Assembly: GCF_037126435.1 (NCBI RefSeq)
Contig: NZ_CP147020.1
Coordinates: forward strand, 2,531,293 to 2,595,292
DNA length: 64,000 nucleotides
DNA from: Bernardetia sp. ABR2-2B
Lineage (GTDB): Bacteria; Bacteroidota; Bacteroidia; Cytophagales; Bernardetiaceae
Reading direction: 5' to 3'
Positions 1 through 64,000 of this stretch are shown piece by piece (within the stretch, counting starts at the first letter, position 1; every line of letters begins with the position of its first letter). The notes below the pieces were generated by a model that was given only the letters and a program-made list of their open reading frames with translations, had not been told where the DNA came from and ran no database searches. Both the position numbers and the translations under genes were made by a program.

Positions 1-1
1 A

Positions 2-295
2 GACCAAACCCAAACTCCAGAACCAAATGTAGCAGACACAAATGTTGCAAATGAATCAGCTACTGATAGTGTAGTTGTTGAAAAATTTGCTACAACGATT
101 GTAGAATTATGGCTTTCTCCAACAGGACAAAAAAGCTATGTTCGTACCGTGGTAAGAAATGATAAAGAGGAAATTGTTGAGGACTTTAAAGCCAATTTAC
201 CTAAGACCACAGCTAGAAAATTTCTCAACCAACCAGCTTTTGAGGAATTAGAAATGACAATGAAAAAAGGTTATACAGTTGTCCGTATGCCTTAG
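2..295 (+). CDS. Hypothetical protein, 5' end outside window
   Basis: The reading frame is open from the window edge to a TAG at 293-295 and gives the last 97 residues of a protein. The visible part starts with an acidic, Thr/Asn-rich stretch and ends in a folded-looking segment with alternating charged and hydrophobic residues (ending YTVVRMP). I do not recognise it. A hairpin with a T-run follows, so it is the last gene of its transcript. It probably belongs to the accessory region, since its downstream neighbours are initiator-like and unknown genes. Confidence 0.6.
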   Translation, partial: DQTQTPEPNVADTNVANESATDSVVVEKFATTIVELWLSPTGQKSYVRTVVRNDKEEIVEDFKANLPKTTARKFLNQPAFEELEMTMKKGYTVVRMP

Positions 296-321
296 TAAAA
301 TGCAATAAATAAGAAAAGACA

Positions 322-359
322 AAAACCCCTATTCTTCTAGGGTAGGGATTTTTTTTTAC
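322..359 (+). terminator. Rho-independent terminator
   Basis: An imperfect hairpin (ACCCCTA with TAGGGT, one bulged base) is followed by a run of nine or more T. It closes the transcript of the partial gene ending at 295. Confidence 0.55.
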
Positions 360-386
360 TCAATAATCACTTACTATCTGAAAATT

Positions 387-674
387 ATGAACCCAGTAGA
401 AGACCAAGTCAAAGAAACACTAGCTATTTTCCTCAAAGAACTCACAGAGCTTCACGAAGCTGATGAGAAACAGGAGCAGTTGAAAAAGGAAAGTGAAAAG
501 GTAAATACCTTGATAGTTGAAATAGATGAAAGAGGAAGCTACTTGACACACTTTTTCAATGCAGCAGAATCTGAACCAAACGAACATTTGGCAGGTATCT
601 CTTACAATGATTTGAAACGTCAAATACAGATTCTCAACTCTCAAAAAAGGAAAGAAAAACAGACAAACTCTTAA
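387..674 (+). CDS. Small coiled-coil protein
   Basis: A 95-residue, strongly charged protein. Residues about 5-45 form a Lys/Glu-rich heptad-like segment typical of a coiled coil, and the C-terminus is basic (KRKEKQTNS). There are no membrane segments or Cys motifs. It is separated by only three bases from the next gene and is the first of three tightly packed genes ending with the initiator-like protein, so a role in element maintenance or replication is possible. No family recognised. Confidence 0.6.
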   Translation: MNPVEDQVKETLAIFLKELTELHEADEKQEQLKKESEKVNTLIVEIDERGSYLTHFFNAAESEPNEHLAGISYNDLKRQIQILNSQKRKEKQTNS

Positions 675-677
675 AAT

Positions 678-974
678 ATGATACAGTATTTTAAATATGA
701 AAATAGAGAAAATAAATGGTTTTATATTTCTGTCAATGAGCAGGTATTTTTTGATAAGAAATTTGCTACCATTTTATACGATGACAAACCAAAGCTTAAA
801 ATAGAAGTAAAGGAAATACATCGCATTGAGAAATACTGGGAGAACTCAAATAAAGAAGAGTTCACTAAAATACTTCAATCAAAAATCGATTTTTTATTGC
901 AAGTACAGGAGCTTAAAAATACAAATGATGAAGACACCCCAAACCCAACCCAACTAAAAACTCAAATTAAATGA
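678..974 (+). CDS. Small hypothetical protein
   Basis: A 98-residue soluble protein with aromatic-rich N-terminal half (YFKYENRENKWFYI) and a polar, Thr/Gln-rich tail. The stop overlaps the start of the next gene by four bases (ATGA), which implies translational coupling to the initiator-like protein. No known domain seen. Function unknown. Confidence 0.6.
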   Translation: MIQYFKYENRENKWFYISVNEQVFFDKKFATILYDDKPKLKIEVKEIHRIEKYWENSNKEEFTKILQSKIDFLLQVQELKNTNDEDTPNPTQLKTQIK

Positions 975-1681
975 ATCAAGTACAACCCAAAGGCAAAGAG
1001 AAACCGAATCACATTGCCTACGAAAAGATGCACCGTAGTCTGCTCGCAAAAATAGATGACTACAATGATGGAAAGGAGGTAGGAGAGGCTATCAATTCCA
1101 ATGAACAAGCTACTCTACTCTTTATTTACGATACCTTTGTTCGTCTCTACAAAGAGAAAAGCAAAGATACCAAGCTCATCACTTGGACAAATGGAAAGCA
1201 GTATGCCTGTTTGGTTACAAACAACCAATCTCTAGCCACACAACGAGGAGTAAGGTCTGAAAAAACCATCCGTAATCACGTCAAGAAACTATCTAAAGCA
1301 GGTTTTTTGTTCAAACCTAAAAAGGGTACTGACCCTTATAGTAAGTGGTTTAATTTCTCTATTTTTCTTGACCCTAGCCACCTTATCACTTACGCAGGAT
1401 ACACCATAGCAGAAGCCAAAAGAATCCTACCAGAAGCCCAAAAATTCTACCGTTTGAAGGAAGATTTTTGCAGCATTGCAGGAATAAGCGAAGTGCAAAA
1501 ACAGCACTTCAGAAACTTCTCTTTACAGTCCTTTTCAAAGGAAAATAACACACTTATTGTAAAGTGTTCACAACAAGCCTGTGAAGCTATCAGAAATGCT
1601 CCAGAAGGCAAGATATATAGACAACTAGCTCAAAATTTCTACGGTAAAAATGTGTCGGTACAACACGTTTTTGATGCCTAA
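971..1681 (+). CDS. Winged-helix initiator-like protein
   Basis: 236 residues. The middle (about residues 80-115) has a helix-turn-helix pattern: SLATQRGVRSEKTIRNHVKK followed by LSKAGF, as in winged-helix DNA-binding proteins that recognise iterons or operators. The last 70 residues (HFRNF..LIVKCSQQACEAIR..IYRQLAQNFYGKNVSVQHV) have the layout of the DnaA N-terminal domain that contacts helicase or replication partners; this is a judgement by eye. It is translationally coupled to the gene before it and is followed by a gene-poor stretch with ACAGAGAAA repeats. Together these suggest a replication initiator of a plasmid or integrated element. It could instead be a transcription regulator. Confidence 0.6.
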   Translation: MNQVQPKGKEKPNHIAYEKMHRSLLAKIDDYNDGKEVGEAINSNEQATLLFIYDTFVRLYKEKSKDTKLITWTNGKQYACLVTNNQSLATQRGVRSEKTIRNHVKKLSKAGFLFKPKKGTDPYSKWFNFSIFLDPSHLITYAGYTIAEAKRILPEAQKFYRLKEDFCSIAGISEVQKQHFRNFSLQSFSKENNTLIVKCSQQACEAIRNAPEGKIYRQLAQNFYGKNVSVQHVFDA

Positions 1682-2193
1682 GAAGTAATCCAATTTTTTC
1701 TCAAAATTTTTAAAAGTTGCTCAAAAGCGACCCTATAAAGAACACCCTAAAAAAAGCCTCAAAAATGAACAATACGGAAAAAAATACCACTATTATAGTC
1801 TTTCTATGTAATATTTCTCTGTATATAGAAATACTTAGAAATACATGTAAAGTCGGTAAATTTTTCCGTTTTGTGGGAGTGGGTCAAACACAGAGAAAAG
1901 AGAAAGGCAATACGTCTCTGTACAAAGAAAAATTACAGAGAAAGAGTTTTCTCCTCTGGCTAGATAGGGGAACGGATAAAAACAGAGAAAGAAAAAAGCC
2001 AAATGCACAAAGAAATGAGAGATTGCGAGACTTTGAAATAAAAAGTAAAAATAACCGAACTCTCAAAAAATTGAGCAAAAAAAAATCTTACCGAACGTAT
2101 CAGCAAGATTTGCCCAACTAAAACTTAAAAGAATTAGCCTTGAGGTTGAGGTTGCTCTCCAGCAGAGCCTCAATACAAATATACACAAAAACT
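1682..2193. other. Gene-poor region with repeats, candidate origin
   Basis: The motif ACAGAGAAA occurs at 1890-1898, 1935-1943 and 1982-1990, and in inverted form (TTTCTCTGT) at 1814-1822. The stretch lies directly downstream of the initiator-like gene, is A/T-rich at its start (1693-1712) and holds no convincing gene: the one open frame (from TTG 1717 or ATG 1765 to 2121) encodes only Lys/Arg/Asn-rich low-complexity sequence. Iteron-like repeats beside an initiator gene are what an origin looks like, but this is inference. Confidence 0.35.
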
Positions 2194-2760
2194 ATGAATC
2201 AAACAACTCATTCTCACATTCCGAACAACAAAAATAAAGTCCCTTGTAGGTATAAACTTGTTTTGTACCACAGAGAGCAAGAACAAAATAGTGATGGAGC
2301 TTTTGTAGATAAAAGACGCACATTATATGCAGCTTGGATTGACCATGATACTGAAAGAATTTTAGCTTACTGGAAGAAATACATAAATAATGTAGTCAAA
2401 AATCCAATTCAGTATCAACTTAAATATGGCACTCTAAAAACAGCTCTTATCATTGATAGATATGAAAATAAGACGATTTGGAAGCATACCGTACAAAAGT
2501 CCAAGCCTATGTATTTTCCAGAAGAGAGTGAGATAAGCGAAGCCTACGAAGAGCCAAAAGAAACCTTTGCTAGTGAGCAAGAAATCAAGATAGCTCTTCA
2601 GCAAGTAGAACAATGTTATCTAGCTAACAATGGAACAGAAATGCCGTCAGAAGACTATCAAAAATGCAAGTCAGAGTTTAGTATATGTGATTCTAAAATG
2701 CTTGAAAATATGCTACAATTCAGACTTAAAATGATTAACTACTTATTTAGTCAGATTTGA
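2194..2760 (+). CDS. Hypothetical protein
   Basis: 188 residues from the ATG at 2194; the frame could also open at TTG 2140, but the first 18 residues of that version (LRLLSSRASIQIYTKT) look non-coding. The N-terminal part reads like a small domain with a YKLVLYH and an RRTLYAAWIDHDTERI segment, followed by an acidic stretch (PEESEISEAYEEPKE) and a C-terminal helical region. No family recognised. It sits alone between the candidate origin and a gap. Confidence 0.55.
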   Translation: MNQTTHSHIPNNKNKVPCRYKLVLYHREQEQNSDGAFVDKRRTLYAAWIDHDTERILAYWKKYINNVVKNPIQYQLKYGTLKTALIIDRYENKTIWKHTVQKSKPMYFPEESEISEAYEEPKETFASEQEIKIALQQVEQCYLANNGTEMPSEDYQKCKSEFSICDSKMLENMLQFRLKMINYLFSQI

Positions 2761-3111
2761 TTTTATATTGAGTTTTTTTGATTTGTGTGTAGTTTTGTTT
2801 TTTGAAAACAAATTTTAGCAAAATGACATTTTGTCATAAGTAAATTTAAAGGAATTATTTTTGTTCTGTAATAGGTGTTTAATTTTAAATCAGAAAGGAG
2901 GAAAATATGACTTGACAATTCTTAAAACTCAATTTTTTTTATAAGTAATGCCATAGTGCTTACTAAATTATTTTCACACATAAATATAATATTATGTACA
3001 ATCTCATTTTGAAAAACACAAATAAAAACCAAACTTGATGAACATATACCTCAAGTTTGTTCAAATATGTTCACATAGACACGTTTGGTTTTACAAAACC
3101 AAAACCAGTAA
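2761..3111. promoter_or_regulatory. Intergenic region with palindrome and strong SD
   Basis: No gene longer than a few codons is visible. The region contains a palindrome ATGACA-TTT-TGTCAT at 2823-2837, a perfect AAAGGAGG at 2894-2901 followed after five bases by a minimal ATG-ACT-TGA frame (2907-2915), and at its right end the interleaved inverted repeats listed separately. Confidence 0.4.
3025..3100. promoter_or_regulatory. Interleaved inverted repeats before a small gene
   Basis: Three perfect inverted repeats interlock. A: AAAACCAAAC (3025-3034) with GTTTGGTTTT (3083-3092). B: CAAACTTGA (3030-3038) with TCAAGTTTG (3051-3059). C: TGAACATAT (3039-3047) with ATATGTTCA (3065-3073). A fourth, GGTTTT (3087-3092) with AAAACC (3095-3100), competes with A. 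B and C cross, which is pseudoknot topology if transcribed; A and B exclude each other. It ends 12 bases before the ATG at 3112, so it may be a leader RNA switch, a small RNA or a compound operator. Confidence 0.5.
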
Positions 3112-3459
3112 ATGGAAGAAATATTTGAACATCTTATAACAGGAGTAACTGCATTAGTTTTATTCCTAAGTGATAATTACAAAAGTGTATTGAATTCTTT
3201 GAAGTATGTATATTTAATCTTAAACCTATTAAGTAAAAACAGAAAGGTCAATAATGAAAAAAATAAACAGCTAAAAGAAAATAATAGAAAAAGACACTCA
3301 AAGAATAAGAAAGCCAAAAATAAAGATAAGAGAGTGTTGAAGCAGAAGAAATCTAAGAGTCATAAGCGAAAAAAACACTCAAAGAATAAGAAAGTCAAGA
3401 ATAAAGATAAGAGAGTGTTGAAGCAGAAGAGAAAGACTAAGAGTAACTCTAAAACTTAA
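3112..3459 (+). CDS. Small protein with hydrophobic head and basic repeat tail
   Basis: 115 residues. Residues about 8-45 contain two hydrophobic stretches (LITGVTALVLFLS and YVYLILNLL) that could be membrane helices. The rest is Lys/Arg/Asn only and contains an in-frame tandem duplication: a unit of 27 residues with the core HSKNKK.KNKDKRVLKQK occurs twice (DNA 3295-3350 and 3376-3431). The gene is preceded by the interleaved inverted repeats and followed by a clear terminator, which supports expression. Function unknown; a membrane toxin-like or nucleic-acid-binding peptide would fit, without proof. Confidence 0.5.
   Translation: MEEIFEHLITGVTALVLFLSDNYKSVLNSLKYVYLILNLLSKNRKVNNEKNKQLKENNRKRHSKNKKAKNKDKRVLKQKKSKSHKRKKHSKNKKVKNKDKRVLKQKRKTKSNSKT
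3295..3431 (+). repeat. Two-copy in-frame direct repeat
   Basis: Copies of about 56 bp at 3295-3350 and 3376-3431, offset 81 bp, nearly identical. They encode the duplicated basic unit of the preceding small protein. Confidence 0.85.
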
Positions 3460-3473
3460 TGAATTATTTAACC

Positions 3474-3506
3474 AAACTAGCTAGTAATCTAGCTAGTTTT
3501 TTTTGA
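3474..3506 (+). terminator. Rho-independent terminator
   Basis: Perfect 11-bp stem AAACTAGCTAG / CTAGCTAGTTT with a four-base TAAT loop, followed by a T-run. It ends the transcript of the small basic protein at 3112-3459. Confidence 0.85.
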
Positions 3507-3561
3507 CACTATCCTAAAAAGTGTCTTCTTCAGTACCAGAAAATACCTAAACTAACAGCAC

Positions 3562-3602
3562 AAAAAAGCCTTTCAAAAACTGATTTGAGAGGTTTTTTTT
3601 AT
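3562..3602 (+). terminator. Second rho-independent terminator
   Basis: AAAAAAGCCTTTCAAA and TTTGAGAGGTTTTTTTT form a stem with one mismatch around an AACTGA-type loop, followed by more T. It is the second terminator in 130 bp and insulates the downstream repeat array. Confidence 0.7.
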
Positions 3603-3626
3603 TTTTTTATCTATTTTCAATACTAA

Positions 3627-3692
3627 TTCAACCCTATTTCAACTATAATTCAACTATTTTTCAACCCTATTTCAACTATAATTTAACTGTTT
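3627..3692. repeat. Six TTCAAC motifs at exact 11-bp period
   Basis: TTCAAC (last copy TTTAAC) begins at 3627, 3638, 3649, 3660, 3671 and 3682, so all copies sit on one face of the helix. The array is itself a duplication of a 33-bp unit (3627-3659 and 3660-3692). It lies between a double terminator and the secreted Cys-rich protein gene at 3792. Such phased arrays are typical of iterons or cooperative operators. Confidence 0.75.
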
Positions 3693-3791
3693 TTTATCTA
3701 TTTTGAATTGTGATATATAAAAACTAATGCATATCTTATTGTGTATCATTACTCTAAAAATTATTTTTTTCACTCAATCTACTTCAATACG

Positions 3792-4010
3792 ATGAAAAAA
3801 CGTTTAATCATTCTGCTCAATCTGCTAATACTTGCTACCTTTACGATGGGTTTTACTTCAGATATAACACATTCTGAGGTACAAAGTCATTATTTTGAAA
3901 TACTAGACTGCAAATATGGACAATGCAAGGCAACAGCAAAAAGTACAGGCAAGCAATGCAAACATTGTGTTTCCAACTCTGGAGAAAACTATTGTTGGCA
4001 GTATAAATAG
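3792..4010 (+). CDS. Small secreted Cys-rich protein
   Basis: 72 residues from the ATG at 3792 (MKKRLII); an upstream in-frame start at 3741 would spoil the signal peptide. Residues 1-19 are a clear signal sequence. The mature part contains YGQCKATAKSTGKQCKHCV followed by NYCWQYK, a compact Cys pattern (C-x8-C-x2-C-x9-C) seen in small proteins of unknown function in Bacteroidetes and phages (the QCKA..GKQCK..YCWQ type). It likely binds zinc or is disulfide-bonded outside the cytoplasm. The upstream phased repeat array may control it. Confidence 0.6.
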   Translation: MKKRLIILLNLLILATFTMGFTSDITHSEVQSHYFEILDCKYGQCKATAKSTGKQCKHCVSNSGENYCWQYK

Positions 4011-4138
4011 AATTTTGCTTTTTTATTTAGATAATATCATATATTTGATAATTTTATTTTTATCTTGAAACTTATATTAGCAAGTTGTCGTTGATAGTGA
4101 AAATACTTTTTATTGTTTCACTATACTCCCAGTAAAAT

Positions 4139-4345
4139 ATGGCTAATTATTATGTAAATGACAATGCTCAATCAAATGGAGACCACGAAGTTCATAAAGA
4201 AGGTTGTAGTTGGATGCCTTCAGTTTCTAATAGAACATATCTAGGAGATTTTTCTACCTGTAAAGATGCTGTTACAGAAGCTAAGAAAAAGTATAGACAA
4301 TCTAATGGTTGTAAATATTGCTCCCCTTTGTGTCATACATCTTAA
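4139..4345 (+). CDS. Small Cys/His-containing hypothetical protein
   Basis: 68 residues beginning MANYYVNDNAQSNGDHEVH, with HKEGC around residue 20 and CKYCSPLC near the end. This pattern (YVN.NAQ.NGDHEVH..GC ... CxxC) is that of a small, widely scattered conserved bacterial protein of unknown function. The His and Cys residues could form a metal site. It is followed by a strong hairpin terminator. It stands between the secreted Cys-rich protein and an unknown 325-residue protein. Confidence 0.65.
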   Translation: MANYYVNDNAQSNGDHEVHKEGCSWMPSVSNRTYLGDFSTCKDAVTEAKKKYRQSNGCKYCSPLCHTS

Positions 4346-4352
4346 ATTTTAA

Positions 4353-4386
4353 TAAGCCTAAGAGGGATACCTCTTAGGCTTATTTT
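4353..4386 (+). terminator. Rho-independent terminator
   Basis: AATAAGCCTAAGAGG and CCTCTTAGGCTTATTTT pair almost perfectly around a GATA loop, immediately after the stop of the Cys/His protein. Confidence 0.85.
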
Positions 4387-4416
4387 GTGTTATTGTAACT
4401 TTAACTAAACCTACTA

Positions 4417-5394
4417 ATGGGAAAAAATGCTATTGTTAGTTGGAATGCTAAAAAGAATGAATTTATCAAAAGAGATTTGCTATTTTTTGATAATCTATAT
4501 TATGATACTCAAATACACAATCTACGATTTACTTTACTGTCTAACATAACTCGTACTATGAGTTATGACCCTCCTATACTAAAAAAAATTCAAGCTAATG
4601 TAGACTATTTAACTAGCAAAGGCATATTAAAAGAGTTTCAACTCTCTAAAATCAAAACAAGTAAAGAAAAGGTATATTTTAATAATAACATAGACTTTGA
4701 AAATGCTCTTAAATCTGTTAGAGAATATGATAATGTTCATACCAAGTTTATTGAAGAGTATGAGCAAGTTATCTCTGGCTTGAAGAAAAATTATACAAAA
4801 CATTATTTAGACTTTATCAATCTTTCTAGCAAGTTTGAACAAGTAGCTGAATATCATAGTAGGGTTTCTTCTTGCATATTAGCTCAAAAAGATAGTGCAA
4901 ATTCTTTTATACCTATATGTGATGAAGATACATTCTCTGGGTTATCTCAGGAAAAGGAGCATAGTATCATTTATATAACTATTTCTCACTTTCCAGTACC
5001 CAATGAGAATTACTCTATACAAGATGTTATTGATTTTAGGAATGATTCAGATAATCGCCGTAGATACTTAGGTCTAATAAATTGGCTAAATGGAGTTGTA
5101 AACTCTAGCATGAACATTAACCAAATAAACGAGCAACTTGAATATTTTACTGTTGAATTTGAGCATAAAATGAAGTTAGCAAAGGAAAGTTATAATTATG
5201 GAAAACTAATGATTGTAGCTACTCTACCTTTAAGTATTGCAGAACATTTATTAAAACTAGAGTGGAGTAAAATACCACAAAGTATAATTCAAATTAGACA
5301 AAACAAACTCAAGTTATTAATGGCAGAAGGTAGTGCCACAGGAAAAGAAATCGCTTACATACACTTTGCAAACGAAAAATTTAAAATATCTTAA
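4417..5394 (+). CDS. Hypothetical protein near RM locus
   Basis: 325-residue soluble protein. A recognisable segment at about residues 195-235 (HFPVPNENYSIQDVIDFRN ... RRRYLGLINWLNGV) resembles a conserved strand-helix block found in uncharacterised proteins of accessory islands, where a predicted catalytic or structural FPVP.E / DFR motif precedes a helical core. No nuclease, kinase or methylase motif is visible. It is single-gene, convergent with the restriction-modification genes and shares with them a bidirectional terminator. A defence-related role is only guessed from location. Confidence 0.6.
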   Translation: MGKNAIVSWNAKKNEFIKRDLLFFDNLYYDTQIHNLRFTLLSNITRTMSYDPPILKKIQANVDYLTSKGILKEFQLSKIKTSKEKVYFNNNIDFENALKSVREYDNVHTKFIEEYEQVISGLKKNYTKHYLDFINLSSKFEQVAEYHSRVSSCILAQKDSANSFIPICDEDTFSGLSQEKEHSIIYITISHFPVPNENYSIQDVIDFRNDSDNRRRYLGLINWLNGVVNSSMNINQINEQLEYFTVEFEHKMKLAKESYNYGKLMIVATLPLSIAEHLLKLEWSKIPQSIIQIRQNKLKLLMAEGSATGKEIAYIHFANEKFKIS

Positions 5395-5428
5395 AAAAAG
5401 CCGTTAGTCTAAAACTAACGGCTTTTTT
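5394..5428. terminator. Bidirectional terminator
   Basis: GCCGTTAGT (5400-5408) and ACTAACGGC (5414-5422) form a perfect stem, flanked by A-run and T-run. It serves both the plus-strand gene ending at 5394 and the minus-strand specificity gene ending at 5433. Confidence 0.9.
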
Positions 5429-5432
5429 GCCA

Positions 5433-6890
5433 TTACTCTCCTAAAATCATTTTTTCTACTTCTTGTTTTGCTTCTTTGAGAAGCTGTTTGCCCTCTTTTT
5501 CTAAAGCCTTTGCACGACTACGTAGAGATGATATATGAGTAGCAATTTCATTTTGAACTTCCATTGGTGGAAGAGGAATAGACATACTTAAATATTCTTG
5601 CATAATTAAGTTTCTTATTCCATTTGTTTGACTTTGCATCAAATCTGTAATTTTTATGTTATGGATAGTTTTAAGAAAAACGAATAAATAACTTGGATTT
5701 ATAATCGAGGAATCTACACGAATTTTATGAATAAAATTACTGTAAGCTAAATTATGCTTTTTATAAATATCTTCTGTAATTATTGCAATTCGTCCAACAG
5801 GTTGGTCTTTACTTCCTCCCGATTTTTCAATCAATAAATCATCAATCTGCAAATCCATTTTTGATAATTTAACTTGACTAATGAAACGATATTTTACTCT
5901 ATTATTAGTCAATTTTAAATTATATAAATTATCAAATTCAGTAGCACGGATTACTAAACATTTATCAAAACCTTCTAAATCTTTATCTATTCCCCAATCT
6001 CCTGCAACAGATTGAGTAATAATATCTTTCATTCTGATTACAGAATACTTTTTAGATTGCAAGGAATTAATTAGTTTTTGTCCGTTAGGTTCATATTTTT
6101 TTGGGTCAAAACGCTTTCCTTGTACAGCACTAAAACGAGTATAGAAAAATGGTTTTGTTTGAGTGGATTGAGATAACTCAATGCCTAATTTTTCCATCAA
6201 ATAATCATCAATACTATCTAATAATTGCTTTGCCTCTTGTTCTTTTTGCTGTTTTTGTTGATAGGCGTTTTGGAATAAATTTACTATTTCTTGTTGTTTT
6301 TCTAGTGGTGGAATTGGGATTTTTAAAGAACGTAATAATTCAGCACCTATACCAGATTGATTATTCCAATTTGTACAAATACTATAAAATATCTTTCTTC
6401 TATGAAACGAATTAAACAGTAATACTAGAAAATAGGGAACAATTTTATTTTCATCTACTCGTATTCTTGTTATATGATTAGAAAACATAAAACTACCATT
6501 TTCATTAAAAAACGAAGTTTTTCCTACTAATTCTTGACTATTTGTATTGTTGAACAAAACATCTCCTTTTTCAAGAAAAATATCCTTTTTAGATTCTACA
6601 AATTCTTTAGGTAGATAAACATTCTTCTTAAATTTTAAATTTCCTTCGTTTCCTATATTCGTAGGTCTAATTTGTATTATTCCTCCCTCTTCTTGAGATT
6701 GGTCTTGTTTTCCTGCACCGAATCCAGATTTCATATTTAGAATGACATCTTTGATTCTACGTATCGGATATTTATTTTCAGTCAAGAAACCAAATAATTC
6801 TCCTTTATAAAATGTTGGGTCAAAACGTCCATCTATTGCCCTTCTCTGTATGATAAAAATTTTATCTTTATTCAGTGAAGGGCTTAGACG
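5433..6890 (-). CDS. hsdS: Type I-like specificity subunit (HsdS), frameshift-fused
   Basis: Two target-recognition halves, each opening with an RFDP motif: GRFDPTFY in the first and KRFDPKKYE in the second, each followed by a KDI/KDV segment and ending in a coiled-coil spacer (PPLEKQQEIV and PPMEVQNEIA). The part downstream of a TTG at 6785 would lack the first RFDP block. The full first half is open in this frame back to 6890, yet contains no ATG/GTG/TTG there. The frame joins the upstream methyltransferase frame by a -1 shift at the T TTT TTC heptamer (6896-6890). I therefore annotate it as the C-terminal part of a fusion; 485 residues counted from the shift. If not fused, the start would be non-standard. 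Confidence 0.75.
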   Translation of the reverse strand, partial: RLSPSLNKDKIFIIQRRAIDGRFDPTFYKGELFGFLTENKYPIRRIKDVILNMKSGFGAGKQDQSQEEGGIIQIRPTNIGNEGNLKFKKNVYLPKEFVESKKDIFLEKGDVLFNNTNSQELVGKTSFFNENGSFMFSNHITRIRVDENKIVPYFLVLLFNSFHRRKIFYSICTNWNNQSGIGAELLRSLKIPIPPLEKQQEIVNLFQNAYQQKQQKEQEAKQLLDSIDDYLMEKLGIELSQSTQTKPFFYTRFSAVQGKRFDPKKYEPNGQKLINSLQSKKYSVIRMKDIITQSVAGDWGIDKDLEGFDKCLVIRATEFDNLYNLKLTNNRVKYRFISQVKLSKMDLQIDDLLIEKSGGSKDQPVGRIAIITEDIYKKHNLAYSNFIHKIRVDSSIINPSYLFVFLKTIHNIKITDLMQSQTNGIRNLIMQEYLSMSIPLPPMEVQNEIATHISSLRSRAKALEKEGKQLLKEAKQEVEKMILGE

Positions 6891-6896
6891 AAAAAA
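6838..6896 (-). promoter_or_regulatory. Probable -1 programmed frameshift site
   Basis: On the minus strand the zero frame reads CAT TTT TTC GTC TAA. T TTT TTC is a canonical X XXY YYZ slippery heptamer in register (6896-6890). A six-base spacer (6889-6884, containing the TAA) is followed by a perfect 7-bp GC-rich stem GCCCTTC (6883-6877) / GAAGGGC (6844-6838), with an inner hairpin GATAAAA/TTTTATC (6866-6852) in its loop. Slippage reads on as TTT TTT CGT CTA into the specificity frame. Confidence 0.7.
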
Positions 6897-9055
6897 TGGT
6901 CTGTCCCTTCTTCTATGCTATTGATGAATTTTTTTAGTTCTTGGGTTATTTCTATAAGGTCGTTTTGAGGTATTGTTTTTCCTGTTGCATCATATCCAAT
7001 ATTTTCAGCTATTGCCATAAAAATTGGATAGTCTGGTAATTGTTCTTGTTTTTGAGTGAGATAAATCTCTTCTAGCTCCTCTTTAAATTGTGTTATTTTT
7101 TCATTGTACTCATCTGTAATTTCTTTCTTTTTTGCTTTTGTAGCTTCGTCTTTTGTTTTTAAGTCCTTTGTTTTCTCTTTCTTTTGCTTTTGTAAATCAT
7201 CTATATTTTCTTTGAGCTTGTTTTGTGATGCAATTTGATTTTCAATTTTTTCTTGAAGTTTCTGTATTTCCTTTGTTTTTTGTTTAGTATGTTTTTTGAG
7301 AAACAAAACAGATGATTTTACACCTGCGCCTGTTGCAGTAAAAGTCGTTTGAGGAAGAGAAACTACGGCAACAATCCTAAAATCTTTTTCAATTTGATTT
7401 CTAACATATTGCAATGAGCTATTTGTAAGTATTCCATCTGGCAAAACAACTGCTAAATATCCTCCTTCTTTTAGAAAGTGATGTGCCTGTTCGATAAAAA
7501 GAATTTCAGTAGATTGATTTTCCCTTCCTGTGGTTTTATGATTTGGTTTTAGTTTCTTATCAATCCAGTTTACATCTTTTATAGCTAAATTGTAATACGG
7601 TTTTTGATGTTCTGTAATCTGCATATATGACTTTTCTACTTGCTTTACAATAGAACCAAAAGGAGGGTTGGTAACAATAAAATCAAATGAATTTTCTTTG
7701 AAGCCTGTATTTCCTGTTCTTTCACTTATCGTTTTAATATCATAAAGTCCATCATGGGTAACTACGTTGGTGTGTCCATCATCATGAATAATCATATTCA
7801 TTTTTGCTACCCTAGAAATTTGGTCATTTATTTCTATTCCATAAAGGTTTTTTTCAGCGAAATCGTGCCAATGTCTATGCCAATCATTGTAATATCTTCC
7901 TGCTCTCTCTCCTTCTTCTGGCTTTGGGTAATGTATATCGGCTTGTCTTCTGACTTTATCCAATACATACAATAAAAATCCCCCACTACCACAAGATGTG
8001 TCTAAAACTCTAGCTTCGCTTGTGATAGGTAAAACATCAACAGTAAATTTTACTACATTTCTTGGTGTAAAATACTGTCCAAATTCTCCTCTAAAATAAG
8101 AACCTAAAAAGGTTTCAAATGCTTTTCCTTTGCTATCAAGGTCTGTTTCTGTAAGATTTACAGCTTGAAAATATTCTACAATACTCTTTATTCTTTCTGG
8201 TGTAAGGTCAATATCTTTGCTAAAAACATCTGGGTCTTTTTGTTTTCCTTTGTCATAAAGTCCAAATATTTTTGCTTTTAATTCTTCTACTGTTTCATCA
8301 GAAGCTACTTGAAACTGATACGGTTGTCCTACTGTTGTATTTCTTTCGTCCCAAATTTTGCAAAATATAAGTTTATCTAATTCGTCAAATGCTTGTGTAG
8401 GATTGAGTTCTCCACCTGCCCAAAGAGCATCATGAGCTTGTTTAAAAAGACGTTCAAGGTCACTTTCTGTAATCTCTTTTAAATCTTCTACTTCTGTTTT
8501 TTTACTTGCTCCTTGTTTATTCTCATAATAAAAACCATTTTTAGCAAATCTATATTTTGGCTCATCAGTTTCTCCAAAATAAGGAATATTTGCTGTTTGT
8601 TCTTGTGATTTTTGGTCTTTATTAAATTTATAAAACTCTTCTTTGTTTCCTTTTGTAACCCAAACAAATTTAGTAGTTCCTGCAATCGCATGAGCATAAC
8701 TAAGAGCTTGTTTTACAGCTTCTTTAAATTCAAGTTCTGAAATATCCTCTTTTTTACATTCAATGACGATATATGGTTTTTCTAATTTCTCATCTTGATA
8801 AACCAATATATCAGCTTCTTTTGTAGAAACACCCATTTTGACACTCTCAAACATCAAGATATGTGTTTGAGGATAACCATAATGCAAAACAAGTTTACAG
8901 TAGGTTTCTACTTGTACTTGTTCCTCTGGGTTTGTGTATTTTCTTTTTTTATTTTGATGAAGGTAAGTAACATATTCCTTTTTACCATCAATATGAATAA
9001 GTCCTTTTTCAATTCCTTTAATTGTATATTCTCGTAGTTTTTCAGTCTGGCTCAT
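6884..9055 (-). CDS. Nuclease-methyltransferase RM protein (HsdM-like)
   Basis: 723 residues from the ATG at 9055 (MSQTEKLRE); an in-frame ATG at 9097 would add 14. The N-terminal HsdR_N-like domain has a PD-(D/E)xK pattern (ADILVY with D82, IECKK with E99 and K101). Then comes an N6-adenine methyltransferase: DTSCGSGGF at 352-360 (SAM motif I) and TNPPFG around 462-467 (motif IV). Residues about 590-680 are a long coiled coil. Nuclease plus methylase in one chain with a separate or fused specificity part is the BcgI/type IIG arrangement; no HsdR translocase gene is present. Restriction and modification would be done by one complex. Confidence 0.8.
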   Translation of the reverse strand: MSQTEKLREYTIKGIEKGLIHIDGKKEYVTYLHQNKKRKYTNPEEQVQVETYCKLVLHYGYPQTHILMFESVKMGVSTKEADILVYQDEKLEKPYIVIECKKEDISELEFKEAVKQALSYAHAIAGTTKFVWVTKGNKEEFYKFNKDQKSQEQTANIPYFGETDEPKYRFAKNGFYYENKQGASKKTEVEDLKEITESDLERLFKQAHDALWAGGELNPTQAFDELDKLIFCKIWDERNTTVGQPYQFQVASDETVEELKAKIFGLYDKGKQKDPDVFSKDIDLTPERIKSIVEYFQAVNLTETDLDSKGKAFETFLGSYFRGEFGQYFTPRNVVKFTVDVLPITSEARVLDTSCGSGGFLLYVLDKVRRQADIHYPKPEEGERAGRYYNDWHRHWHDFAEKNLYGIEINDQISRVAKMNMIIHDDGHTNVVTHDGLYDIKTISERTGNTGFKENSFDFIVTNPPFGSIVKQVEKSYMQITEHQKPYYNLAIKDVNWIDKKLKPNHKTTGRENQSTEILFIEQAHHFLKEGGYLAVVLPDGILTNSSLQYVRNQIEKDFRIVAVVSLPQTTFTATGAGVKSSVLFLKKHTKQKTKEIQKLQEKIENQIASQNKLKENIDDLQKQKKEKTKDLKTKDEATKAKKKEITDEYNEKITQFKEELEEIYLTQKQEQLPDYPIFMAIAENIGYDATGKTIPQNDLIEITQELKKFINSIEEGTDHFFV

Positions 9056-9147
9056 TAGGTGTTTGTTGTAAATGCCTATAAGAAAATTATTTAGCAATTT
9101 TCTAAAAATTGAATCAACAAAGATATATTTTAATAATAAAAAAACAC

Positions 9148-9167
9148 CAATTACAAAAGTGTAATTG
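9148..9167. promoter_or_regulatory. Inverted repeat upstream of RM gene
   Basis: CAATTAC (9148-9154) and GTAATTG (9161-9167) form a perfect dyad about 90-110 bases upstream of the RM start. It could be an operator or part of the promoter; no controller gene is seen next to it. Confidence 0.35.
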
Positions 9168-9210
9168 ATGCAAGTAGGTTGGAAAAGTGTTTTTTTTTAT
9201 AAAACAGTTC

Positions 9211-9387
9211 TTAGTCCTTCAAATCCTCAAAATCAAAATGACGAACTTTTCCTATTTCAAGTTCATTTTTTTCTAAAGGCTGCAAATAATTGAATAACTC
9301 AACGCTTTCGTCCTTTGATACTTCCTCTTTAGTCATTCGTTTTGTTGCATATTCCTTTATATCTTCTTCATTAAGAAGACGTTTCAT
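9211..9387 (-). CDS. Small acidic hypothetical protein
   Basis: 58 residues from ATG 9387, beginning MKRLLNEEDIKEYATKRMTK and ending HFDFEDLKD. It is charged and helical with no hydrophobic segment. The frame continues open upstream to about 9477 (reading APFAGRVVAVFYHKQ) without a standard start, so it may be the tail of a truncated longer gene. Function unknown; a DNA-binding or antitoxin-like peptide is possible but unsupported. Confidence 0.4.
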   Translation of the reverse strand: MKRLLNEEDIKEYATKRMTKEEVSKDESVELFNYLQPLEKNELEIGKVRHFDFEDLKD

Positions 9388-9421
9388 AATTTGTTTGTGA
9401 TAAAAAACAGCTACTACACGT

Positions 9422-9565
9422 CCTGCGAAGGGAGCTTGTACAGTATTTATAGTAGTAAAAATACCTTTGAAAACACTTTTTCAAAATGAGCTTCCAAATG
9501 GTTTTTATATAATCAAAGGAATATCAAAAGAAGGTTACTTTTTTAAGAAGTTTATCAAAAACTAA
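9422..9565 (+). pseudogene. Orphan T9SS C-terminal sorting-domain fragment
   Basis: An open frame ends in LPNGFYIIKGISKEGYFFKK followed by FIKN and a TAA at 9563-9565. This is the signature of the type A C-terminal signal of type 9 secretion cargo (LP.G.Y.....G....KKFI). No start codon, signal peptide or passenger domain is present upstream, and a terminator follows. It is read as the 3' remnant of a secreted protein gene cut by insertion or deletion. The same DNA is also open on the other strand. Confidence 0.5.
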
Positions 9566-9575
9566 ACTAAAACAG

Positions 9576-9610
9576 AAAAATCCCTCAGATTACTCTAAGG
9601 GATTTTTTTA
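9576..9610. terminator. Bidirectional terminator
   Basis: AAAAATCCCT and AGGGATTTTT form a strong stem around CAGATTACTCTA. It follows the T9SS fragment on the plus strand and the small regulator gene ending at 9624 on the minus strand. Confidence 0.85.
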
Positions 9611-9623
9611 TGTGTTTTGTCTT

Positions 9624-9899
9624 TTAATACTCCAAAGGCACACCGTCCAGATGTTCCCTAATAATCCTCAAATCTCTAGCAAAAAAAGTTTTTTTGTTGG
9701 TATAATCTAGCTTTTCAAGAACAGGCTCTAACCATTTTTTAAAGGTCTTATAAGACACGTTGTAAAAAGCTATCAAATCTCCTTTTGTCATCGGACGGTT
9801 TACTGGAAGTGTTCCTTCTAAATTTATTTTTCTAAAACTGTGTTTGTGAGGACAAGTGTGCGATGCGATGGGCGTGTTTGCAGCAGCAGCACTATTCAT
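9624..9899 (-). CDS. DUF4248-like DNA-binding protein
   Basis: 91 residues from the ATG at 9899 (MNSAAAANTP); the longer open frame to 9983 adds an unlikely aromatic-rich N-terminus. Residues about 35-90 (NRPMTKGDLIAFYNVSYKTF ... WLEPVLEKLDY ... FFARDLRIIREHLDGVP) have the order of DUF4248, a Bacteroidetes helix-turn-helix family that resembles excisionase or terminase-small-subunit folds. It is divergent from the virus-like operon, and direct repeats lie in the shared upstream region. I infer a regulator or excisionase of the element. Confidence 0.6.
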   Translation of the reverse strand: MNSAAAANTPIASHTCPHKHSFRKINLEGTLPVNRPMTKGDLIAFYNVSYKTFKKWLEPVLEKLDYTNKKTFFARDLRIIREHLDGVPLEY

Positions 9900-10169
9900 A
9901 ATTGAAAGAGGTTTGTGGTAAGTAAAGTAAAAGTAGTATAGAAGTATTTGTATTATTTGTAGTTGCAAGTTACGAATAATCAAAGGTTTAGCCTATATAA
10001 AGTAGTGGGAATTTGTGGGAGTGAGTGGGAATTTGTAGGAGTTTTTAGGAATGTTTGTCGTTTTGTGTCCATTTGTGGAAAGTGAAGCTCACGACTACCG
10101 TAAGTTTGTAGTATAGATTAAGCGCAAAAAACGATTTAATTCATTATTCACTTAACTCTTATTACAGCG
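9900..10169. promoter_or_regulatory. Divergent control region with direct repeat
   Basis: Between the DUF4248-like gene (minus) and the secreted protein gene (plus). Two 19-bp copies of AGTGGGAATTTGTRGGAGT lie at 10004-10022 and 10024-10042, period 20 bp, with a shorter GGAATGTTTGT echo just after. The G-rich strand asymmetry is striking in this AT-rich DNA. It is a plausible operator for the divergent regulator. Confidence 0.45.
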
Positions 10170-10583
10170 ATGAGACTATTTCAATTCCTCTGTGTGATGC
10201 TCCTTTTTGCCTTTGGCACTCTCATAAATGCCTTTGCAGAAAATGAAGCTATTTCTGACCAAGAAACTACAAAAATCATTCTTGTTGGAGAGCCACAAGC
10301 TACGGCTGATGCAGCTATCTTTTTAGCTTCCCCAGACCATGTTGTGATTTTCAAAAAACAAGAAAACAGTTGTAGTGATTTCTGTCCACTTCTATCTGAA
10401 GAACATTTTGTTCCCATAGAATTAAATAGGTCAGATACAGACTTTCTTACTACTTACCTTTCACTACCCTTTGTACAACATTCTTCTACTCATATATCTG
10501 TAAAAGATAGGGCAAGGCGAAATACAAATGTAGTTCCCATAGGTAAAAACAGAATCAGTCCAGTACGGACTAGGATAAGTTAG
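10170..10583 (+). CDS. Secreted hypothetical protein
   Basis: 137 residues. Residues 1-23 (MRLFQFLCVMLLFAFGTLIN) are a typical cleavable signal peptide with an AFA-E cleavage context. The mature part is polar with a C-x3-C pair (SCSDFC) near residue 72 and a basic C-terminus. No domain is recognised. A terminator hairpin follows, so it forms its own transcript ahead of the structural operon. In a viral context it could be a periplasmic lysis or exclusion protein, but nothing shows it directly. Confidence 0.55.
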   Translation: MRLFQFLCVMLLFAFGTLINAFAENEAISDQETTKIILVGEPQATADAAIFLASPDHVVIFKKQENSCSDFCPLLSEEHFVPIELNRSDTDFLTTYLSLPFVQHSSTHISVKDRARRNTNVVPIGKNRISPVRTRIS

Positions 10584-10612
10584 ATAGCCAACATAGAACA
10601 ATAGAATACTTC

Positions 10613-10652
10613 AAAAAACTCTATTATTAATAGAGAGTAATAGAGTTTTTTC
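10613..10652 (+). terminator. Rho-independent terminator
   Basis: AAAAAACTCTATTA (from 10613) and TAATAGAGTTTTTT form a 14-bp stem with a TTAATAGAGAG-type loop. It separates the secreted protein gene from the downstream cluster. Confidence 0.85.
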
Positions 10653-10700
10653 TCCTCATCTCTTTATTTATTCCACTTTGATTTTATACTTCATACTACT

Positions 10701-11072
10701 ATGAACAAGCCACTATATACAGGAAATTTAGGTACACTTGAAACGCAAGCCTTTTTTGGAAACTTAGGTGCATTTGCCACTACTTTAGGTACAGTCTTAC
10801 AAGATGGTAAAATCAACTTTACTGAAGGTGTCCAAGTTGCTGTTGCTCTTGCTCCTTTTGGTTCTTCTGTCAATGCTTTTAAAGACAAGACCATTCCTCA
10901 AATCAAGGACTTGTACAAAGCCGAAATTCAGAAAATTGTAGATAGGTTCAAGGCTCAATTCCAACTGGCAAATGAGCTAGTAGAAGAGTTTATTGAAGAC
11001 TGTATTTCGTATGCTCTTGCAGGTGTTGCCCTATTCAACTCTGGCAAACGCCTCTTTGCTAAAAAAAACTAG
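10701..11072 (+). CDS. Hypothetical protein, virus-like cluster
   Basis: 123 residues. The N-terminal half is rich in Gly, Ala, Thr and Phe with weakly hydrophobic helices (FFGNLGAFATTLGTVL, EGVQVAVALAPFG), and the C-terminal half is an amphipathic helix region ending in a small hydrophobic patch (SYALAGVALF) and a basic tail. It could be membrane-associated. First gene of the large plus-strand cluster, 90 bases before the basic protein gene. Not recognised. Confidence 0.55.
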   Translation: MNKPLYTGNLGTLETQAFFGNLGAFATTLGTVLQDGKINFTEGVQVAVALAPFGSSVNAFKDKTIPQIKDLYKAEIQKIVDRFKAQFQLANELVEEFIEDCISYALAGVALFNSGKRLFAKKN

Positions 11073-11163
11073 CAGCCTTTAGCACAACAGCCTTTCAAGG
11101 CTTTAAATAGCCTTTCATTCTACCCACACCCTCCGATATGTAGAATTTTGAAAGACTTTAGTA

Positions 11164-11892
11164 ATGAATAGGAACGATTATTTCGACGACGATTTTCCTA
11201 CCGATGAGCCACAAGAACTAAATGGAAGAAGGCGAAGAAAACGTAAAAAACATAGTAGTCGTAGCAGTAGAAGACGTAGAAAACGAGCTAGAAAGAAAGC
11301 ACGAAAAGCCAAACGTAAGGCACGTAGAGCCAAGCGTCGCACAAGAAGGCGCAAAAAAGGTGGTTTTTTCAAGCGAGCTTGGCAAGGCTTCAAACGTTTT
11401 AATCCTGCTACGGTAGCTATCCGAAATGGTATTTTGGCAGCAGCTAAGATAGACCTCAAAAAGATGAGTTCTAGGCTGCGATATGGGTATCTGACATCTA
11501 CACAGGCACAACGTCTAGGTGTAGATATGACCAAACACCAAAAAATCAAACGTGCGCTTTCCAAACTAGAACGTAAGTTCAAACAACTCGGAGGAAGAAC
11601 ACGAAACCTCAAGCGAGCTATCCTCAAAGGTCGTGGCAACAGAGACCGAAAAGTACCACTCTCTGGGTTCTCCTCTGACATAGACATTTTCGTTCCTACT
11701 CATGCTAAAGAAGAACTAGGCGAAGTAGCAGCAGCCACAGTAATTGCAGCAGCAACGCCTGTCTTAGTAGCTCTTCTAAATATGCTTAACAAATCTGGTG
11801 TAAAAACCGAACAGGATATGTATCCAGAAGAGCAAGAATATGATGAGTATGGCTACGAGGACGAATACGGAGAGGAGGAAGACTATGGATAA
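11164..11892 (+). CDS. Arg/Lys-rich protein with acidic tail
   Basis: 242 residues in three parts. Residues about 20-75 are almost pure Arg/Lys (RRRRKRARKKARKAKRKARR), as in DNA-condensing proteins. Residues 80-165 hold a folded segment (SSRLRYGYLTSTQAQRLGVD ... KLERKFKQLGGR) that I have seen as a type in Bacteroidetes phage-like clusters. Residues about 178-200 are a hydrophobic Ala/Val helix, probably a membrane span, followed by an acidic Glu/Tyr/Asp tail. The charge pattern suggests a virion protein bridging nucleic acid and membrane. The stop overlaps the next gene (ATGGATAA). Confidence 0.6.
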   Translation: MNRNDYFDDDFPTDEPQELNGRRRRKRKKHSSRSSRRRRKRARKKARKAKRKARRAKRRTRRRKKGGFFKRAWQGFKRFNPATVAIRNGILAAAKIDLKKMSSRLRYGYLTSTQAQRLGVDMTKHQKIKRALSKLERKFKQLGGRTRNLKRAILKGRGNRDRKVPLSGFSSDIDIFVPTHAKEELGEVAAATVIAAATPVLVALLNMLNKSGVKTEQDMYPEEQEYDEYGYEDEYGEEEDYG

Positions 11893-12385
11893 CAAAACAG
11901 TAGGCATCACAGCCATTGCAGGTGTAGGACTTGTCTTTGCAGCCATAAAGATAAGCAACCTCAAAAAAGCAGGCGATAAAATTGTCTTGCATACCAAACC
12001 TACGGTATCAAAGGGGACGGTCTATGTAGAGGTAAGAGTTCAAAACCCTACTTCTACGAGTCTAAAAGTTTCACACCCTTTTGTGCGAGTTTTCAAATCA
12101 GAGGAAGATATGGCTAAAAATGAGCCACTCATTTCTACCACAATAGAAAACAGACAGCACACCATCAAAGGCAATGAAGAAACCAAGTTTCGCATTCGCA
12201 TTGGAACGATAGAAGATATTTTACTTGCCCTTGCAAAATCTATCTTTTCTATCCTCAAAAATGCCCTTCAAAAAGGCAGTAGAGAACAAAAGGTATTCAT
12301 TCATACCGAGCTTCGTGTAAACGAGCGCATTCCCTACTCCAAACTAGATGAATTTACAATTATCAAACCAAAGCAAAACGTATAA
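11885..12385 (+). CDS. Membrane-anchored LEA-like protein
   Basis: 166 residues starting MDNKTVGITAIAGVGLVFAA, a single N-terminal membrane anchor. The rest is beta-rich: VYVEVRVQNPTSTSLKVSHP matches the repeat style of LEA14/WHy domains (hydrophobic strand, NPT, strand), and RIRIGTIEDILLALAKSIF follows. The start chosen overlaps the preceding stop by eight bases; the frame is open further upstream but that part shadows the acidic tail of the previous gene. Likely faces one side of a membrane in a particle or envelope. Two bases separate its stop from the amidase gene. Confidence 0.6.
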   Translation: MDNKTVGITAIAGVGLVFAAIKISNLKKAGDKIVLHTKPTVSKGTVYVEVRVQNPTSTSLKVSHPFVRVFKSEEDMAKNEPLISTTIENRQHTIKGNEETKFRIRIGTIEDILLALAKSIFSILKNALQKGSREQKVFIHTELRVNERIPYSKLDEFTIIKPKQNV

Positions 12386-12387
12386 GT

Positions 12388-12969
12388 ATGGCACGTAAGT
12401 ACAGACCTTTACCAGATGAAATGGTAGAATACATTGTAATTCATACCTCTGCAAGCCCTCAAAAATATACGTGGGAATGGCTACTGCATTATTTTATCAA
12501 CATTTTGAATTGGAGCGTAGCAGGCTATCATGTTGTCGTTGAGGAAACAGGGCTTGTCAAACGGCTTGTCCCTCATGGCAAACAATCTAATGGTGTGAAA
12601 GCCTTTAGAGCAAAGGACATTTTTATCAGTAATCGTAATGCTATCCACATTTGTTGGGAAGGTGGTATTGATGAGAATGGACAGCCTACGGATAATCGCA
12701 CAGAAATTCAAGAAAGAGAATTGATACGTGTTTTAGAATGGTATTTATGGAAATATCCAAATGCCAAAGTGTTAGGACACAATCAAGTAGATTTGAAAAA
12801 TTGTCCTTGTTTCAATGTCATTGAATGGGCAAGACAGATTGAATATACTGATTTAAACACTAACACACGCATTGTAGGTATTCCAGAATGGAGAATCTAC
12901 AAAGGCGACAATTTTAAAGTTTTAGAATACCATTTCGGATATGATAGCACAAAGCAAGCGTCAGCTTAA
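12388..12969 (+). CDS. N-acetylmuramoyl-L-alanine amidase, T7-lysozyme type
   Basis: 193 residues, Amidase_2/PGRP fold, cutting the amide between muramic acid and L-alanine in peptidoglycan. Zinc ligands match T7 lysozyme: H19 (VIHTSAS), H131 and C139 (GHNQVDLKNCPCF); Y47 (GYHVV) and K137 match the catalytic Tyr46 and Lys128 of T7 lysozyme. There is no signal peptide, so it either acts from within a particle or is released by other proteins. It overlaps the start of the transglutaminase-like gene by 29 bases. Role: entry through or exit from the host wall. Confidence 0.85.
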   Translation: MARKYRPLPDEMVEYIVIHTSASPQKYTWEWLLHYFINILNWSVAGYHVVVEETGLVKRLVPHGKQSNGVKAFRAKDIFISNRNAIHICWEGGIDENGQPTDNRTEIQERELIRVLEWYLWKYPNAKVLGHNQVDLKNCPCFNVIEWARQIEYTDLNTNTRIVGIPEWRIYKGDNFKVLEYHFGYDSTKQASA

Positions 12970-15157
12970 ATCTGGCAAACGATATGACCATCTGATTCCG
13001 AAACCTAATTTTCAAAACACAAAACTCTCTGATTTAATTGAAGTAGGATTTACAGTTAAATCCATGAAAAACATTGTTCGTGCTACCCACACGGACGTTG
13101 CTAGGCTTGCACAAGCCCTAAAAGGAAAAACGATTACAGAGACATGTTCTACTATCTTTCATTTTGTCTATGACCATATTCAATATGAAAAAGACAGAAG
13201 AGGCATTGAAGAAATCCGAACTCCTGCTAGAATGTGGGCAGATAAAAAAGGAGACTGTGATTGTTTCAGCGTCTTCATAGGCGCACTTCTTTATTCGCTA
13301 AAGATTCCTTTTGCTTTCAGAATAACCAAATATTCGTCAGACTGGCAACACGTTTATATCATCGTTTACAATGATGATGCGCCCAATCGCAAAGAACTCA
13401 AACTCTTCAAAGATGAAATTACTGGAGAGGAATATGAAAAAGTAGTCCGTACAAATAAGCCGAAACGCTACAACATCATTGACCCTGTAACAGATGATGA
13501 CGACTACGAAGTAGAATTTACAGACAAACAAGACCATAAGATGAGTACATTATTGCTTTCTGGGATAGACGATTACGATACCGATTATCAAGATGATGAT
13601 TATGGTAACACTACCGTAGAGGAAGACTTGGGCGCACTCGGTTTATTCAAAAGACGTAAGCGAAAAAAACGCAAGAGCCGAAACAAGAAAAAAAGAAAAG
13701 GAGGAGCTTTCAGTCGTTTCAAGAACAAACGTAAGGCACGTAAAGCAAAGCGAAATGCGAAAAGAGCAGCCAAAAGGACAGCTAAAAAGGCTAAAAAGAG
13801 ACTTTCTAGTCGTTCATTAGATGAGCTTGTCAAGCTCTACACAACCAATCGTGGAGTGCTAAACGACAAGACTTGGCAATCTATTTTCAAACAGTTTTTG
13901 GCAAGAGCCAAACGAGAGGCAAGCTATAAAGCAGCCTTACAACGTGTTTCTACTTCTGCTCAAACTCGCAACACATGGAATGCTATCATAAGACATTCCG
14001 TTTTCAAAAAAGCCTATACGGACTATCAAAAGAACCCTAGTTCTTCTAAGTCTAAAGGTAGAAAGAGAGGTTTTTTCAATCGTTTTCGTAAGAAAAACAA
14101 AGGGACAAGTACAAGAAAAAAGAAAAAGCGTAGAGGCATTTTCTCACGCTTTCGCAAGAAAAACAAAGGTGGAAGCACCAAAAAACGTGGAGGTATTTTC
14201 TCTAAACTCAGAACGAAACTAAAGGAGAGAAAGAAGAAGCGCAAAGCACGTAGAAAAACGAAGAGAGCCGACCGAGCAAAAAAGGGAAAAACCAATTTCC
14301 TCAAACGTTGGAAACAACGTCGTAAGCAGCGTAGAGACCTAAAACGTAGGAAAAACAATGCTAAAAAAGACACTAAGAGAAATGTTACTATCCGAACAAG
14401 AGGTACAACTTCTAACCAAAGAGGTAAAGGAAAAGTCCAAATTACCAAAGACAAAATCAACCCTATCAAAATAGACCATCAAAACGATATTCAAACTGAT
14501 GATTTCAATTTTGATGACTTTGATGCAGGTACTACTTCAACAACAACTACTAAAAATACAGGTAGTGGAGGAAAGAGTTGGACAGATGAAGATGGAGACT
14601 TTTTTAGTGAAGGTGACTGGGGAGGCGATGATACTCCAGAAACCCAAACCCAAAAAAGTGGAGGTTCAGAGCAGAAAGAAGATGATATTTTCTTTGATAC
14701 TTCAGAGATTGAAAAAGGCATTGATGATGATTTAGATTTTGATATGCAACAATCTTCTAAGGATATAGAAGCTGCCACTAAGAACCTCACGGAAAACCTA
14801 CCGATGCTCAAAGATGACTTTGCTGCAATGGTGGAAGATGATGGTGGACTCTTAGACGATGAAGGCGATTTTGCTGATGCTAAATTTGATGAATTAGACG
14901 AGTTTGGAGACGAAGAACCCCAAGAGCTTAATCTATTCCAAAAAGGCATTGCGTGGGCAAAAGAAAACCCAAAAACAGCCGTCGGCATTGGCATAGGAGG
15001 AACTGTTATCATTGGTGGTACAGTCTATCTACTGACACGTCCTAAGAAACCCACTTCTTATCAGCCTTACAAACCTAAGAGTAGCTACAAACCACGTAGT
15101 GCAGGAAAGAAAGGAAAAAGTCTGAAAGGTACTGCTGCCTTTGCAGGATTTAGTTAA
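12941..15157 (+). CDS. Transglutaminase-like protein with basic and acidic regions
   Basis: 738 residues. Residues about 40-150 are a transglutaminase-like papain-fold domain: KKGDCDCFSVFIGALL (C106) and WQHVYI (H137), with the Cys-His order intact. Residues 230-510 are extremely Lys/Arg-rich, with repeated RRGIFSRFRKKNKG-type units (about 380-430). Residues 520-670 are acidic, Asp/Glu/Ser-rich. A membrane span (AVGIGIGGTVIIGGTVYLL) lies near 678-700, followed by a basic Pro/Tyr/Lys tail ending AAFAGFS. It may crosslink or cleave peptides while binding nucleic acid. A multi-domain virion protein is the best guess. Confidence 0.7.
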   Translation: MIAQSKRQLKSGKRYDHLIPKPNFQNTKLSDLIEVGFTVKSMKNIVRATHTDVARLAQALKGKTITETCSTIFHFVYDHIQYEKDRRGIEEIRTPARMWADKKGDCDCFSVFIGALLYSLKIPFAFRITKYSSDWQHVYIIVYNDDAPNRKELKLFKDEITGEEYEKVVRTNKPKRYNIIDPVTDDDDYEVEFTDKQDHKMSTLLLSGIDDYDTDYQDDDYGNTTVEEDLGALGLFKRRKRKKRKSRNKKKRKGGAFSRFKNKRKARKAKRNAKRAAKRTAKKAKKRLSSRSLDELVKLYTTNRGVLNDKTWQSIFKQFLARAKREASYKAALQRVSTSAQTRNTWNAIIRHSVFKKAYTDYQKNPSSSKSKGRKRGFFNRFRKKNKGTSTRKKKKRRGIFSRFRKKNKGGSTKKRGGIFSKLRTKLKERKKKRKARRKTKRADRAKKGKTNFLKRWKQRRKQRRDLKRRKNNAKKDTKRNVTIRTRGTTSNQRGKGKVQITKDKINPIKIDHQNDIQTDDFNFDDFDAGTTSTTTTKNTGSGGKSWTDEDGDFFSEGDWGGDDTPETQTQKSGGSEQKEDDIFFDTSEIEKGIDDDLDFDMQQSSKDIEAATKNLTENLPMLKDDFAAMVEDDGGLLDDEGDFADAKFDELDEFGDEEPQELNLFQKGIAWAKENPKTAVGIGIGGTVIIGGTVYLLTRPKKPTSYQPYKPKSSYKPRSAGKKGKSLKGTAAFAGFS

Positions 15158-15229
15158 ACACTACTCACACAAAATACTATCCCCAACCACCCAGCGCCCT
15201 CTTTTTCGGATTCATTATTTCAAAAAGTT

Positions 15230-16195
15230 ATGAGCAAAAAATCTAAAAACGAAATACAAAAACTCTTTACAGCAAATACAGAAAAAGATGCAAAAGCCTC
15301 TGCCGTGCAAGCTATTGCTCACGGAGTATGTGCCGTAGCAGGAGGTGCGATGGGTGCAACGATTGGCAAGCCGTCTTTACTGGCATCTTTTCCTATCATT
15401 TTCGCAGGAAAATACTTTGACCAAGATTATGTTACCTCCATCGGTGCAGGAATGGCTGCCAATGTAACCTCTCCAAAATCTGTCAATGGACTGGAGGGTG
15501 TAGAAGGAATCAAAGAAGCCTTTAACCCTAAAGCAGCCTTAGAACGATTAAAAGGCTATGCAAAGGAAGTTCAGCACGCAGCCTATTTAGGCGAAGCCCC
15601 ACAAATCAATTCATATTCACACTATATCTCTGATGATGATTCAGATGTATATCAACTCCCCTCACACGAGATGAGCCAATTAGCGCAACACATGGAAGGT
15701 CTAGCCGAAAACCTAGACGATTTTGATGCCTACCTAGAAGGCGAAGACGAAGAAGACGGTATTGTCCTCTCTGATGTATTACAAGGACTTAGAGGCAACT
15801 TAAATGCTCTACGAGATACTGTACATACCCACCCAGAACTTTTAGAAGAAGGTTCATTTGATGAGGAAACAATGGATGCTATTGAAGGACTATCTGGTCT
15901 CATTGGTGGTGCATCTATGGCAGGACTGAACGGACACGATGACGACTTCTTAGATGAAGTTGCCGACGGTGTAGGTACGCTAGAAGGTCTTTTGGGCATT
16001 GACGATGATGAGGACGAAGAAGATGATGACTTGGAAGGCTTTGATGAAGAAGATGAATTTGACATAGATGAGGATGCTGAAGATTATGATGAAGCAGCGT
16101 ATGCCAATCACGACGAAGGCATTGAAGGTTTTGATGAAGAAGACGAGGAAGATATGTACCTAGAAGGTACGTATGACGAGGAAGACATTTATTAG
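15230..16195 (+). CDS. Very acidic protein of virus-like cluster
   Basis: 321 residues. The N-terminal 90 residues contain a Gly/Ala-rich, weakly hydrophobic segment (GVCAVAGGAMGATIG) that may insert in a membrane and a VNGLEGVEGIKEAFN motif. From about residue 125 the sequence becomes dominated by Asp and Glu (for example DDDEDEEDDDLEGFDEEDEF). It mirrors the very basic proteins encoded just before it, so an electrostatic scaffold or DNA-mimic role is plausible. No known family. Confidence 0.6.
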   Translation: MSKKSKNEIQKLFTANTEKDAKASAVQAIAHGVCAVAGGAMGATIGKPSLLASFPIIFAGKYFDQDYVTSIGAGMAANVTSPKSVNGLEGVEGIKEAFNPKAALERLKGYAKEVQHAAYLGEAPQINSYSHYISDDDSDVYQLPSHEMSQLAQHMEGLAENLDDFDAYLEGEDEEDGIVLSDVLQGLRGNLNALRDTVHTHPELLEEGSFDEETMDAIEGLSGLIGGASMAGLNGHDDDFLDEVADGVGTLEGLLGIDDDEDEEDDDLEGFDEEDEFDIDEDAEDYDEAAYANHDEGIEGFDEEDEEDMYLEGTYDEEDIY

Positions 16196-16283
16196 AGAAA
16201 TCTAAAGACAACGACTTTTTACCACTTACTTATTTTACCACTTTGTTGCTTCCCTCCAAGAAGCAACCTAACAAACTAAACGT

Positions 16284-16970
16284 ATGGACGAATTATTGGG
16301 ATTGGAAGGACGTGCAGCCATAAAAGCACGTAAAGCAGGGCGTAGAGCCAAAAATCCTATGCGTATTGCCACTCGCAAGGCACAAGAATATGCAGAGACA
16401 AAGTCTTCTCGCATTTCATTTATGCAACACATGGAGAGCAAAGAATTTGATACCAATCTAGCTCGTAAAATTACCAACAACGATGCTCGTCTTGTAGATG
16501 AAGCTATCTATTCGGTAAAGAAGCTAGAGAAAGTAACTAAGTTCTTCAACTCGGCAGACCAAAAAGATTTTGGTATTACCAATCTTGACGGCTCACGCTT
16601 GCCAAAAGGCGAGGCAATGGTCGTAACGGCTATCGTACTACTTCGTGCAGAGGTTACTGCTTCTGGAGCAGCACCAACCCCAGACGAAATCAAGCAAGCC
16701 GTTTTTACAGCTTGGAAAGGTATCAAAGGCGATTCACTTGCTGTTCTGACAGCCAAAGCACACAAGAAAGAAATCGTATCAGAGCTACCTTGTTACGCAT
16801 TTTTGAATGATGCTAACACAAAAGAATCTCTACATCAATTAGAAAACCCTCGTCTTATTAAAGATGAAGGCGAAATTGAGCTAGAACTCACTATGCCAAC
16901 GATGACAGGAATCACAGCCAATACGTATGTATGTGCTATGCTTGTCGGTACTCGTGCTATCCCTAGATAG
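16284..16970 (+). CDS. Candidate major capsid protein
   Basis: 228 residues. A basic N-terminal arm (RAAIKARKAGRRAKNPMRIA, residues 9-28) precedes an alpha/beta body that ends in strand-like segments (IKDEGEIELELTMPTM, ANTYVCAMLVGTRAIP), as in jelly-roll capsid proteins with a nucleic-acid-binding arm. The gene stands alone between two small gaps and is followed at once by a strong terminator hairpin, typical for a gene needing excess product. The assignment rests on pattern and context only; a structure prediction would decide. An alternative is another structural or DNA-binding protein. Confidence 0.4.
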   Translation: MDELLGLEGRAAIKARKAGRRAKNPMRIATRKAQEYAETKSSRISFMQHMESKEFDTNLARKITNNDARLVDEAIYSVKKLEKVTKFFNSADQKDFGITNLDGSRLPKGEAMVVTAIVLLRAEVTASGAAPTPDEIKQAVFTAWKGIKGDSLAVLTAKAHKKEIVSELPCYAFLNDANTKESLHQLENPRLIKDEGEIELELTMPTMTGITANTYVCAMLVGTRAIPR

Positions 16971-17014
16971 TAGGCACTAAAAACATAAAACGCTAAAAAT
17001 TCGGAGCGATGGGT

Positions 17015-17061
17015 AAAAGGCACACGCCACAAGTTATTTTGTGTGTGTCGTGCCTTTTTTT
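17015..17061 (+). terminator. Hairpin terminator after capsid candidate
   Basis: AAAAGGCAC (17015-17023) and GTGCCTTTT (17050-17058) pair, with further CACA/TGTG pairing inside, followed by T. It would attenuate transcription between the capsid candidate and the paralogous pair. Confidence 0.8.
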
Positions 17062-17082
17062 ATCTCTCAAAATCACTTTCTT

Positions 17083-17463
17083 ATGAACCCTACACAACCA
17101 AAAATATCCTACAAGCAATACACTTTTACCATTAATAGCACCTCTATTATTGATAAAAAGTTTGAACTGCCTAGTGAAGCTAGAAAAGTAACAGGGATTC
17201 GCTTAGATTCTCCAGATGAAACGTTGCTTGCCACTCGTGGCTCGTGCCGTATTGAACTCTCTAATAGAGAGCTATTTCCAGAGGAATTTCCTGCTCGTTT
17301 CTTGATGTTTGGTAGAGAAGTTTCTGCAAGTGAACGAATGCACGAATTAGATGAAACCTTGACAGCCTATAATTTAAAAATGCGCTTTCAAGACCAAGCA
17401 GCACCTAGTAGCCCTACCCTTACCCCTTATTCTGTAACTATTATTGTTCGTTATGAAACCTAG
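17083..17463 (+). CDS. Beta-rich structural protein, paralogue A
   Basis: 126 residues from ATG 17083. Strand-rich throughout, no membrane span. It aligns with the next gene's product: SIIDKKFELPSEARKVTGI here, KVVKDSFRIPTDATKITGV there, and both end in a V(T)IIVRYE / VTLILRYE strand. The spacing suggests a single small beta-barrel, repeated in two genes. Adjacent paralogous barrels next to a capsid candidate recall minor capsid or spike pairs of non-tailed viruses. The stop overlaps the next start by 11 bases. Confidence 0.6.
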   Translation: MNPTQPKISYKQYTFTINSTSIIDKKFELPSEARKVTGIRLDSPDETLLATRGSCRIELSNRELFPEEFPARFLMFGREVSASERMHELDETLTAYNLKMRFQDQAAPSSPTLTPYSVTIIVRYET

Positions 17464-17887
17464 ATACCTTGTCCATAAAATACAAATGGACTTAAATAAA
17501 GTAGTAAAGGATTCATTTCGCATTCCCACAGATGCCACAAAAATAACAGGCGTAACAGCCCTTTGCAATGAAACGAATGCCTACTACCAAGTAGATTTAA
17601 GTACCATTGCTACGCTTTCGGTATGTCTCAATACTGAAATGTCAGCGTTTTTTCGTGTGAATGTTCCCCTTCCAAGTGGCATTATACGAAAGAAAGAAGA
17701 ACTAGAAAATATCCTTTTGCCTGTTAAAGCAGGGGATTTGATAGAAGTAATTGCTACGGATTTGCTCAATACCAAATACTACTGTCAAGATGCTTTCAAT
17801 AGTGGCTTTTCAAATGGTTTTGGTTCAACACCAAAGTTTTGTCCAGACCCTAAATACAATGTAACCTTAATTTTGAGATACGAATGA
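17453..17887 (+). CDS. Beta-rich structural protein, paralogue B
   Basis: 144 residues from ATG 17453, which lines up with the start of the upstream paralogue. It shares the N-terminal K(V/I)TG block and the C-terminal LILRYE strand, but has a longer middle with two Cys and an aromatic/Gly loop (NSGFSNGFGSTPKF). No signal peptide or membrane span. Overlaps the next gene by ATGA. Probably arose by tandem duplication and then diverged; likely assembles together with paralogue A. Confidence 0.6.
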   Translation: MKPRYLVHKIQMDLNKVVKDSFRIPTDATKITGVTALCNETNAYYQVDLSTIATLSVCLNTEMSAFFRVNVPLPSGIIRKKEELENILLPVKAGDLIEVIATDLLNTKYYCQDAFNSGFSNGFGSTPKFCPDPKYNVTLILRYE

Positions 17888-18261
17888 TACCAGATTATAT
17901 CAAATTTCGCTTAGAAGAACTCGGTATAGAGGACGTTGCTGTTCGTATTAAAAAACTCAATTTTGAGCCAACTGAAGAGCAAGAAATCAATACGCATTAT
18001 GGCGAATTTTGGATTATAGACGAAGACAAAACAGACTTTGGAATCATCTTACAATCGGATAAAGGTTTCTTTGGAAGATTTGGAAAAGAAACCAACGAAA
18101 CGGTACTAGAACACTCTGGCGCAATAAAGATAGAGAATATCATTTACTCCAGACAAACCCTTCACTTTTGGCAAGTTTTGGATTTATCGAAAACAAAAAA
18201 GGCGAACCAAGAAAACCCAAAAGAAACTACTGAAGATAAAACAATTCCCACTCCCTCCTAA
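17884..18261 (+). CDS. Hypothetical protein, virus-like cluster
   Basis: 125 residues. The first 100 form a compact alpha/beta domain (EFWIIDEDKTDFGIILQSDK, FFGRFGKE) and the last 25 are a polar linker rich in Lys, Glu, Asn and Thr. It overlaps the stop of paralogue B by four bases, implying coupled translation and a role in the same assembly. No family recognised. Confidence 0.55.
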   Translation: MIPDYIKFRLEELGIEDVAVRIKKLNFEPTEEQEINTHYGEFWIIDEDKTDFGIILQSDKGFFGRFGKETNETVLEHSGAIKIENIIYSRQTLHFWQVLDLSKTKKANQENPKETTEDKTIPTPS

Positions 18262-18275
18262 TAGATTTTTGAATT

Positions 18276-19100
18276 ATGGCATACATTCCAAGAGATTATT
18301 CTGAAAAAGCTATTGATTTACTCTTTAAAATCATAGAGCAAAACAATAAATATTATGATGTAGAAATTGACGGAAATGAAATTATTGGTAGAACATCTGA
18401 TACAGATAGGTTCTATGATTTTATGGAGTTTATACAACCGACAACAAAGTATGTGGCTATACGAGTTTATAAAGGTGGCTCTCCTAATAATGATAGGAAT
18501 GTTTTTACAATGCCTCAAAATGGTTTGAATGGAATACCAAAAGAAGAAGCTCATAATGCTTTTGATAAAAAACCTAAGATAGATATTGCCAAAGAACGAG
18601 CAGACTGGGAAAAAGACAGGCTCATTGAGGATTTAAAAAAGGCAAAAGAATCCTTAGAAGCCGAAAACGCAAGAATCAAGGAGGAAGCTAAAGAACAAAT
18701 CAGAGAAATAGAAGCTGATGCTAAAGAGCAAATACAAGCCATTAAGGATAGACAAAGTAGTCTTTCTGGCGTGTTAGAAACCGTAGCCCCTGCCTTAGCT
18801 CAAACCCTCTCTAAGTCTAAATTAGCAGAGACCTATCCGATGCTTGGAGCATTAGGTACAATCGAAGAACAAAACGAGACTACCCCTTCATCTACTGAAG
18901 AACCTTCTGGTGTAAAATTCACACCGAAAAGCGATGCCCCAAGTGATGATAAATTGCTTGCCTTAGTCGCAGACCTTAGAAAACACTTTGAGGACGAGGA
19001 ACTGGAAATCGTATTTAATTTTCTACACCACGCCTCTCAAAATAAATCTCTTTTAATCCAATTAGAAAACCTAATTCCTACGCAACATGCCGACTTATAA
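18276..19100 (+). CDS. Coiled-coil protein, possible scaffold
   Basis: 274 residues. An N-terminal alpha/beta domain (1-95) contains QNGLNGIPKEEA; residues about 105-165 are a long charged coiled coil (WEKDRLIEDLKKAKESLEAE); a small helical region follows with YPMLGALGTIEEQ; the C-terminal 60 residues form a helical domain. The coiled coil between two small domains resembles scaffolding or spacer proteins. The stop overlaps the next gene by 14 bases. Confidence 0.55.
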   Translation: MAYIPRDYSEKAIDLLFKIIEQNNKYYDVEIDGNEIIGRTSDTDRFYDFMEFIQPTTKYVAIRVYKGGSPNNDRNVFTMPQNGLNGIPKEEAHNAFDKKPKIDIAKERADWEKDRLIEDLKKAKESLEAENARIKEEAKEQIREIEADAKEQIQAIKDRQSSLSGVLETVAPALAQTLSKSKLAETYPMLGALGTIEEQNETTPSSTEEPSGVKFTPKSDAPSDDKLLALVADLRKHFEDEELEIVFNFLHHASQNKSLLIQLENLIPTQHADL

Positions 19101-19287
19101 TTTCAATCAGTTTGATGCTACTTTCAACGCAAAAAATGATAAAGAAGCACAACAAGTAATGAGTGCTTTCCATCAAATTCTTCAAAAATATCAAGGTAAT
19201 AATGAAGGCTTACTAACGGTAGCTAAACATATTACTACTGAAAGTAAACAATTCAAACTACTCAAAAAATTTGCCCTAAAGTCCTAA
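19087..19287 (+). CDS. Small helical protein
   Basis: 66 residues, beginning MPTYNFNQFDATFNAKNDKE and then mostly helical and basic towards the end (FKLLKKFALKS). No membrane span or Cys. It overlaps the scaffold-like gene by 14 bases, supporting that it is translated. Not recognised. Confidence 0.5.
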   Translation: MPTYNFNQFDATFNAKNDKEAQQVMSAFHQILQKYQGNNEGLLTVAKHITTESKQFKLLKKFALKS

Positions 19288-19342
19288 TCTGCTCTACTCC
19301 GAATGCTGTTACTCATCTACTTACTCTTACTACTTTTTGATA

Positions 19343-19705
19343 ATGATACTGGACATATTAAATATTCTACAAATAAAAACAGTAACACTCGGCGCACTCT
19401 TAGATTTTGGGCAAACCTCTGGAATCTTTACACTCGGTGGTTTTTTGGCAAGACAATACCTCGCTTTCAGAGACATGAAAAGAGATGTTGCCGACCTCAA
19501 AGAAGCAAAAAACAAAGCCGAACAAGAAGCTAAAGAACTGGCTGACAAAAACGAGGAGAAAGAGCTACAACGTGAAGCTGTTTATCAACAAATCTTAGAG
19601 GAAGTTAGAGAAGTAAAGGTAGAGTTTAGAGAAGTGAAATTAGAGTTTAGACTTTTCAAAGAACAAAAAAATGAAACTACAACTCCTCAAAAAACTGATT
19701 CCTAG
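19343..19705 (+). CDS. Membrane-anchored coiled-coil protein
   Basis: 120 residues from ATG 19343. A hydrophobic N-terminal region (LDILNILQIKTVTLGALLDF ... FTLGGFLARQYLAF) is followed from residue about 48 by a long Glu/Lys coiled coil with a short repeat (EVREVKVEFREVKLEFR). It overlaps the next gene by 35 bases. The layout resembles small phage spanin- or holin-associated proteins and lipid-virus membrane proteins. Function unproven. Confidence 0.55.
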   Translation: MILDILNILQIKTVTLGALLDFGQTSGIFTLGGFLARQYLAFRDMKRDVADLKEAKNKAEQEAKELADKNEEKELQREAVYQQILEEVREVKVEFREVKLEFRLFKEQKNETTTPQKTDS

Positions 19706-19853
19706 CATTGTAGCAGCCATTTTGTCTGTTCTTCAAAAGAAAAAACAAAACTATGCTACAAAGCAGGATATAGAAAGGCTAGAGCTACGCATCTCTAACC
19801 TAGAAGAACAAAATTACCTACTCAAATTATTCATTGAGAAATCAAAGAACTGA
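19671..19853 (+). CDS. Small membrane/coiled-coil protein
   Basis: 60 residues: basic-hydrophobic N-terminus (KKLIPSIVAAILSVLQKKK), then a short coiled coil (DIERLELRISNLEEQNYLL). It overlaps the preceding gene by 35 bases and ends two bases before the next start, so it is translated in step with its neighbours. Probably partners with the preceding membrane coiled-coil protein. Confidence 0.5.
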   Translation: MKLQLLKKLIPSIVAAILSVLQKKKQNYATKQDIERLELRISNLEEQNYLLKLFIEKSKN

Positions 19854-19855
19854 TT

Positions 19856-20254
19856 ATGAACCCACTACTTGCCAAAAAATTTGCTGATGTACTTCCTACC
19901 GTTTTAGGTGTTTCGGTTGCAATTGGCGTACCGTTTGGAACTGCCTTTTTGGTCAAGAATTACGTTCGTACTTCACAAAAAAACACCAATTACTCCAACG
20001 CCACCGATGCAGAAAAACCAGAGTTTTATGCCATTCAGTTTGAAAATGCTTTACCAACAGAATGGTACGACTTCAATGCCGATGAAGAAGAAGTATATAG
20101 ATTGCTTCGTGCAATGCCTAGCAATGACTTCTTTTCTAAAGTCAATAAATCGTATCAAAGAATGGTAGGCAGAACGCTGATGGAAGACCTTAAAAAAGTA
20201 GGTTCAGACGACTACAAAGTTGTCATAAAACTCATCAAAGAAATTCCAAACTAG
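19856..20254 (+). CDS. Membrane-anchored small protein
   Basis: 132 residues. One N-terminal membrane span (VLPTVLGVSVAIGVPFGTAF) is followed by a helical domain at about 65-130: DEEEVYRLLRAMPSNDFFSK, SYQRMVGRTLMEDLKKVGS. This helix-loop pattern (acidic residue, LLRAM, GR.L..DL) resembles annexin-like or similar four-helix repeats seen in some phage and Bacteroidetes structural proteins. It is one of several single-span proteins in this cluster, which fits an internal membrane or insertion into the host membrane. Confidence 0.55.
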   Translation: MNPLLAKKFADVLPTVLGVSVAIGVPFGTAFLVKNYVRTSQKNTNYSNATDAEKPEFYAIQFENALPTEWYDFNADEEEVYRLLRAMPSNDFFSKVNKSYQRMVGRTLMEDLKKVGSDDYKVVIKLIKEIPN

Positions 20255-20263
20255 AAAAATACT

Positions 20264-21133
20264 ATGAAAACAGAACACGGAATAATGATTTTTGGTAGCC
20301 TTGCTGCGCTTGGTGTAGGTGGTTATGTGTACAACAAAGAAACTGGTAAAATTTCTAAGCTCTTGGGCAAAGGCAAAGGAGCTAGTCAGATACCACCAGA
20401 GAAAACTGTATTCCCTCCTCCACCCATAAAAACAGGAGGTTCTTATACAGGAAGTGGAATCACACCACGTAGCTCACGAAGTCAAATCAAAGAACTTCAA
20501 AAGGCACTCATTCAATCTGGACATCTTTCGGCTATGCAGAAAAGCCGTACAGGTAAAATGGTTTCAAGTGCTGACGGTGTTTGGGGAAAGATGACAAGCG
20601 CAGCCGTATCAAAAGCAGGACTAAAGTCGCCTGTTTCTATGATGGAGCTTCACTCACTTAAAAGCAAAGGTTCGGTTATCAAAGTTTCTACTTCTAAAGA
20701 TTTTGCAGCGATTGCTGCCTTTATTTCTAAAGAGTTACGAGGTTTTACGACTGATTACGCTGCCATTTTGGAAAGATTAAAAGACAAGACTTCTTCACAA
20801 ATCAAACAAATTGATTTAGAGTATAGAAAATATAGTCCAAAAGGTCTGAAGAAAGATTTTGCTTATACCACCGACGGTGGAAAAGTCTCTTTTAAAACAC
20901 ACAACGTAACAGCTATCCGTGAGATTTTGAGTGATTCTGGTCTGTCTGGAATACAGTTTTTAGTTCGCACAATACGACCAACTACAATAGCTGATGAAAA
21001 CAAAGGGAATCTCGTAGTAGGTAAAAATTTGATTTTGGGTAGAGCTATCAAGTCCAAAAGTGGTAAAACACTTATCCAAACGAAAGACAATGCCCTTGTC
21101 ATTGCTTCTACGAGAGATTTAGTAAAAGTCTAG
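20264..21133 (+). CDS. Membrane-anchored peptidoglycan-binding protein
   Basis: 289 residues. Residues 5-20 are a short membrane anchor (IMIFGSLAALGVGGYVY). A Gly/Pro-rich linker leads to a PG_binding_1-like domain at about 70-120: RSQIKELQKALIQSGHLSAM ... ADGVWGKMTSAAVSKAGL. The rest (150-289) is alpha/beta, including a helical DYAAILERLKDK..QIKQIDLEYRKY unit similar in style to the preceding gene product. It probably tethers the particle or lysis complex to the cell wall, working with the amidase. No catalytic motif seen. Confidence 0.65.
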   Translation: MKTEHGIMIFGSLAALGVGGYVYNKETGKISKLLGKGKGASQIPPEKTVFPPPPIKTGGSYTGSGITPRSSRSQIKELQKALIQSGHLSAMQKSRTGKMVSSADGVWGKMTSAAVSKAGLKSPVSMMELHSLKSKGSVIKVSTSKDFAAIAAFISKELRGFTTDYAAILERLKDKTSSQIKQIDLEYRKYSPKGLKKDFAYTTDGGKVSFKTHNVTAIREILSDSGLSGIQFLVRTIRPTTIADENKGNLVVGKNLILGRAIKSKSGKTLIQTKDNALVIASTRDLVKV

Positions 21134-21136
21134 TCT

Positions 21137-21796
21137 ATGCAACTTGCTAATTTCCTTAAAAAAGCGAACTGGAAAGTCTATGAGAATCCGTATCAATTAA
21201 ATCTTATTGGTTTTCGCTCCAATAGCGTAAAGGCAAATCGTTTCGACGATACGTTTGTCTGTTTTTTCAAAGACAACAGAAACAAGTGGGTAACGCTAAA
21301 ATGGAGTTGTACCACAGACACAGGCACATACTGGCTAGAGAATCCGATGATGGAAAAAGGAACAGCCATGCTTCAAGCTGGTCAGTATGTAGATGCGTAT
21401 GCACTTGGTTATCACAGAGGGCAGTACCGTGCTTTAGTTCAAGCTGCTCCTGTCAAAATTCGTAGAGACTACAATCGTAATGCAAAACTGGATTTTATGA
21501 ATGGAAAGGTCTATAAAGGTCATTTCGGAATCAATATTCATAGAGCTAGAAGCTACGGAACAACTTTAAAAATAGACAAGTACAGCGCAGGATGTCAAGT
21601 ATTAGACAATGCTTCTAATTTCAATGAGCTGATAGACTTAGCAGAATATCACGCATCTGTTTATGGCAATAAGTTTTCCTACGGTTTAATTGACGAGCGT
21701 ATGCAACGCAGAACCCTCCACCGAAGACTGACTTATGGAGCTAGTCTATTAGCAGCTAGTTCGGTTATTTATTCTCACTACAAAAATGCCTCTTAA
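21137..21796 (+). CDS. YkuD-like (L,D-transpeptidase-like) protein
   Basis: 219 residues. The segment HFGINIHRARSYGT ... KYSAGCQVL has the His...Ser-x-Gly-Cys layout of YkuD-type L,D-transpeptidase active sites. The N-terminal half includes DTGTYWLENPMMEKGTAML and GYHRGQYRALVQAAPVKIRR, a combination I associate with Bacteroidetes phage-type cell-wall proteins. A weak hydrophobic helix near the C-terminus (YGASLLAASSVIYSHY) may contact membrane. It might cut or remodel peptidoglycan rather than crosslink it. It abuts the next gene with no spacer. Confidence 0.55.
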   Translation: MQLANFLKKANWKVYENPYQLNLIGFRSNSVKANRFDDTFVCFFKDNRNKWVTLKWSCTTDTGTYWLENPMMEKGTAMLQAGQYVDAYALGYHRGQYRALVQAAPVKIRRDYNRNAKLDFMNGKVYKGHFGINIHRARSYGTTLKIDKYSAGCQVLDNASNFNELIDLAEYHASVYGNKFSYGLIDERMQRRTLHRRLTYGASLLAASSVIYSHYKNAS

Positions 21797-22594
21797 ATGA
21801 ATATCAGACAGCTTACTCACAGAAATAATAATTTCCTCAATACACTTATCTATACAGCGATAAAGGATAATTTACTGCCTTCTAGTTTCAAACAAGTGGT
21901 AGGACAAAACACAAGTAGGCAGCGTTGGAAAGCAGCTTATGAAGATGGTTTAGATGATGGTTTTGAGTATGCTTCTTATAACGATGAAGATACCGATTTT
22001 TATAGAAGATGGAGAGGAGCAGCCACTCTAATTATGAATGACCACGTAGCTATCTGGAGAAGTAAACCATATCAGCGTTTTAATTCTATGGCTCAAGTAG
22101 GTTTAAATATCATACGACAAGGCGCACCAAGTTTATTGCCACAGTTTTCAAAAATCCTCATTCATTTTATCCGTCAAGGAATAGGAATGACGAGTGAGCT
22201 TCAAAGGTTACTAGCTCAAGGAATGGGAATAAATTTGAGAGTAGCAACAACAAGAAAAAATCAAAGTGTTGTTCCTAATTGTAGGTGTGTACAAAATGAA
22301 ATGAATGGACTTGACGGTGGACAGATTGCAGAGTCAAATAAAACCAACTGGGGAAACGTGGCTACTACCGTTTTGGTAGGCGTAACAGCAGGCTACGCCC
22401 TCAATGAAGGGATAAACTATCTTTCTAACAAAAATAAAGGAAAATCAACAGGACTTTCTGGACTTTCGGCAGGACAGCGAAAAGGCTATAATAAACTGAA
22501 AAAGATTACTGCAAGAGCCAAGCAAATCCAAAAGGCGAATCCACGTAAAAAATGGAAGGCTTGTATTAGTCAAGCTGCAAAAGAGTTGAAGTAA
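21797..22594 (+). CDS. Hypothetical protein, end of structural operon
   Basis: 265 residues. The N-terminal 130 residues are helical and basic (RQRWKAAYEDGLDDGFEY, FYRRWRGAATLIMNDHVAIW). A short Cys pair (PNCRCVQNEMNGLDGG) precedes a likely membrane helix (VATTVLVGVTAGYALNEGI). The C-terminus is basic (RAKQIQKANPRKKWKACI). The NGLDG motif recurs in other proteins of the cluster. Function unknown. Confidence 0.55.
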   Translation: MNIRQLTHRNNNFLNTLIYTAIKDNLLPSSFKQVVGQNTSRQRWKAAYEDGLDDGFEYASYNDEDTDFYRRWRGAATLIMNDHVAIWRSKPYQRFNSMAQVGLNIIRQGAPSLLPQFSKILIHFIRQGIGMTSELQRLLAQGMGINLRVATTRKNQSVVPNCRCVQNEMNGLDGGQIAESNKTNWGNVATTVLVGVTAGYALNEGINYLSNKNKGKSTGLSGLSAGQRKGYNKLKKITARAKQIQKANPRKKWKACISQAAKELK

Positions 22595-22613
22595 GATTTT
22601 ATACTAAAATCTT
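22593..22613 (+). terminator. Perfect hairpin after structural operon
   Basis: AAGATTTTA (22593-22601) and TAAAATCTT (22605-22613) pair perfectly around a TAC loop, overlapping the stop codon at 22592-22594. The T-run is weak; it may act as terminator or mRNA stabiliser between the structural and enzyme operons. Confidence 0.5.
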
Positions 22614-22770
22614 CACTTTTAAGAACACTCTCAAAAAGCCTTTTTAACGTATTATTTAACATCTCATAAATGCAATTTTTGGAAAAGATGTTATAAAAAA
22701 ACACTCACTTAAAAACGTTCAGCTTCTCCAATACACAGCCAAATTATCAAGTAAGAAAACTCACTAAAAG

Positions 22771-22911
22771 ATGGCAAATAAACTAAAGCGTATAAAACGA
22801 ACTCGTATTGTACTACCAATCGTCCAAGATGATGCAATGGTCTTGCAACGCCTTCAATCCAAGTCATTGCATATTGAGGCTCTTTCAAATCAAAATGCTT
22901 TCAAAAAGTAA
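22771..22911 (+). CDS. Small basic peptide gene
   Basis: 46 residues from ATG 22771: MANKLKRIKRTRIVLPIVQD then a polar helical part ending NAFKK. Stop TAA at 22909-22911, seven bases before the methyltransferase start, so it is placed as the first gene of the second operon. Strongly basic N-terminus suggests nucleic-acid binding. Not recognised. Confidence 0.45.
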   Translation: MANKLKRIKRTRIVLPIVQDDAMVLQRLQSKSLHIEALSNQNAFKK

Positions 22912-22917
22912 AAAAAC

Positions 22918-23571
22918 ATGAGTTATTCCGAAGGAAACCGAAAAGGAAAGAAAATACTAAACGCCTACTTCACACCAGAAGAAATCTGTGAGCAAATGTG
23001 GGAACTGGCAAAAATTCATGGCTACGATGGTGGAACGGTCTTAGAGCCGTCAGTCGGAACTGGAAATATGATAGTTCATGCTCCAGATAAAACGAAAGTA
23101 ACAGGACTAGAAACCGAATCAGAATATTTTGAAATTGTCAAAAATCGTTTTCCTACTTCTACTTTTTACAATATTTTTTTTGAACAAGTTTTTTTACAGC
23201 CAGAAAGATATAGGCACGACTACGAAGGCGACACCACATGGCTCAAAGGGTATCCTTTTTCACTTGTAATAGGTAATCCACCTTATGGAAAATTCTCTGG
23301 TCGTTGGGCTTCGTATTTTCCACGAAGAGGAGAGCCAAAGATGTCCAATTACGAATTTTTCTTTATGTGGTATGGATTGAAATTACTCAAAAAAGGTGGA
23401 TTACTTATTTATATTGCTCCTCAAAATTTCCTCAATACTGGATTCAATCAGTATAAAAAAGAAAAAGAAGCCATTTTGAAAGTAGGTCAGCTTATAGATG
23501 CCTATGAGCTAAGTAGCATCTTTAAAGACACCAAAGTTCCTACTCATATTATCGTACTCAAAAAGAAATAA
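22918..23571 (+). CDS. N6-adenine DNA methyltransferase
   Basis: 217 residues, a compact class I methyltransferase. Motif X/I region: YFTPEEICEQMW then TVLEPSVGTGNMI (SAM binding, residues about 40-52); motif IV NPPYG at about 120-124 (VIGNPPYGKF), the adenine-N6 signature. No target-recognition domain is visible, so it is an orphan element-encoded methylase, probably protecting element DNA from host restriction. Two bases separate it from the next small gene; it is co-transcribed with the helicase. Confidence 0.85.
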   Translation: MSYSEGNRKGKKILNAYFTPEEICEQMWELAKIHGYDGGTVLEPSVGTGNMIVHAPDKTKVTGLETESEYFEIVKNRFPTSTFYNIFFEQVFLQPERYRHDYEGDTTWLKGYPFSLVIGNPPYGKFSGRWASYFPRRGEPKMSNYEFFFMWYGLKLLKKGGLLIYIAPQNFLNTGFNQYKKEKEAILKVGQLIDAYELSSIFKDTKVPTHIIVLKKK

Positions 23572-23573
23572 TC

Positions 23574-23768
23574 ATGGAACATCAAATCCGATTGGCAATT
23601 AAAAAAGCCTTAGATAAATGTGAAGCTGCAAAAATGCCTCACGTTTGTCTATTAAAACAAACTAAAACAGGCTATCAAAGACTAGAATCATTGATACTGA
23701 AGCTCATGATAAAAAACGAGTTCACACCTTCAGAAGCCATTGCTCATATTGAAAACGAGAACCTGTAA
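23574..23768 (+). CDS. Small helical protein between methylase and helicase
   Basis: 64 residues, helical, with two Cys (KCEAAKMPHVCLL) and an acidic C-terminus (PSEAIAHIENENL). The stop TAA (23766-23768) is immediately followed by the helicase ATG, so the three genes are translationally linked. Unknown family; could be an accessory subunit of the methylase or helicase. Confidence 0.5.
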   Translation: MEHQIRLAIKKALDKCEAAKMPHVCLLKQTKTGYQRLESLILKLMIKNEFTPSEAIAHIENENL

Positions 23769-26700
23769 ATGAGAAACTACTATTCAGAACGGATTAGGCT
23801 TATAGAAGATGTCATTGATGATATGCGTAAGCAGGGAATGCACGATAAGCAATCAGATACATCACAAGACTACAAAGCTCTGCAACTTGGTTTTATATCT
23901 GATTTTGTGCGCTCTGAATATGAATCAGAATTTGCAGAACTAGACAATGATGACAAATCCGTAGAACCTACTCAAATAGAGCTATGCTCTTACAGTAATT
24001 TCTTTGAGAAATACCCTCATAAAACCGTAGGAAAGAAGTTTTTATCTTCTTCATTTATGTTCGCTGTTCAGTCTAAAGCTACACTACAGGAAAGTGCAGC
24101 GATGCTAAAAAGAGAAATTTCTACACTTAAAAAGACTACTTCAACTCCCTCAAAACTAAAACTCAAAATGAAAGCCAAAGCCCTCAAATTACTTCAATTA
24201 CAAGCACAAGCCGAACTAGAGTTAGGTACTGGCTTGAATGGCTTGGACGGTTTGGGAGCATTGGGCGAAGTAGATAAAAAAGAAATTTCTGCGAATGCCT
24301 CTCTACTGGCTAAACTTGTCAAAAAAGAAGAGCAAAGAGCTAAAAAAATTAATTCTTTTGATGATAACTTTAAAAGATACAACAAGGGAATTAGTGAAAA
24401 TGAGATTAAGGCGTGGGTGTGGTTTAAACAGTCGCAAGGTAGTCCGATGCACGGTTGGGAAAAATATTTCTTGAAGTCCACAAAACTCACAGTAAAAAAT
24501 GAAGAGGTTTTAGTAACCACTCAATCTACTACTATCAAAGACAATCACTTCAGAGATGAAAAGAAAGTTCCTTCTGGGTCTATTTTGGGGAAACCTACTC
24601 GTTTTCAAAATGAGTATGACAATAAAACTTTTCAGATTTTTACAGACAAAGAAGGGCATAAAAAGTATGTAGATAAGTCTCATGTACGCACACAGCGCAC
24701 TCAAGCCACAGCAGACCCAAAAGAGCTAAGTAAACTTGTTAAAGAAGGAGCTTTATTTGTAGGCGAAACAGACTTTTTGCCCTTGCCATTGTTTACCTTC
24801 GGAAACGTCTATGATAGGATTTTAGCTCTTGAAGAGAAAAAGAGTTTTATCCTAGAACAATACGGGCAAGATGTATATGAAAAGCATATTGAAGCTCTAA
24901 ACGCAGCCAAACCTCGTCCTTTGTCTGTACTTACTCCAGATGCTACAAAGCGTCTGAAAATACTTCCCTTTTCTACATTTGCTAAAGAATTTAAGATTAA
25001 AAATGATGCTGAAGGCAATGAGATAGGCGATGAAGATGGTATTAGTCTGAATAGTTTTTTCCGTATTTGGTTAAAGCAAAATTTAGAGCTGATAGAAACA
25101 CAAGGTATTTCTGGTTACAATATCATTCATCACTACTTAGATGGTGGTTCAAAACCGAAAGAAGAGAAAGAGTTCATTGAAAAATACGCTCGCTTAGAAG
25201 GGGATAGACTGTTTGATATTTTCCTTCACACAGGCATATCTGTCAATGACCAAAAGCGTTTGGATATGGCTTGGAACAGACAGTACAACGGGTTTGCTAG
25301 TTTGAACTACAAACGTATTCCTATTGGTCTTACAACCTCTGCCCTATTCAAAGGCAAATCGCTTGCTTTTATGGAGGCACAACGAGAAGGAGTAGCTTAC
25401 ATTGATGCTGTGGGTTCTGGCTCTATTGCATACGATGTAGGAGTGGGAAAGACGATGACGGCTATTCTTATCTTAGCTCAAAATATTCAAAACGGCACGT
25501 ACAAACGTCCTTTGATTGTTGTTCCTAAACCTACGTATGAGAAATGGAAAAATGAAATCAATGGTTATAAAGATAAGAAGGGAAACTTTGTAGAAGGTGT
25601 ACTATCTCATTTAGGCATCAAAATTAATGATTTTGGGAATATGGGAAAAGCCTATATCAATCCAAAAACGATAAATAAGCAAGTAGAGGAAAAGTCTATT
25701 ACGATTGTTTCCTATGAGGGTTTTTCCAGAATTGGTTTTTCTCCTGCCCTAGAAAATGAACTGCTCAAAGATTTATCTAAAATCGTCCTTCAAGATGATG
25801 ATTCATCTAAACGAGATTTGGAAAAGCAGTACGAAAACCTACGAAAATTAGTAGGTCGTACTGCCAAAGGCACAGTCTGTGATATTGACGTTTTGGGTTT
25901 AGATGCCATTATCATTGATGAGGCACACAACTTTAGAAACGTGTTCTCTTACGTTCCTGCACAAGAAGGTGTGAAAAGATACAGTACACAAGGTTCTACC
26001 TCAAGTAGAGCGCAGTCTGCTTTTATGCTTTGTAATTATATACAACGCAAATATGGAGGAAATGTCGTCTTACTTACAGCGACACCTTTCAATAATTCGC
26101 CTTTAGAGGTATATTCTATTCTATCGCTGATTGCTCTCAATAAAATGGAGAGAGTAGGTGTAAAATCACTTTCTCAATTTATGGAAACCTTTATTCAAGA
26201 GACCTATGAGGTCGTTGTAACAGCTTCTAATAAACTGGCGCAAAAGCCTGTGGTCAAGTCGTTTCAGAATAAAAGGTCATTACAAAGTCTTGTGTTTTCT
26301 TATATCAATTTCAAGACTGGAGAAGATGCAGGCGTACGTCGTCCTGTGAAAGTAAATATTCCTAGATTGTCGTATAGAAACAGTAATAATGAGCTAATTC
26401 ATTTGAAGCCAAGTGAGCAAATCACAAGCTATCTGCAAATGAATGCGATGCAAGACGAATATCAAAAGGAAGCTGTCTCACTTGCCGAACGAGGAAGTGG
26501 ATTTAAGGAAAAAGGAAAAAATGTGCTTGTAGCTATGAGCATGAGCCGAAAGAATGCCTTTAGTCCTTTTTTACTTTCTGATGAAAAACCAGAAGATTAT
26601 TTAGATTTTGTAGAAAATAGCCCCAAAATACACTACACAATGGAGTGTATTGCTTCAGTCAAAAAACACCACGAGAAAAGTGGAACGCCTGTTTCTGGTC

Positions 26701-28028
26701 AAGTGATTTATTCTAATATTGGCAAGGTCTTTTTTCCACTTATAAAAGAATACTTAGAGAAAGAAGTAGGGTTCAAAAAAGGAATTACTTTCAGTAGAAA
26801 AAAATTCGACGAAGTAGAAATTGTTACAGGCGATGGAACGGCTGCCAGAAAAGAAGCTATCAAAGAAGCCTTTTTGAGTGGAATCGTAAAAGTAATTATT
26901 GGCTCTTCTACCATTCGTGAGGGAATTGACTTACAGAAAAGAGGAACAGTTATTTATAACCTCTATCCAGATTATAATCCTACCGATATTAGACAACTAG
27001 AGGGACGTATTTACAGACAGGGAAATATGTTTGGCTATGTTCGTGTAGTAACACCTCTTATTCAGAACTCAATGGACGTATTCATTTTCCAAAAGTTAGA
27101 GGAGAAAACAGCACGTATCAACGATATTTGGGCAAAAGCTACGGATGAATCTAATGTACTTGACCAAGAGAGCTTAGACCCAGAAGCTGTAAAGTATGCC
27201 CTTTATACAAACATTGATAAGCTAGTTGCTCTAAAAGTCGCTGAGATGGAGATGGAAATTCTCAAATCCAGAAGCAAGATTGAAAATGAGCTAAGTACAC
27301 TTAGAGAGGTAGAAATGTCTCGTAATTCGTATGAAACTTCTAAGAAGATTATTCAAGAAAAACTACCACAATTTAAGCGTTTACTCATTAATTTTTTAGA
27401 AAGGAATGAGGCAAATTCAAGCAAAGAACTAGAAAAGAAGAAAGAAAAATACACCTCTATTCTGCAAGATATAGATGCTTATGATAATTCGGATGATAAG
27501 AAATTAGTACGTGTTGCGTTGCGAATAAAGAGAGAGCAACAAGACTTCTTTAGAAACTACTCTTATACAGACCACTTAGATAAGTTTAGGGCAGCACTAA
27601 CAAAAATCAACAAGTCAGAATCTATCCTTGCCAAGTATGATGGCAATATTGAGGAAGCAATCAAGAAAATAGAATTTTCTATTACAGAGCAGAATCAAAA
27701 AATAAAAGAACTGAAAGACCAAAAGTTTTTACAATCTATCTATAACCAAATTGTAGAAGAGAAAAAGAAACTCAATATCACAGGGCGTAGTCCACAAGCA
27801 GCAGCTAAAGACTTTGCACAACTCAACTATCTCTTAGACTATACAATGGCTGATGTTGATGGAGTACATGGAAATCCATTGCCTACTGATAAGCCTAAAT
27901 CAACGCTAAAACCAAAGGCATTACCTCAATCCACTACAAACAAGGCTAAAGTAAAACTCAAAATGAAAGCTAAAGCCCTTAAACTTCTTCAACTACAAGC
28001 ACAAGCTGAACTAGAACTAGCAGCCTAA
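23769..28028 (+). CDS. Large SNF2-type helicase
   Basis: 1419 residues, superfamily 2. Walker A GVGKTMTAI near residue 560, DEAHNFRN near 716 (motif II), LLTATPFNNSP near 770 (motif III), SSTIREGIDLQ (motif V) near 1045 and RQLEGRIYRQGN (motif VI) near 1077. The N-terminal 500 residues have no known enzyme signature. The 22-residue block starting KLKMKAKALKLLQLQAQAEL occurs twice, at 131-152 and 1396-1417. Large methylase-helicase pairs are carried by phages and plasmids as antirestriction or entry proteins (P1 DarB style); a replication role is equally possible. Confidence 0.85.
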   Translation: MRNYYSERIRLIEDVIDDMRKQGMHDKQSDTSQDYKALQLGFISDFVRSEYESEFAELDNDDKSVEPTQIELCSYSNFFEKYPHKTVGKKFLSSSFMFAVQSKATLQESAAMLKREISTLKKTTSTPSKLKLKMKAKALKLLQLQAQAELELGTGLNGLDGLGALGEVDKKEISANASLLAKLVKKEEQRAKKINSFDDNFKRYNKGISENEIKAWVWFKQSQGSPMHGWEKYFLKSTKLTVKNEEVLVTTQSTTIKDNHFRDEKKVPSGSILGKPTRFQNEYDNKTFQIFTDKEGHKKYVDKSHVRTQRTQATADPKELSKLVKEGALFVGETDFLPLPLFTFGNVYDRILALEEKKSFILEQYGQDVYEKHIEALNAAKPRPLSVLTPDATKRLKILPFSTFAKEFKIKNDAEGNEIGDEDGISLNSFFRIWLKQNLELIETQGISGYNIIHHYLDGGSKPKEEKEFIEKYARLEGDRLFDIFLHTGISVNDQKRLDMAWNRQYNGFASLNYKRIPIGLTTSALFKGKSLAFMEAQREGVAYIDAVGSGSIAYDVGVGKTMTAILILAQNIQNGTYKRPLIVVPKPTYEKWKNEINGYKDKKGNFVEGVLSHLGIKINDFGNMGKAYINPKTINKQVEEKSITIVSYEGFSRIGFSPALENELLKDLSKIVLQDDDSSKRDLEKQYENLRKLVGRTAKGTVCDIDVLGLDAIIIDEAHNFRNVFSYVPAQEGVKRYSTQGSTSSRAQSAFMLCNYIQRKYGGNVVLLTATPFNNSPLEVYSILSLIALNKMERVGVKSLSQFMETFIQETYEVVVTASNKLAQKPVVKSFQNKRSLQSLVFSYINFKTGEDAGVRRPVKVNIPRLSYRNSNNELIHLKPSEQITSYLQMNAMQDEYQKEAVSLAERGSGFKEKGKNVLVAMSMSRKNAFSPFLLSDEKPEDYLDFVENSPKIHYTMECIASVKKHHEKSGTPVSGQVIYSNIGKVFFPLIKEYLEKEVGFKKGITFSRKKFDEVEIVTGDGTAARKEAIKEAFLSGIVKVIIGSSTIREGIDLQKRGTVIYNLYPDYNPTDIRQLEGRIYRQGNMFGYVRVVTPLIQNSMDVFIFQKLEEKTARINDIWAKATDESNVLDQESLDPEAVKYALYTNIDKLVALKVAEMEMEILKSRSKIENELSTLREVEMSRNSYETSKKIIQEKLPQFKRLLINFLERNEANSSKELEKKKEKYTSILQDIDAYDNSDDKKLVRVALRIKREQQDFFRNYSYTDHLDKFRAALTKINKSESILAKYDGNIEEAIKKIEFSITEQNQKIKELKDQKFLQSIYNQIVEEKKKLNITGRSPQAAAKDFAQLNYLLDYTMADVDGVHGNPLPTDKPKSTLKPKALPQSTTNKAKVKLKMKAKALKLLQLQAQAELELAA
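24159..24224 (+). repeat. Copy 1 of duplicated peptide-coding repeat
   Basis: 66 bp coding for the peptide KLKMKAKALKLLQLQAQAEL plus EL near the N-terminus of the helicase. Copy 2 is at 27954-28019. The two copies encode identical peptides but differ at several third or synonymous positions. Confidence 0.85.
27954..28019 (+). repeat. Copy 2 of duplicated peptide-coding repeat
   Basis: 66 bp at the extreme 3' end of the helicase gene, peptide identical to copy 1 (24159-24224), DNA different mainly at synonymous sites (GCC/GCT, TTA/CTA, GAG/GAA). Confidence 0.85.
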
Positions 28029-28040
28029 ACTATCAACACT

Positions 28041-29594
28041 ATGAATTATTCTAGCTATTTATCACAATACAACCAAGCGAATCTAACATCTTCACAGTTT
28101 TCCCCTACGGTTTGGAAAGCCTTTGACGAAGGACACAAAACACTCTCTGAACTCAATGAGAATGGTCTGATTGAAGATGAAGACTTTAGTGAGGTAGTCA
28201 AAGGACACTATGCTAACTTTCAGAAAATGCTCAAACAAACAGGAGCATCAACACCGAAAAAGAAAGCAGCTTCGCCAAAAAAAACACCTGTGAAAAGAGC
28301 TACTACTCGTAAAAAAGTAGCTACAAAAAAAACGACTACTCGCAAAGCACCGTCGAAAAAAACAGCTACAAGAAGAAACCTTCCCACAGTAGTAAAAAAC
28401 TCCAAAACGGTTACAACCAAAAGAAGTAATCCGATGGAAAGTGAATTAGGTTTATCATTGATTCGTAGATTCTTAAATATGATAGGAAAGAAGAAAACAC
28501 GTAATAGTTTGCAGCTTCTTCTAAATCGTATCAATAAAGCAGCCGTAAACAAGGAAATACGTGCAAAAAGTCAGTATGCAAAACCTTTGAAATATGTAGC
28601 TGAAAGTCTTGTGAATGCCTTAAATACAAGCTATGCGACTATCAAATTTTCTCAAACCAAAGAAGGAGCAGAACTGCTAGAGCCATATATGAATGACAAG
28701 CAATCAATGTCTATTCGTTTGCTTCGTCAGTTCTACAACGCCCAAAATAAGAAATTCACAGCAAGACACGACAAGCTGATAGAAAATCTAAAGAAAGTAG
28801 ATAAAGATGATGCTTTCTACCCAGATGTAAAAGCAGCTATCAAAACTCTTCAGACGGCAAAACAAAACGGAAAAGCTGTCAAGGCAACACGAGCAACACT
28901 CAAAGGACTAAACGGCATTTGTAAAAAAAAAGGTAGTCTGAATGGCTTAGATGGAATGGGCTTGCACCCAGCCGTTGCAGGAGCTATTGGTGGAGCTGCA
29001 AGTGGTGTCGTAGGTGGTTCGGTGTATCGTGCGCTCTCTGGTGTGGAATTGATGGACGTGGACTATGATACAATGAATTTAAGTTTTGACTTTAAAGGTA
29101 TTGGTTTGGACGATATGCCTAAAAATGCCTCTATTCTAGCCTTTGGAAAACCAAAACATGGGAAATCTACTTTTGCGCTGCAACTAGCCAATGAGCTTTC
29201 TAAGCAAGGAAGTTTACTTTATGTTTCCAATGAGGAAATGATGGGAGACGGTAAGCCGTCCAAATCTTTACAAGATAGAGTAAAGCGAATAGGCTACACA
29301 CCAAGTATGTTTTTCTCTAAAAACTTGAATGTACAGCTAAAGAAGTTTCAGTTCATTGTTATCGATTCTATCAACTCATTAGGATTAGATATTGAAGCGT
29401 GGAGAGAGCTTAGAGATATGTACCCAAATACATTTTTTGTCCTTGTAAGTCAAGTTACCAAGTCTGGAGTGTTCAGAGGTAGTCAAGAATGGGCGCACGA
29501 CGTGGACGTACTGGTAGAAGTTAAAAACGGACAGGCTGATATTATGGGACGTTTTGGTTCTGGGGACTATCAAATTTTTGAAAATCAAATCTAA
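28041..29594 (+). CDS. RadA/RecA-like ATPase with H1-like region
   Basis: 517 residues. Residues 70-125 are a histone-H1-like Lys/Thr/Ala/Arg/Pro region (KKTPVKRATTRKKVATKK). A helical part follows, then SLNGLDGMGLHPAVAGAIGG near 297 and a Gly/Ala-rich stretch. The C-terminal 160 residues are a RecA-fold ATPase: Walker A FGKPKHGKST near 366-375, LLYVSNEEMMGDG, Walker B FIVIDSINS near 438, and VSQVTKSGVFRGSQEWAHDV, which matches the RadA/Sms core (VTKEG..AG...LEH..D). There is no zinc finger or Lon domain of RadA. It could power DNA packaging, recombination or delivery. Confidence 0.75.
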   Translation: MNYSSYLSQYNQANLTSSQFSPTVWKAFDEGHKTLSELNENGLIEDEDFSEVVKGHYANFQKMLKQTGASTPKKKAASPKKTPVKRATTRKKVATKKTTTRKAPSKKTATRRNLPTVVKNSKTVTTKRSNPMESELGLSLIRRFLNMIGKKKTRNSLQLLLNRINKAAVNKEIRAKSQYAKPLKYVAESLVNALNTSYATIKFSQTKEGAELLEPYMNDKQSMSIRLLRQFYNAQNKKFTARHDKLIENLKKVDKDDAFYPDVKAAIKTLQTAKQNGKAVKATRATLKGLNGICKKKGSLNGLDGMGLHPAVAGAIGGAASGVVGGSVYRALSGVELMDVDYDTMNLSFDFKGIGLDDMPKNASILAFGKPKHGKSTFALQLANELSKQGSLLYVSNEEMMGDGKPSKSLQDRVKRIGYTPSMFFSKNLNVQLKKFQFIVIDSINSLGLDIEAWRELRDMYPNTFFVLVSQVTKSGVFRGSQEWAHDVDVLVEVKNGQADIMGRFGSGDYQIFENQI

Positions 29595-29596
29595 TT

Positions 29597-29881
29597 ATGA
29601 AAATCTATCAAAAAAATGGTTTTGTACAGATTGTAGAAAATGATGTTATCATTGATAGCATTCCCATTACAGACGTGCGTGTTACACGCTCCACGTTGGG
29701 CATTCTTATCACAAGTAAAGAACACAATTTTTACAAGAAAGTAGAAACCGTAGAAGATGAGCTAGGCAATACCTACCAGACCATAGATGAAGCTCTCAAT
29801 TATCTATCTGAAAACATAGGCAACAATAAAGTGGAAGACCCAAGAGAGTTTTCAGACGAATATTCAGACGAATTTGCTTAA
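29597..29881 (+). CDS. Small acidic protein
   Basis: 94 residues. Strand-rich N-terminal part (YQKNGFVQIVENDVIIDSIP) and acidic C-terminus (DPREFSDEYSDEFA). It begins two bases after the ATPase stop, so it is part of the same operon. The strand pattern recalls small phage head or appendage proteins, but no family is recognised. Confidence 0.55.
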   Translation: MKIYQKNGFVQIVENDVIIDSIPITDVRVTRSTLGILITSKEHNFYKKVETVEDELGNTYQTIDEALNYLSENIGNNKVEDPREFSDEYSDEFA

Positions 29882-29919
29882 CTAAAAAACAATATCAACA
29901 ACACTTACTTAAAAATATC

Positions 29920-30324
29920 ATGGGAGTTATTAAAGCACTTTCTGATGCTTCTTTTTTAGATAGTATCAAAAAAGGCATCACAGCAGCCAAGCTGCGTGCA
30001 GCCTTTACCCTTGTAGAACAACAACTGACAGAAAAAACAGAGGCTATTCTACGACCAATTTCGTTTGTAGCAGAATCTACCAATTCAGTTTTGAATATAG
30101 CCAATCCCTATCCTGCTAATACGCTTGCTACAATTACGGTCTATAAACAAATTTATGTAACTGGAGTAGCTACTGAAATCGGCTATCGTGAGGTCATTCC
30201 TACCTCAATTACAAAAAATGTAGCTCTTCAAAACGATAGCTACAAAATTGAAGGTTTAGCAGACGGAAAATATCACATAGTATTTTCGCCAGCAGCAGAG
30301 TTCACACCTTATTCTAACAGTTAG
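29920..30324 (+). CDS. Short appendage-like protein
   Basis: 134 residues. The N-terminus (MGVIKALSDASFLDSIKKGI then TAAKLRAAF) parallels that of the fibre protein at 30474 (MGIIKQTSDSLIIDN, then ITPLRVRQV), suggesting a common attachment domain. The C-terminal 70 residues are strand-rich (PANTLATITVYKQIYVTG, YKIEGLADGKYHIVFS). It is probably a short member of the fibre pair. Separated from the longer fibre gene by a repeat-rich spacer. Confidence 0.55.
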   Translation: MGVIKALSDASFLDSIKKGITAAKLRAAFTLVEQQLTEKTEAILRPISFVAESTNSVLNIANPYPANTLATITVYKQIYVTGVATEIGYREVIPTSITKNVALQNDSYKIEGLADGKYHIVFSPAAEFTPYSNS

Positions 30325-30473
30325 TAGTAATCAGTTATCAGTAAATAGCTGAATAATGATAACTACTAATAAACTGACAACTGACAACAAACTTACTTAT
30401 TTTTCATAAAAGTTAAACAGATACACAATAGCATACTGGTAACTGTTTACTGATAACTGACAACTGAAATATT
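30325..30473. repeat. Spacer with inverted and direct repeats
   Basis: CAGTTATCAGTAAA (30332-30345) and TTTACTGATAACTG (30446-30459) form a perfect 14-bp inverted repeat. AACTGACAACTGA occurs near 30372-30384 and at 30455-30467. No gene fits. The repeats flank the promoter-proximal region of the fibre gene and could permit inversion or recombination, or be a dispersed repeat. Confidence 0.65.
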
Positions 30474-31643
30474 ATGGGAATCATCAAACAAACTTCTGAT
30501 AGTCTTATCATTGACAACACACAAGAGCTTATCACACCATTAAGAGTTCGTCAAGTAAATGATGTTATTGATGGACAAGTAGAAGGCATACAAAGTTCTA
30601 TCACAACGATAAATCAAAATGTTACTACGCTTTCTAGTAGTAGTGTTCCTATTGGTGGACTGACTGGACAAGTTCTAGCCAAGCGTTCCAATACTGATAA
30701 TGATGTAGAATGGATAGCTCCTCCTAGTGGTGGAGTGCAACTGCCAGACGGAACAGGACATCATTCAAAGTTTTTACAAACTACTGATGAAGGATTAGCG
30801 TGGAGTAGTCCATTACCTTCTGGTGGAACAACAGGACAAGTTTTAACCAAACGCTCTAATACAGACAATGATGTAGAATGGATAGATGTTACAGCAGATG
30901 GTGATTTCTTGCCTCTCTCTGGTGGTACAATGACTGGTACTATCAATATGCAAGAAAATAATATTACTAATTTGGGCAGAATAGAAGAGAATTTTTACGA
31001 TGCAGGTTCATATTCTAATCGTACTATCTTTTTTGAGCCAGATGCAGAGAATGATGTTTTTCATGTCAGCACACATTTAGAATATAACTCTGACCAATCA
31101 AGTAAATTTTCTGCTAGAAGTTTGGTAGATAAAGGCTATGTAGATGGAGAAGTACAATCCTATTTACCTTTGTCTGGAGGGCAAATGAGTAGTACAGCAA
31201 AAATATTCAAAGCAGGAGGCTTACAAATAGACTTTGAACAAAATACTATCAACAGTATCAACACATTACGTGGAAATATTTTTGATTTGGATATGAATGC
31301 AGGATATGTAGATAGGGCAGCTTTAAAATATCGTAGTGATTTTTCAGCGAGTTTTACAGCTAGAAGTATTCCAGATGTAGAGTATGTAGATGCTCAAAAA
31401 CCAAAAAAGTATGTACAAAATGGCATTGTGTTAGGTGCAGATACTGAAATAAGAACAATTACTCACAATCTAAATACAAAAGACCTTTTAGTAATTTTAG
31501 AGGCAGGGGATGGAAGAAAAGTAATAGAGCAGTATTTTACAACAGACCCAAATGACCAAGCCTTTGATGGATTAAATAAATGCCGTATTAGTTTTGGTTC
31601 TGATGATACATATAATCTGACAATTATTGGTTTTGTAGATTAA
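30474..31643 (+). CDS. Phage-type fibre/appendage protein
   Basis: 389 residues. After the shared N-terminal anchor, two copies of the repeat GQVLxKRSNTDNDVEWI occur (about residues 64-81 and 121-138), each following a Gly-rich GG(L/T)T turn; this repeat is common in phage tail fibres and collar fibres. Then LPLSGGTMTGTINM and a second LPLSGGQMSSTAKI repeat (about 148 and 230) introduce beta-helical or triple-stranded sections, and the C-terminus is a small beta-domain (RTITHNLNTKDLLVILEAG). It likely recognises the host surface. It is the last gene of the cluster. Confidence 0.8.
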   Translation: MGIIKQTSDSLIIDNTQELITPLRVRQVNDVIDGQVEGIQSSITTINQNVTTLSSSSVPIGGLTGQVLAKRSNTDNDVEWIAPPSGGVQLPDGTGHHSKFLQTTDEGLAWSSPLPSGGTTGQVLTKRSNTDNDVEWIDVTADGDFLPLSGGTMTGTINMQENNITNLGRIEENFYDAGSYSNRTIFFEPDAENDVFHVSTHLEYNSDQSSKFSARSLVDKGYVDGEVQSYLPLSGGQMSSTAKIFKAGGLQIDFEQNTINSINTLRGNIFDLDMNAGYVDRAALKYRSDFSASFTARSIPDVEYVDAQKPKKYVQNGIVLGADTEIRTITHNLNTKDLLVILEAGDGRKVIEQYFTTDPNDQAFDGLNKCRISFGSDDTYNLTIIGFVD

Positions 31644-31649
31644 AAATGA

Positions 31650-31684
31650 AGAAGCTATGTTTGAAAAAATGTAGCTTTTTTTAT
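31650..31684 (+). terminator. Weak terminator after fibre gene
   Basis: AAGCTA and TAGCTT pair with a long AT loop and a following TTTTTTT run, directly downstream of the fibre stop. Confidence 0.5.
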
Positions 31685-31692
31685 TGTACAAA

Positions 31693-31717
31693 AGTGTGTA
31701 GTTAAGGGCTACACACT
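31693..31717. promoter_or_regulatory. 9-bp inverted repeat near integrase
   Basis: AGTGTGTAG (31693-31701) and CTACACACT (31709-31717) form a perfect dyad between the fibre gene and the integrase gene. It may be a convergent-transcription hairpin or an integrase/excisionase binding element. Confidence 0.4.
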
Positions 31718-31762
31718 ACATAAGGGGTATTACCAATCTTGGATTAGTACAAATGTAGGGAA

Positions 31763-32947
31763 TTATTTTTTATCACGAAAGACTCTGTCAAATTCATTTT
31801 TGACTAACCATTCGTCAATTACTTTAGCATACACACTCTCTGTATATCTTACTGTTTTGTGTCCTAAAACACGACTTACTGTTTTTACTGTTATACCACT
31901 ATTAAGCAAAAGTGCGCCTAATGTATTTCTTGATATATGAGAGGTCAGGTATTTATTGATTCTTGCCATTTTTACACAAATACGCAAGTTTTTATTGTAA
32001 ACGTGTCCAGTTACAGGAGTGGTATCAAAGTTTACTTTTTTCAAAAACTTCATTCCATTTGGTAATAGTGGAATCTGCTGATAAATATCTGTTTTACCAC
32101 GTTTTTTAATGAGCCAGTTCCAATCAGTTTCATTTTCTGCTATTCTGAAGTGTTCTGATTTACTAAAAGCTGCTAAATCTCCGTACGCAAGACCAGTATA
32201 ACATTGAATGACAAATAAATCTCTGACACGTTCTAACTTGTATTCTTGTGGGAGAAATGTCAAATTTTCTAGTGTCTCTAATTCTTCTGGTGTCAGATAA
32301 ATGTACTCCTTTTCTTTCTTTGGCAGATACACATCATATTTTGCAACAGCATCTTTAGATAACTTTCCAGTTGAATAGCCAAGTTTGATTGCAGCCTTTA
32401 TTCTACCAATGGTTTTAGCTACATAATCTACACTTTCTATATCTCCACTTGCTAACATTTTTTCTGCAAGAGCCTCTAAATCGGCATGATTTAATTTTTC
32501 AGCTTCTAAATGTTCATTTTGTCTATTATCTCTCAAATAAGGAATTAACCAAATTCTTAATGTTGTATCATAGGTGTTTAAAGTTACTTGTTTTCGTTTT
32601 TCAATATTTTTCTTTCTCTCAATCAGTTGTTCAAATAGTTCCACTACTGTAACTTTAGGCTTTAGCTTATTTTCATAAATATCCGAAATCTCTTGAATGT
32701 GTGATATAGTATCTTTATTGTGAAAATAAATTCTTGTTAAGTCTGCTTTTATATCATCAAGCACAATATTGTAAGCATCTGCATTCCTTCCTATAACTTG
32801 AGTTCCATTCCAATATTTTGGATAAATTCTCACTTTAGTAGAAAGTGGTACAGAGCGTTGTCCGTCATAAGAAACATAGTATTGAACTGTTCCTAATTTA
32901 TTTTCTGGTTCTTTTTTGTTTTTCCTAAGTGAGAAAACAACATTCAT
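31763..32947 (-). CDS. int: Tyrosine recombinase (integrase)
   Basis: 394 residues, of the Bacteroidetes phage/conjugative-element integrase type: N-terminal arm-binding domain (YYVSYDGQRSVPLSTKVRIY), SAM-like core-binding domain (about 100-200), catalytic domain from about 215. Catalytic residues: first Arg in ERVRDLFVIQCYTGLAYGDL, HISRN (H-x-x-R), GHKTV (second His) and the nucleophile Tyr in RYTESVYAK. The gene starts about 210 bp from the 3' end of tRNA-Cys and reads away from it. It is predicted to insert the element at the tRNA and to excise it. Confidence 0.9.
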   Translation of the reverse strand: MNVVFSLRKNKKEPENKLGTVQYYVSYDGQRSVPLSTKVRIYPKYWNGTQVIGRNADAYNIVLDDIKADLTRIYFHNKDTISHIQEISDIYENKLKPKVTVVELFEQLIERKKNIEKRKQVTLNTYDTTLRIWLIPYLRDNRQNEHLEAEKLNHADLEALAEKMLASGDIESVDYVAKTIGRIKAAIKLGYSTGKLSKDAVAKYDVYLPKKEKEYIYLTPEELETLENLTFLPQEYKLERVRDLFVIQCYTGLAYGDLAAFSKSEHFRIAENETDWNWLIKKRGKTDIYQQIPLLPNGMKFLKKVNFDTTPVTGHVYNKNLRICVKMARINKYLTSHISRNTLGALLLNSGITVKTVSRVLGHKTVRYTESVYAKVIDEWLVKNEFDRVFRDKK

Positions 32948-33090
32948 AAATCTTTTTTTTGAATTGCATAAGTTCTGGTTTTGGTAAAAAAAAAAGACAA
33001 AGTTATGTTTCCTACACTTTAGTTGTGTTTCCCAGAACGTATATAATGCACAGATGTAAGTATAAGCATATTTTTAATTCAGAGCATAAA
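32948..33090. other. Integrase upstream region, attachment-site candidate
   Basis: No gene is seen. TGTTTCC occurs twice (in GTTATGTTTCCTACAC and GTTGTGTTTCCCAGAA) within 30 bp, which might be arm-type integrase sites. Right-hand attachment site should lie between here and the tRNA 3' end at 33157, but the core sequence cannot be fixed without the other junction. Confidence 0.35.
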
Positions 33091-33123
33091 AAAAGGCTTG
33101 TAGAACCATTCTACAAGCCTTTT
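33091..33123. terminator. Strong bidirectional terminator
   Basis: Perfect 13-bp stem AAAAGGCTTGTAG / CTACAAGCCTTTT with loop AACCATT. It lies downstream of tRNA-Cys on the minus strand and upstream of the integrase. Confidence 0.9.
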
Positions 33124-33156
33124 ATAAAGGTGTAATTTGCCACTTTAAGTGAATTG

Positions 33157-33227
33157 AGGTTGCGAGCGGATTCGAACCGCTGTACACGCTTTTGCAGAGC
33201 GTTGCCTAGCCGCTCGGCCACGCAACC
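33157..33227 (-). tRNA. tRNA-Cys (GCA)
   Basis: Minus-strand cloverleaf: acceptor GGTTGCG pairs with CGCAACC, anticodon stem-loop has CTCTGCAAAAG with anticodon GCA, T-arm has GGTTCGAATCC. Discriminator U as in bacterial tRNA-Cys. Likely integration target of the adjacent integrase. Confidence 0.97.
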
Positions 33228-33240
33228 TTTTTATTTTTGA

Positions 33241-33266
33241 TTCCCTAAAGTTTGTGCTTTAGGGAA
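33241..33266. repeat. 10-bp perfect hairpin upstream of tRNA-Cys
   Basis: TTCCCTAAAG and CTTTAGGGAA pair perfectly around TTTGTG. There is no T-run on the minus strand after it, so it may be an RNA-processing element or terminator for rimO (which ends at 33346). Confidence 0.6.
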
Positions 33267-33345
33267 TGCAAATCTACAAATCTTAATTGATTCTGCAAAG
33301 AAAAAGTTCATTTTTATTAAAATCTAATAAAATAATTACTTTTTG

Positions 33346-34671
33346 TTACTTAACTACGTCTCCAAACAAATCAAATTCTTCAGCTTTATTTATCTTAACA
33401 TTAGCAAAATCGCCTATTCGTAAATAAACTTTTCTTGCATCTACCAAAACTTCATTATCTACTTCTGGAGAATCATATTCTGTTCTTCCAATAAAATAAT
33501 TTCCTTCTTTTCTATCGATAAGCGTTTTATAAATCTTACCTATCTTTTCTTGATTAAGCTCTAAAGAAATTCCTTGCTGTATTTCCATTATTTCAGCCAC
33601 ACGTTCTTGCTTTTCTTCTTCTGTCAATGTATCAGGCATAGAATGCGAATGCGTATCTTCTTCGTGAGAATATGAAAATACTCCTAATCTATCAAAACGC
33701 ATCTTTTCTACAAAGTCTAGTGTTTCTTCGTGGTCTTCTTGCTCTTCGTGTGGATGTCCTGCAATAAGCGTAGTACGAATAGCAATTTCAGGTAATTTCT
33801 GACGAATAGAATCTATTAACTCTTCTGTTTTTTCTCTTTTTATTCCTCTACGCATTGCCTTCAAAACTTTATTTGAACCACTTTGTAATGGAATATCCAA
33901 ATAATTACAGATTTTATCGTGCGCCTTCATAGCATCAATTATTTCTATTGGAAAGCCTGTTGGATAGGCATAATGCAAACGAATCCATTCAATTCCTTCA
34001 ATATCAGCCAATTTTTCTAAAAGCTCTGGCAAAACTCGTTTTCTGTAAATATCAATTCCGTAATAAGTTAATTCTTGTGCAATAAGCATGATTTCTTTTG
34101 TTCCTCTTGCAGCTAAATTTTTAGCTTCTTGAACCAACTCTTCCATCGGACGAGAAACATGTTTTCCACGCATCAACGGAATAGCACAAAAAGAACATGC
34201 TCTATCACAACCTTCCGAAATTTTCAAATAAGCATAGTGTTGAGATGTTGTTGTCAGACGCTGCCCTAAAAGTTCGTGCTTATAATCAACATTGAATCTA
34301 TTCAAAATCAAAGGCATATCTAACGTGCCAAACCAATCATCTACTTCTCCAATTTCACTAGAAAGTTCGTCTTTATAACGATGCGACAAACAGCCCATTA
34401 CGTATAATTTATCTATTTCGCCTCTACTTTTGGCTGCCGAATAATCTAAAATCGTATTTATAGATTCTTCTTTTGCTTTTTCTATAAAACCACACGTATT
34501 AATTATGATAACATTTGGCTCTTCAACTTTCTTTTTGGTTTCTAACTGATGATGAGCATCAATTTCATTTGCACGAAGCTGCGTAAGTATATTTTCAGAA
34601 TCCACAAGGTTTTTAGAACAACCTAGCGTAATTATATTGACTTTATCTTTTTTTGCTGTACCCGTTTTCAT
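33346..34671 (-). CDS. rimO: Ribosomal protein S12 methylthiotransferase RimO
   Basis: 441 residues, radical SAM methylthiotransferase adding a methylthio group to the conserved Asp of ribosomal protein S12. The N-terminal UPF0004 cluster cysteines are C18 (LGCSKN), C60 (NTCGF) and C94 (MGCLS); the radical SAM cluster is C155, C159, C162 (CDRACSFC). The C-terminal TRAM domain ends at FDLFGD, a RimO hallmark versus MiaB. Single gene, start ATG 34671. Confidence 0.95.
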   Translation of the reverse strand: MKTGTAKKDKVNIITLGCSKNLVDSENILTQLRANEIDAHHQLETKKKVEEPNVIIINTCGFIEKAKEESINTILDYSAAKSRGEIDKLYVMGCLSHRYKDELSSEIGEVDDWFGTLDMPLILNRFNVDYKHELLGQRLTTTSQHYAYLKISEGCDRACSFCAIPLMRGKHVSRPMEELVQEAKNLAARGTKEIMLIAQELTYYGIDIYRKRVLPELLEKLADIEGIEWIRLHYAYPTGFPIEIIDAMKAHDKICNYLDIPLQSGSNKVLKAMRRGIKREKTEELIDSIRQKLPEIAIRTTLIAGHPHEEQEDHEETLDFVEKMRFDRLGVFSYSHEEDTHSHSMPDTLTEEEKQERVAEIMEIQQGISLELNQEKIGKIYKTLIDRKEGNYFIGRTEYDSPEVDNEVLVDARKVYLRIGDFANVKINKAEEFDLFGDVVK

Positions 34672-34902
34672 TTACTGTTCTATTTTTGAAGCTAGTTTTA
34701 GAAAATAAAAATAGCTAGTTGATTTTCTCTTTAGAAATAAGGTTGCAAAATTACATAAAAAATAATTCAAAACATAGGCTCAAAGTTTTAAAATAGAATA
34801 ATAACAACTTGATTTTCAATGAGATAAATTATTTTTTTTGTGAGAAGGTTTATTTATATTTAAGTTAATTTCAATGATAAAAAACTTTGTAAGTAAATAA
34901 TT
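34672..34902. other. Divergent intergenic region
   Basis: 231 AT-rich bases between rimO and a divergent exported-protein gene. Promoters of both must be here; I see no repeat or RNA motif. Confidence 0.5.
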
Positions 34903-35418
34903 ATGAAAAGAATAGTGATGATTTTTTGTGTTCTTTTAGTCTGTTTTGGGTTTTCTGAAAAAGAAAAGTCAAGAATTGAAGAGAATTGCTGTGATTCAGA
35001 AATAAATGTAATAAGTTGTTTGCCTGTAAAAAAAATAGCTCCTGGATATGTATTTTATAAAAAAGAGAAACAAAGAGTAGTAGAAAATAAAACTTCTCTA
35101 TTACTAAAAATGAATGTAGAAAAAGGAGTTGATTATATGTTACGCTATGAACTTCAAAATAGAAATGGTTATTTGAAGCATACAGGAGGCTTATTTTTAT
35201 TGAATCAGAAAAATGATACGTTAGTAGAGACTTTTATTAATGGAAAAAGTTACGATGGTTTTACTTATAAATCTGAAAATAATGAAACTCTGTTAGTTTA
35301 TTTCAACCCTCATGAAAATCCATTACTACTCCAAAAACACAAACGAAAAGATAAGTGTGCAAAAGTACGTTGCATAGAGTATACTATCGGAGTTAGAATG
35401 GTTGCTGCAAAAGATTAA
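34903..35418 (+). CDS. Exported hypothetical protein
   Basis: 171 residues with an N-terminal signal sequence (MKRIVMIFCVLLVCFGFS). The mature protein has Cys residues near both ends (ENCCDSE, ISCLP, KDKCAKVRC) and a beta-rich middle (YMLRYELQNRNGYLKHTGG), suggesting a periplasmic disulfide-stabilised beta domain. No family recognised. Single gene, ending in a bidirectional terminator. Confidence 0.65.
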   Translation: MKRIVMIFCVLLVCFGFSEKEKSRIEENCCDSEINVISCLPVKKIAPGYVFYKKEKQRVVENKTSLLLKMNVEKGVDYMLRYELQNRNGYLKHTGGLFLLNQKNDTLVETFINGKSYDGFTYKSENNETLLVYFNPHENPLLLQKHKRKDKCAKVRCIEYTIGVRMVAAKD

Positions 35419-35434
35419 CTCTATTTTCTTCAAC

Positions 35435-35468
35435 AAAAAAAGGCAGAACAAAACATCCTGCCTTTTTC
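35435..35468. terminator. Bidirectional terminator
   Basis: AAAAAGGCAG and CTGCCTTTTT pair around AACAAAACATC, with flanking A- and T-runs. It serves the convergent genes ending at 35418 and 35490. Confidence 0.85.
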
Positions 35469-35489
35469 TAACAATACGAATATAAAAAA

Positions 35490-36185
35490 TTATGCTACCT
35501 CAACTTCTTTGAGTTCTCTTTGAAGAGCTTTTCCAAGTGGTGTTGCAGAAGCTGGATTTTGTCCTGTAATAAGTCTTCCATCGACAACTACTTTTGCCTC
35601 TCCTTTTGCAGCTTGATGAAACTCTGCACCTCGCTGACGAATCTTAGATTCTACCAAAAACGGAACTACGTCTTCTAATCCTTGGTCTCTTTCTTCTTCA
35701 TCAGTAAATGAATTTACATCTTTTCCATCTATCAAATACGAACCATTGCTTAGTTTGAGATTTACTAAAGCTGCTGCGCCATGACAGATAGAAGAAACAA
35801 TTCCTCCACTCTCATAAATGGTTGCTGCAATATTTTGTAATTCTTTATTTTCTGGAAAATCCCAAACTGTTCCGTGTCCTCCTGCAAAAAATATTGCTTT
35901 GTATTCAGATGGTTTTATTTCAGATGGTTTTTTTGTGTTTTCTACTTTTTCTCTATAAGTATCGTTTTCCCAAAATTCTTTGTTAATATCATCACTCAAA
36001 TCAAAAGCCGTTACAGGAGCTTTTCCTCCTTTTGGACTTACAAAATCCATTTCATAACCTGCTTGATAAAGCTCTTTCCAAGGATGTGAAACCTCGCTCA
36101 AATGATAACCTGTTTCTTTGCCTGTCTCGCCTAACTCTCCATGGCTTGTTACTACGAATAAAATTTTTCCTTCTTGCTGTGTCAT
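35490..36185 (-). CDS. DJ-1/PfpI family protein (Hsp31-like)
   Basis: 231 residues. Nucleophile elbow SSICHGAAAL with C134 and H135, preceded by FFAGGHGTVWDFP, as in class I glutamine amidotransferase-like proteins of the Hsp31/YajL group. Members act as glyoxalase III, deglycase or stress chaperone; which applies here cannot be told. The length and the YxxDFVSPKGGK segment (MDFVSPKGGK) match the ThiJ/PfpI proteins of about 225-230 residues. Single minus-strand gene. Confidence 0.85.
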   Translation of the reverse strand: MTQQEGKILFVVTSHGELGETGKETGYHLSEVSHPWKELYQAGYEMDFVSPKGGKAPVTAFDLSDDINKEFWENDTYREKVENTKKPSEIKPSEYKAIFFAGGHGTVWDFPENKELQNIAATIYESGGIVSSICHGAAALVNLKLSNGSYLIDGKDVNSFTDEEERDQGLEDVVPFLVESKIRQRGAEFHQAAKGEAKVVVDGRLITGQNPASATPLGKALQRELKEVEVA

Positions 36186-36467
36186 AAATATAAAAATTGA
36201 AGTTTAAAAAATAAATGTTAAAAATAGTTTAGATAAAAATAAATCATAAACTGTAATATAAAACGTTCATTTTGCCAAATTGTTTATATAAAAAACTCTG
36301 CTTCATTTAACTTACTAGAACAGCAGGAATTATTATTCCAACTCTTGATTGATTTGGTTCTGCTTATCAAAAACATTCGTACCCAACAAAAAATTGTTTC
36401 TACTCACAAAATCTAGTATATTAGTCAAAAAATTAATTATAAAATCAAACTTAACTATAATAGAATT
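36186..36467. other. Divergent intergenic region
   Basis: 282 AT-rich bases between the divergent PfpI and SDR genes; no gene, RNA or repeat is evident. Confidence 0.5.
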
Positions 36468-37394
36468 ATGGAAGATAAAAACGTAGAAAATACGAAACCA
36501 GCCTACGCACACCCTATGATGCGTGAAGATGCCCTTAAAGGAAAAACAATCGTTATTACTGGTGGTGGAACAGGTTTAGGTCGTGCAATGGGGACTTACT
36601 TTTTACAATTAGGAGCTAATATTGTCATTACAAGTCGTAAACTAGATGTTTTGGAAAAAACAGCTAAAGAAATGGAAGCCGAAACTGGAGGAACTGTTCT
36701 TCCTTTGGCGTGTGATGTACGTGATTATGACCAAATCGAAAAGATGCTTAAAGATTCCGTAGCAAAATTTGGAACTATTGATGGTCTTTTGAATAATGCA
36801 GCAGGTAATTTTATCAGTCCGACAGAGCGTTTATCACATCGTGCCTATGATACAATTGTTGATATTGTTTTGAAAGGGACGTATTACTGTACACTTGCTT
36901 TTGGAAAACATTGGATTGAAGAAGGCAAGAAAAATGACTTTGCTTCTCCAAAAACAGTTTTGAGTATCGTAACTACTTATGCAGAAACAGGTTCTGGTTA
37001 TGTTGTTCCTTCGGCTACTTCCAAGGCTGGTGTTGTGGCTCTCACGAAATCTTTGGCTGTGGAATGGGCAAAATATGGCATTCGTTTCAATGGTATTGCA
37101 CCGGGGGCATTTCCTACAAAGGGAGCGTGGGAACGTTTGATGCCTAAAAATTTACAAGACAAATTTGATATTAAAAATCGTGTTCCTGTACAACGAGTAG
37201 GCGACCATCAAGAACTTGCTAACCTTGCAGCTTATCTAATTTCTGATTATTCTGCTTATATCAATGGTCAGATTATTACGATTGATGGTGGCGAAGTGGC
37301 TCAAGGTGGAGGTCAATTCTCTATGTTAGAACATGTTCCTCAAGATATGTGGGATATGGTAGAACAAATGACTCGTAGCGCAAAGAGTAGTTAA
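36468..37394 (+). CDS. SDR family oxidoreductase, dienoyl-CoA reductase-like
   Basis: 308 residues. Cofactor motif TGGGTGLGRAMG near residues 31-42, LLNNAAGNF near 110, and the catalytic segment GYVVPSATSKAGVVALTKSL with Lys but no preceding Tyr of the YxxxK type. This Ser-Lys arrangement is that of 2,4-dienoyl-CoA reductases (DECR), which use NADPH to reduce conjugated enoyl-CoA in beta-oxidation of unsaturated fatty acids; KYGIRFNGIAPG is also typical. Monocistronic. Confidence 0.85.
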   Translation: MEDKNVENTKPAYAHPMMREDALKGKTIVITGGGTGLGRAMGTYFLQLGANIVITSRKLDVLEKTAKEMEAETGGTVLPLACDVRDYDQIEKMLKDSVAKFGTIDGLLNNAAGNFISPTERLSHRAYDTIVDIVLKGTYYCTLAFGKHWIEEGKKNDFASPKTVLSIVTTYAETGSGYVVPSATSKAGVVALTKSLAVEWAKYGIRFNGIAPGAFPTKGAWERLMPKNLQDKFDIKNRVPVQRVGDHQELANLAAYLISDYSAYINGQIITIDGGEVAQGGGQFSMLEHVPQDMWDMVEQMTRSAKSS

Positions 37395-37596
37395 ACTCTA
37401 AATCAATTACGAAACTACTAGAACTGATTAGCAAGTGATTTGTATGATTTTTAAGATGAAATACAAGATAGTTTGAATAAAAATACTTAATGAAACTTTT
37501 ATGTATTATCCTGTAATTATCATAGTAGTCATATAAATCACTCGCCAATTCATTTGTATTTAATCTTCATTTACCAATCAGTGATAACGATAAATC

Positions 37597-38139
37597 ATGC
37601 AAATCAAAAAAGACGATAGCCTTTTACTTTTTATTGATGTACAAGAAAAATTATTCCCTCACATAAATACCCATTTTGAGTTAGAAAAAAAACTAGGTCA
37701 GCTTGTTGAAGGAATGCAGGTTTTAGATATTCCGATTATTGTTTCAGAACAATATACAAAGGGATTAGGAAAGACAATAAGCTCTGTTTCTGAAAAACTA
37801 AATGAAAATACGGCTACTTTCGAAAAGATGACTTTCAGTTGTATGCAAAATCAAGAAATTGCAGCAGCCATCGAACAAAGTGGGAAACGAACAATTATTT
37901 TAGCAGGAATAGAAGCACATATTTGTGTTCTTCAAACAGCTCTAGATTTGTGTCAAGAAGGATTTGATGTTGTTTTGGTGCTTGATGCAGTTGGTTCTAG
38001 AAGTGAAGAAAACAAAAGCATTTCAGTATTAAGATTACAAAACAAAGTAGCTTTCACAAGTGTAGAATCAGTTCTCTTTGAGCTTTGTGGTGTAGCAGGA
38101 ACAGAGCAATTTAAGGCTATTTCTACGATTATAAAGTAG
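37597..38139 (+). CDS. Isochorismatase-family hydrolase
   Basis: 180 residues. Catalytic triad of the cysteine hydrolase family: D14 (FIDVQEKL), K77 (FEKMTFSC) and C110 (AGIEAHICVLQTAL), with the cis-peptide region before the Cys. Length and motifs match the YcaC-like/nicotinamidase-related branch; substrate unknown. It stands 60 bases before the VIT protein gene and may share its transcript. Confidence 0.85.
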   Translation: MQIKKDDSLLLFIDVQEKLFPHINTHFELEKKLGQLVEGMQVLDIPIIVSEQYTKGLGKTISSVSEKLNENTATFEKMTFSCMQNQEIAAAIEQSGKRTIILAGIEAHICVLQTALDLCQEGFDVVLVLDAVGSRSEENKSISVLRLQNKVAFTSVESVLFELCGVAGTEQFKAISTIIK

Positions 38140-38199
38140 ATTAGTTAGTGATTTGAAAAGGTAAGCCAACTATGTATTTCTATATAAAAATAAAAAACT

Positions 38200-41151
38200 A
38201 TGAATCCATTCTTGCATCCTCGTTGGATATTTTTTTCTACTATCCTTCCTCAACTCACTCTTTTTATTATTTATTACAATGCTTTTCAAGTCTTCGGAAT
38301 GCAGCTTGATGAAAATACGGCAAGTAGTTGGTATATCTATGGTTTTAGTTTTTTAGGAATTATCATTGCTCAAACGGCTTATACAGCCTATTCTACCTAT
38401 CACTCAAAACCTGTAAATGGAGTTTGGTCAGTTGCTACGGTCTCCATTTATTTATTTTTGATGCTTTCGTATTATCTACAAGCAAAAGATTTAGTTCCTC
38501 GTTCTGTTCCAGATTGGATACAGGGAGTTACTGATGTGCAGAGTTTTATGGGAATGTTTATTTTTCCTTCTATGCTTCATGCTATCATTGTTGCTGTGGT
38601 TTATTTCACAGACCAAAAACGAGTAGGAGAAAAAGCTCGTTATCATTTTTGGGCAGTTTTGGCAATTCCTCTCACTATTTATCTGTCTGTTACACTTCTC
38701 GTTCCTGTTTTGAATAAGGCATTTTCATATAAATTCGTAGAATTTGCGATGACAATTTTTATGTCTCTCATCATTATTTCTGCTCTTTTTTGGCTTTTTA
38801 GAGTAGTTTATTTGGCATATCTGAATAACAAGTACCCTCATCTTCGCAGATTTTTAGAAATTCTTTTTGTAGGTGTTTTTCCATTGTTGGGACTTTATTT
38901 AAGCCTAGAGTTAGACAATCCTTTAGGCAACTTTAAAAGTCTTTGGTTCTTTGGGTTTGCTATTTTGGCTGCTATTATTTTGATTTTTCCTTCATCTAAC
39001 CTAAAATTATACAAATATCGTCGTATTCATTTTCTCCTAAAAGCCTTTGTTTTTCCTTATACCATTTATTTTATGGTCGTTTTTATGCCATTTACGCCTC
39101 TTTCTGTATTGATGGTAATTATTGGTTTTGGTATTTTGATGCTCACGCCTTTAGTTTTGTTTCTGATTCATACCCAACAGCTCTATCAAGATTATGATTA
39201 TTTGACCCAAAGATATTCTAGTTCTTCATTGCTTATTAGTTTTTTGATTGCTGTTTCTATTATTCCTTTAGCTTTTTCATTGAATACATATTACGACAAA
39301 ATTCAATTACATAAAGGCTTAGATTATTTGTATAGTAGCGATTATGATGAGAATAAAAGTATTCCAAATCCAAAGTCTATTTCAGCGACATTAACTCATA
39401 TAGAAAATTTCAAAGTACGTAGAAGCAGAAACTGGAGCATAGGAAATGATGGAATTCCACTGTTAGATTCTTTTTATAAATGGGTAGTTTTAGATAATAT
39501 GACGCTTTCAGAATCAAAAATTAATCTTTTAAATAATGTTTTTGTAGGCGAGGATATGCCAAAACCAACTGATACATGGCGTTTTTGGAATGGAAATATA
39601 AATCAAGATAGAAATTTCCAAACAGGCAAAGGAGATAATACTGTGAAAATAGATAAGACAAAAATCACTTCAGTTTTTGATGAGCAACAAAATGCTTGGA
39701 AGACACAAATAGATTTGGTTTTGCACAATGCAGAAAATGGTTTTGGACAGCGAGAATATGCTACTTTCTTTGATTTACCAGAAGGTGCATTTATAAGTAA
39801 TTATTATTTATATGTTGGAAAAGAAAAAGTAGAAGCACTTTTGGCAGAGAAAAAAACGGCTCTTTGGGTCTATCGTCAGATTGTAAATACTCGCAAAGAC
39901 CCTGGTATTTTGTATTACAATGACAAAGGCAAAATCGGTTTTCGTGTTTTTCCATTTACAAGAAATGAATATCGAAAAACAGGTTTTGAAATTCTACATG
40001 CAGAACCTTTTGAGCTTCAACTTGATGATTCTACGGCTGTTTTCTTAGGAAAAAAAGAAGATTTGACAGATAAAGTATTGATTACGGATACAAACGGAAT
40101 TGGTGTGAATGTTCAAGATTATTCAAAAAATAATACAGCAAATTTCAAGACTACTTCAAATCCAAATTATATTTCTCAAAACGAATTAGAAAAGTTAAAA
40201 GTTATTACAAGAAAACCTTATTATCATTTTATCTTAGATAATTCGAAATATGGAGGAATAGGAAAAGAAAAATATATTGAGAGAATAGAAAATTTTGTCT
40301 CAAGAAATCCATTACAAAATGGCTTAGAATCAAAATATACAAGTGTAGATTTTGAAGTAAACGAATTAGGAAATAATTGGAAAGAAGACTATTCGAATCA
40401 AAAAAATAAAGGTGGATTCTTTTTAGAAAAGGCAGTAAAAAAGATTTGGTTAGAAAACTATATTAAAAGTGTAGACAATGGAGACCTACTTATTCAAACT
40501 CAACCAATTATTGTAGTAGTAAGTGATGAGTTAGAAGATGGAGTTTGGACAGGGTCATTACACGAATGGCGCAACTATGTTCCAGAGGGTTTTGATTTTT
40601 ATGAATTAGCTTCCAATAATAGAATTATGCTTCAAAATTTTGAGCATTTTAAGATGTTGGGAGATCCTTTGGGTAAAGATGAAAGAATTTCTCTCAAAAA
40701 AGTAAAACAGATTTCTAAAAATGGAAATACTTATTTTTTACCCATTTCTACAAAAAATGGAATTACTTTACCAATTACAGAATTTGATAAAAAAGAAGAA
40801 ATTACAAGCGCAGATATAGAAGAATTTGAAAAACTATCAAAATACGACCAAGCATTATCTTTGCAAAATCTCAATGAAACGATGGCTTTATATCCTACAC
40901 AAGCCGAAAAAAGATGGTTAGAGCAAGTTCAAAAAAGTTTTACGGCTCGTATTCTTACGCCTGTTACTACATTTATGGTTTTGGAAACAGAAGCACAAAG
41001 AAATACACTTTTGAAAAAGCAAGAGGAGGTTTTGAGTGGAAAACGTCTTTTAGATTTGACAGATGCCAGACGTTCGTCAGAACCTAGCCTTTGGATTTTT
41101 GTGGTAATTTTTGTGGCTTTGTTTCTGATAAAACAGAAAATCAAGTTTTAA
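38200..41151 (+). CDS. MSEP-CTERM-like VIT domain membrane protein
   Basis: 983 residues. The N-terminal 365 residues contain about eleven hydrophobic membrane segments. A large exported part follows with a VIT-like domain (about 520-620: REYATFFDLPEGAFISNYYL, ALWVYRQIVNTRKDPG). The C-terminus is RRSSEPSLWIFVVIFVALFL then a basic end, the SEP-membrane-basic layout of the MSEP-CTERM family (M replaced by S), proteins tied to exosortase K sorting. No exosortase gene lies in this window. The processing assignment is inference. Confidence 0.7.
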   Translation: MNPFLHPRWIFFSTILPQLTLFIIYYNAFQVFGMQLDENTASSWYIYGFSFLGIIIAQTAYTAYSTYHSKPVNGVWSVATVSIYLFLMLSYYLQAKDLVPRSVPDWIQGVTDVQSFMGMFIFPSMLHAIIVAVVYFTDQKRVGEKARYHFWAVLAIPLTIYLSVTLLVPVLNKAFSYKFVEFAMTIFMSLIIISALFWLFRVVYLAYLNNKYPHLRRFLEILFVGVFPLLGLYLSLELDNPLGNFKSLWFFGFAILAAIILIFPSSNLKLYKYRRIHFLLKAFVFPYTIYFMVVFMPFTPLSVLMVIIGFGILMLTPLVLFLIHTQQLYQDYDYLTQRYSSSSLLISFLIAVSIIPLAFSLNTYYDKIQLHKGLDYLYSSDYDENKSIPNPKSISATLTHIENFKVRRSRNWSIGNDGIPLLDSFYKWVVLDNMTLSESKINLLNNVFVGEDMPKPTDTWRFWNGNINQDRNFQTGKGDNTVKIDKTKITSVFDEQQNAWKTQIDLVLHNAENGFGQREYATFFDLPEGAFISNYYLYVGKEKVEALLAEKKTALWVYRQIVNTRKDPGILYYNDKGKIGFRVFPFTRNEYRKTGFEILHAEPFELQLDDSTAVFLGKKEDLTDKVLITDTNGIGVNVQDYSKNNTANFKTTSNPNYISQNELEKLKVITRKPYYHFILDNSKYGGIGKEKYIERIENFVSRNPLQNGLESKYTSVDFEVNELGNNWKEDYSNQKNKGGFFLEKAVKKIWLENYIKSVDNGDLLIQTQPIIVVVSDELEDGVWTGSLHEWRNYVPEGFDFYELASNNRIMLQNFEHFKMLGDPLGKDERISLKKVKQISKNGNTYFLPISTKNGITLPITEFDKKEEITSADIEEFEKLSKYDQALSLQNLNETMALYPTQAEKRWLEQVQKSFTARILTPVTTFMVLETEAQRNTLLKKQEEVLSGKRLLDLTDARRSSEPSLWIFVVIFVALFLIKQKIKF

Positions 41152-41221
41152 TTAAGCAAAAATCCTTATTAAATATTAATTTAATAAGGATTTTATAAAT
41201 TCAAAATAAACCTGTTAATTA

Positions 41222-41398
41222 TTATCCGAAAGGATGCAAACAGTGATGATGTGGATAGTTGCCTACTTGGCTTAAAGGTACTAAAATCGTTTCTCCTGTT
41301 GCTGCATCATAACAAGTAGTATAAGGCTCACTACCACCAGCAATTTTTTGAGTTTTCTTAGTAGTTAAAGCGAATTTTTTAAACTTATTTAAGTTCAT
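41222..41398 (-). CDS. Double-glycine leader peptide precursor
   Basis: 58 residues from ATG 41398: leader MNLNKFKKFALTTKKTQKIA then GG, followed by a 36-residue core with two Cys and an HHH motif (YPHHHCLHPFG). A short amphipathic basic leader ending KIAGG is the hallmark of precursors exported and cleaved by C39-peptidase ABC transporters, including Bacteroidetes natural-product precursors. No modification enzyme or transporter is near. Monocistronic on the minus strand, downstream of a convergent gene. Confidence 0.6.
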   Translation of the reverse strand: MNLNKFKKFALTTKKTQKIAGGSEPYTTCYDAATGETILVPLSQVGNYPHHHCLHPFG

Positions 41399-41648
41399 AA
41401 TAGTGTAATAAATTGATGTTTAATAAAAAAAGTACATGTTTTACATGACGCTGCAAGGTATAAATATTTTTTTTAACTAAAAATAGTTTAATGATAAATT
41501 TTTAATTTTAACATTTTTTATTATTAAATAAGTCGCTACTTATAAATGAAACGATATTTAATTTTGTTTCTTGATAATATTACAATAAAAATTTATTTAG
41601 TTTGAGTAATTTCAAACTGAAACATATTATACATATATTACTTTTAGG
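41399..41648. other. Intergenic region upstream of peptide gene
   Basis: 250 AT-rich bases (over 80 percent A+T by eye) with no gene. Promoter for the peptide precursor is expected just right of 41398. Confidence 0.5.
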
Positions 41649-42131
41649 TTATTTTCGTCTCACAAAAAGAGCGACAATAGCCGAAGTAATAACCCCCATT
41701 ATTAGAGTTCCTAAGATAGACTGTATGATATAGCTTTTCAAATTAAAATAAGCTTCTGCTTCTTCTACTGTTTTGTAGTAGCCTGTTTCGACGGAATATT
41801 TAATAACATTTGGAAAATATTCTGGACTGATTAGTAAACTCACAATAAGTTGAGAAAAAGGGGCAAACAAAGTAACAATAATAGTTATCATCAAGCCAGA
41901 CATGAACCCTTCTTTCCAAGTCATTGAGTTTAGATAATATTTTTTACGTTTTTCTAAAAGAGCAAAAACATAAACAGCAATAGCAAAGGCAGCAAAAATA
42001 TTTGTCATTACCATGTGAGAGGCAATATTTTCAGCGTGCCACCCCATTAGTTTTTCGAAGACCATCCATAACAGAAAAACGATAATAAATATAAATGCCC
42101 ACTTGAATTCGTGTTTGGTTAAGTATTTCAT
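41649..42131 (-). CDS. DUF4199 membrane protein
   Basis: 160 residues from ATG 42131 (MKYLTKHEFKWAFIF). Four hydrophobic helices, with the conserved GW.....KYY..MTWKEGFMSG region between helices 2 and 3 and a long polar loop with YYKTVEEAEAYF before the last. This is DUF4199, a common Bacteroidetes inner-membrane family of unknown function. A longer frame to 42179 adds a polar basic N-terminus and is less likely. Confidence 0.8.
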   Translation of the reverse strand: MKYLTKHEFKWAFIFIIVFLLWMVFEKLMGWHAENIASHMVMTNIFAAFAIAVYVFALLEKRKKYYLNSMTWKEGFMSGLMITIIVTLFAPFSQLIVSLLISPEYFPNVIKYSVETGYYKTVEEAEAYFNLKSYIIQSILGTLIMGVITSAIVALFVRRK

Positions 42132-42323
42132 GAGTATAGTAATTAGTTGTTTTCTGATTTTTTTATTAGCAATATACAATTAAAATAGCAAAATTAAAAA
42201 TTTATTCTCTTGTATTTTATTTTGTGAAAGTGCTGATAACAAAATCAAGTGTATATTCAAACATAAAACTTAATTTTGTAATTATATGTCAGTAAAATCA
42301 ATCTAGAACTAAGTTATTTTTTA

Positions 42324-43826
42324 ATGAAAAAAGCAGCTATAATAGGAGCAGGAATCGCAGGAATAGGAACAGCTATTCATTTAGCCAATAAAGGATATAA
42401 AGTAGAAGTTTTTGAAGCCAATAGTTATGCAGGTGGAAAACTATCTGAATTTTGGAAAGATGGTTTTCGTTATGATGCTGGTCCTTCACTTTTTACTCTT
42501 CCAGAACGTGTAGAGGAACTAATTTTGAAATCTGGAAAGAAAGTAGAAGATTATTTTTCTTACAAAAGACTAGAAACTATTAATAAATATTTTTGGGAAG
42601 ACGGTACAAAGCTAGAAGCGAGTGCAGACATAGAAGAATTTGCAGAGCAGTTAGAGGAAACACTAGGAGAACCCAAAGAAAACGTATTGAAATTCCTCAA
42701 AAATAGTAAAGAAAAATATGATTTGACAGCAGATTTATTCCTTACTCGTTCGCTTCATAAAGCAGAAACTTTTTTTAATAAGACGGCACTAAAAGCTGTT
42801 TCACAGATTTGGAAATTAGAGCTTTTCAAGACAATGAATCAAGCTAATAGTTCTAAATTTGAGAAAGAAAAAACAGTTCAACTTTTCAATCGCTATGCAA
42901 CTTATAATGGCTCTTCGCCTTATGTCGCTCCTGCGCTTTTGAATGTAATTCCTCACTTAGAGTTTAATAAAGGTGCTTTTTTGCCTGATGGTGGAATGTT
43001 TGATATTACGAAAAGTCTTGTAAAATTAGGTCAAGATTTGGGTGTGAAATATTATTTTAATAAAAAAGTAGAGGAAATAATTATTGATAAAGCAAATGAT
43101 AAAATTACAGGAATAAAAGTCAAAGATTCTAAAATAGAAGATACTCAAACGGAAAATTTAGATTTTGATGTCGTTGTTTCGAATATGGATATTGTTCATA
43201 CCTACAAGAAATTATTACCAAAGGAAAAAGCTCCTGAATTTCTGTTACAACAGCAAAAATCGTCTTCTGCACTTATTTTTTATTGGGGAATGAATGCTGA
43301 ATACAAAGAATTAGATTTACATAATATTTTCTTTACCAAAGAGTATAGAAAAGAATTTAATGCTCTCTTTAATGGCAAAACGCTTTATGAAGACCCAACT
43401 ATTTATATTTTTGTTTCTTCCAAACATATCAAAACTGATGCTCCAAAAGACTGTGAAAATTGGTTTGTGATGATAAATGCTCCTCACAACTTGAATGATG
43501 GCTCTCAAAATTGGGATACTCTGATAAAGAAAGCAAAAGAAGATATTATCAAAAAGCTAGAACGTATTTTGATGCGAAACGTAAAAGAAAATATCATTTC
43601 AGAATCTATCCTAGACCCACGAAAAATTGAATTACGTACTTCATCTTTAGGTGGCTCTTTGTATGGAAATAGTAGTAATAATCGCTATGCAGCTTTTTTA
43701 AGACACGCTAACTTCTCCAAAACAAAAGGACTTTATTTCTGTGGTGGAAGTGTACATCCAGGAGGAGGAATTCCCCTTGCTTTGTCTTCTGCCAAAATTG
43801 TAGGAGAAATGATTGAAGAAGCCTAA
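42324..43826 (+). CDS. Carotenoid (phytoene) desaturase family
   Basis: 500 residues, flavoprotein amine-oxidase-like fold. N-terminal FAD site AAIIGAGIAGIGTAIHLA with VEVFEANSYAGGKLSE and the RYDAGPSLFTLPE motif; C-terminal GGSVHPGGGIPLALSSAKI closes the FAD site. These are the signatures of CrtI/CrtD desaturases that introduce double bases into C40 carotenoid chains. Whether it is the phytoene (CrtI) or the 1-hydroxycarotenoid 3,4-desaturase (CrtD) cannot be decided; no crtB or crtZ gene is adjacent, so it is an isolated pathway gene. Confidence 0.85.
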   Translation: MKKAAIIGAGIAGIGTAIHLANKGYKVEVFEANSYAGGKLSEFWKDGFRYDAGPSLFTLPERVEELILKSGKKVEDYFSYKRLETINKYFWEDGTKLEASADIEEFAEQLEETLGEPKENVLKFLKNSKEKYDLTADLFLTRSLHKAETFFNKTALKAVSQIWKLELFKTMNQANSSKFEKEKTVQLFNRYATYNGSSPYVAPALLNVIPHLEFNKGAFLPDGGMFDITKSLVKLGQDLGVKYYFNKKVEEIIIDKANDKITGIKVKDSKIEDTQTENLDFDVVVSNMDIVHTYKKLLPKEKAPEFLLQQQKSSSALIFYWGMNAEYKELDLHNIFFTKEYRKEFNALFNGKTLYEDPTIYIFVSSKHIKTDAPKDCENWFVMINAPHNLNDGSQNWDTLIKKAKEDIIKKLERILMRNVKENIISESILDPRKIELRTSSLGGSLYGNSSNNRYAAFLRHANFSKTKGLYFCGGSVHPGGGIPLALSSAKIVGEMIEEA

Positions 43827-43900
43827 TTTTTTATTATTTATTCAAAAAGTTGTAACTTTAGAATATTGGAGTTACTGAGTTTGATAAAAAATTTATAGTT

Positions 43901-44341
43901 ATGGTCTTATATGAAGTAGAAAATGCGTTTTTGTTTTATGATAGACAGTATGATATGATTACTTTCAAATGGCTAGGTTTTGTAAGTGATGAAGAATACC
44001 GAACAGCCGTAAAAATAGCTTACGAGAAAACAGTAGAGCTTGAAGTTACTCGTTGGCTAACAGATACACGAGAGGGAAAAGTAGTTTCTTTAGATGCCCA
44101 AAAATGGATGATAAAAGATTTTATTCCGAATTATATCTCTAAAAGTCCACTTCGTAGAGTAGCTTATCTAGTTTCGAAAGATTTTTTTAGACAAGCCTAC
44201 ATAGAGAAAGTTAAAGAGTCTTTTGATAACTACCAGATAGAAGTTTTTGATGACCCCAAAAAAGCTAAACTGTGGCTTACCAAAATGTATAGCCAGAAAG
44301 ATGATATAGAAAATAAGTTGAGAAGACAAGCAAATTCATAA
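43901..44341 (+). CDS. STAS/SpoIIAA-like hypothetical protein
   Basis: 146 residues, alpha/beta. The alternation of strands and helices (ITFKWLGFVSDEEYRTAVKI, RWLTDTREGKVVS, RVAYLVSKDFFRQAY) resembles SpoIIAA-like STAS-fold proteins common in Bacteroidetes. No catalytic motif. It ends 15 bases before the solute-binding lipoprotein gene and is probably co-transcribed with it. Confidence 0.6.
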   Translation: MVLYEVENAFLFYDRQYDMITFKWLGFVSDEEYRTAVKIAYEKTVELEVTRWLTDTREGKVVSLDAQKWMIKDFIPNYISKSPLRRVAYLVSKDFFRQAYIEKVKESFDNYQIEVFDDPKKAKLWLTKMYSQKDDIENKLRRQANS

Positions 44342-44356
44342 AGCAAAACTACCCAA

Positions 44357-45508
44357 ATGTCAAAACATTCTGATAACAAGAACAATCTTACCAATCGCAG
44401 AGATTTTCTAAAAAAAGGTTCATTGACTGCTGCTGCATTACTTACAGGAGGTTTTTCTGCGTGTTCGACGGAAAATATCATACAAGAAAAAAAATCCGAT
44501 GTTCCTATTACTTCTGATGAGATTTTTGAGTGGCAAGCAACCACAACTTGGCCACCAAACTTTCCTGTTTTGGGAGAAGGTGTAGTAAAAATAGCAAAAG
44601 AGATTGAAATTCTTTCAGCTGGAAGACTAAAAATTACTGTTTTTGGTGGTGGAGAGCTTGTTCCTGCTTTGGAGGCTTTTGAGGCTGTTTCTTTGGGAGG
44701 CGTTCAGATGGGACACGGAGCTTCCTATTATTGGGCTGGTCGTTTGCCTGCTTCCTCGTTTTTTACGGCTGTTCCCTTTGGTATGAATGCCCAACAGATG
44801 AGTGCTTGGCTTTTTTATGGTGGTGGTTTGGAGCTTTGGAGAGAACTCTATGAACCTTATAATTTAATTCCTTTTCCGTGTGGAAATACTGGTGTGCAGA
44901 TGGGAGGTTGGTTTAATAAGCAAATCAATACCCCAAAAGATTTAGAAGGGTTAAAAATGAGAATACCTGGTTTGGGTGGAAAAGTAATTTCGGCTGCTGG
45001 TGGTTCGGCTGTTACGGTGGCTGGTGGTGAACTTTACACAAGCCTAGAGCGTGGCGTAGTTGATGCTGCCGAATGGATAGGTCCTTATCACGATTATAAT
45101 ATGGGTTTTCATCGTGTTTCGAAATATTATTATTATCCTGGATGGCACGAACCAGGTTCTGTTTTGGAATTGATTGTAAACAAAGATGCCTTCGAAAAAC
45201 TTCCTTTAGATTTGCAAGAAATTGTAAGAACGGCAGCTTTAAAATATAACTCTTTGATTTTATCAGAGTTTGAAGCAAAGAATAATTTTTATCTACAAAA
45301 AATCCTTAAAGAAGCTCCAGATGTAGAGTTAAAACAGTTTCCCAAAGAAGTTTTGGATGTTTTAAAAGAAAAAACAACAGAGATTTTAGATGAAATTGCT
45401 GCAAAAGATGAGTTTGCTGGGCGTGTCTATGAGAGTTTTAAGACCTTTAAAAAGCAAGTCAAAAGATGGGGCGAAGTTTCCGAGCAGTCTATTGTGGATT
45501 TTTTGTAG
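44357..45508 (+). CDS. TRAP transporter substrate-binding lipoprotein DctP
   Basis: 383 residues. The N-terminus has a Tat-type NRRDFLKKG motif and a lipobox-like GGFSAC at about residues 32-37. The body is a TRAP DctP binding protein: LKMRIPGLGGKVISAAGG, GELYTSLERGVVDAAEWIGP, and YYPGWHEPGSVLELIVNK, typical of the keto-acid/TakP subgroup. It would deliver carboxylates to a TRAP permease, but no dctM or dctQ is beside it, so it is an orphan binding protein. The Tat signal suggests folding before export. Confidence 0.9.
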   Translation: MSKHSDNKNNLTNRRDFLKKGSLTAAALLTGGFSACSTENIIQEKKSDVPITSDEIFEWQATTTWPPNFPVLGEGVVKIAKEIEILSAGRLKITVFGGGELVPALEAFEAVSLGGVQMGHGASYYWAGRLPASSFFTAVPFGMNAQQMSAWLFYGGGLELWRELYEPYNLIPFPCGNTGVQMGGWFNKQINTPKDLEGLKMRIPGLGGKVISAAGGSAVTVAGGELYTSLERGVVDAAEWIGPYHDYNMGFHRVSKYYYYPGWHEPGSVLELIVNKDAFEKLPLDLQEIVRTAALKYNSLILSEFEAKNNFYLQKILKEAPDVELKQFPKEVLDVLKEKTTEILDEIAAKDEFAGRVYESFKTFKKQVKRWGEVSEQSIVDFL

Positions 45509-45602
45509 GAAAAAAAATAAATGCAATACACTTTATGTTCATTAGTACCTTAATTAAATAGGTGGTTAAATCGTAATTTTTAATTCGTAATTATTTCTTG
45601 TT

Positions 45603-46259
45603 ATGGCAAAAAAACAAAAACCACTCAAACGAACTCCTCTAAAACGCACCCCACTAAAAAAGAAAGAATACAATCCAGAAGACTTTAAAAATAAAGAATA
45701 CAAGGCGAAGAAATACAAAAAGAAAGAGTACAAAGTAAAAGATTATAGAGAACTCAAAAAACGAGAACCAAAACCATTTGTACAACTTACACCAAAAGAA
45801 GCTTTTTTAAAACTTGCAGCCTTTTGTGCCTATCAAGAAAGATGTTATCAAGAAATTTATGTAAAGTTAAAAGAGTGGAAAATAGATGAAGGCGACCATT
45901 ATGCTATCGTAACACTTTTAGAGGAAGAGAATTTTTTGAATGAAAAACGCTTTGCAGAATCGTATGTAAGAGGAAAGTTTGAATATAAAAAATGGGGAAA
46001 ACGAAAAATTAGATACGGACTTTTACAAAAAGATATTTCTGAGAAAATGATTCAAGATGCTTTTAATTCAGAAATAGATGAACAAGAATATTTTTCAACA
46101 CTTGCCGAACTTTTGAAAAAAAAATGGACAGACTTGCTAGAAAAAAAAGAGGATAATTTTAAAAGAATAGTAAAAGCTACAAATTATGCACTACAAAAAG
46201 GCTATGAAAGTGGTCTCATTAGAGAAATATTAGATAATATAAGTAAAGAACAAAATTGA
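45603..46259 (+). CDS. recX: RecX family regulator
   Basis: 218 residues. Residues 60-215 are the RecX helical repeats: FLKLAAFCAYQERCYQEIYV, LEEENFLNEKRFAESYVRGK, WGKRKIRYGLLQKDI. RecX binds RecA filaments and dampens RecA activity. The first 60 residues are an unusual Lys-rich extension with repeats (KRTPLKRTPLKKK, then YKAKKYKKKEYKVKDY), likely disordered and nucleic-acid binding. No recA is adjacent. Confidence 0.85.
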   Translation: MAKKQKPLKRTPLKRTPLKKKEYNPEDFKNKEYKAKKYKKKEYKVKDYRELKKREPKPFVQLTPKEAFLKLAAFCAYQERCYQEIYVKLKEWKIDEGDHYAIVTLLEEENFLNEKRFAESYVRGKFEYKKWGKRKIRYGLLQKDISEKMIQDAFNSEIDEQEYFSTLAELLKKKWTDLLEKKEDNFKRIVKATNYALQKGYESGLIREILDNISKEQN

Positions 46260-46310
46260 TTATTTTTCGTTTATTAACAAGCTATTTTACCAGACAATAA
46301 ACCTAATTAT

Positions 46311-46380
46311 TCTCAAAAAAATGAACATAAACTCAAAAAAATGAACATAAACTCAAAAAAATGAACATAAAATTACTTTT
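46311..46380 (+). repeat. 20-bp tandem repeat with stacked start codons
   Basis: CTCAAAAAAATGAACATAAA is repeated about 3.5 times with exact 20-bp period, so ATGs stand at 46321, 46341 and 46361. The first two each open a seven-codon frame (MNINSKK) whose TGA overlaps the next ATG (ATGA). The third is the start of the lipoprotein gene. Confidence 0.9.
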
Positions 46381-46834
46381 GACATCGCTCATTTTTATTT
46401 GTTCACTCGTTTTCATTACTTCTTGCAACAACACAAGTAATAAAGACAACGACCAAGTTATTGCAGAAAATAAAGAAGTGAAAGATTCTACTTTAGTGCT
46501 AAACAAAAAACAGAAAAAGACAATTACTAATCTAGAACTCTTGCAAGGAAAGTGGCAAAGTAATGATGATGAAACTAACTTCATAAAGTTTGAAAAGAAC
46601 CATAAAATGGAAATTTCGGAAGGAATGACAGAGTGGCAAAACGAAACTTTTACCTTATCTGATAAATGTACCAATGATTCTGATAAAGATAAAGATGTGA
46701 AACCTGAAAAAGACCTTTACATCACTTCTGCAAGTTCGGATATGTGTTGGTATATTATTGATTTGAATGAAGAAATCTTAACACTTGCTTATATGGCTCG
46801 TGGGAATACGTTGTCTTACAAAAGAGTAAAATAA
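46361..46834 (+). CDS. Small lipoprotein, lipocalin-like
   Basis: 157 residues. Signal peptide with lipobox LVFITSC (Cys at about 22). The mature part contains LELLQGKWQSNDDETNFIKF and a C-terminal strand LTLAYMARGNTLSYKRV, the order seen in small lipocalin-like/DUF domain proteins of Bacteroidetes (LxGxW, then strands). Acidic linker between. Starts are stacked in a 20-bp tandem repeat, which may tune translation. Confidence 0.7.
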   Translation: MNIKLLLTSLIFICSLVFITSCNNTSNKDNDQVIAENKEVKDSTLVLNKKQKKTITNLELLQGKWQSNDDETNFIKFEKNHKMEISEGMTEWQNETFTLSDKCTNDSDKDKDVKPEKDLYITSASSDMCWYIIDLNEEILTLAYMARGNTLSYKRVK

Positions 46835-46937
46835 ATGATGGGGTATTTTATTGTTGGTATTGCCACATTAAAAACACCAACAACAGCAAATTAAAACAAC
46901 ATAGAGTTTTACTACACCAACGAAGTTTGAAGACATA

Positions 46938-46978
46938 AAAAAATGACATTACTTTCAAAAGAAAATAATGTCATTTTT
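46938..46978 (-). terminator. Terminator of tuf
   Basis: AAATGACATTA (46941-46951) and TAATGTCATTT (46966-46976) form an 11-bp stem flanked by A- and T-runs, downstream of tuf on the minus strand. Confidence 0.85.
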
Positions 46979-47040
46979 AAATATATGATTTATTAATCGT
47001 ATTTTTTATTCTAATTTATTAAAAAGAATAAAAATTTAGA

Positions 47041-48225
47041 TTAAAGAATTTCAGTTACTTGACCAGCACCTACTGTACGTCCACCTTCACGGATAGCGAA
47101 ACGAAGACCTTTTTCCATTGCAATTGGTTTCAAAAGCTCAACAGTAATAGTGATGTTATCACCAGGCATTACCATTTCAACATTTTCTGGAAGTTCAATA
47201 GCACCAGTTACGTCAGTTGTACGGAAGTAGAACTGAGGATTGTATCCTTTAAAGAATGGAGTATGACGTCCACCTTCTTCTTTCTTCAATACGTAAACTT
47301 CTGCTTTAAATTTAGTGTGAGTAGTTACAGTACCTGGTTTAGCGATTACCATACCACGTTTGATTTGTTCTTTATCAACACCACGTAAAAGAATACCAGC
47401 ATTATCACCAGCTTCAGCAGCATCTAATAATTTACGGAACATCTCTACACCTGTAACAGTAGATTTGATTGGAGCTTCACCTAGTCCTAAGATTTCAATT
47501 GGCTCACCTACTTTGATAGCGCCACGCTCTACACGACCAGTAGCAACAGTACCACGACCAGTAATAGAGAATACATCCTCAACAGGCATCAAGAAAGGCT
47601 TGTCAGTAATACGAGGAGGCAATGGAATACCTTCATCAACAGCATTCATCAAAGCTAAAACAGTATCAACCCATTTAGCTTCTCCGTTTAATGCACCAAG
47701 AGCAGATCCTTGAACAACAGCAATATTATCACCATCAAAGTCATAGAAACTCAAAAGGTCACGAATTTCCATTTCTACAAGTTCTAATAACTCTTCATCA
47801 TCTACCATATCCACTTTATTCATGAATACAACGATAGAAGGAACACCTACTTGGCGAGCCAAAAGAATGTGTTCACGAGTTTGAGGCATAGGACCATCAG
47901 TAGCAGCTACTACAAGAATAGCACCGTCCATTTGTGCAGCACCTGTAACCATGTTTTTAACATAATCGGCGTGACCTGGACAATCAACGTGAGCATAGTG
48001 ACGAGTAGCCGTTTCATACTCAACGTGAGAAGTGTTGATAGTGATACCACGCTCTTTTTCTTCTGGAGCGTTATCAATAGAGTCAAAACTACGAGCAGCA
48101 GAGTGCCCTGCATCTGCCAATACTTTCGTAATTGCTGCAGTTAAAGTAGTTTTACCGTGGTCAACGTGACCAATAGTTCCGATATTTACGTGAGATTTCG
48201 AGCGATCGAAGGTTTCCTTAGCCAT
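47041..48225 (-). CDS. tuf: Elongation factor Tu
   Basis: 394 residues, full length. G1 [11 protein letters not shown]3 [13 protein letters not shown]4 NKVD, and all three EF-Tu domains to the C-terminal [10 protein letters not shown]. Delivers aminoacyl-tRNA to the ribosome with GTP hydrolysis. It follows tRNA-Tyr, tRNA-Gly and tRNA-Thr on the same strand, the usual Bacteroidetes arrangement, but here a terminator follows tuf and secE/nusG are absent from the window. Confidence 0.99.
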
Positions 48226-48326
48226 CTTAACAAAGAATTTAAAATAGTATGAGAATAGTATGAAAAGGTAATTCTTAATAAAATAATAACATAACCTATA
48301 TGATACACTTGGTAGAGCCTACGTAG

Positions 48327-48398
48327 AGCCAACGATGGGAATTGAACCCACGACCTCTTCCTTACCAAGGAAGCGCTCTACCCCTGAGCTACATCGGC
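48327..48398 (-). tRNA. tRNA-Thr (GGT)
   Basis: Acceptor GCCGATG pairs with CGTTGGC, anticodon loop CTTGGTAA with anticodon GGT, T-arm GGGTTCAATTCCC. Directly upstream of tuf on the minus strand. Confidence 0.97.
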
Positions 48399-48575
48399 TT
48401 ATAGCATGATACAAACTTTCCATAATCTAGTTCCTTGTTTTATTTTTCAGAGGATTAGTCTAAAAATATAAAATAGAAATTAGTGAAAAGTTTGTGTCTA
48501 ATTTAGAAATACTAATTTAGTGTTATCTAATGTTGCTATAAAAAATACCAATAGTTATGTATCAGATTATATTAG

Positions 48576-48648
48576 AGCGAGAGACGAGGCTCGAACCCGC
48601 GACCTACAGCTTGGAAGGCTGTCGCTCTACCAACTGAGCTACTCTCGC
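48576..48648 (-). tRNA. tRNA-Gly (TCC)
   Basis: Acceptor GCGAGAG pairs with CTCTCGC, anticodon loop CTTCCAA with anticodon TCC, T-arm GGGTTCGAGCC. Confidence 0.97.
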
Positions 48649-48760
48649 ATATAAATTGAAATTTAAAACAAAGTTTTATATTTCAAAGTTTGGTTTTATT
48701 TGAAATAATACCATCTATTCCTAATGAATAAATATAAAAAATAATTTAAAAAATTATTTG

Positions 48761-48843
48761 TGGGGGGAGCAGGATTCGAACCTGCGAAGAAATGAATCAA
48801 CGGATTTACAGTCCGTCCCAGTTGGCCGCTTTGGTATCCCCCC
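48761..48843 (-). tRNA. tRNA-Tyr (GTA)
   Basis: 83 nt with long variable arm. Acceptor GGGGGGA pairs with TCCCCCC, discriminator A, anticodon loop ACTGTAAA with GTA, T-arm AGGTTCGAATCCT. First of the Tyr-Gly-Thr-tuf series. Confidence 0.97.
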
Positions 48844-49200
48844 AACTAGATTTGATCAACTATTTAAGCCAAACAATTACTGAATTTTGCTTTACCTTAG
48901 AACTAAATTATGTGTTTAGTTTGTGTGTTAAAGCGAGTGCAAAAGTACAGAGTTTATTTTTACAATCCAAATTTTCACGTAAAATAATTTACTTTTTTTT
49001 CTAATCTATTTAAAATTAGACTTTTACAAAAAAAAATATTTTACTTAGAAATTGAGTAAACTTATAATTCGTTTTTACTTTTTTTCGTTCCATTTCTATC
49101 GAACTTTATTTTAAATAAACACGTCTTCGTAGAAATGGAACGAAATATATGCACCAATATTTTTATATCTCCAACCTTTTGTTAGATTATTATATTTTGA
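48844..49200. other. Intergenic region between tRNA-Tyr and secG
   Basis: 357 bases without a credible gene. It should hold the promoter of the tRNA-tuf unit next to 48843 and contains the 16-bp inverted repeat listed separately. Confidence 0.6.
49083..49145. repeat. 16-bp perfect inverted repeat
   Basis: TTTCGTTCCATTTCTA (49083-49098) and TAGAAATGGAACGAAA (49130-49145), with a 31-base AT-rich spacer. Could be a small dispersed (REP/MITE-like) repeat or the terminator of secG, which ends at 49201 on the minus strand, although no clear T-run follows. Confidence 0.8.
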
Positions 49201-49566
49201 TTATTGTCCTTCAGTTTCTTTATCAGGGTCAGAAGGATTTGTAACATCATTTTGCTCAAGTTGTGAACCTCCTAATTGACTAGGATCAACTTGTTCTTTT
49301 GCTTTTTCGATATTTGGACTTTCATAAATAGGTGCTTCTGCATCAGTAAGTAGAGTTGCTCCAATACTTCCTACAAAAACAATCGCTATAAGTGTCCAAG
49401 TGATTTTTTCCATTATGTTAGTAGTATTTTTTGCTCCCATGATTTGGTTTGCACCTGCGCCTCCAAATTCTTTAGAGATTCCACTACCTTTTGGTTCTTG
49501 TGCTAATACTACGACCATTAAAAGAATGGCAACAAATAGTACGATGCTTATCAGTACGTATAACAT
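49201..49566 (-). CDS. secG: Protein translocase subunit SecG
   Basis: 121 residues. Two membrane helices (YVLISIVLFVAILLMVVVLA and ITWTLIAIVFVGSIGATLL) around the conserved cytoplasmic EPKGSGISKEFGGAGANQIMG loop, then an acidic C-terminal extension common in Bacteroidetes. Part of the SecYEG channel. Monocistronic. Confidence 0.95.
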   Translation of the reverse strand: MLYVLISIVLFVAILLMVVVLAQEPKGSGISKEFGGAGANQIMGAKNTTNIMEKITWTLIAIVFVGSIGATLLTDAEAPIYESPNIEKAKEQVDPSQLGGSQLEQNDVTNPSDPDKETEGQ

Positions 49567-49723
49567 ATATTTGCTTCTTGAGTTTCAAATTTTCGTTTAG
49601 TCAAAAAAATATTGTTTTTTGACTCCCAAATTGTATGTATTCGTTTTTTAGCATAAAATTGAGAGCGCAAAGAAACCACTTTTTTGGGGATTATCAAAAA
49701 AATCATTGAAAATACTTTGATTT

Positions 49724-51022
49724 TTATTCAAAATCTTGGTATAATAAGTATTTTTTTCTCATTACTTTGTATTCTTCTAAATCTTTTTGCCAGGTTACTT
49801 TAATTTCTTCTTCTGTTAAACCTTCTTTGATTTGAGCTTGTAGTTTATCATTTCCTGCCAAAGTATTAAAGTAAGAATTAAAGAAACTCTCTTTTAAATT
49901 TTCACCTTTCATAGTCTGATAAAACTCTAAAATTGGTTTCAAAGAAAAGTTGGTTTCTAATTTTTGGAGTTTGTAATCTATTCCATAACACAATTTATCT
50001 TCAAAAGGAGGATATTTTGCACCTTCATTTGGTTTTGGAGTAAATGAAATTATAGAATCATTATTTATATTTTTTGGGAAATTTGGATGTCCGACAACTT
50101 CAAAAGGAAAATCTGTTCCACGCCCTACACTCATTGTTGTTCCCTCAAAAAGGCATAAAGAAGGATAAAGCAAAATTGAGTTTTGAGTAGGAAGATTGGG
50201 CGAAGGGGCGATGTTTAATGTATAATTATCTTTGTGAGAATAATTTACACACGGAATAATTGTTAGATTTTCCCTTAATTGTACTTGTTCTTTTTTATCA
50301 TTTTCAAGCCATTTTTCGCCTTCAATCATCTTAGCAAGTTCGCCTACTGTCAAACCATGAACAATTGGAATAGGGTGCATTCCTACAAAAGATTTGTATT
50401 TTTTTTCTCTGATACAACCATCTATATAAAAGCCATTTGGATTTGGTCTATCTAAAATAATTATTTGTTTGCCGTACTCGGCAGCAGCTTCCATACAATA
50501 GTGCATTGTGCTAATATATGTATAAAAACGTGCGCCAACATCTTGAATATCAAAAATTAAGACATCGATATTTTCTAGCTGTTTCTTAGTTGGTTTTTTA
50601 TTTTTTCCATAGAGAGAAATTATATTAATTCCTGTTTGGGTATCTTTTCCATTTTTGATTGTTTCTCCTGCACTTGCCGTTCCTCGGAAACCATGTTCGG
50701 GTGCAAAAATAGTTTGTATGTTGATATTATCTTCTTTGAGCAGAAAATCTACTAAATGGATTGAATCAGTTTGATTATAAATTACTGAAGTATGATTGAC
50801 AATCATTCCGATGCGTTTGTTTTTGATTAAATCAAAATACTTTTCAGTTTGTTCTGCTCCTATAATGATTGATTTTTTGTCATCAATTTGATTAGATAGT
50901 GTTGCATTTTTACTTATAACTTTGATGCTATCTTCCTCTTTAGAAATGGCAACTTTATTATTGGTACAAGAAAAAAATAATATATAAGAAAATAGTAAGC
51001 TATATAGAATAATTAATTTCAT
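49724..51022 (-). CDS. DUF1343 lipoprotein (NamZ-like exo-muramidase)
   Basis: 432 residues from ATG 51022, which gives a lipoprotein signal (LYSLLFSYILFFSC). The frame is open to 51160 but that extension destroys the signal. Motifs NHTSVI, TIFAPEHGFRGTASAGE, DIQDVGARFYTYISTMHYCM, LDRPNPNGFYIDG, GMHPIPIVHGLTVGELAKMI, EGTTMSVGRGTDFPFE match DUF1343/NamZ, exo-beta-N-acetylmuramidases that release MurNAc from peptidoglycan fragments for recycling. Single gene. Confidence 0.88.
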   Translation of the reverse strand: MKLIILYSLLFSYILFFSCTNNKVAISKEEDSIKVISKNATLSNQIDDKKSIIIGAEQTEKYFDLIKNKRIGMIVNHTSVIYNQTDSIHLVDFLLKEDNINIQTIFAPEHGFRGTASAGETIKNGKDTQTGINIISLYGKNKKPTKKQLENIDVLIFDIQDVGARFYTYISTMHYCMEAAAEYGKQIIILDRPNPNGFYIDGCIREKKYKSFVGMHPIPIVHGLTVGELAKMIEGEKWLENDKKEQVQLRENLTIIPCVNYSHKDNYTLNIAPSPNLPTQNSILLYPSLCLFEGTTMSVGRGTDFPFEVVGHPNFPKNINNDSIISFTPKPNEGAKYPPFEDKLCYGIDYKLQKLETNFSLKPILEFYQTMKGENLKESFFNSYFNTLAGNDKLQAQIKEGLTEEEIKVTWQKDLEEYKVMRKKYLLYQDFE

Positions 51023-51205
51023 TTTGTGTAATAAAAATAGGTTTAGGGTCAAATTGTGTTGAAGTATTTTATAAAATCTCAAATTGCTAAAACTTTTTGA
51101 AAAAACTGGTGTTTGAAAAATAGTTATTGATAAATCTTTAAAAATCGTTATTTTTGACATTCAATCATAAAGATTCCACTTTTTCAACTGAAACTTTTAT
51201 ACCTC

Positions 51206-51766
51206 GTGAATAAAGAACAAATTATAAAGCAAATCAAAGATTATTTCGGATTAAATGTCCTCTCCGAACAGATACAAATTTATTTAGACTTCCAAAAAGA
51301 AATAATTAAGACCTCTGTTGTTGATGGGTCTTCGAAGGCTATACACGGTGTCATTAAGGGAGCAGGTTTTGCTTTTTTGGGGCTTTGTATTTTTCTTTTT
51401 CTCAATTTGATGCTAGGTTTTGGTATTAGTGAATGGTTTTTCAATTCTCGTTATTGGACAGGCTTTTCTATTCTGACAGGTTTTTACATTATTCTAGCTG
51501 TCATTTTTGCTGCTCTGCAATCTACGATCAAAGAAAAAGTAGAAGATGAAGTGATAGCAGGAATTAAAGGAACTCCTTTAGAACTAAAAAATATTCGTGA
51601 AATTATATATCCTAAAGCTACAATTAGCAAACATATTGAGAAGGAAAGTATAGAGGCTAATACTACTGAAAGCAATTCTACTCAACAAGAAATACAACGG
51701 ACTTTAGAAGAACAAGCACACCAAGAGATGGAACAGCTTGATGAAAACAAATCTAAGGACAGCTAA
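51206..51766 (+). CDS. Phage holin family / DUF1469-like membrane protein
   Basis: 186 residues starting at GTG 51206; no ATG is available nearby. N-terminal amphipathic part, two membrane helices (FAFLGLCIFLFLNLMLGFGI and FSILTGFYIILAVIFAAL), then an acidic coiled-coil-like C-terminus rich in Glu and Gln. Layout of the Phage_holin_3_6/DUF1469 superfamily of small envelope-stress membrane proteins. It is followed after 215 bases by another small membrane-associated protein. Confidence 0.7.
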   Translation: MNKEQIIKQIKDYFGLNVLSEQIQIYLDFQKEIIKTSVVDGSSKAIHGVIKGAGFAFLGLCIFLFLNLMLGFGISEWFFNSRYWTGFSILTGFYIILAVIFAALQSTIKEKVEDEVIAGIKGTPLELKNIREIIYPKATISKHIEKESIEANTTESNSTQQEIQRTLEEQAHQEMEQLDENKSKDS

Positions 51767-51981
51767 AATCAATATTTTTTTATATCACTTTTTAAGAGCT
51801 TGTTTGAAATTATTTCTTTGAGCTACAAGTGGTAAATTTTAGCTTATATCTATGTTATTTTTTCGTCAAATAGTTCGCTATTCTCCTCAAAAATGCCTTG
51901 ATAAGTCAAAAATTTTCTCATTTTCGCTAGTAAAATAAAAATTTAAATAAGCTCTAAACTACATTTTTTAAACAAAAAGAA

Positions 51982-52410
51982 ATGAATGAATCATTAAAAA
52001 AACACAAAGAAGAATTAAAGGGTTATCAATTAGCACAAGAAGATAAACTAAAGGAGCAATTAGAAAGCACAAAAAAAGTAACAACAACAGTCGCTAAATT
52101 AGCCCTTATCGGTGGTGCTTCTGCTTATGTAGGAATAAAAGTAGTTGGTTTTTTGGGACGTAAAGTAGTTGGTAAGAAGAAAAAGAATGAACCTCAAATC
52201 GTTTATGTTCAAGCTCCTAACAGCAATAATTCTTCTCAAGCAGATGTTTCTCCAAAATCATTTATGAAAGGAATGCAGGCTTCTCTACTAGCAGCTTTGT
52301 TTCCAATCGTAACCAGTTTTGCCAAAAAAGCAGGTATGAAAGCAGTTGAAACCTATTCTGAGGGAATTTTTGAGAAATATAAATATAAATTGAAAGATTT
52401 ATTGAAATAA
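51982..52410 (+). CDS. Small membrane-associated protein
   Basis: 142 residues. Charged helical start (SLKKHKEELKGYQLAQEDKL), one Gly/Ala-rich membrane-like helix (VAKLALIGGASAYVGIKVVG), a basic patch (RKVVGKKKKNE), and an Ala/Leu-rich second helix (MQASLLAALFPIVTSFAKKA). Pairs functionally in context with the preceding holin-like protein (YqjD/YtxH style operons) but no family is certain. Confidence 0.6.
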   Translation: MNESLKKHKEELKGYQLAQEDKLKEQLESTKKVTTTVAKLALIGGASAYVGIKVVGFLGRKVVGKKKKNEPQIVYVQAPNSNNSSQADVSPKSFMKGMQASLLAALFPIVTSFAKKAGMKAVETYSEGIFEKYKYKLKDLLK

Positions 52411-52414
52411 GATT

Positions 52415-53392
52415 TTATATTTCTTTCGAAATAATATAGTCATTTCTTTCATTTGAATGAATGACTATCATTTCAGCAATAAAACCAGCCAAAAAAAGCT
52501 GTGTTCCGACACTGATAGCGAGAAGTGAAATATAAAAGATGGGCATATCAACAGGCTCACGTTCTATAATCATATTTGAACCAAAGAATTTTTCTACAAG
52601 AATTGCAAGAGCGATTCCAAAGCCTATAAAAAATGAAAGTAAACCGAGCGTACCAAAAAAGTGCATCGGTTTTTTTTTGAATCTAGTTATAAATGTTACT
52701 GAAAGCAAATCTAGAAGTCCATTTGTAAAGCGTTCTAAGCCAAACTTTGTACTTCCAAATTGTCTTGCTCTGTGTTCGACTACTTTTTCGCCTATTTTTG
52801 TAAAGCCATTCCATTTTGCCAAAACAGGCAGATAACGGTGCATTTCACCATAAACGTTTAGCGTTCTGACTACCTCCACTTTATATGCCTTTAGTCCACA
52901 ATTAAAGTCATTTAGTTTTATTCCAGAAAAGGCACGAGTAGCAGCATTAAAAATTTTGGTAGGAAGAGTTTTTGAAAGTGGGTCGTGTCTCTTTTTCTTC
53001 CAACCTGAAATTAAATCAAATTCTTGATTTTTTATTAAATCATATAATTCTGGAATTTCGTCTGGACTATCTTGTAAGTCAGCATCCATTGTGATGATAA
53101 CTTCTCCCTTTACAATCTTAAAACCTGCATCTAATGCAGCTGACTTTCCATAGTTTCTTGAAAAACAAATAGCTTTTACATTCTTATTTTTTTCTGCTAA
53201 CTCTTCAATTACATTCCAAGAATTATCTGTGCTTCCATCGTTTACGAAGATTATTTCATACGAAAAATTATTTTTTTCCATTACTTTCACAATCCAATCG
53301 TGCAGAGGAGGAAGGGATTCATCTTCATTAAAAAGAGGAATAACAATTGAGATTTGTAAAGTAGAATTTGAAATTATTGAAGAATCAGACAT
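52415..53392 (-). CDS. Glycosyltransferase family 2, DPM/ArnC-like
   Basis: 325 residues. GT-A domain: VIPLFNEDESLPPLHDWIVK, VNDGSTDNSW, FSRNYGKSAALDAGF, MDADLQDSPDEIPEL (DxD-type metal site). Two C-terminal membrane helices (about 240-310). It transfers a sugar from a nucleotide donor to a polyprenyl phosphate, as dolichol-phosphate-mannose synthases and ArnC do. Convergent with the small membrane protein gene by four bases. Confidence 0.9.
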   Translation of the reverse strand: MSDSSIISNSTLQISIVIPLFNEDESLPPLHDWIVKVMEKNNFSYEIIFVNDGSTDNSWNVIEELAEKNKNVKAICFSRNYGKSAALDAGFKIVKGEVIITMDADLQDSPDEIPELYDLIKNQEFDLISGWKKKRHDPLSKTLPTKIFNAATRAFSGIKLNDFNCGLKAYKVEVVRTLNVYGEMHRYLPVLAKWNGFTKIGEKVVEHRARQFGSTKFGLERFTNGLLDLLSVTFITRFKKKPMHFFGTLGLLSFFIGFGIALAILVEKFFGSNMIIEREPVDMPIFYISLLAISVGTQLFLAGFIAEMIVIHSNERNDYIISKEI

Positions 53393-53538
53393 ATTCCTAA
53401 AAAATTGAAAATGGTTTTGTCAAAGCCCTAAGACTAAAATTAAACTATGTATTAATTTGACAAATTTACACACTAAAATAGACAAACACTGATTTTTATT
53501 TTATTTTTACAAATCTGAACTATACTATTATGTTTTAT

Positions 53539-53556
53539 ACAGACTAGAAAGTCTGT
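53539..53556. repeat. ACAGACT-AGTCTGT palindrome, copy 1
   Basis: ACAGACT (53539-53545), AGAA, AGTCTGT (53550-53556), 16 bases before the GNAT start. The same arms occur at 60050-60069. Confidence 0.8.
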
Positions 53557-53571
53557 GATATAACCTAAACT

Positions 53572-54090
53572 ATGAAAAAAACAACAATACGCAGAGCTAC
53601 TGAAAAAGATGTTCCTCAAATTTTTGATTTGATTGTCGAACTTGCCATTTATGAAAAGGCAGAACACGAAGTAAGCACGACACCTGAACAAATGGCAATT
53701 GATGGGTTTGGTCAAGACCCTGCTTACGGTGCAATTGTGGCAGAACAAGGAAATAAAATTATAGGCTTCTCACTTTATTATATTCGCTATTCCACTTGGA
53801 AAGGGCGTTGTCTTTATCTAGAAGACTTTTTAGTAAATGAAGAGTATAGAGGTGAAGGGATAGGAAAGCTTCTTTTTGAAGCTACTATTTTGGAAGCCAA
53901 ACACCAAAAAACTAACATGATGACTTGGCAAGTATTAGATTGGAATACACCTGCTATTAAATTTTATGAACGTTGGGATGCTACTCTTGATGAAGAATGG
54001 ATAAACTGCAAATTCTATCAAGACTATTTAGATAACTACAAAGTAAGATTTTTAGATAAAATAGACCAAAACAAAGTATTATTAGACTAG
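53572..54090 (+). CDS. GNAT acetyltransferase, diamine-acetyltransferase-like
   Basis: 172 residues. IRRATEKDVPQIFDLIVELA, LEDFLVNEEYRGEGIGKLLF (acetyl-CoA binding R/Q-x-x-G-x-G/A), WQVLDWNTPAIKFYERWDA. The insertion around TPEQMAIDGFG and the WKGRCLYLEDF segment match the spermidine/spermine or thialysine N-acetyltransferase (SSAT-like) subgroup. Substrate is likely a polyamine or other amine. Single gene preceded by the palindromic repeat. Confidence 0.85.
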   Translation: MKKTTIRRATEKDVPQIFDLIVELAIYEKAEHEVSTTPEQMAIDGFGQDPAYGAIVAEQGNKIIGFSLYYIRYSTWKGRCLYLEDFLVNEEYRGEGIGKLLFEATILEAKHQKTNMMTWQVLDWNTPAIKFYERWDATLDEEWINCKFYQDYLDNYKVRFLDKIDQNKVLLD

Positions 54091-54122
54091 AAGAGGCTAA
54101 TAATCAATTTGTTATGATATGA

Positions 54123-54677
54123 TTATTTTCTTCCTCTTGCATTTGGAGTTTCATTTCTTGCAGGGGGAGGAGTCATATCCAATGGACTTGGAAGTTCGTT
54201 TAAGCTTTCAGTAACTCCAAATCGTTTCAAAGATTCTTGATTATAAGCAACTGCTGCAAGTTCAGGAGTATTGAAAACACCTAAATAAATACGTTCGCCT
54301 TGGTCATAAATAATAGCTCTATATTTTTTGCCATCCTTCGAAACTCCTCTATAATTATTAGGAGTATGATTAGTTTGATGACGGCGAAGTTCTGACATAG
54401 TAGCCCATTCTAAATTATCTATCTGACAATTGAGTTTATTAGAATCAAGCATACGTACGAATAATCTTTTGTCTGTATCTTGTTTTTTGATAAATGTGTC
54501 TGCCAAAATTTTGTGCATATACAGCGTCTGAATCTTACCATTTTTCATTTGTTGAAGCACAGCATAGCCAGCCGAATGCAATCGCCAACCTTCGTGAATA
54601 CCTTTTTTACGTAAGTGTAAAAAACCTTGTCGACAAAGCTTTACTTTTTTATCAGAGTTGGTTAAATCAATATGCAT
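54123..54677 (-). CDS. AP2 domain / HNH-like DNA-binding protein
   Basis: 184 residues from ATG 54677. Middle part (about 45-90) follows the HNH_3 homing-endonuclease layout: YMHKILADTFI, then SNKLNCQIDNLEWATMSE, although the usual catalytic H-x-N residues are not all present. Residues about 105-150 are an AP2 DNA-binding domain: NYRGVSKDGKKYRAIIYDQ, YLGVFNTPELAAVAYN. This combination is a mobile HNH-AP2 homing-endonuclease type; here nuclease activity is doubtful and it may be a domesticated DNA-binding protein. Basic Pro-rich tail. Confidence 0.7.
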   Translation of the reverse strand: MHIDLTNSDKKVKLCRQGFLHLRKKGIHEGWRLHSAGYAVLQQMKNGKIQTLYMHKILADTFIKKQDTDKRLFVRMLDSNKLNCQIDNLEWATMSELRRHQTNHTPNNYRGVSKDGKKYRAIIYDQGERIYLGVFNTPELAAVAYNQESLKRFGVTESLNELPSPLDMTPPPARNETPNARGRK

Positions 54678-54914
54678 GACAGAATAGGAGTGTATAGTGG
54701 GATATAAAAGTGTATCTATCAGAAAGAAATTAGATACACAAATGTTATACAAAAATACGAAATTTACTTCAAAAATTTAGAGTAGATGTGAGCAAATACG
54801 TACTAATACAGCATTTGATAGACTAAAAAACAAATAATAGTAAATCATGACATAGTTGTTTTATCGCTATTCCGTCAGCTATTTTATTTACTTTACAAAA
54901 TATAACAAATAGTC

Positions 54915-55430
54915 TTACTGATTATTGTCTATGTTTTTTGCAAGTATTGGAGTTGTCTCTGGAATAGGAAGTGAATCGCTATCTTTTATTGTATTGAGAA
55001 TAACTAAAGTTTGCATGTTATCAACTTCTGAAATCTCACTAATTTTGTTCATTATCAAACTTTGATACGAATCAATATCTTTAGAAACCACCTTCAAAAC
55101 GTAATCACTAGAGCCTGTAACATAATGACATTCTACGATTTCATCTATTTCTCGTACTTGTTTCACAAAACTTTCATTACTTGCTTTGTTGTGCTTGTTT
55201 AGCTTTACACTCACAAAAGTAGCTACTCCCAAACCTAATTTTTGGGCATCAAGACGAGCGTGATAACTTTGAATATAACCAGCGTGTTCTAACTTTTTGA
55301 CACGCTCTAAAGTGGGTGCAGGAGAAAGGTTAATATCCTTAGAAAGTTGAGCATTTGTAATTTTAGCATTTTCTTGGAGAATTTCCAAAATCTGTTTGTC
55401 TATGTGGTCTATTTTATAATTCAGTGCCAT
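54915..55430 (-). CDS. Lrp/AsnC family regulator
   Basis: 171 residues. N-terminal winged helix (DKQILEILQENAKITNAQLS, LSPAPTLERVKKLEHAGYI) and C-terminal RAM ligand-binding domain (VECHYVTGSSDYVLKVVSKD, DNMQTLVILNTIKDS). Amino-acid-responsive regulator; targets unknown. Extra polar C-terminal tail. Single gene, autoregulation likely by family habit. Confidence 0.92.
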   Translation of the reverse strand: MALNYKIDHIDKQILEILQENAKITNAQLSKDINLSPAPTLERVKKLEHAGYIQSYHARLDAQKLGLGVATFVSVKLNKHNKASNESFVKQVREIDEIVECHYVTGSSDYVLKVVSKDIDSYQSLIMNKISEISEVDNMQTLVILNTIKDSDSLPIPETTPILAKNIDNNQ

Positions 55431-55631
55431 AACTTAAAATTGAGTTTAATAAATTTGATGATATAATAGCAATCAAAATGCAATAACGAATATAATGAGT
55501 AAAACGTTTTTATTACAGCACAAAATTATATAAAACTTTTATTAGATACTAGCCAAAGAAAAGAAGTTTTTGCATAAAACCACATTATATTATTTGGGCG
55601 AAGCCATTTTTTGTTTGCTAAAAACTGTTTT

Positions 55632-57473
55632 TTAATCGTTTAAGGGCAACCAAAAGAAAAATGTACTTCCTTTTCCTACTTCACTTTCCACCCAAATCTC
55701 ACCTTTATGTGCTTCTATAAGCTCTTTACAGATAGCGAGTCCTAGTCCAGAACCTTTTTTATCTGTATTTTCATCTGAGTTAGGAACTTTAAAGTATTTT
55801 TCGAATATCTTTAAATGATAAATTTCATTGATTCCCCTTCCTTTATCACTTACAGAAAATACAATACCTCTATTATCAGGGTAGATACTCAATTTTATTT
55901 CTGATTTTTGAGGTGCATAATATATTGCATTCGTCAAAAAATTAATGATTACCCATTTTATTTTATCTATATCTGCAAGAAACACAGGTAGATTTAGAGC
56001 AATATCAGCCTCCAAACTCAAAAACTTCTGTTCTGAAGATACTCTTACTGCCTGCAATACATGATTTATTAACTCATCAACTTCGATAGGCTCTAGGTTT
56101 ACTTTTATTTTACCAGATTCAATTTGAGATAACTGCAAAATCTCTCCAGTAAGAGCAAACAAACGTTCGGTAGCTTGTTCTATATCTCCAACTAAATCAG
56201 TTTGATCTTCATTAAGTTCTCCTAGTCTTTTATCTTTTAATAAACCTAAACTAAGTCGTGTTGCAGCCAAAGGAGTTTTGAGTTCGTGAGAAATAGTAGC
56301 TATAAAATGTGTTTTGGCAGCGTCCATTTCTGTAAACTTTGTTACATTTTTGAGAAGAACAATAAGTCCTGAAAGCTCTTCTGTTTCAGGCAAACTCATG
56401 ACTTGTCTGGAGAAAAATAAATCTCGGTCTGCTGATGGAACTTTAATTGTTTTTTCTGCGAAGAGTTGTCCTTTTTCCGTGTCCATTAAGTCTATCATTA
56501 CATGATAAAGGACATCATTATTGACAAGTAAATCAGGGATATAAACATCAACAGCTTCTTCAGAAGACATGTCAAGCAAAATTTCGGCTACTTGATTTAC
56601 AAAAATAATCTTGTTATCTGCACTTACACCAATGATTCCGTCTTGTAGATGCTCAATGATTGCTTCTGTTCGTCTTTTTTCTATTAATACTTTTCCTAAG
56701 TTTAAGCTTTCAAATTCAGCTATTTTACTTGACATTTTATTGAAAGAAGTTGCTAGTTTTGCAAACTCATCTGTCGAACCTACGTGAAGACGTTTTGTAT
56801 AATTTTTATTACTCATTTGCTCAAGAGCTACATAAAGTTCATTCAGAGGCTTTGTCAAATAAATGGGAAAGTAAAATATAAACCCTACTGTAATCAAAAC
56901 ACAAATACCACCAATGATAGCCATATAAAGTAAAGCATCTTCCGTACTTTTTTGTATAAAACTATTTTTTTCTGTGATTTCATTTTGATTTATTTCTCTA
57001 AGTTTATCCAAATGCTCTCTTACAGGAAGAAAATTCAGTCGCAGCTTATTATAATACAAATCCATATTTGGCAACTCAACACTAGTATCTTTCCTTGTTT
57101 CATCAAACTCTTTTACTAGTTTCGAATATCCATTAGAAAGAGAATCTAAATATTTTTTTTCTTTTTTATTTCCAATAATAGAATATAATGAGTCAATATA
57201 CATTCTTACTACTATATCTGATTTTTTATATTTTTCATAATTAAACTCTTGGTTTGCTACATAACGCAATTGAGAAGACGAAACTACTTGAAACCCCTCT
57301 GTAAGATCTCGAATGAAGAATATAGTTTGATAATTTTCATTAAGAATCTTATCAGACGAACTAGAAAGACGTGTTAGATAAAACACAGCTACTCCACTAA
57401 TAAGAATAATAATTCCAAGTAAAAAAAGTAAACCAATAGTGATGCGTGTTCGAAGAGAAGATTTGAGTCCCAT
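55632..57473 (-). CDS. Sensor histidine kinase, orphan
   Basis: 613 residues. First membrane helix about 12-32, extracytoplasmic helical sensor to about 180, second helix about 182-205, HAMP linker to about 258, PAS domain (about 268-375), HisKA H-box TISHELKTPLAATRLSLGLL with the phosphorylated His near 397, then HATPase with N-box NFLTNAIYYAPQ, G1 VSDKGRGIN and G2 GSGLGLAICKELIEAH. Resembles KinB-like PAS/HAMP kinases. No response regulator is adjacent. Confidence 0.92.
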   Translation of the reverse strand: MGLKSSLRTRITIGLLFLLGIIILISGVAVFYLTRLSSSSDKILNENYQTIFFIRDLTEGFQVVSSSQLRYVANQEFNYEKYKKSDIVVRMYIDSLYSIIGNKKEKKYLDSLSNGYSKLVKEFDETRKDTSVELPNMDLYYNKLRLNFLPVREHLDKLREINQNEITEKNSFIQKSTEDALLYMAIIGGICVLITVGFIFYFPIYLTKPLNELYVALEQMSNKNYTKRLHVGSTDEFAKLATSFNKMSSKIAEFESLNLGKVLIEKRRTEAIIEHLQDGIIGVSADNKIIFVNQVAEILLDMSSEEAVDVYIPDLLVNNDVLYHVMIDLMDTEKGQLFAEKTIKVPSADRDLFFSRQVMSLPETEELSGLIVLLKNVTKFTEMDAAKTHFIATISHELKTPLAATRLSLGLLKDKRLGELNEDQTDLVGDIEQATERLFALTGEILQLSQIESGKIKVNLEPIEVDELINHVLQAVRVSSEQKFLSLEADIALNLPVFLADIDKIKWVIINFLTNAIYYAPQKSEIKLSIYPDNRGIVFSVSDKGRGINEIYHLKIFEKYFKVPNSDENTDKKGSGLGLAICKELIEAHKGEIWVESEVGKGSTFFFWLPLND

Positions 57474-57810
57474 TTATTAAAACAGATAAAGAAAAAATGT
57501 ACCTGAAAATTGAATAGCTAATCAGAGTGTTTTTGTCAAATTTAATTAAATTATAATATTTCTACTTAATATACAAAAAATAAGAGGTGCTTTTATTTTT
57601 TCAGTAAAAACTTTCGTCTTAGTTAAAAACATATTAACTAACAAACTTGTTTTGAAAATTTTAAAATAAATAATTTAATACAAACATCTGATTATCAAAT
57701 TCTCTATCAAGACTTTAACTTGATTAGAATTAGTTTACTCAAACTCTCCAAAAATTGTTACTTTTGCATATTCAATACCTAATCGTTTTTCAATTCGTCT
57801 AACACAAACT
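57474..57810. other. Divergent intergenic region
   Basis: 337 AT-rich bases between the divergent histidine kinase and purL. No gene or structured RNA (for example a purine riboswitch core) is evident; promoters of both genes must lie here. Confidence 0.5.
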
Positions 57811-60039
57811 ATGGAAATCACGACAACCGAAACAGCACAAAAACTAGGACTTACAGCAGAAGAATTTATCAAAATTGAAGAAATACTGGGAAGAAAGCCC
57901 AATTTTACAGAGCTAAGTATTTTTTCTGTTATGTGGTCAGAACATTGTTCTTACAAAAATTCTATTGTTTGGCTCAAAACGCTTCCAAAAAAATCAGATA
58001 GAATGCTCGTAGAAGCAGGAGAAGAAAACGCTGGTTTGGTAGATATTGGAGATGGTTTGGCATGTAGCTTTAAAATAGAATCACACAATCATCCATCAGC
58101 ATTAGAACCCTATCAAGGCGCAGCAACAGGTGTAGGGGGAATAAATAGAGATATTTTTACGATGGGCGCACGTCCGATTGCACAACTTAATTCGCTTCGT
58201 TTTGGAAATATCAGTTCTGCCAAAACACAATGGCTTGTTCGTGGTGTAGTAAAAGGAATTGGAGATTATGGAAATGCTTTCGGAATACCAACAGTAGGTG
58301 GAGAAGTTTATTTTGATGAATGTTATAATGTAAACCCTTTGGTAAATGCTTTTTCGGCAGGAATTGTAGAAACAGATAAAATTGCTTCTGCTATTTCGTT
58401 TGGCGTAGGAAACCCAGTATATATTGTAGGTTCTGCAACAGGAAAAGATGGAATACATGGAGCTTCATTTGCCTCAAAGGATATTTCAGATGATTCTATA
58501 AAAGACCTTCCAGCCGTACAGGTAGGCGACCCTTTTCAAGAAAAACTACTTTTAGAAGCAACTTTAGAAGCCATTGCCACAGGACATTTGATAGGAATCC
58601 AAGATATGGGAGCAGCAGGAATCACTTGTTCGACTTCTGAAATGAGTGCAAAAGGAGAACACGGAATGAAAATCTATTTGGATAAAGTTCCGACAAGACA
58701 AAAAAACATGCAGCCTTTTGAGATTTTGCTTTCAGAATCACAAGAACGTATGCTTATTGTTATCAAGAAAGGAAAAGAAGCCGAGCTACAAGCTATTTTT
58801 GATAAATGGGACTTGAATTGCGCTCAAATTGGAGAAGTAACTGATACAAAAAGATTAGAGTTTTATGTAAATGATGAACTAGTAGCTGATGTTCCTGCCG
58901 ATGATTTAGTTTTGGGTGGTGGTGCGCCAGTGTATCATAGAGAATATACAGAACCAGAATATTACAAAGAATTTCAGCAGTTTCAGATAGATGAAATAGA
59001 AGAGCCAGAAGACGAAAAATTACCAGAAATAGCTAAATTCTTAATTGGACATCCAAATATTGCTTCTCGTCGTTGGATTGCAGAACAGTACGATTCAATG
59101 GTCGGAACGGCAAATACATCAACGAATGAGCCTTCTGATGCTGCCATTGTAAACGTAAAAGGAACAAACAAAAATATTGTTATTTCGGTAGATTGTAATT
59201 CTCGTTATGTAAATTCAGACCCTGAAAAAGGAACAACAATAGCTGTTTGTGAAGCTGCAAGAAATATTGTTTGTAGTGGTGGAGAGCCTGTTGCGATTAC
59301 AAATTGTCTGAATTTTGGAAATCCATATATTCCAGAAGTATATTGGCATTTTGTAGGAGCGATAAAGGGAATGAAAACAGCTTGTGAAAGATTGGGTACG
59401 CCAGTAACAGGTGGAAATGTAAGTTTTTATAATCAGTCTTCTGATGAAGGACCTGTTTTTCCTACTCCGACAATCGGAATGTTAGGTCTTTTGGAAGATA
59501 TTAATCTCAAAATGACTCTTGATTTCAAAAATGAAGGCGATATTATTTATCAATTAGGAACATCAAGAAATGATATTTCTTGTTCGGAATATTTGTACTC
59601 GTATCATAATTACAAAGCCTCTCCTGCTCCTTTTATTGATTTGGAAGAAGAAGCAAAACTTCAAGAAACGATTTTAGAGCTTATCAAAAACAAACTTATC
59701 GTTTCTGCTCACGACATTTCGGACGGTGGGCTTTTCGTAACGCTTACAGAATCTGCAATGGCAGCAAATAAAGATTTAGGTTTTTCTGTAAAGACTACTT
59801 CTCACAAAGTCCGTAAAGATGCTTTTTGGTTCGGAGAAAGTCAGAGTAGAGTAGTTGTTTCGGTTTCTAAAGATAAGAAAGAAGAGTTTGAGACAATGCT
59901 AAATAATCAGAATGTAGCTTTTTCAGAGCTTGGAAGTGTAGTTTCTGAAAAAGTATGTCAAGTAGATGGAAATATTTGGCTGTCAGTTGATGATGCAAAA
60001 CAAGAATTTGAAGCTACTTTACCGAAGTATTTGAATTAA
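57811..60039 (+). CDS. purL: Phosphoribosylformylglycinamidine synthase subunit PurL
   Basis: 742 residues, the small bacterial PurL that works with PurS and PurQ to convert FGAR to FGAM with ATP and glutamine-derived ammonia. [39 protein letters not shown] (ATP/Mg site), [20 protein letters not shown] and the second half [27 protein letters not shown] are all present. Monocistronic, with a terminator following. Confidence 0.97.
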
Positions 60040-60049
60040 TTTTTTGTAT

Positions 60050-60069
60050 AACAGACTTCCCAGTCTGTT
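60050..60069. repeat. ACAGACT-AGTCTGT palindrome, copy 2
   Basis: AACAGACT (60050-60057), TCCC, AGTCTGTT (60062-60069), directly after purL. Arms are the same as at 53539-53556. Confidence 0.8.
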
Positions 60070-60085
60070 GAATTTAAAGTAAAAC

Positions 60086-60128
60086 AAAAAGGATATGGAA
60101 TTTTTTATGGTTCTGTATCCTTTTTTTT
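60086..60128. terminator. Bidirectional terminator
   Basis: AAAAAGGATA (60086-60095) and TATCCTTTTT (60116-60125) pair, with flanking A- and T-runs. It separates purL from the convergent MazF-like gene. Confidence 0.85.
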
Positions 60129-60150
60129 ATTGCAAAAATAATTTAACGGA

Positions 60151-60492
60151 CTACAACCAATTGAAAGTATCAGCTATTGTTTCATGAACCTTCTGCATAG
60201 TTGTTTCGTTTATCATTCCTATTTTTTTTATAAATCTATCTTTATCGTTATAGATAGGCTGTACTTGCCAACAATCAACAGCAAATATTTTTTCTAGGTT
60301 AGGATTATCATTATTTTCTATTTTTACTATTGATTTTGATGAGATATAATCTTCTTTCCAATCAATAAGAGGCAAAACGGCTATAAATGAAAATGAAACT
60401 CCTACGGTAGTTATTACTGCAAATACCATTTTGTCTTTTTCATTTTTAATAATTTTGGGTAAATTGACTAGCCATATTTCTCCTTTTTTCAT
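60151..60492 (-). CDS. MazF/PemK-like toxin, no visible antitoxin
   Basis: 113 residues. N-terminal MKKGEIWLVNLP and C-terminal AVDCWQVQPIYNDKDRFIKK, IGMINETTMQKVHETIADTF match the MazF/PemK fold (endoribonuclease cleaving mRNA). The usual central RP.VV(L/I) segment is altered (DKMVFAVITTVGVSF), so activity is uncertain. No antitoxin gene of normal size lies upstream (60493-60664) or downstream, so it is an orphan, a remnant or a type whose antitoxin is elsewhere. Confidence 0.65.
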   Translation of the reverse strand: MKKGEIWLVNLPKIIKNEKDKMVFAVITTVGVSFSFIAVLPLIDWKEDYISSKSIVKIENNDNPNLEKIFAVDCWQVQPIYNDKDRFIKKIGMINETTMQKVHETIADTFNWL

Positions 60493-60664
60493 GCTTTATA
60501 AAAGTTTAGTGCCTCTAAAATAGCTTTTGTATAAAAAATAAGACTTAAAATACAGAAGATTTGTTGAATCTCCAATCATTATAGCTAATCAAAAAAATGG
60601 AAATACTGAAAAAACCTGCAAGGAGTATATGAATTAAGATTTTTAATTTTGATGTTTTTATTAG

Positions 60665-61153
60665 ATGGATTATAAAACACAAAATAAAACCAAAAAACTT
60701 ATGAACTTCAGAAAAGCCACAAAAGAAGATATTTCAATAATCGTAGAAATGATTGCTGATGACGAATTGGGAAAAAAGAGAGAAAACTTTCAGAATCCTC
60801 TACCACAAGAATACATAAAAGCATTCGAAGAAATAAATGCTGACAAGAATCAAGAGCTAATTATAGTCCAAGACGAGAATAATGAGATTATAGGAACTTT
60901 ACAACTCTCATTTATCCAATATTTAACTTATCGTGGTGGAATTAGAGCGCAAATAGAAGCTGTTAGAATCCGAAAAGACAAAAGAGGAATCGGACTTGGA
61001 AAAACAATGTTTGAATGGGCTATTAATAGAGCAAAAGAGCGAAATGCACATCTATTACAACTCACAACAGACAAACAAAGACCACAAGCTATTAAATTCT
61101 ATGAAGATTTGGGTTTTAAAGCGACGCACGAGGGAATGAAAATACACTTTTAG
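60665..61153 (+). CDS. GNAT family acetyltransferase
   Basis: 162 residues from ATG 60665; an internal ATG at 60701 (MNFRKATKED) starts right at the family boundary and may be the true start. FRKATKEDISIIVEMIADDE, IRAQIEAVRIRKDKRGIGLG (acetyl-CoA loop), LLQLTTDKQRPQAIKFYEDL, GFKATHEGMKIHF are standard GNAT motifs. Similar to short PhnO/aminoalkyl-type or MarR-linked acetyltransferases. Substrate unknown. Confidence 0.85.
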   Translation: MDYKTQNKTKKLMNFRKATKEDISIIVEMIADDELGKKRENFQNPLPQEYIKAFEEINADKNQELIIVQDENNEIIGTLQLSFIQYLTYRGGIRAQIEAVRIRKDKRGIGLGKTMFEWAINRAKERNAHLLQLTTDKQRPQAIKFYEDLGFKATHEGMKIHF

Positions 61154-61154
61154 C

Positions 61155-61194
61155 AAAAAAAGGCTACAGAATTTAAAAACTCTGTAACCTTTTT
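61155..61194. terminator. Bidirectional terminator
   Basis: AAAAAAGGCTACAGA and TCTGTAACCTTTTTT pair with one mismatch around ATTTAAAAAC, between convergent genes. Confidence 0.85.
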
Positions 61195-61232
61195 TATTAG
61201 AAAATTTTACCTCAATAAAACATCAAGAGTTT

Positions 61233-63032
61233 CTATTTTTTCTCAAACCACTTTTCATAAACTTTTTGCTGTTTTTTAGAAGGATTATCTATTTTATCAA
61301 TTCTATATCCTTTTGTATCATCAGCTTCTAATTTGATAGTTAGTGTTTGCAAAAGTCCATCACGAGCAATCAATAAAACGACTTCTTCGCCTACGCCTTT
61401 GTATTGTAAAATCTCTGCAAGTTCGCCATTCGAAGTAACTCTAAAGTTATCTGCTGCAATAATTTCATCATTTACATTCAAACCTTGCTTGTAAGCTGCG
61501 CCATCTCGCTCTGTACTTCTTACTTTTAAGTTTCCTCCACTTTCAGAAGTTCTTATTCCTAAGGTTGCTTTTGAGGTGTTTTCAGAAACCATAAGTTTAA
61601 GACCAGCATAACCCAAATAAGTCGCATAATCTGGCACTTGAGTTCCATAAACTACATTATCAAAAAATGATTTGAAAGGCTTTCCTGCAATAATTCCTAC
61701 AGCTGCCTGAAACTCTTCATCTGTATAACCTCTTTTCTGTTTTTTGTAATATTCATTATACAAATAACGCATTACATCATCAAGATTTTTCTTAGCATCC
61801 GTACTTTCAATAATCATTAAATCCAACATCGCAGCATAAACACTTCCTTGTCCATAATACGAAACCGTCGTATTTCCAGAATTTTCATTTGGGCGATAGG
61901 CTTTTATCCACGCATCAAAACTTGCTTCTGTAACTGGCTGAACGTGTCTTCCTTTTTTATTTTCTGCTGCCGAAATATTTCCAGAAAGTGTATTTAGATA
62001 ATAATTATCATCTACAAAACCTGCTCTAGTCAAAAGCAATTCGTCATAATAAGAAGTAAAACCCTCAAAAATCCAGAGCAAATTAGTGTGTTGTTCTTGT
62101 GTATAATCATAATTGGTAAGCGCAAAAGGACGCAAACGCTTTACATTCCAAAGATGAAAATATTCGTGAGCTACCAAACCCAAAAAGCCTAAATAACCAC
62201 GCTGAGTTCCATACGACATTCTATCGACAACCAAACTAGTAGAGTTGAGGTGTTCTAATCCACCACCACCACGAGCTGAATTATGAACAAGAAATTTATA
62301 ATCTTCTGCTGGATTTTCGCCCCATACTTTTGTTGCAGCTTCTACTACTTTAGCCATATCTTTTGTGATTTTGGCTTCATCATAGTTTCCTTTTCCATAC
62401 ATCACAACTGAATGTTTTACACCTGCTGCTTCAAACTCTAAGATTTCTTGATTACCAATTTCGATAGGAGAATCTGCCAAAATATCATAATTTGGAATTT
62501 CAAAAATATTTTCTTTTCCATCCTTATTTTTTAACGATGTAGAAATTGTTTTCCAATCATTTGGCTTTTCGATTTCTAAGGTTGCCTGTTCATTTTTCAT
62601 TCCATCTACATACATAAAAATACTTGTAGGAATAAGTGCAGCGTGAGAAGCATCAATAAAACTTGTTCTTACAGAATGCTCAAAACCATAGACATCATAC
62701 ATAATTTTGACACTTGATTTGCCGTTAGTTTTAACTCTCCATACATTTTTTGAGATTTTCTCAATATCAGAATCAGATTTTACGCTCTCTAAACCTTTAG
62801 CAAATTCACGAATGAGGTACGACCCTGGAGCCCAAACAGGCATTACAAAATCGATACTTTCTTTGTCTTTAATTTCATTTACCTCAATTGTAACACTCGT
62901 ATAATGTGTTTGAGGAGCAGGAAACTCTATTTTATAATTTATTTTTTGAGAAAAACTTGAAAATGAAATACTTGTAAAAAGTAATACTAGGAGAAATACT
63001 GATAAAACAGTTTTAAAATTTCGGAATAACAT
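61233..63032 (-). CDS. M61 family metallopeptidase with PDZ domain
   Basis: 599 residues with a signal peptide (VLSVFLLVLLFTSISFS). N-terminal beta domain (PVWAPGSYLIREFAKGLESV), central zinc peptidase with HEYFHLWNVKRLRPF (HExxH variant HEYFH) and the downstream glutamate helix WIFEGFTSYYDELLL, then a PDZ domain (about 495-560). M61 enzymes are glycyl aminopeptidases; the secreted, PDZ-bearing Bacteroidetes type is probably periplasmic. Single gene. Confidence 0.92.
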   Translation of the reverse strand: MLFRNFKTVLSVFLLVLLFTSISFSSFSQKINYKIEFPAPQTHYTSVTIEVNEIKDKESIDFVMPVWAPGSYLIREFAKGLESVKSDSDIEKISKNVWRVKTNGKSSVKIMYDVYGFEHSVRTSFIDASHAALIPTSIFMYVDGMKNEQATLEIEKPNDWKTISTSLKNKDGKENIFEIPNYDILADSPIEIGNQEILEFEAAGVKHSVVMYGKGNYDEAKITKDMAKVVEAATKVWGENPAEDYKFLVHNSARGGGGLEHLNSTSLVVDRMSYGTQRGYLGFLGLVAHEYFHLWNVKRLRPFALTNYDYTQEQHTNLLWIFEGFTSYYDELLLTRAGFVDDNYYLNTLSGNISAAENKKGRHVQPVTEASFDAWIKAYRPNENSGNTTVSYYGQGSVYAAMLDLMIIESTDAKKNLDDVMRYLYNEYYKKQKRGYTDEEFQAAVGIIAGKPFKSFFDNVVYGTQVPDYATYLGYAGLKLMVSENTSKATLGIRTSESGGNLKVRSTERDGAAYKQGLNVNDEIIAADNFRVTSNGELAEILQYKGVGEEVVLLIARDGLLQTLTIKLEADDTKGYRIDKIDNPSKKQQKVYEKWFEKK

Positions 63033-63276
63033 ATTGATTAGGTTAGTTTCGAAACCCTAAAGAGCTTCCTTTAGAGTTTAAATAATTGAAAACGATAGAA
63101 CAAGTAGGCAAGTTAAGTGTTTTTTTTTATTCTATATTTTTAAAAAAATCAAAAATTCCCATTTTTGAAATTAAAAAAATAGGTCAAAGAGAGTGTAAAG
63201 TCACACATTTTATTTTTGTGCGTTCGTTCTAAGTAACTACAAACAGGTTCTTCTTCAACAATTTCATTTGTTATTC

Positions 63277-63882
63277 TTAATATCTATCAATATCATATAT
63301 TTTATTAGTTTCATACATTTGTTGTATATCTTTTTTAGACATCATATATAGCGATTCTGCATAATTTGGATCTATGTCTATATCACTAATACCTGATGCT
63401 TTGTTTGTTTCATATTCATTCTGAACTACTAGAATACTGTCTTTTGATACTTCGATTACTTTGAAAGTGCTATACATTCCTACTTCAGTAGTGTATTTAT
63501 AAACATCATTTTTTTGAGGAGTTTTTAAATAAGATTTAAAGTTTTGTTCGCTTTGGTAATCTGAATAAGCTATACCACCAATTAGAAGAGCAATAAGAAG
63601 TAAGCCTATAAATTGCCATGCTGGAGTAGTAGTTTCTTTTTTTAGTTCTTGCGATTTAGTTTTAAGCTGCTCAGGTACATTCTTTTTATCCAAAACCTCT
63701 TGGCAATTTTGGCATTGCATAGCGACTGTTTTTCCAAAAGGAAATAAAGGAATCCAAAAAATATGAGCGTGTCTAGAATATGCACTCATAATAACAGAAT
63801 CTTCTGATTTGCAAATAGGACAAACAATTCCTTTTGGTTGTTCTGTTTTTAGATGTTTTGAGCCTGTTCCGTAAATTAGCAT
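63277..63882 (-). CDS. Zinc-ribbon membrane protein
   Basis: 201 residues from ATG 63882 (MLIYGTGSKHLKTEQPKGIV). N-terminal CPICKSED and CQNCQEVL form a zinc ribbon with the HIFWIPLFPFGK segment between, as in the zinc-ribbon/YnzE-like small membrane proteins. One membrane helix at about 98-115 (WQFIGLLLIALLIGGIAY), then a soluble DUF-type C-terminus (YTTEVGMYSTFKVIEVSKDS). Function unknown. Confidence 0.7.
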   Translation of the reverse strand: MLIYGTGSKHLKTEQPKGIVCPICKSEDSVIMSAYSRHAHIFWIPLFPFGKTVAMQCQNCQEVLDKKNVPEQLKTKSQELKKETTTPAWQFIGLLLIALLIGGIAYSDYQSEQNFKSYLKTPQKNDVYKYTTEVGMYSTFKVIEVSKDSILVVQNEYETNKASGISDIDIDPNYAESLYMMSKKDIQQMYETNKIYDIDRY

Positions 63883-64000
63883 AAGAAATAAGTAAGTTTG
63901 AAGTAAATTATAATCAGACAAAGCTAACAAGAACTTGAATTAAAATAGTTCATTTCATATAAAGTAATTTCAAAATGAAAAACTCCTCTATTTTCAAACA

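Follow-up and report, generated by a model that had tools for sequence, protein, structure and literature searches.

How is a specificity protein produced whose reading frame possesses no start codon? This question is raised by a restriction-modification (R-M) unit of Bernardetia sp. ABR2-2B, located within the window, i.e., the whole stretch of 64,000 nucleotides that was analyzed here (NZ_CP147020.1, positions 2,531,293 to 2,595,292). In this unit a gene for a combined nuclease and methyltransferase (RM) ends at a stop codon, and the HsdS-like specificity part (S) continues in the -1 frame. The original prediction had been that both frames are joined by a programmed -1 frameshift, yielding RM alone as well as a fused chain (RM-S).

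RM, S and the junction between them

The unit comprises the following features:

6884..9055, minus strand: RM, PD-(D/E)xK nuclease (HSDR_N_2) and N6-adenine methyltransferase (Pfam PF13588, PF02384); zero-frame product of 723 aa from ATG 9055, the preferred start
6890..6896, minus strand: T_TTT_TTC, the slippery heptamer, read in register with RM
6884..6889, minus strand: spacer GTCTAA of 6 nt, containing the RM stop codon (6886-6884)
6877..6883, minus strand: left arm of the putative stimulatory stem, GCCCTTC (folding; covariation in homologues)
6845..6876, minus strand: loop enclosed by the stem, itself containing an inner hairpin (MFE and centroid structure)
6838..6844, minus strand: right arm of the putative stimulatory stem, GAAGGGC (folding; covariation in homologues)
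5433..6890, minus strand: S part in the -1 frame, HsdS-like, 485 aa long when counted from the slip and accessible by the putative frameshift only
6237..6761, minus strand: first half of S, a Methylase_S target-recognition stretch covering residues 44-218 of the part in the -1 frame
5436..6146, minus strand: second half of S, which has an RFDP motif of its own (residues 249-485)

RM unites nuclease and N6-adenine methyltransferase in one chain, as is known for Type IIB enzymes of the BcgI/BsaXI kind, and its nearest solved structure by sequence and by fold, where it was the top match, is RM.BsaXI. In a comparison of homologues, D78/E95/K97 (D/ECK) and NPPF were invariant in RM across all members sharing the frameshift design (the class, see below). 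A mechanical ORF call used an alternative start of RM, TTG 9097.

On the minus strand the 3' end of RM reads ...GAC CAT TTT TTC GTC TAA, so that the heptamer at 6896-6890 lies in register at the frame junction, as in bacterial -1 frameshifting. Six bases past it begins the 7-bp GC-rich stem with the inner hairpin in its loop. Both elements were found as originally described, and the stem is far more stable than expected, with an MFE of -17.1 kcal/mol compared to -5.1 +/- 2.3 in dinucleotide shuffles (z -5.25), none of which (0/200) matched the native value.

From 6890 the -1 frame runs through 485 codons into the HsdS-like protein and ends with the stop at 5435-5433; if the slip occurs, the RM-S fusion has a length of 1207 aa. 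As had also been noted, no ATG, GTG or TTG is available for the first RFDP half, i.e., between the preceding stop in the -1 frame and the RFDP motif of the window. S contains two Methylase_S stretches and thus the two target-recognition domains (TRDs) of Type IIB systems. Its AlphaFold model shows a pair of long helices and two halves that resemble each other, and matches HsdS subunits and S.BsaXI, BsaXI being among the nearest solved relatives of S. The S ORF as called mechanically begins 35 residues late. Predicted tryptic peptides are FINSIEEGTDHFFR for the junction of the RM-S fusion and FINSIEEGTDHFFV for the end of RM.

With regard to the surroundings, the separate ATP-dependent translocating HsdR that Type I systems encode together with M and S was matched by none of the scanned ORFs, be they close to the window unit or flanking the class loci, where part of the flanking ORFs was scanned. 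A SNF2-type helicase is encoded at 23769-28028, about 15 kb from the unit.

Conservation of the junction among homologues

The same design was found at 20 homologous loci in Bacteroidota, Pseudomonadota and Bacillota, a strongly positive outcome of the proposed search for heptamer and stem in homologues. A full in-register X_XXY_YYZ heptamer of the type T_TTT_TTC, T_TTT_TTT, A_AAT_TTT or C_CCT_TTT is present in 19 of the 20, the sole exception being L034 with only T_TTT. The GC-rich stem occurs in 20/20 loci and always at the same short distance, the spacer being 6 nt long even where the stop codon is situated further downstream. Two loci are instructive in this respect (L058, L138), because their stop lies inside the stem and spacer and stem are nevertheless unchanged, so that the signal is bound to the position of the heptamer rather than to that of the stop.

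The stem sequence differs between loci, and the pairing is compensated. For the count of pairs a dummy AAAA linker connected the arms, and the register was set manually at the outermost base of the stem. In this way 93.8% of the stem cells were paired (69.2 +/- 2.6 in shuffles), a value that is partly due to this construction; most weight attaches to the slid controls and to the diversity of pair types. Double-sided changes amounted to 39 versus 14.1 +/- 2.8 in shuffles, and the covariation score reached 0.667 versus 0.204, with all slid controls far lower. Of the in-frame heptamers at other places in the family's RM genes, none (0/528) preceded a GC-rich stem of 6 or more bp at a distance of exactly 6 nt, and at any codon position of these genes such stems were encountered in 259 of 76,064 cases. 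The residue encoded at the right arm is G, R or A in the class (18/18) versus Ser in most other homologues (35/41), which suggests that the RNA stem appears to have overridden a preference of the protein. Stem loops vary in length from locus to locus.

S was located in the -1 frame in all 18 class members scored and was intact, with 466-488 aa, in 17/17 complete loci. Upstream of its conserved strand no ATG, GTG or TTG exists in 17 of 18 class members, compared to 0/41 homologues with separate genes; L117 has one possible TTG start. The -1 ORF is hence conserved as a protein and possesses no start of its own, as expected for -1 frameshifting. Many loci have no good Shine-Dalgarno-like stimulator upstream, which is therefore not a defining element; a good one (AAGGAG, -8.3 kcal/mol) was found in L136/L142. 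Individual loci may be defective, such as L059, with a probable assembly error masked by the G10 run of its right arm, and L032, with an in-frame TAA within the RM frame.

Outside the class, most homologues have RM and S as separate genes with ordinary start codons, a usable S start being present in 41/41 of those scored. These other branches show no stem and nearly always no heptamer. Five homologues, from cyanobacteria such as Planktothrix, Microcystis and Pseudanabaena and from a Bacteroidales member, are single ORFs, all with a T9-T10 run exactly at the junction (5/5), placed in such a way that the loss of one T leads to an immediate stop and to RM only. The two outcomes held to speak against the original prediction, an ordinary start of the specificity gene and an undivided frame, thus do exist, but in other branches of the family only. 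Further relatives were searched for on plasmids (two, partial), in phages (none found) and on viral contigs (four, of which the one with a readable junction has ordinary separate genes).

Expression of S and composition of the enzyme

Signal, conservation, covariation, intact -1 frame and missing start are observed directly in sequence and comparison. Slippage itself, its rate and the make-up of the complex are what we infer from them. Judging by a signal that is conserved and covaries in homologues, it is very probable that programmed -1 frameshifting produces RM and RM-S from one message, as originally proposed. The stem that begins 6 nt further on would hold up ribosomes at T_TTT_TTC. In some of them tRNA-Phe would pair again with TTT after stepping back one base, and translation would continue through S to the 1207-aa RM-S; the remaining ones would stop at TAA and release RM. 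As S has no start of its own, every S would be covalently tied to one RM, a free RM would take the second RM place in the enzyme, and the frameshift rate would set the balance between both products. By analogy, the enzyme seems somewhat more apt than not to consist of one RM and one RM-S, which equals the Type IIB composition (RM)2S reported for BsaXI (PMC11997821). Cleavage by an artificial EcoKI M-S fusion likewise required added free HsdM in vitro (PMC3510504). However, in E. coli U_UUU_UUU and U_UUU_UUA shift far less readily than A_AAA_AAG (PMC5009743), so a rate of about 50% is not assured.

The composition is the point at which an alternative survives best. The RM-S fusion might work alone, in which case the stop would only throttle its level or give RM as a by-product or methylation helper, and the one-plus-one enzyme would be wrong. 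Single-chain RMS enzymes of Type IIB such as TstI are homotetramers active without free RM (PMC4027205), so that the fusion might suffice alone as in TstI or AloI, and the five single-ORF homologues point in the same direction. Yet the T9/T10 junction of these very homologues, truncated to RM by the loss of one T, suggests that RM alone is wanted there, too; moreover, most homologues have separate RM and S genes, which permits two RM per S, and BsaXI is (RM)2S. We regard action of the fusion alone as unlikely, if worth serious consideration.

With regard to how the frames are joined, restoration of the frame by transcriptional instead of ribosomal slippage on the T tract could draw on the known slippage at T9 runs in a large number of bacteria (PMC1088944), on the T9/T10 tracts of the single-ORF homologues, and on the capability of nascent RNA stems to stimulate such slippage (PMC5009743). 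But T runs comprise only 4-7 residues in nearly all class members, and A_AAT_TTT and C_CCT_TTT are optimal ribosomal heptamers and poor tracts for polymerase slippage, which makes this route highly improbable. Marginally less credible still is a separately made S, started by reinitiation or coupling from a non-standard codon just past the RM stop, with heptamer and stem incidental or serving coupling control. Coupling through a stop that overlaps the start is common in RM-S and hsdM-hsdS pairs, as in EcoKI (PMC3510504), and the separate-gene homologues scored all have a usable start; in 17/18 class members, however, ATG, GTG and TTG are missing upstream of the conserved strand, nor does any other codon show conservation as a start there. 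Moreover, coupling predicts neither a heptamer in register nor a spacer that keeps 6 nt from the heptamer where the stop is located elsewhere (L058, L138). A former single RM-S gene split by frameshift mutation, sequencing error or T-tract phase variation, to which the T6 tract at the junction and possibly phase-variable T9-T10 homologues could be related, has hardly any probability, as the -1 arrangement with intact S recurs at twenty loci of three phyla, some without T6, and a covarying stem is unneeded for phase variation.

Indel, sequencing error and phase variation were rejected for the whole class on account of varied heptamers, covarying stem and intact S, and a local indel in the window was ruled out by the design common to 20 loci in three phyla. 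The long repeat tract of variable length typical of phase-variable R-M systems is missing; class members mostly have T4-T7, in addition to heptamers that are no homopolymers.

Relation to known systems

BsaXI and BcgI belong to Type IIB, whose enzymes cleave DNA to either side of a bipartite site. They resemble the window unit in an RM chain with nuclease and N6-adenine methyltransferase and in a two-TRD S, and show (RM)2S and A2B composition. Their S is a separate subunit, whereas S of the window is expected only inside the RM-S made by frameshifting. The single-chain Type IIB RMS enzymes TstI, AloI and HaeIV carry RM and a two-TRD S in one polypeptide like RM-S, but are encoded by single-frame genes and form identical chains, whereas the window message is expected to yield RM and RM-S. 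In the engineered EcoKI HsdM-HsdS fusion (Type IMS) the end of M was joined to S, and the product was active with extra free HsdM needed in vitro (PMC3510504); that fusion is artificial, while the window unit appears to make fused and free chains naturally by recoding.

The closest parallel in recoding is dnaX, expressed by -1 frameshifting in E. coli and by transcriptional slippage on A9 in Thermus thermophilus (PMC5009743, PMC1088944). Common to both are a pair of products, one short and one long, whose ratio suits a mixed complex, a slippery site with a stem, and ribosomal slippage in some lineages with a homopolymer run in others. They differ in that the long product of the window is the frameshifted one (noted for a few dnaX genes, PMC5009743), that the R-M sites are of T, AT or CT type, and that the gene is a restriction system. 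IS3-family elements and csoS2 also join two frames by a bacterial -1 heptamer, often with a downstream stem (PMC5009743; IS3 example PMC545597), in genes and for purposes unrelated to the restriction unit. Few cellular roles of bacterial -1 frameshifting are known, those encountered in the review consulted being dnaX, csoS2 and insertion sequences (PMC5009743), and in the literature searched no earlier report of such a device in a restriction system was found.

On a wider scale, chances are roughly even that recoding is an assembly rule of this R-M family, in which either a -1 frameshift (three phyla) or a T9-T10 slippage tract splits the message into RM and RM-S, each enzyme containing one free and one S-fused RM, as a restriction counterpart of dnaX with two devices reached separately. 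If the proposed scheme holds true, a single start codon would suffice to build an asymmetric (RM)2S machine in which each S is linked to an RM. Gene callers would tend to misannotate such loci as broken or as S with a truncated first domain, and further members could be sought by heptamer, 6-nt spacer and stem. Since the conserved junction immediately precedes the variable recognition domain, target specificity would be exchangeable without loss of the signal.

The probable frameshift signal and its homologues

The RM gene of the window, situated in a 5.38 Mb genome and encoding a PF13588 nuclease and a PF02384 N6-methyltransferase (Pfam; minus strand), ends with GAC CAT TTT TTC GTC TAA and has its nearest relatives at the RM-S locus in Bernardetia and Flexibacter MAGs, with RM 94% and 91% identical, respectively. 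A slippery heptamer followed six bases later by a 7-bp GC-rich stem had been proposed for this gene end, and both were confirmed:

6896-6890, minus strand: slippery heptamer T_TTT_TTC (read from sequence)
6886-6884, minus strand: RM stop codon (read from sequence)
beginning 6 nt past the heptamer, minus strand: stem GCCCTTC/GAAGGGC (sequence and folding)

As the original prediction had also held, the -1 frame continues after the junction, as a two-TRD specificity protein (S) of 485 codons, in which ATG, GTG and TTG are all absent ahead of the first RFDP motif.

Relatives of RM were gathered from GTDB contigs and 1,989 whole-genome searches, and their junctions, once read, fell into three sharply distinct kinds: slippery site, spacer and stem in 20 loci (L002, which is the locus of the window, L003, L004, L005, L011, L013, L032, L033, L034, L035, L058, L059, L105, L107, L117, L128, L135, L136, L138, L142); ordinary separate genes, frequently with an ATGA overlap, in 73 tree rows; and RM-S in a single frame (L040, L046, L053, L068, later L148). 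Conservation of heptamer and stem among homologous loci, a check set beforehand, was thus found in the first kind, with a covarying stem and a spacer of 6 nt in 20/20 loci. Its heptamers are T_TTT_TTC, T_TTT_TTT, A_AAT_TTT or C_CCT_TTT, with L034 as the exception (T_TTT only). The zero-frame stop lies inside the spacer in 18 loci and 15 nt past the heptamer, within the stem, in L058 and L138, where the heptamer-stem distance stays the same. In L136 and L142, an AAGGAG that makes a good Shine-Dalgarno-like element (-8.3 kcal/mol) stands a few bases ahead of C_CCT_TTT and might act there as a further stimulator.

Stem covariation and coding in the -1 frame

Stem sequences diverge widely (GCCCTTC/GAAGGGC, GCCCCAC/GTGGGGC, GCCTCGATT/AATCGAGGC, CCCCCAGC/GCTGGGGG and others). 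Among 18 distinct arm pairs, counted after joining the arms through a dummy linker and fixing their register at the outermost pair, 93.8% of 162 cells were paired versus 69.2 ± 2.6 in shuffles (0/500), double-sided changes numbered 39 cells versus 14.1 ± 2.8, and the covariation score reached 0.667 versus 0.204 ± 0.036; moving the partner by 1-3 columns lowered pairing to 34.6-61.1%. In a further test, right arms were shuffled as intact units: the observed 161/171 compares with 118.5 ± 5.7 (0/10,000 as high). Folding z-scores over 60 nt past the stop were mostly -3 to -6.4 in loci with the signal and near zero in those with separate genes, and 0/528 control heptamers inside RM genes carried a comparable stem at 6 nt.

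S lies in the -1 frame in 18/18 scorable loci with the signal, and all 17 complete ones keep an uninterrupted ORF (466-488 aa), even at only 22-46% identity to the S of the window. A start codon upstream of the conserved strand is absent in 17/18 of the scorable loci versus present in 41/41 with separate genes, whose frames are mixed. Since the right-arm residue is Ser in 35/41 proteins from separate genes and G, R or A in 18/18 from signal loci, the stem seems to dictate the amino acid there. The close relative L003 differs from the window by a single change across the junction (the final 30 nt of RM and 50 nt more); past it, homology between the two stops at the variable recognition domain, so the signal is kept while specificity is exchanged.

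Single-frame homologues and genomic setting

Each of the 5 homologues with a single ORF has its longest T run precisely where RM meets S:

codons 709-734 of the single ORF, in L040, L046, L053, L068 and L148: T9-T10 run (T9, except T10 in L068/L146)

Removal of one T turns ...DSFFLS... into ...DSFF-stop, nearly the RM end of signal loci, and addition of one T also leads to a stop, within about three codons. Nine-T runs are slippage-prone in many bacteria (PMC1088944), and in Thermus dnaX an A9 run gives the outcome that E. coli dnaX reaches by frameshifting (PMC1088944, PMC5009743). From their sequence, these loci may use transcriptional slippage; the same runs could instead serve phase variation.

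In a tree of RM from a quick IQ-TREE search, with SH-aLRT supports only, the signal requires at least three state changes: one for rows close to the midpoint root, one for a clostridial clade and one for the L058 branch by itself. As the clostridial clade and L058 are nested within separate-gene groups, gain, loss or swapping-in of the device happened at least twice, and horizontal transfer is likely, given that Methylococcales and Bacteroidota members are intermixed. In clostridial frameshift loci a gene of about 490 aa immediately follows S (L105:9638-11104, L108:5198-6667), possibly a third component; that at L105:9638-11104 had no Pfam match. In the window, the RM-S copy lies to the left of a gene run that ends at an integrase:

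10170-33227: ORF run, mostly Pfam-less, with Amidase_2, transglutaminase-like, SNF2-type helicase and AAA genes; probably an integrative element
31763-32947: tyrosine integrase, end of the run
33156-33227: tRNA-Cys, adjoining the integrase
11164-11892 and 12941-15157: neighbouring ORFs with extreme Arg/Lys-rich low-complexity stretches, on this mobile-looking segment
3616-3692: iteron-like array of 11-nt tandem repeats (TTCAACTATAA-like), located between small ORFs to the left of the RM-S unit

Proposed make-up of the enzyme

No restriction system with a -1 frameshift device was found in a full-text search of the main text of openly licensed papers, nor in a recoding review (PMC5009743) or a genome-wide frame-transition survey; an earlier note elsewhere, as in REBASE or a supplement, is possible. 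Of the solved structures, BsaXI is the closest to RM; it belongs to Type IIB and has the composition (RM)2S (PMC11997821), and S.BsaXI likewise ranks with the closest relatives of S. A long two-helix, K/E-rich stretch close to the C-terminus of the RM model recalls the BsaXI paddle. BcgI is composed as A2B (PMC4027205). In EcoKI, M ends close to where S begins, and cleavage in vitro by an engineered fusion of M to S required added free M (PMC3510504). Judged from the conserved signal, the ribosome very probably slips by -1 at the heptamer, so that one message would yield both RM and RM-S, at a ratio which the signal would set. By analogy with BsaXI, BcgI and the EcoKI fusion, such a message fits a complex of one RM and one RM-S, a composition we moderately favour, though with far less certainty than the frameshift itself, because in single-chain enzymes such as TstI the fusion alone can work (PMC4027205).
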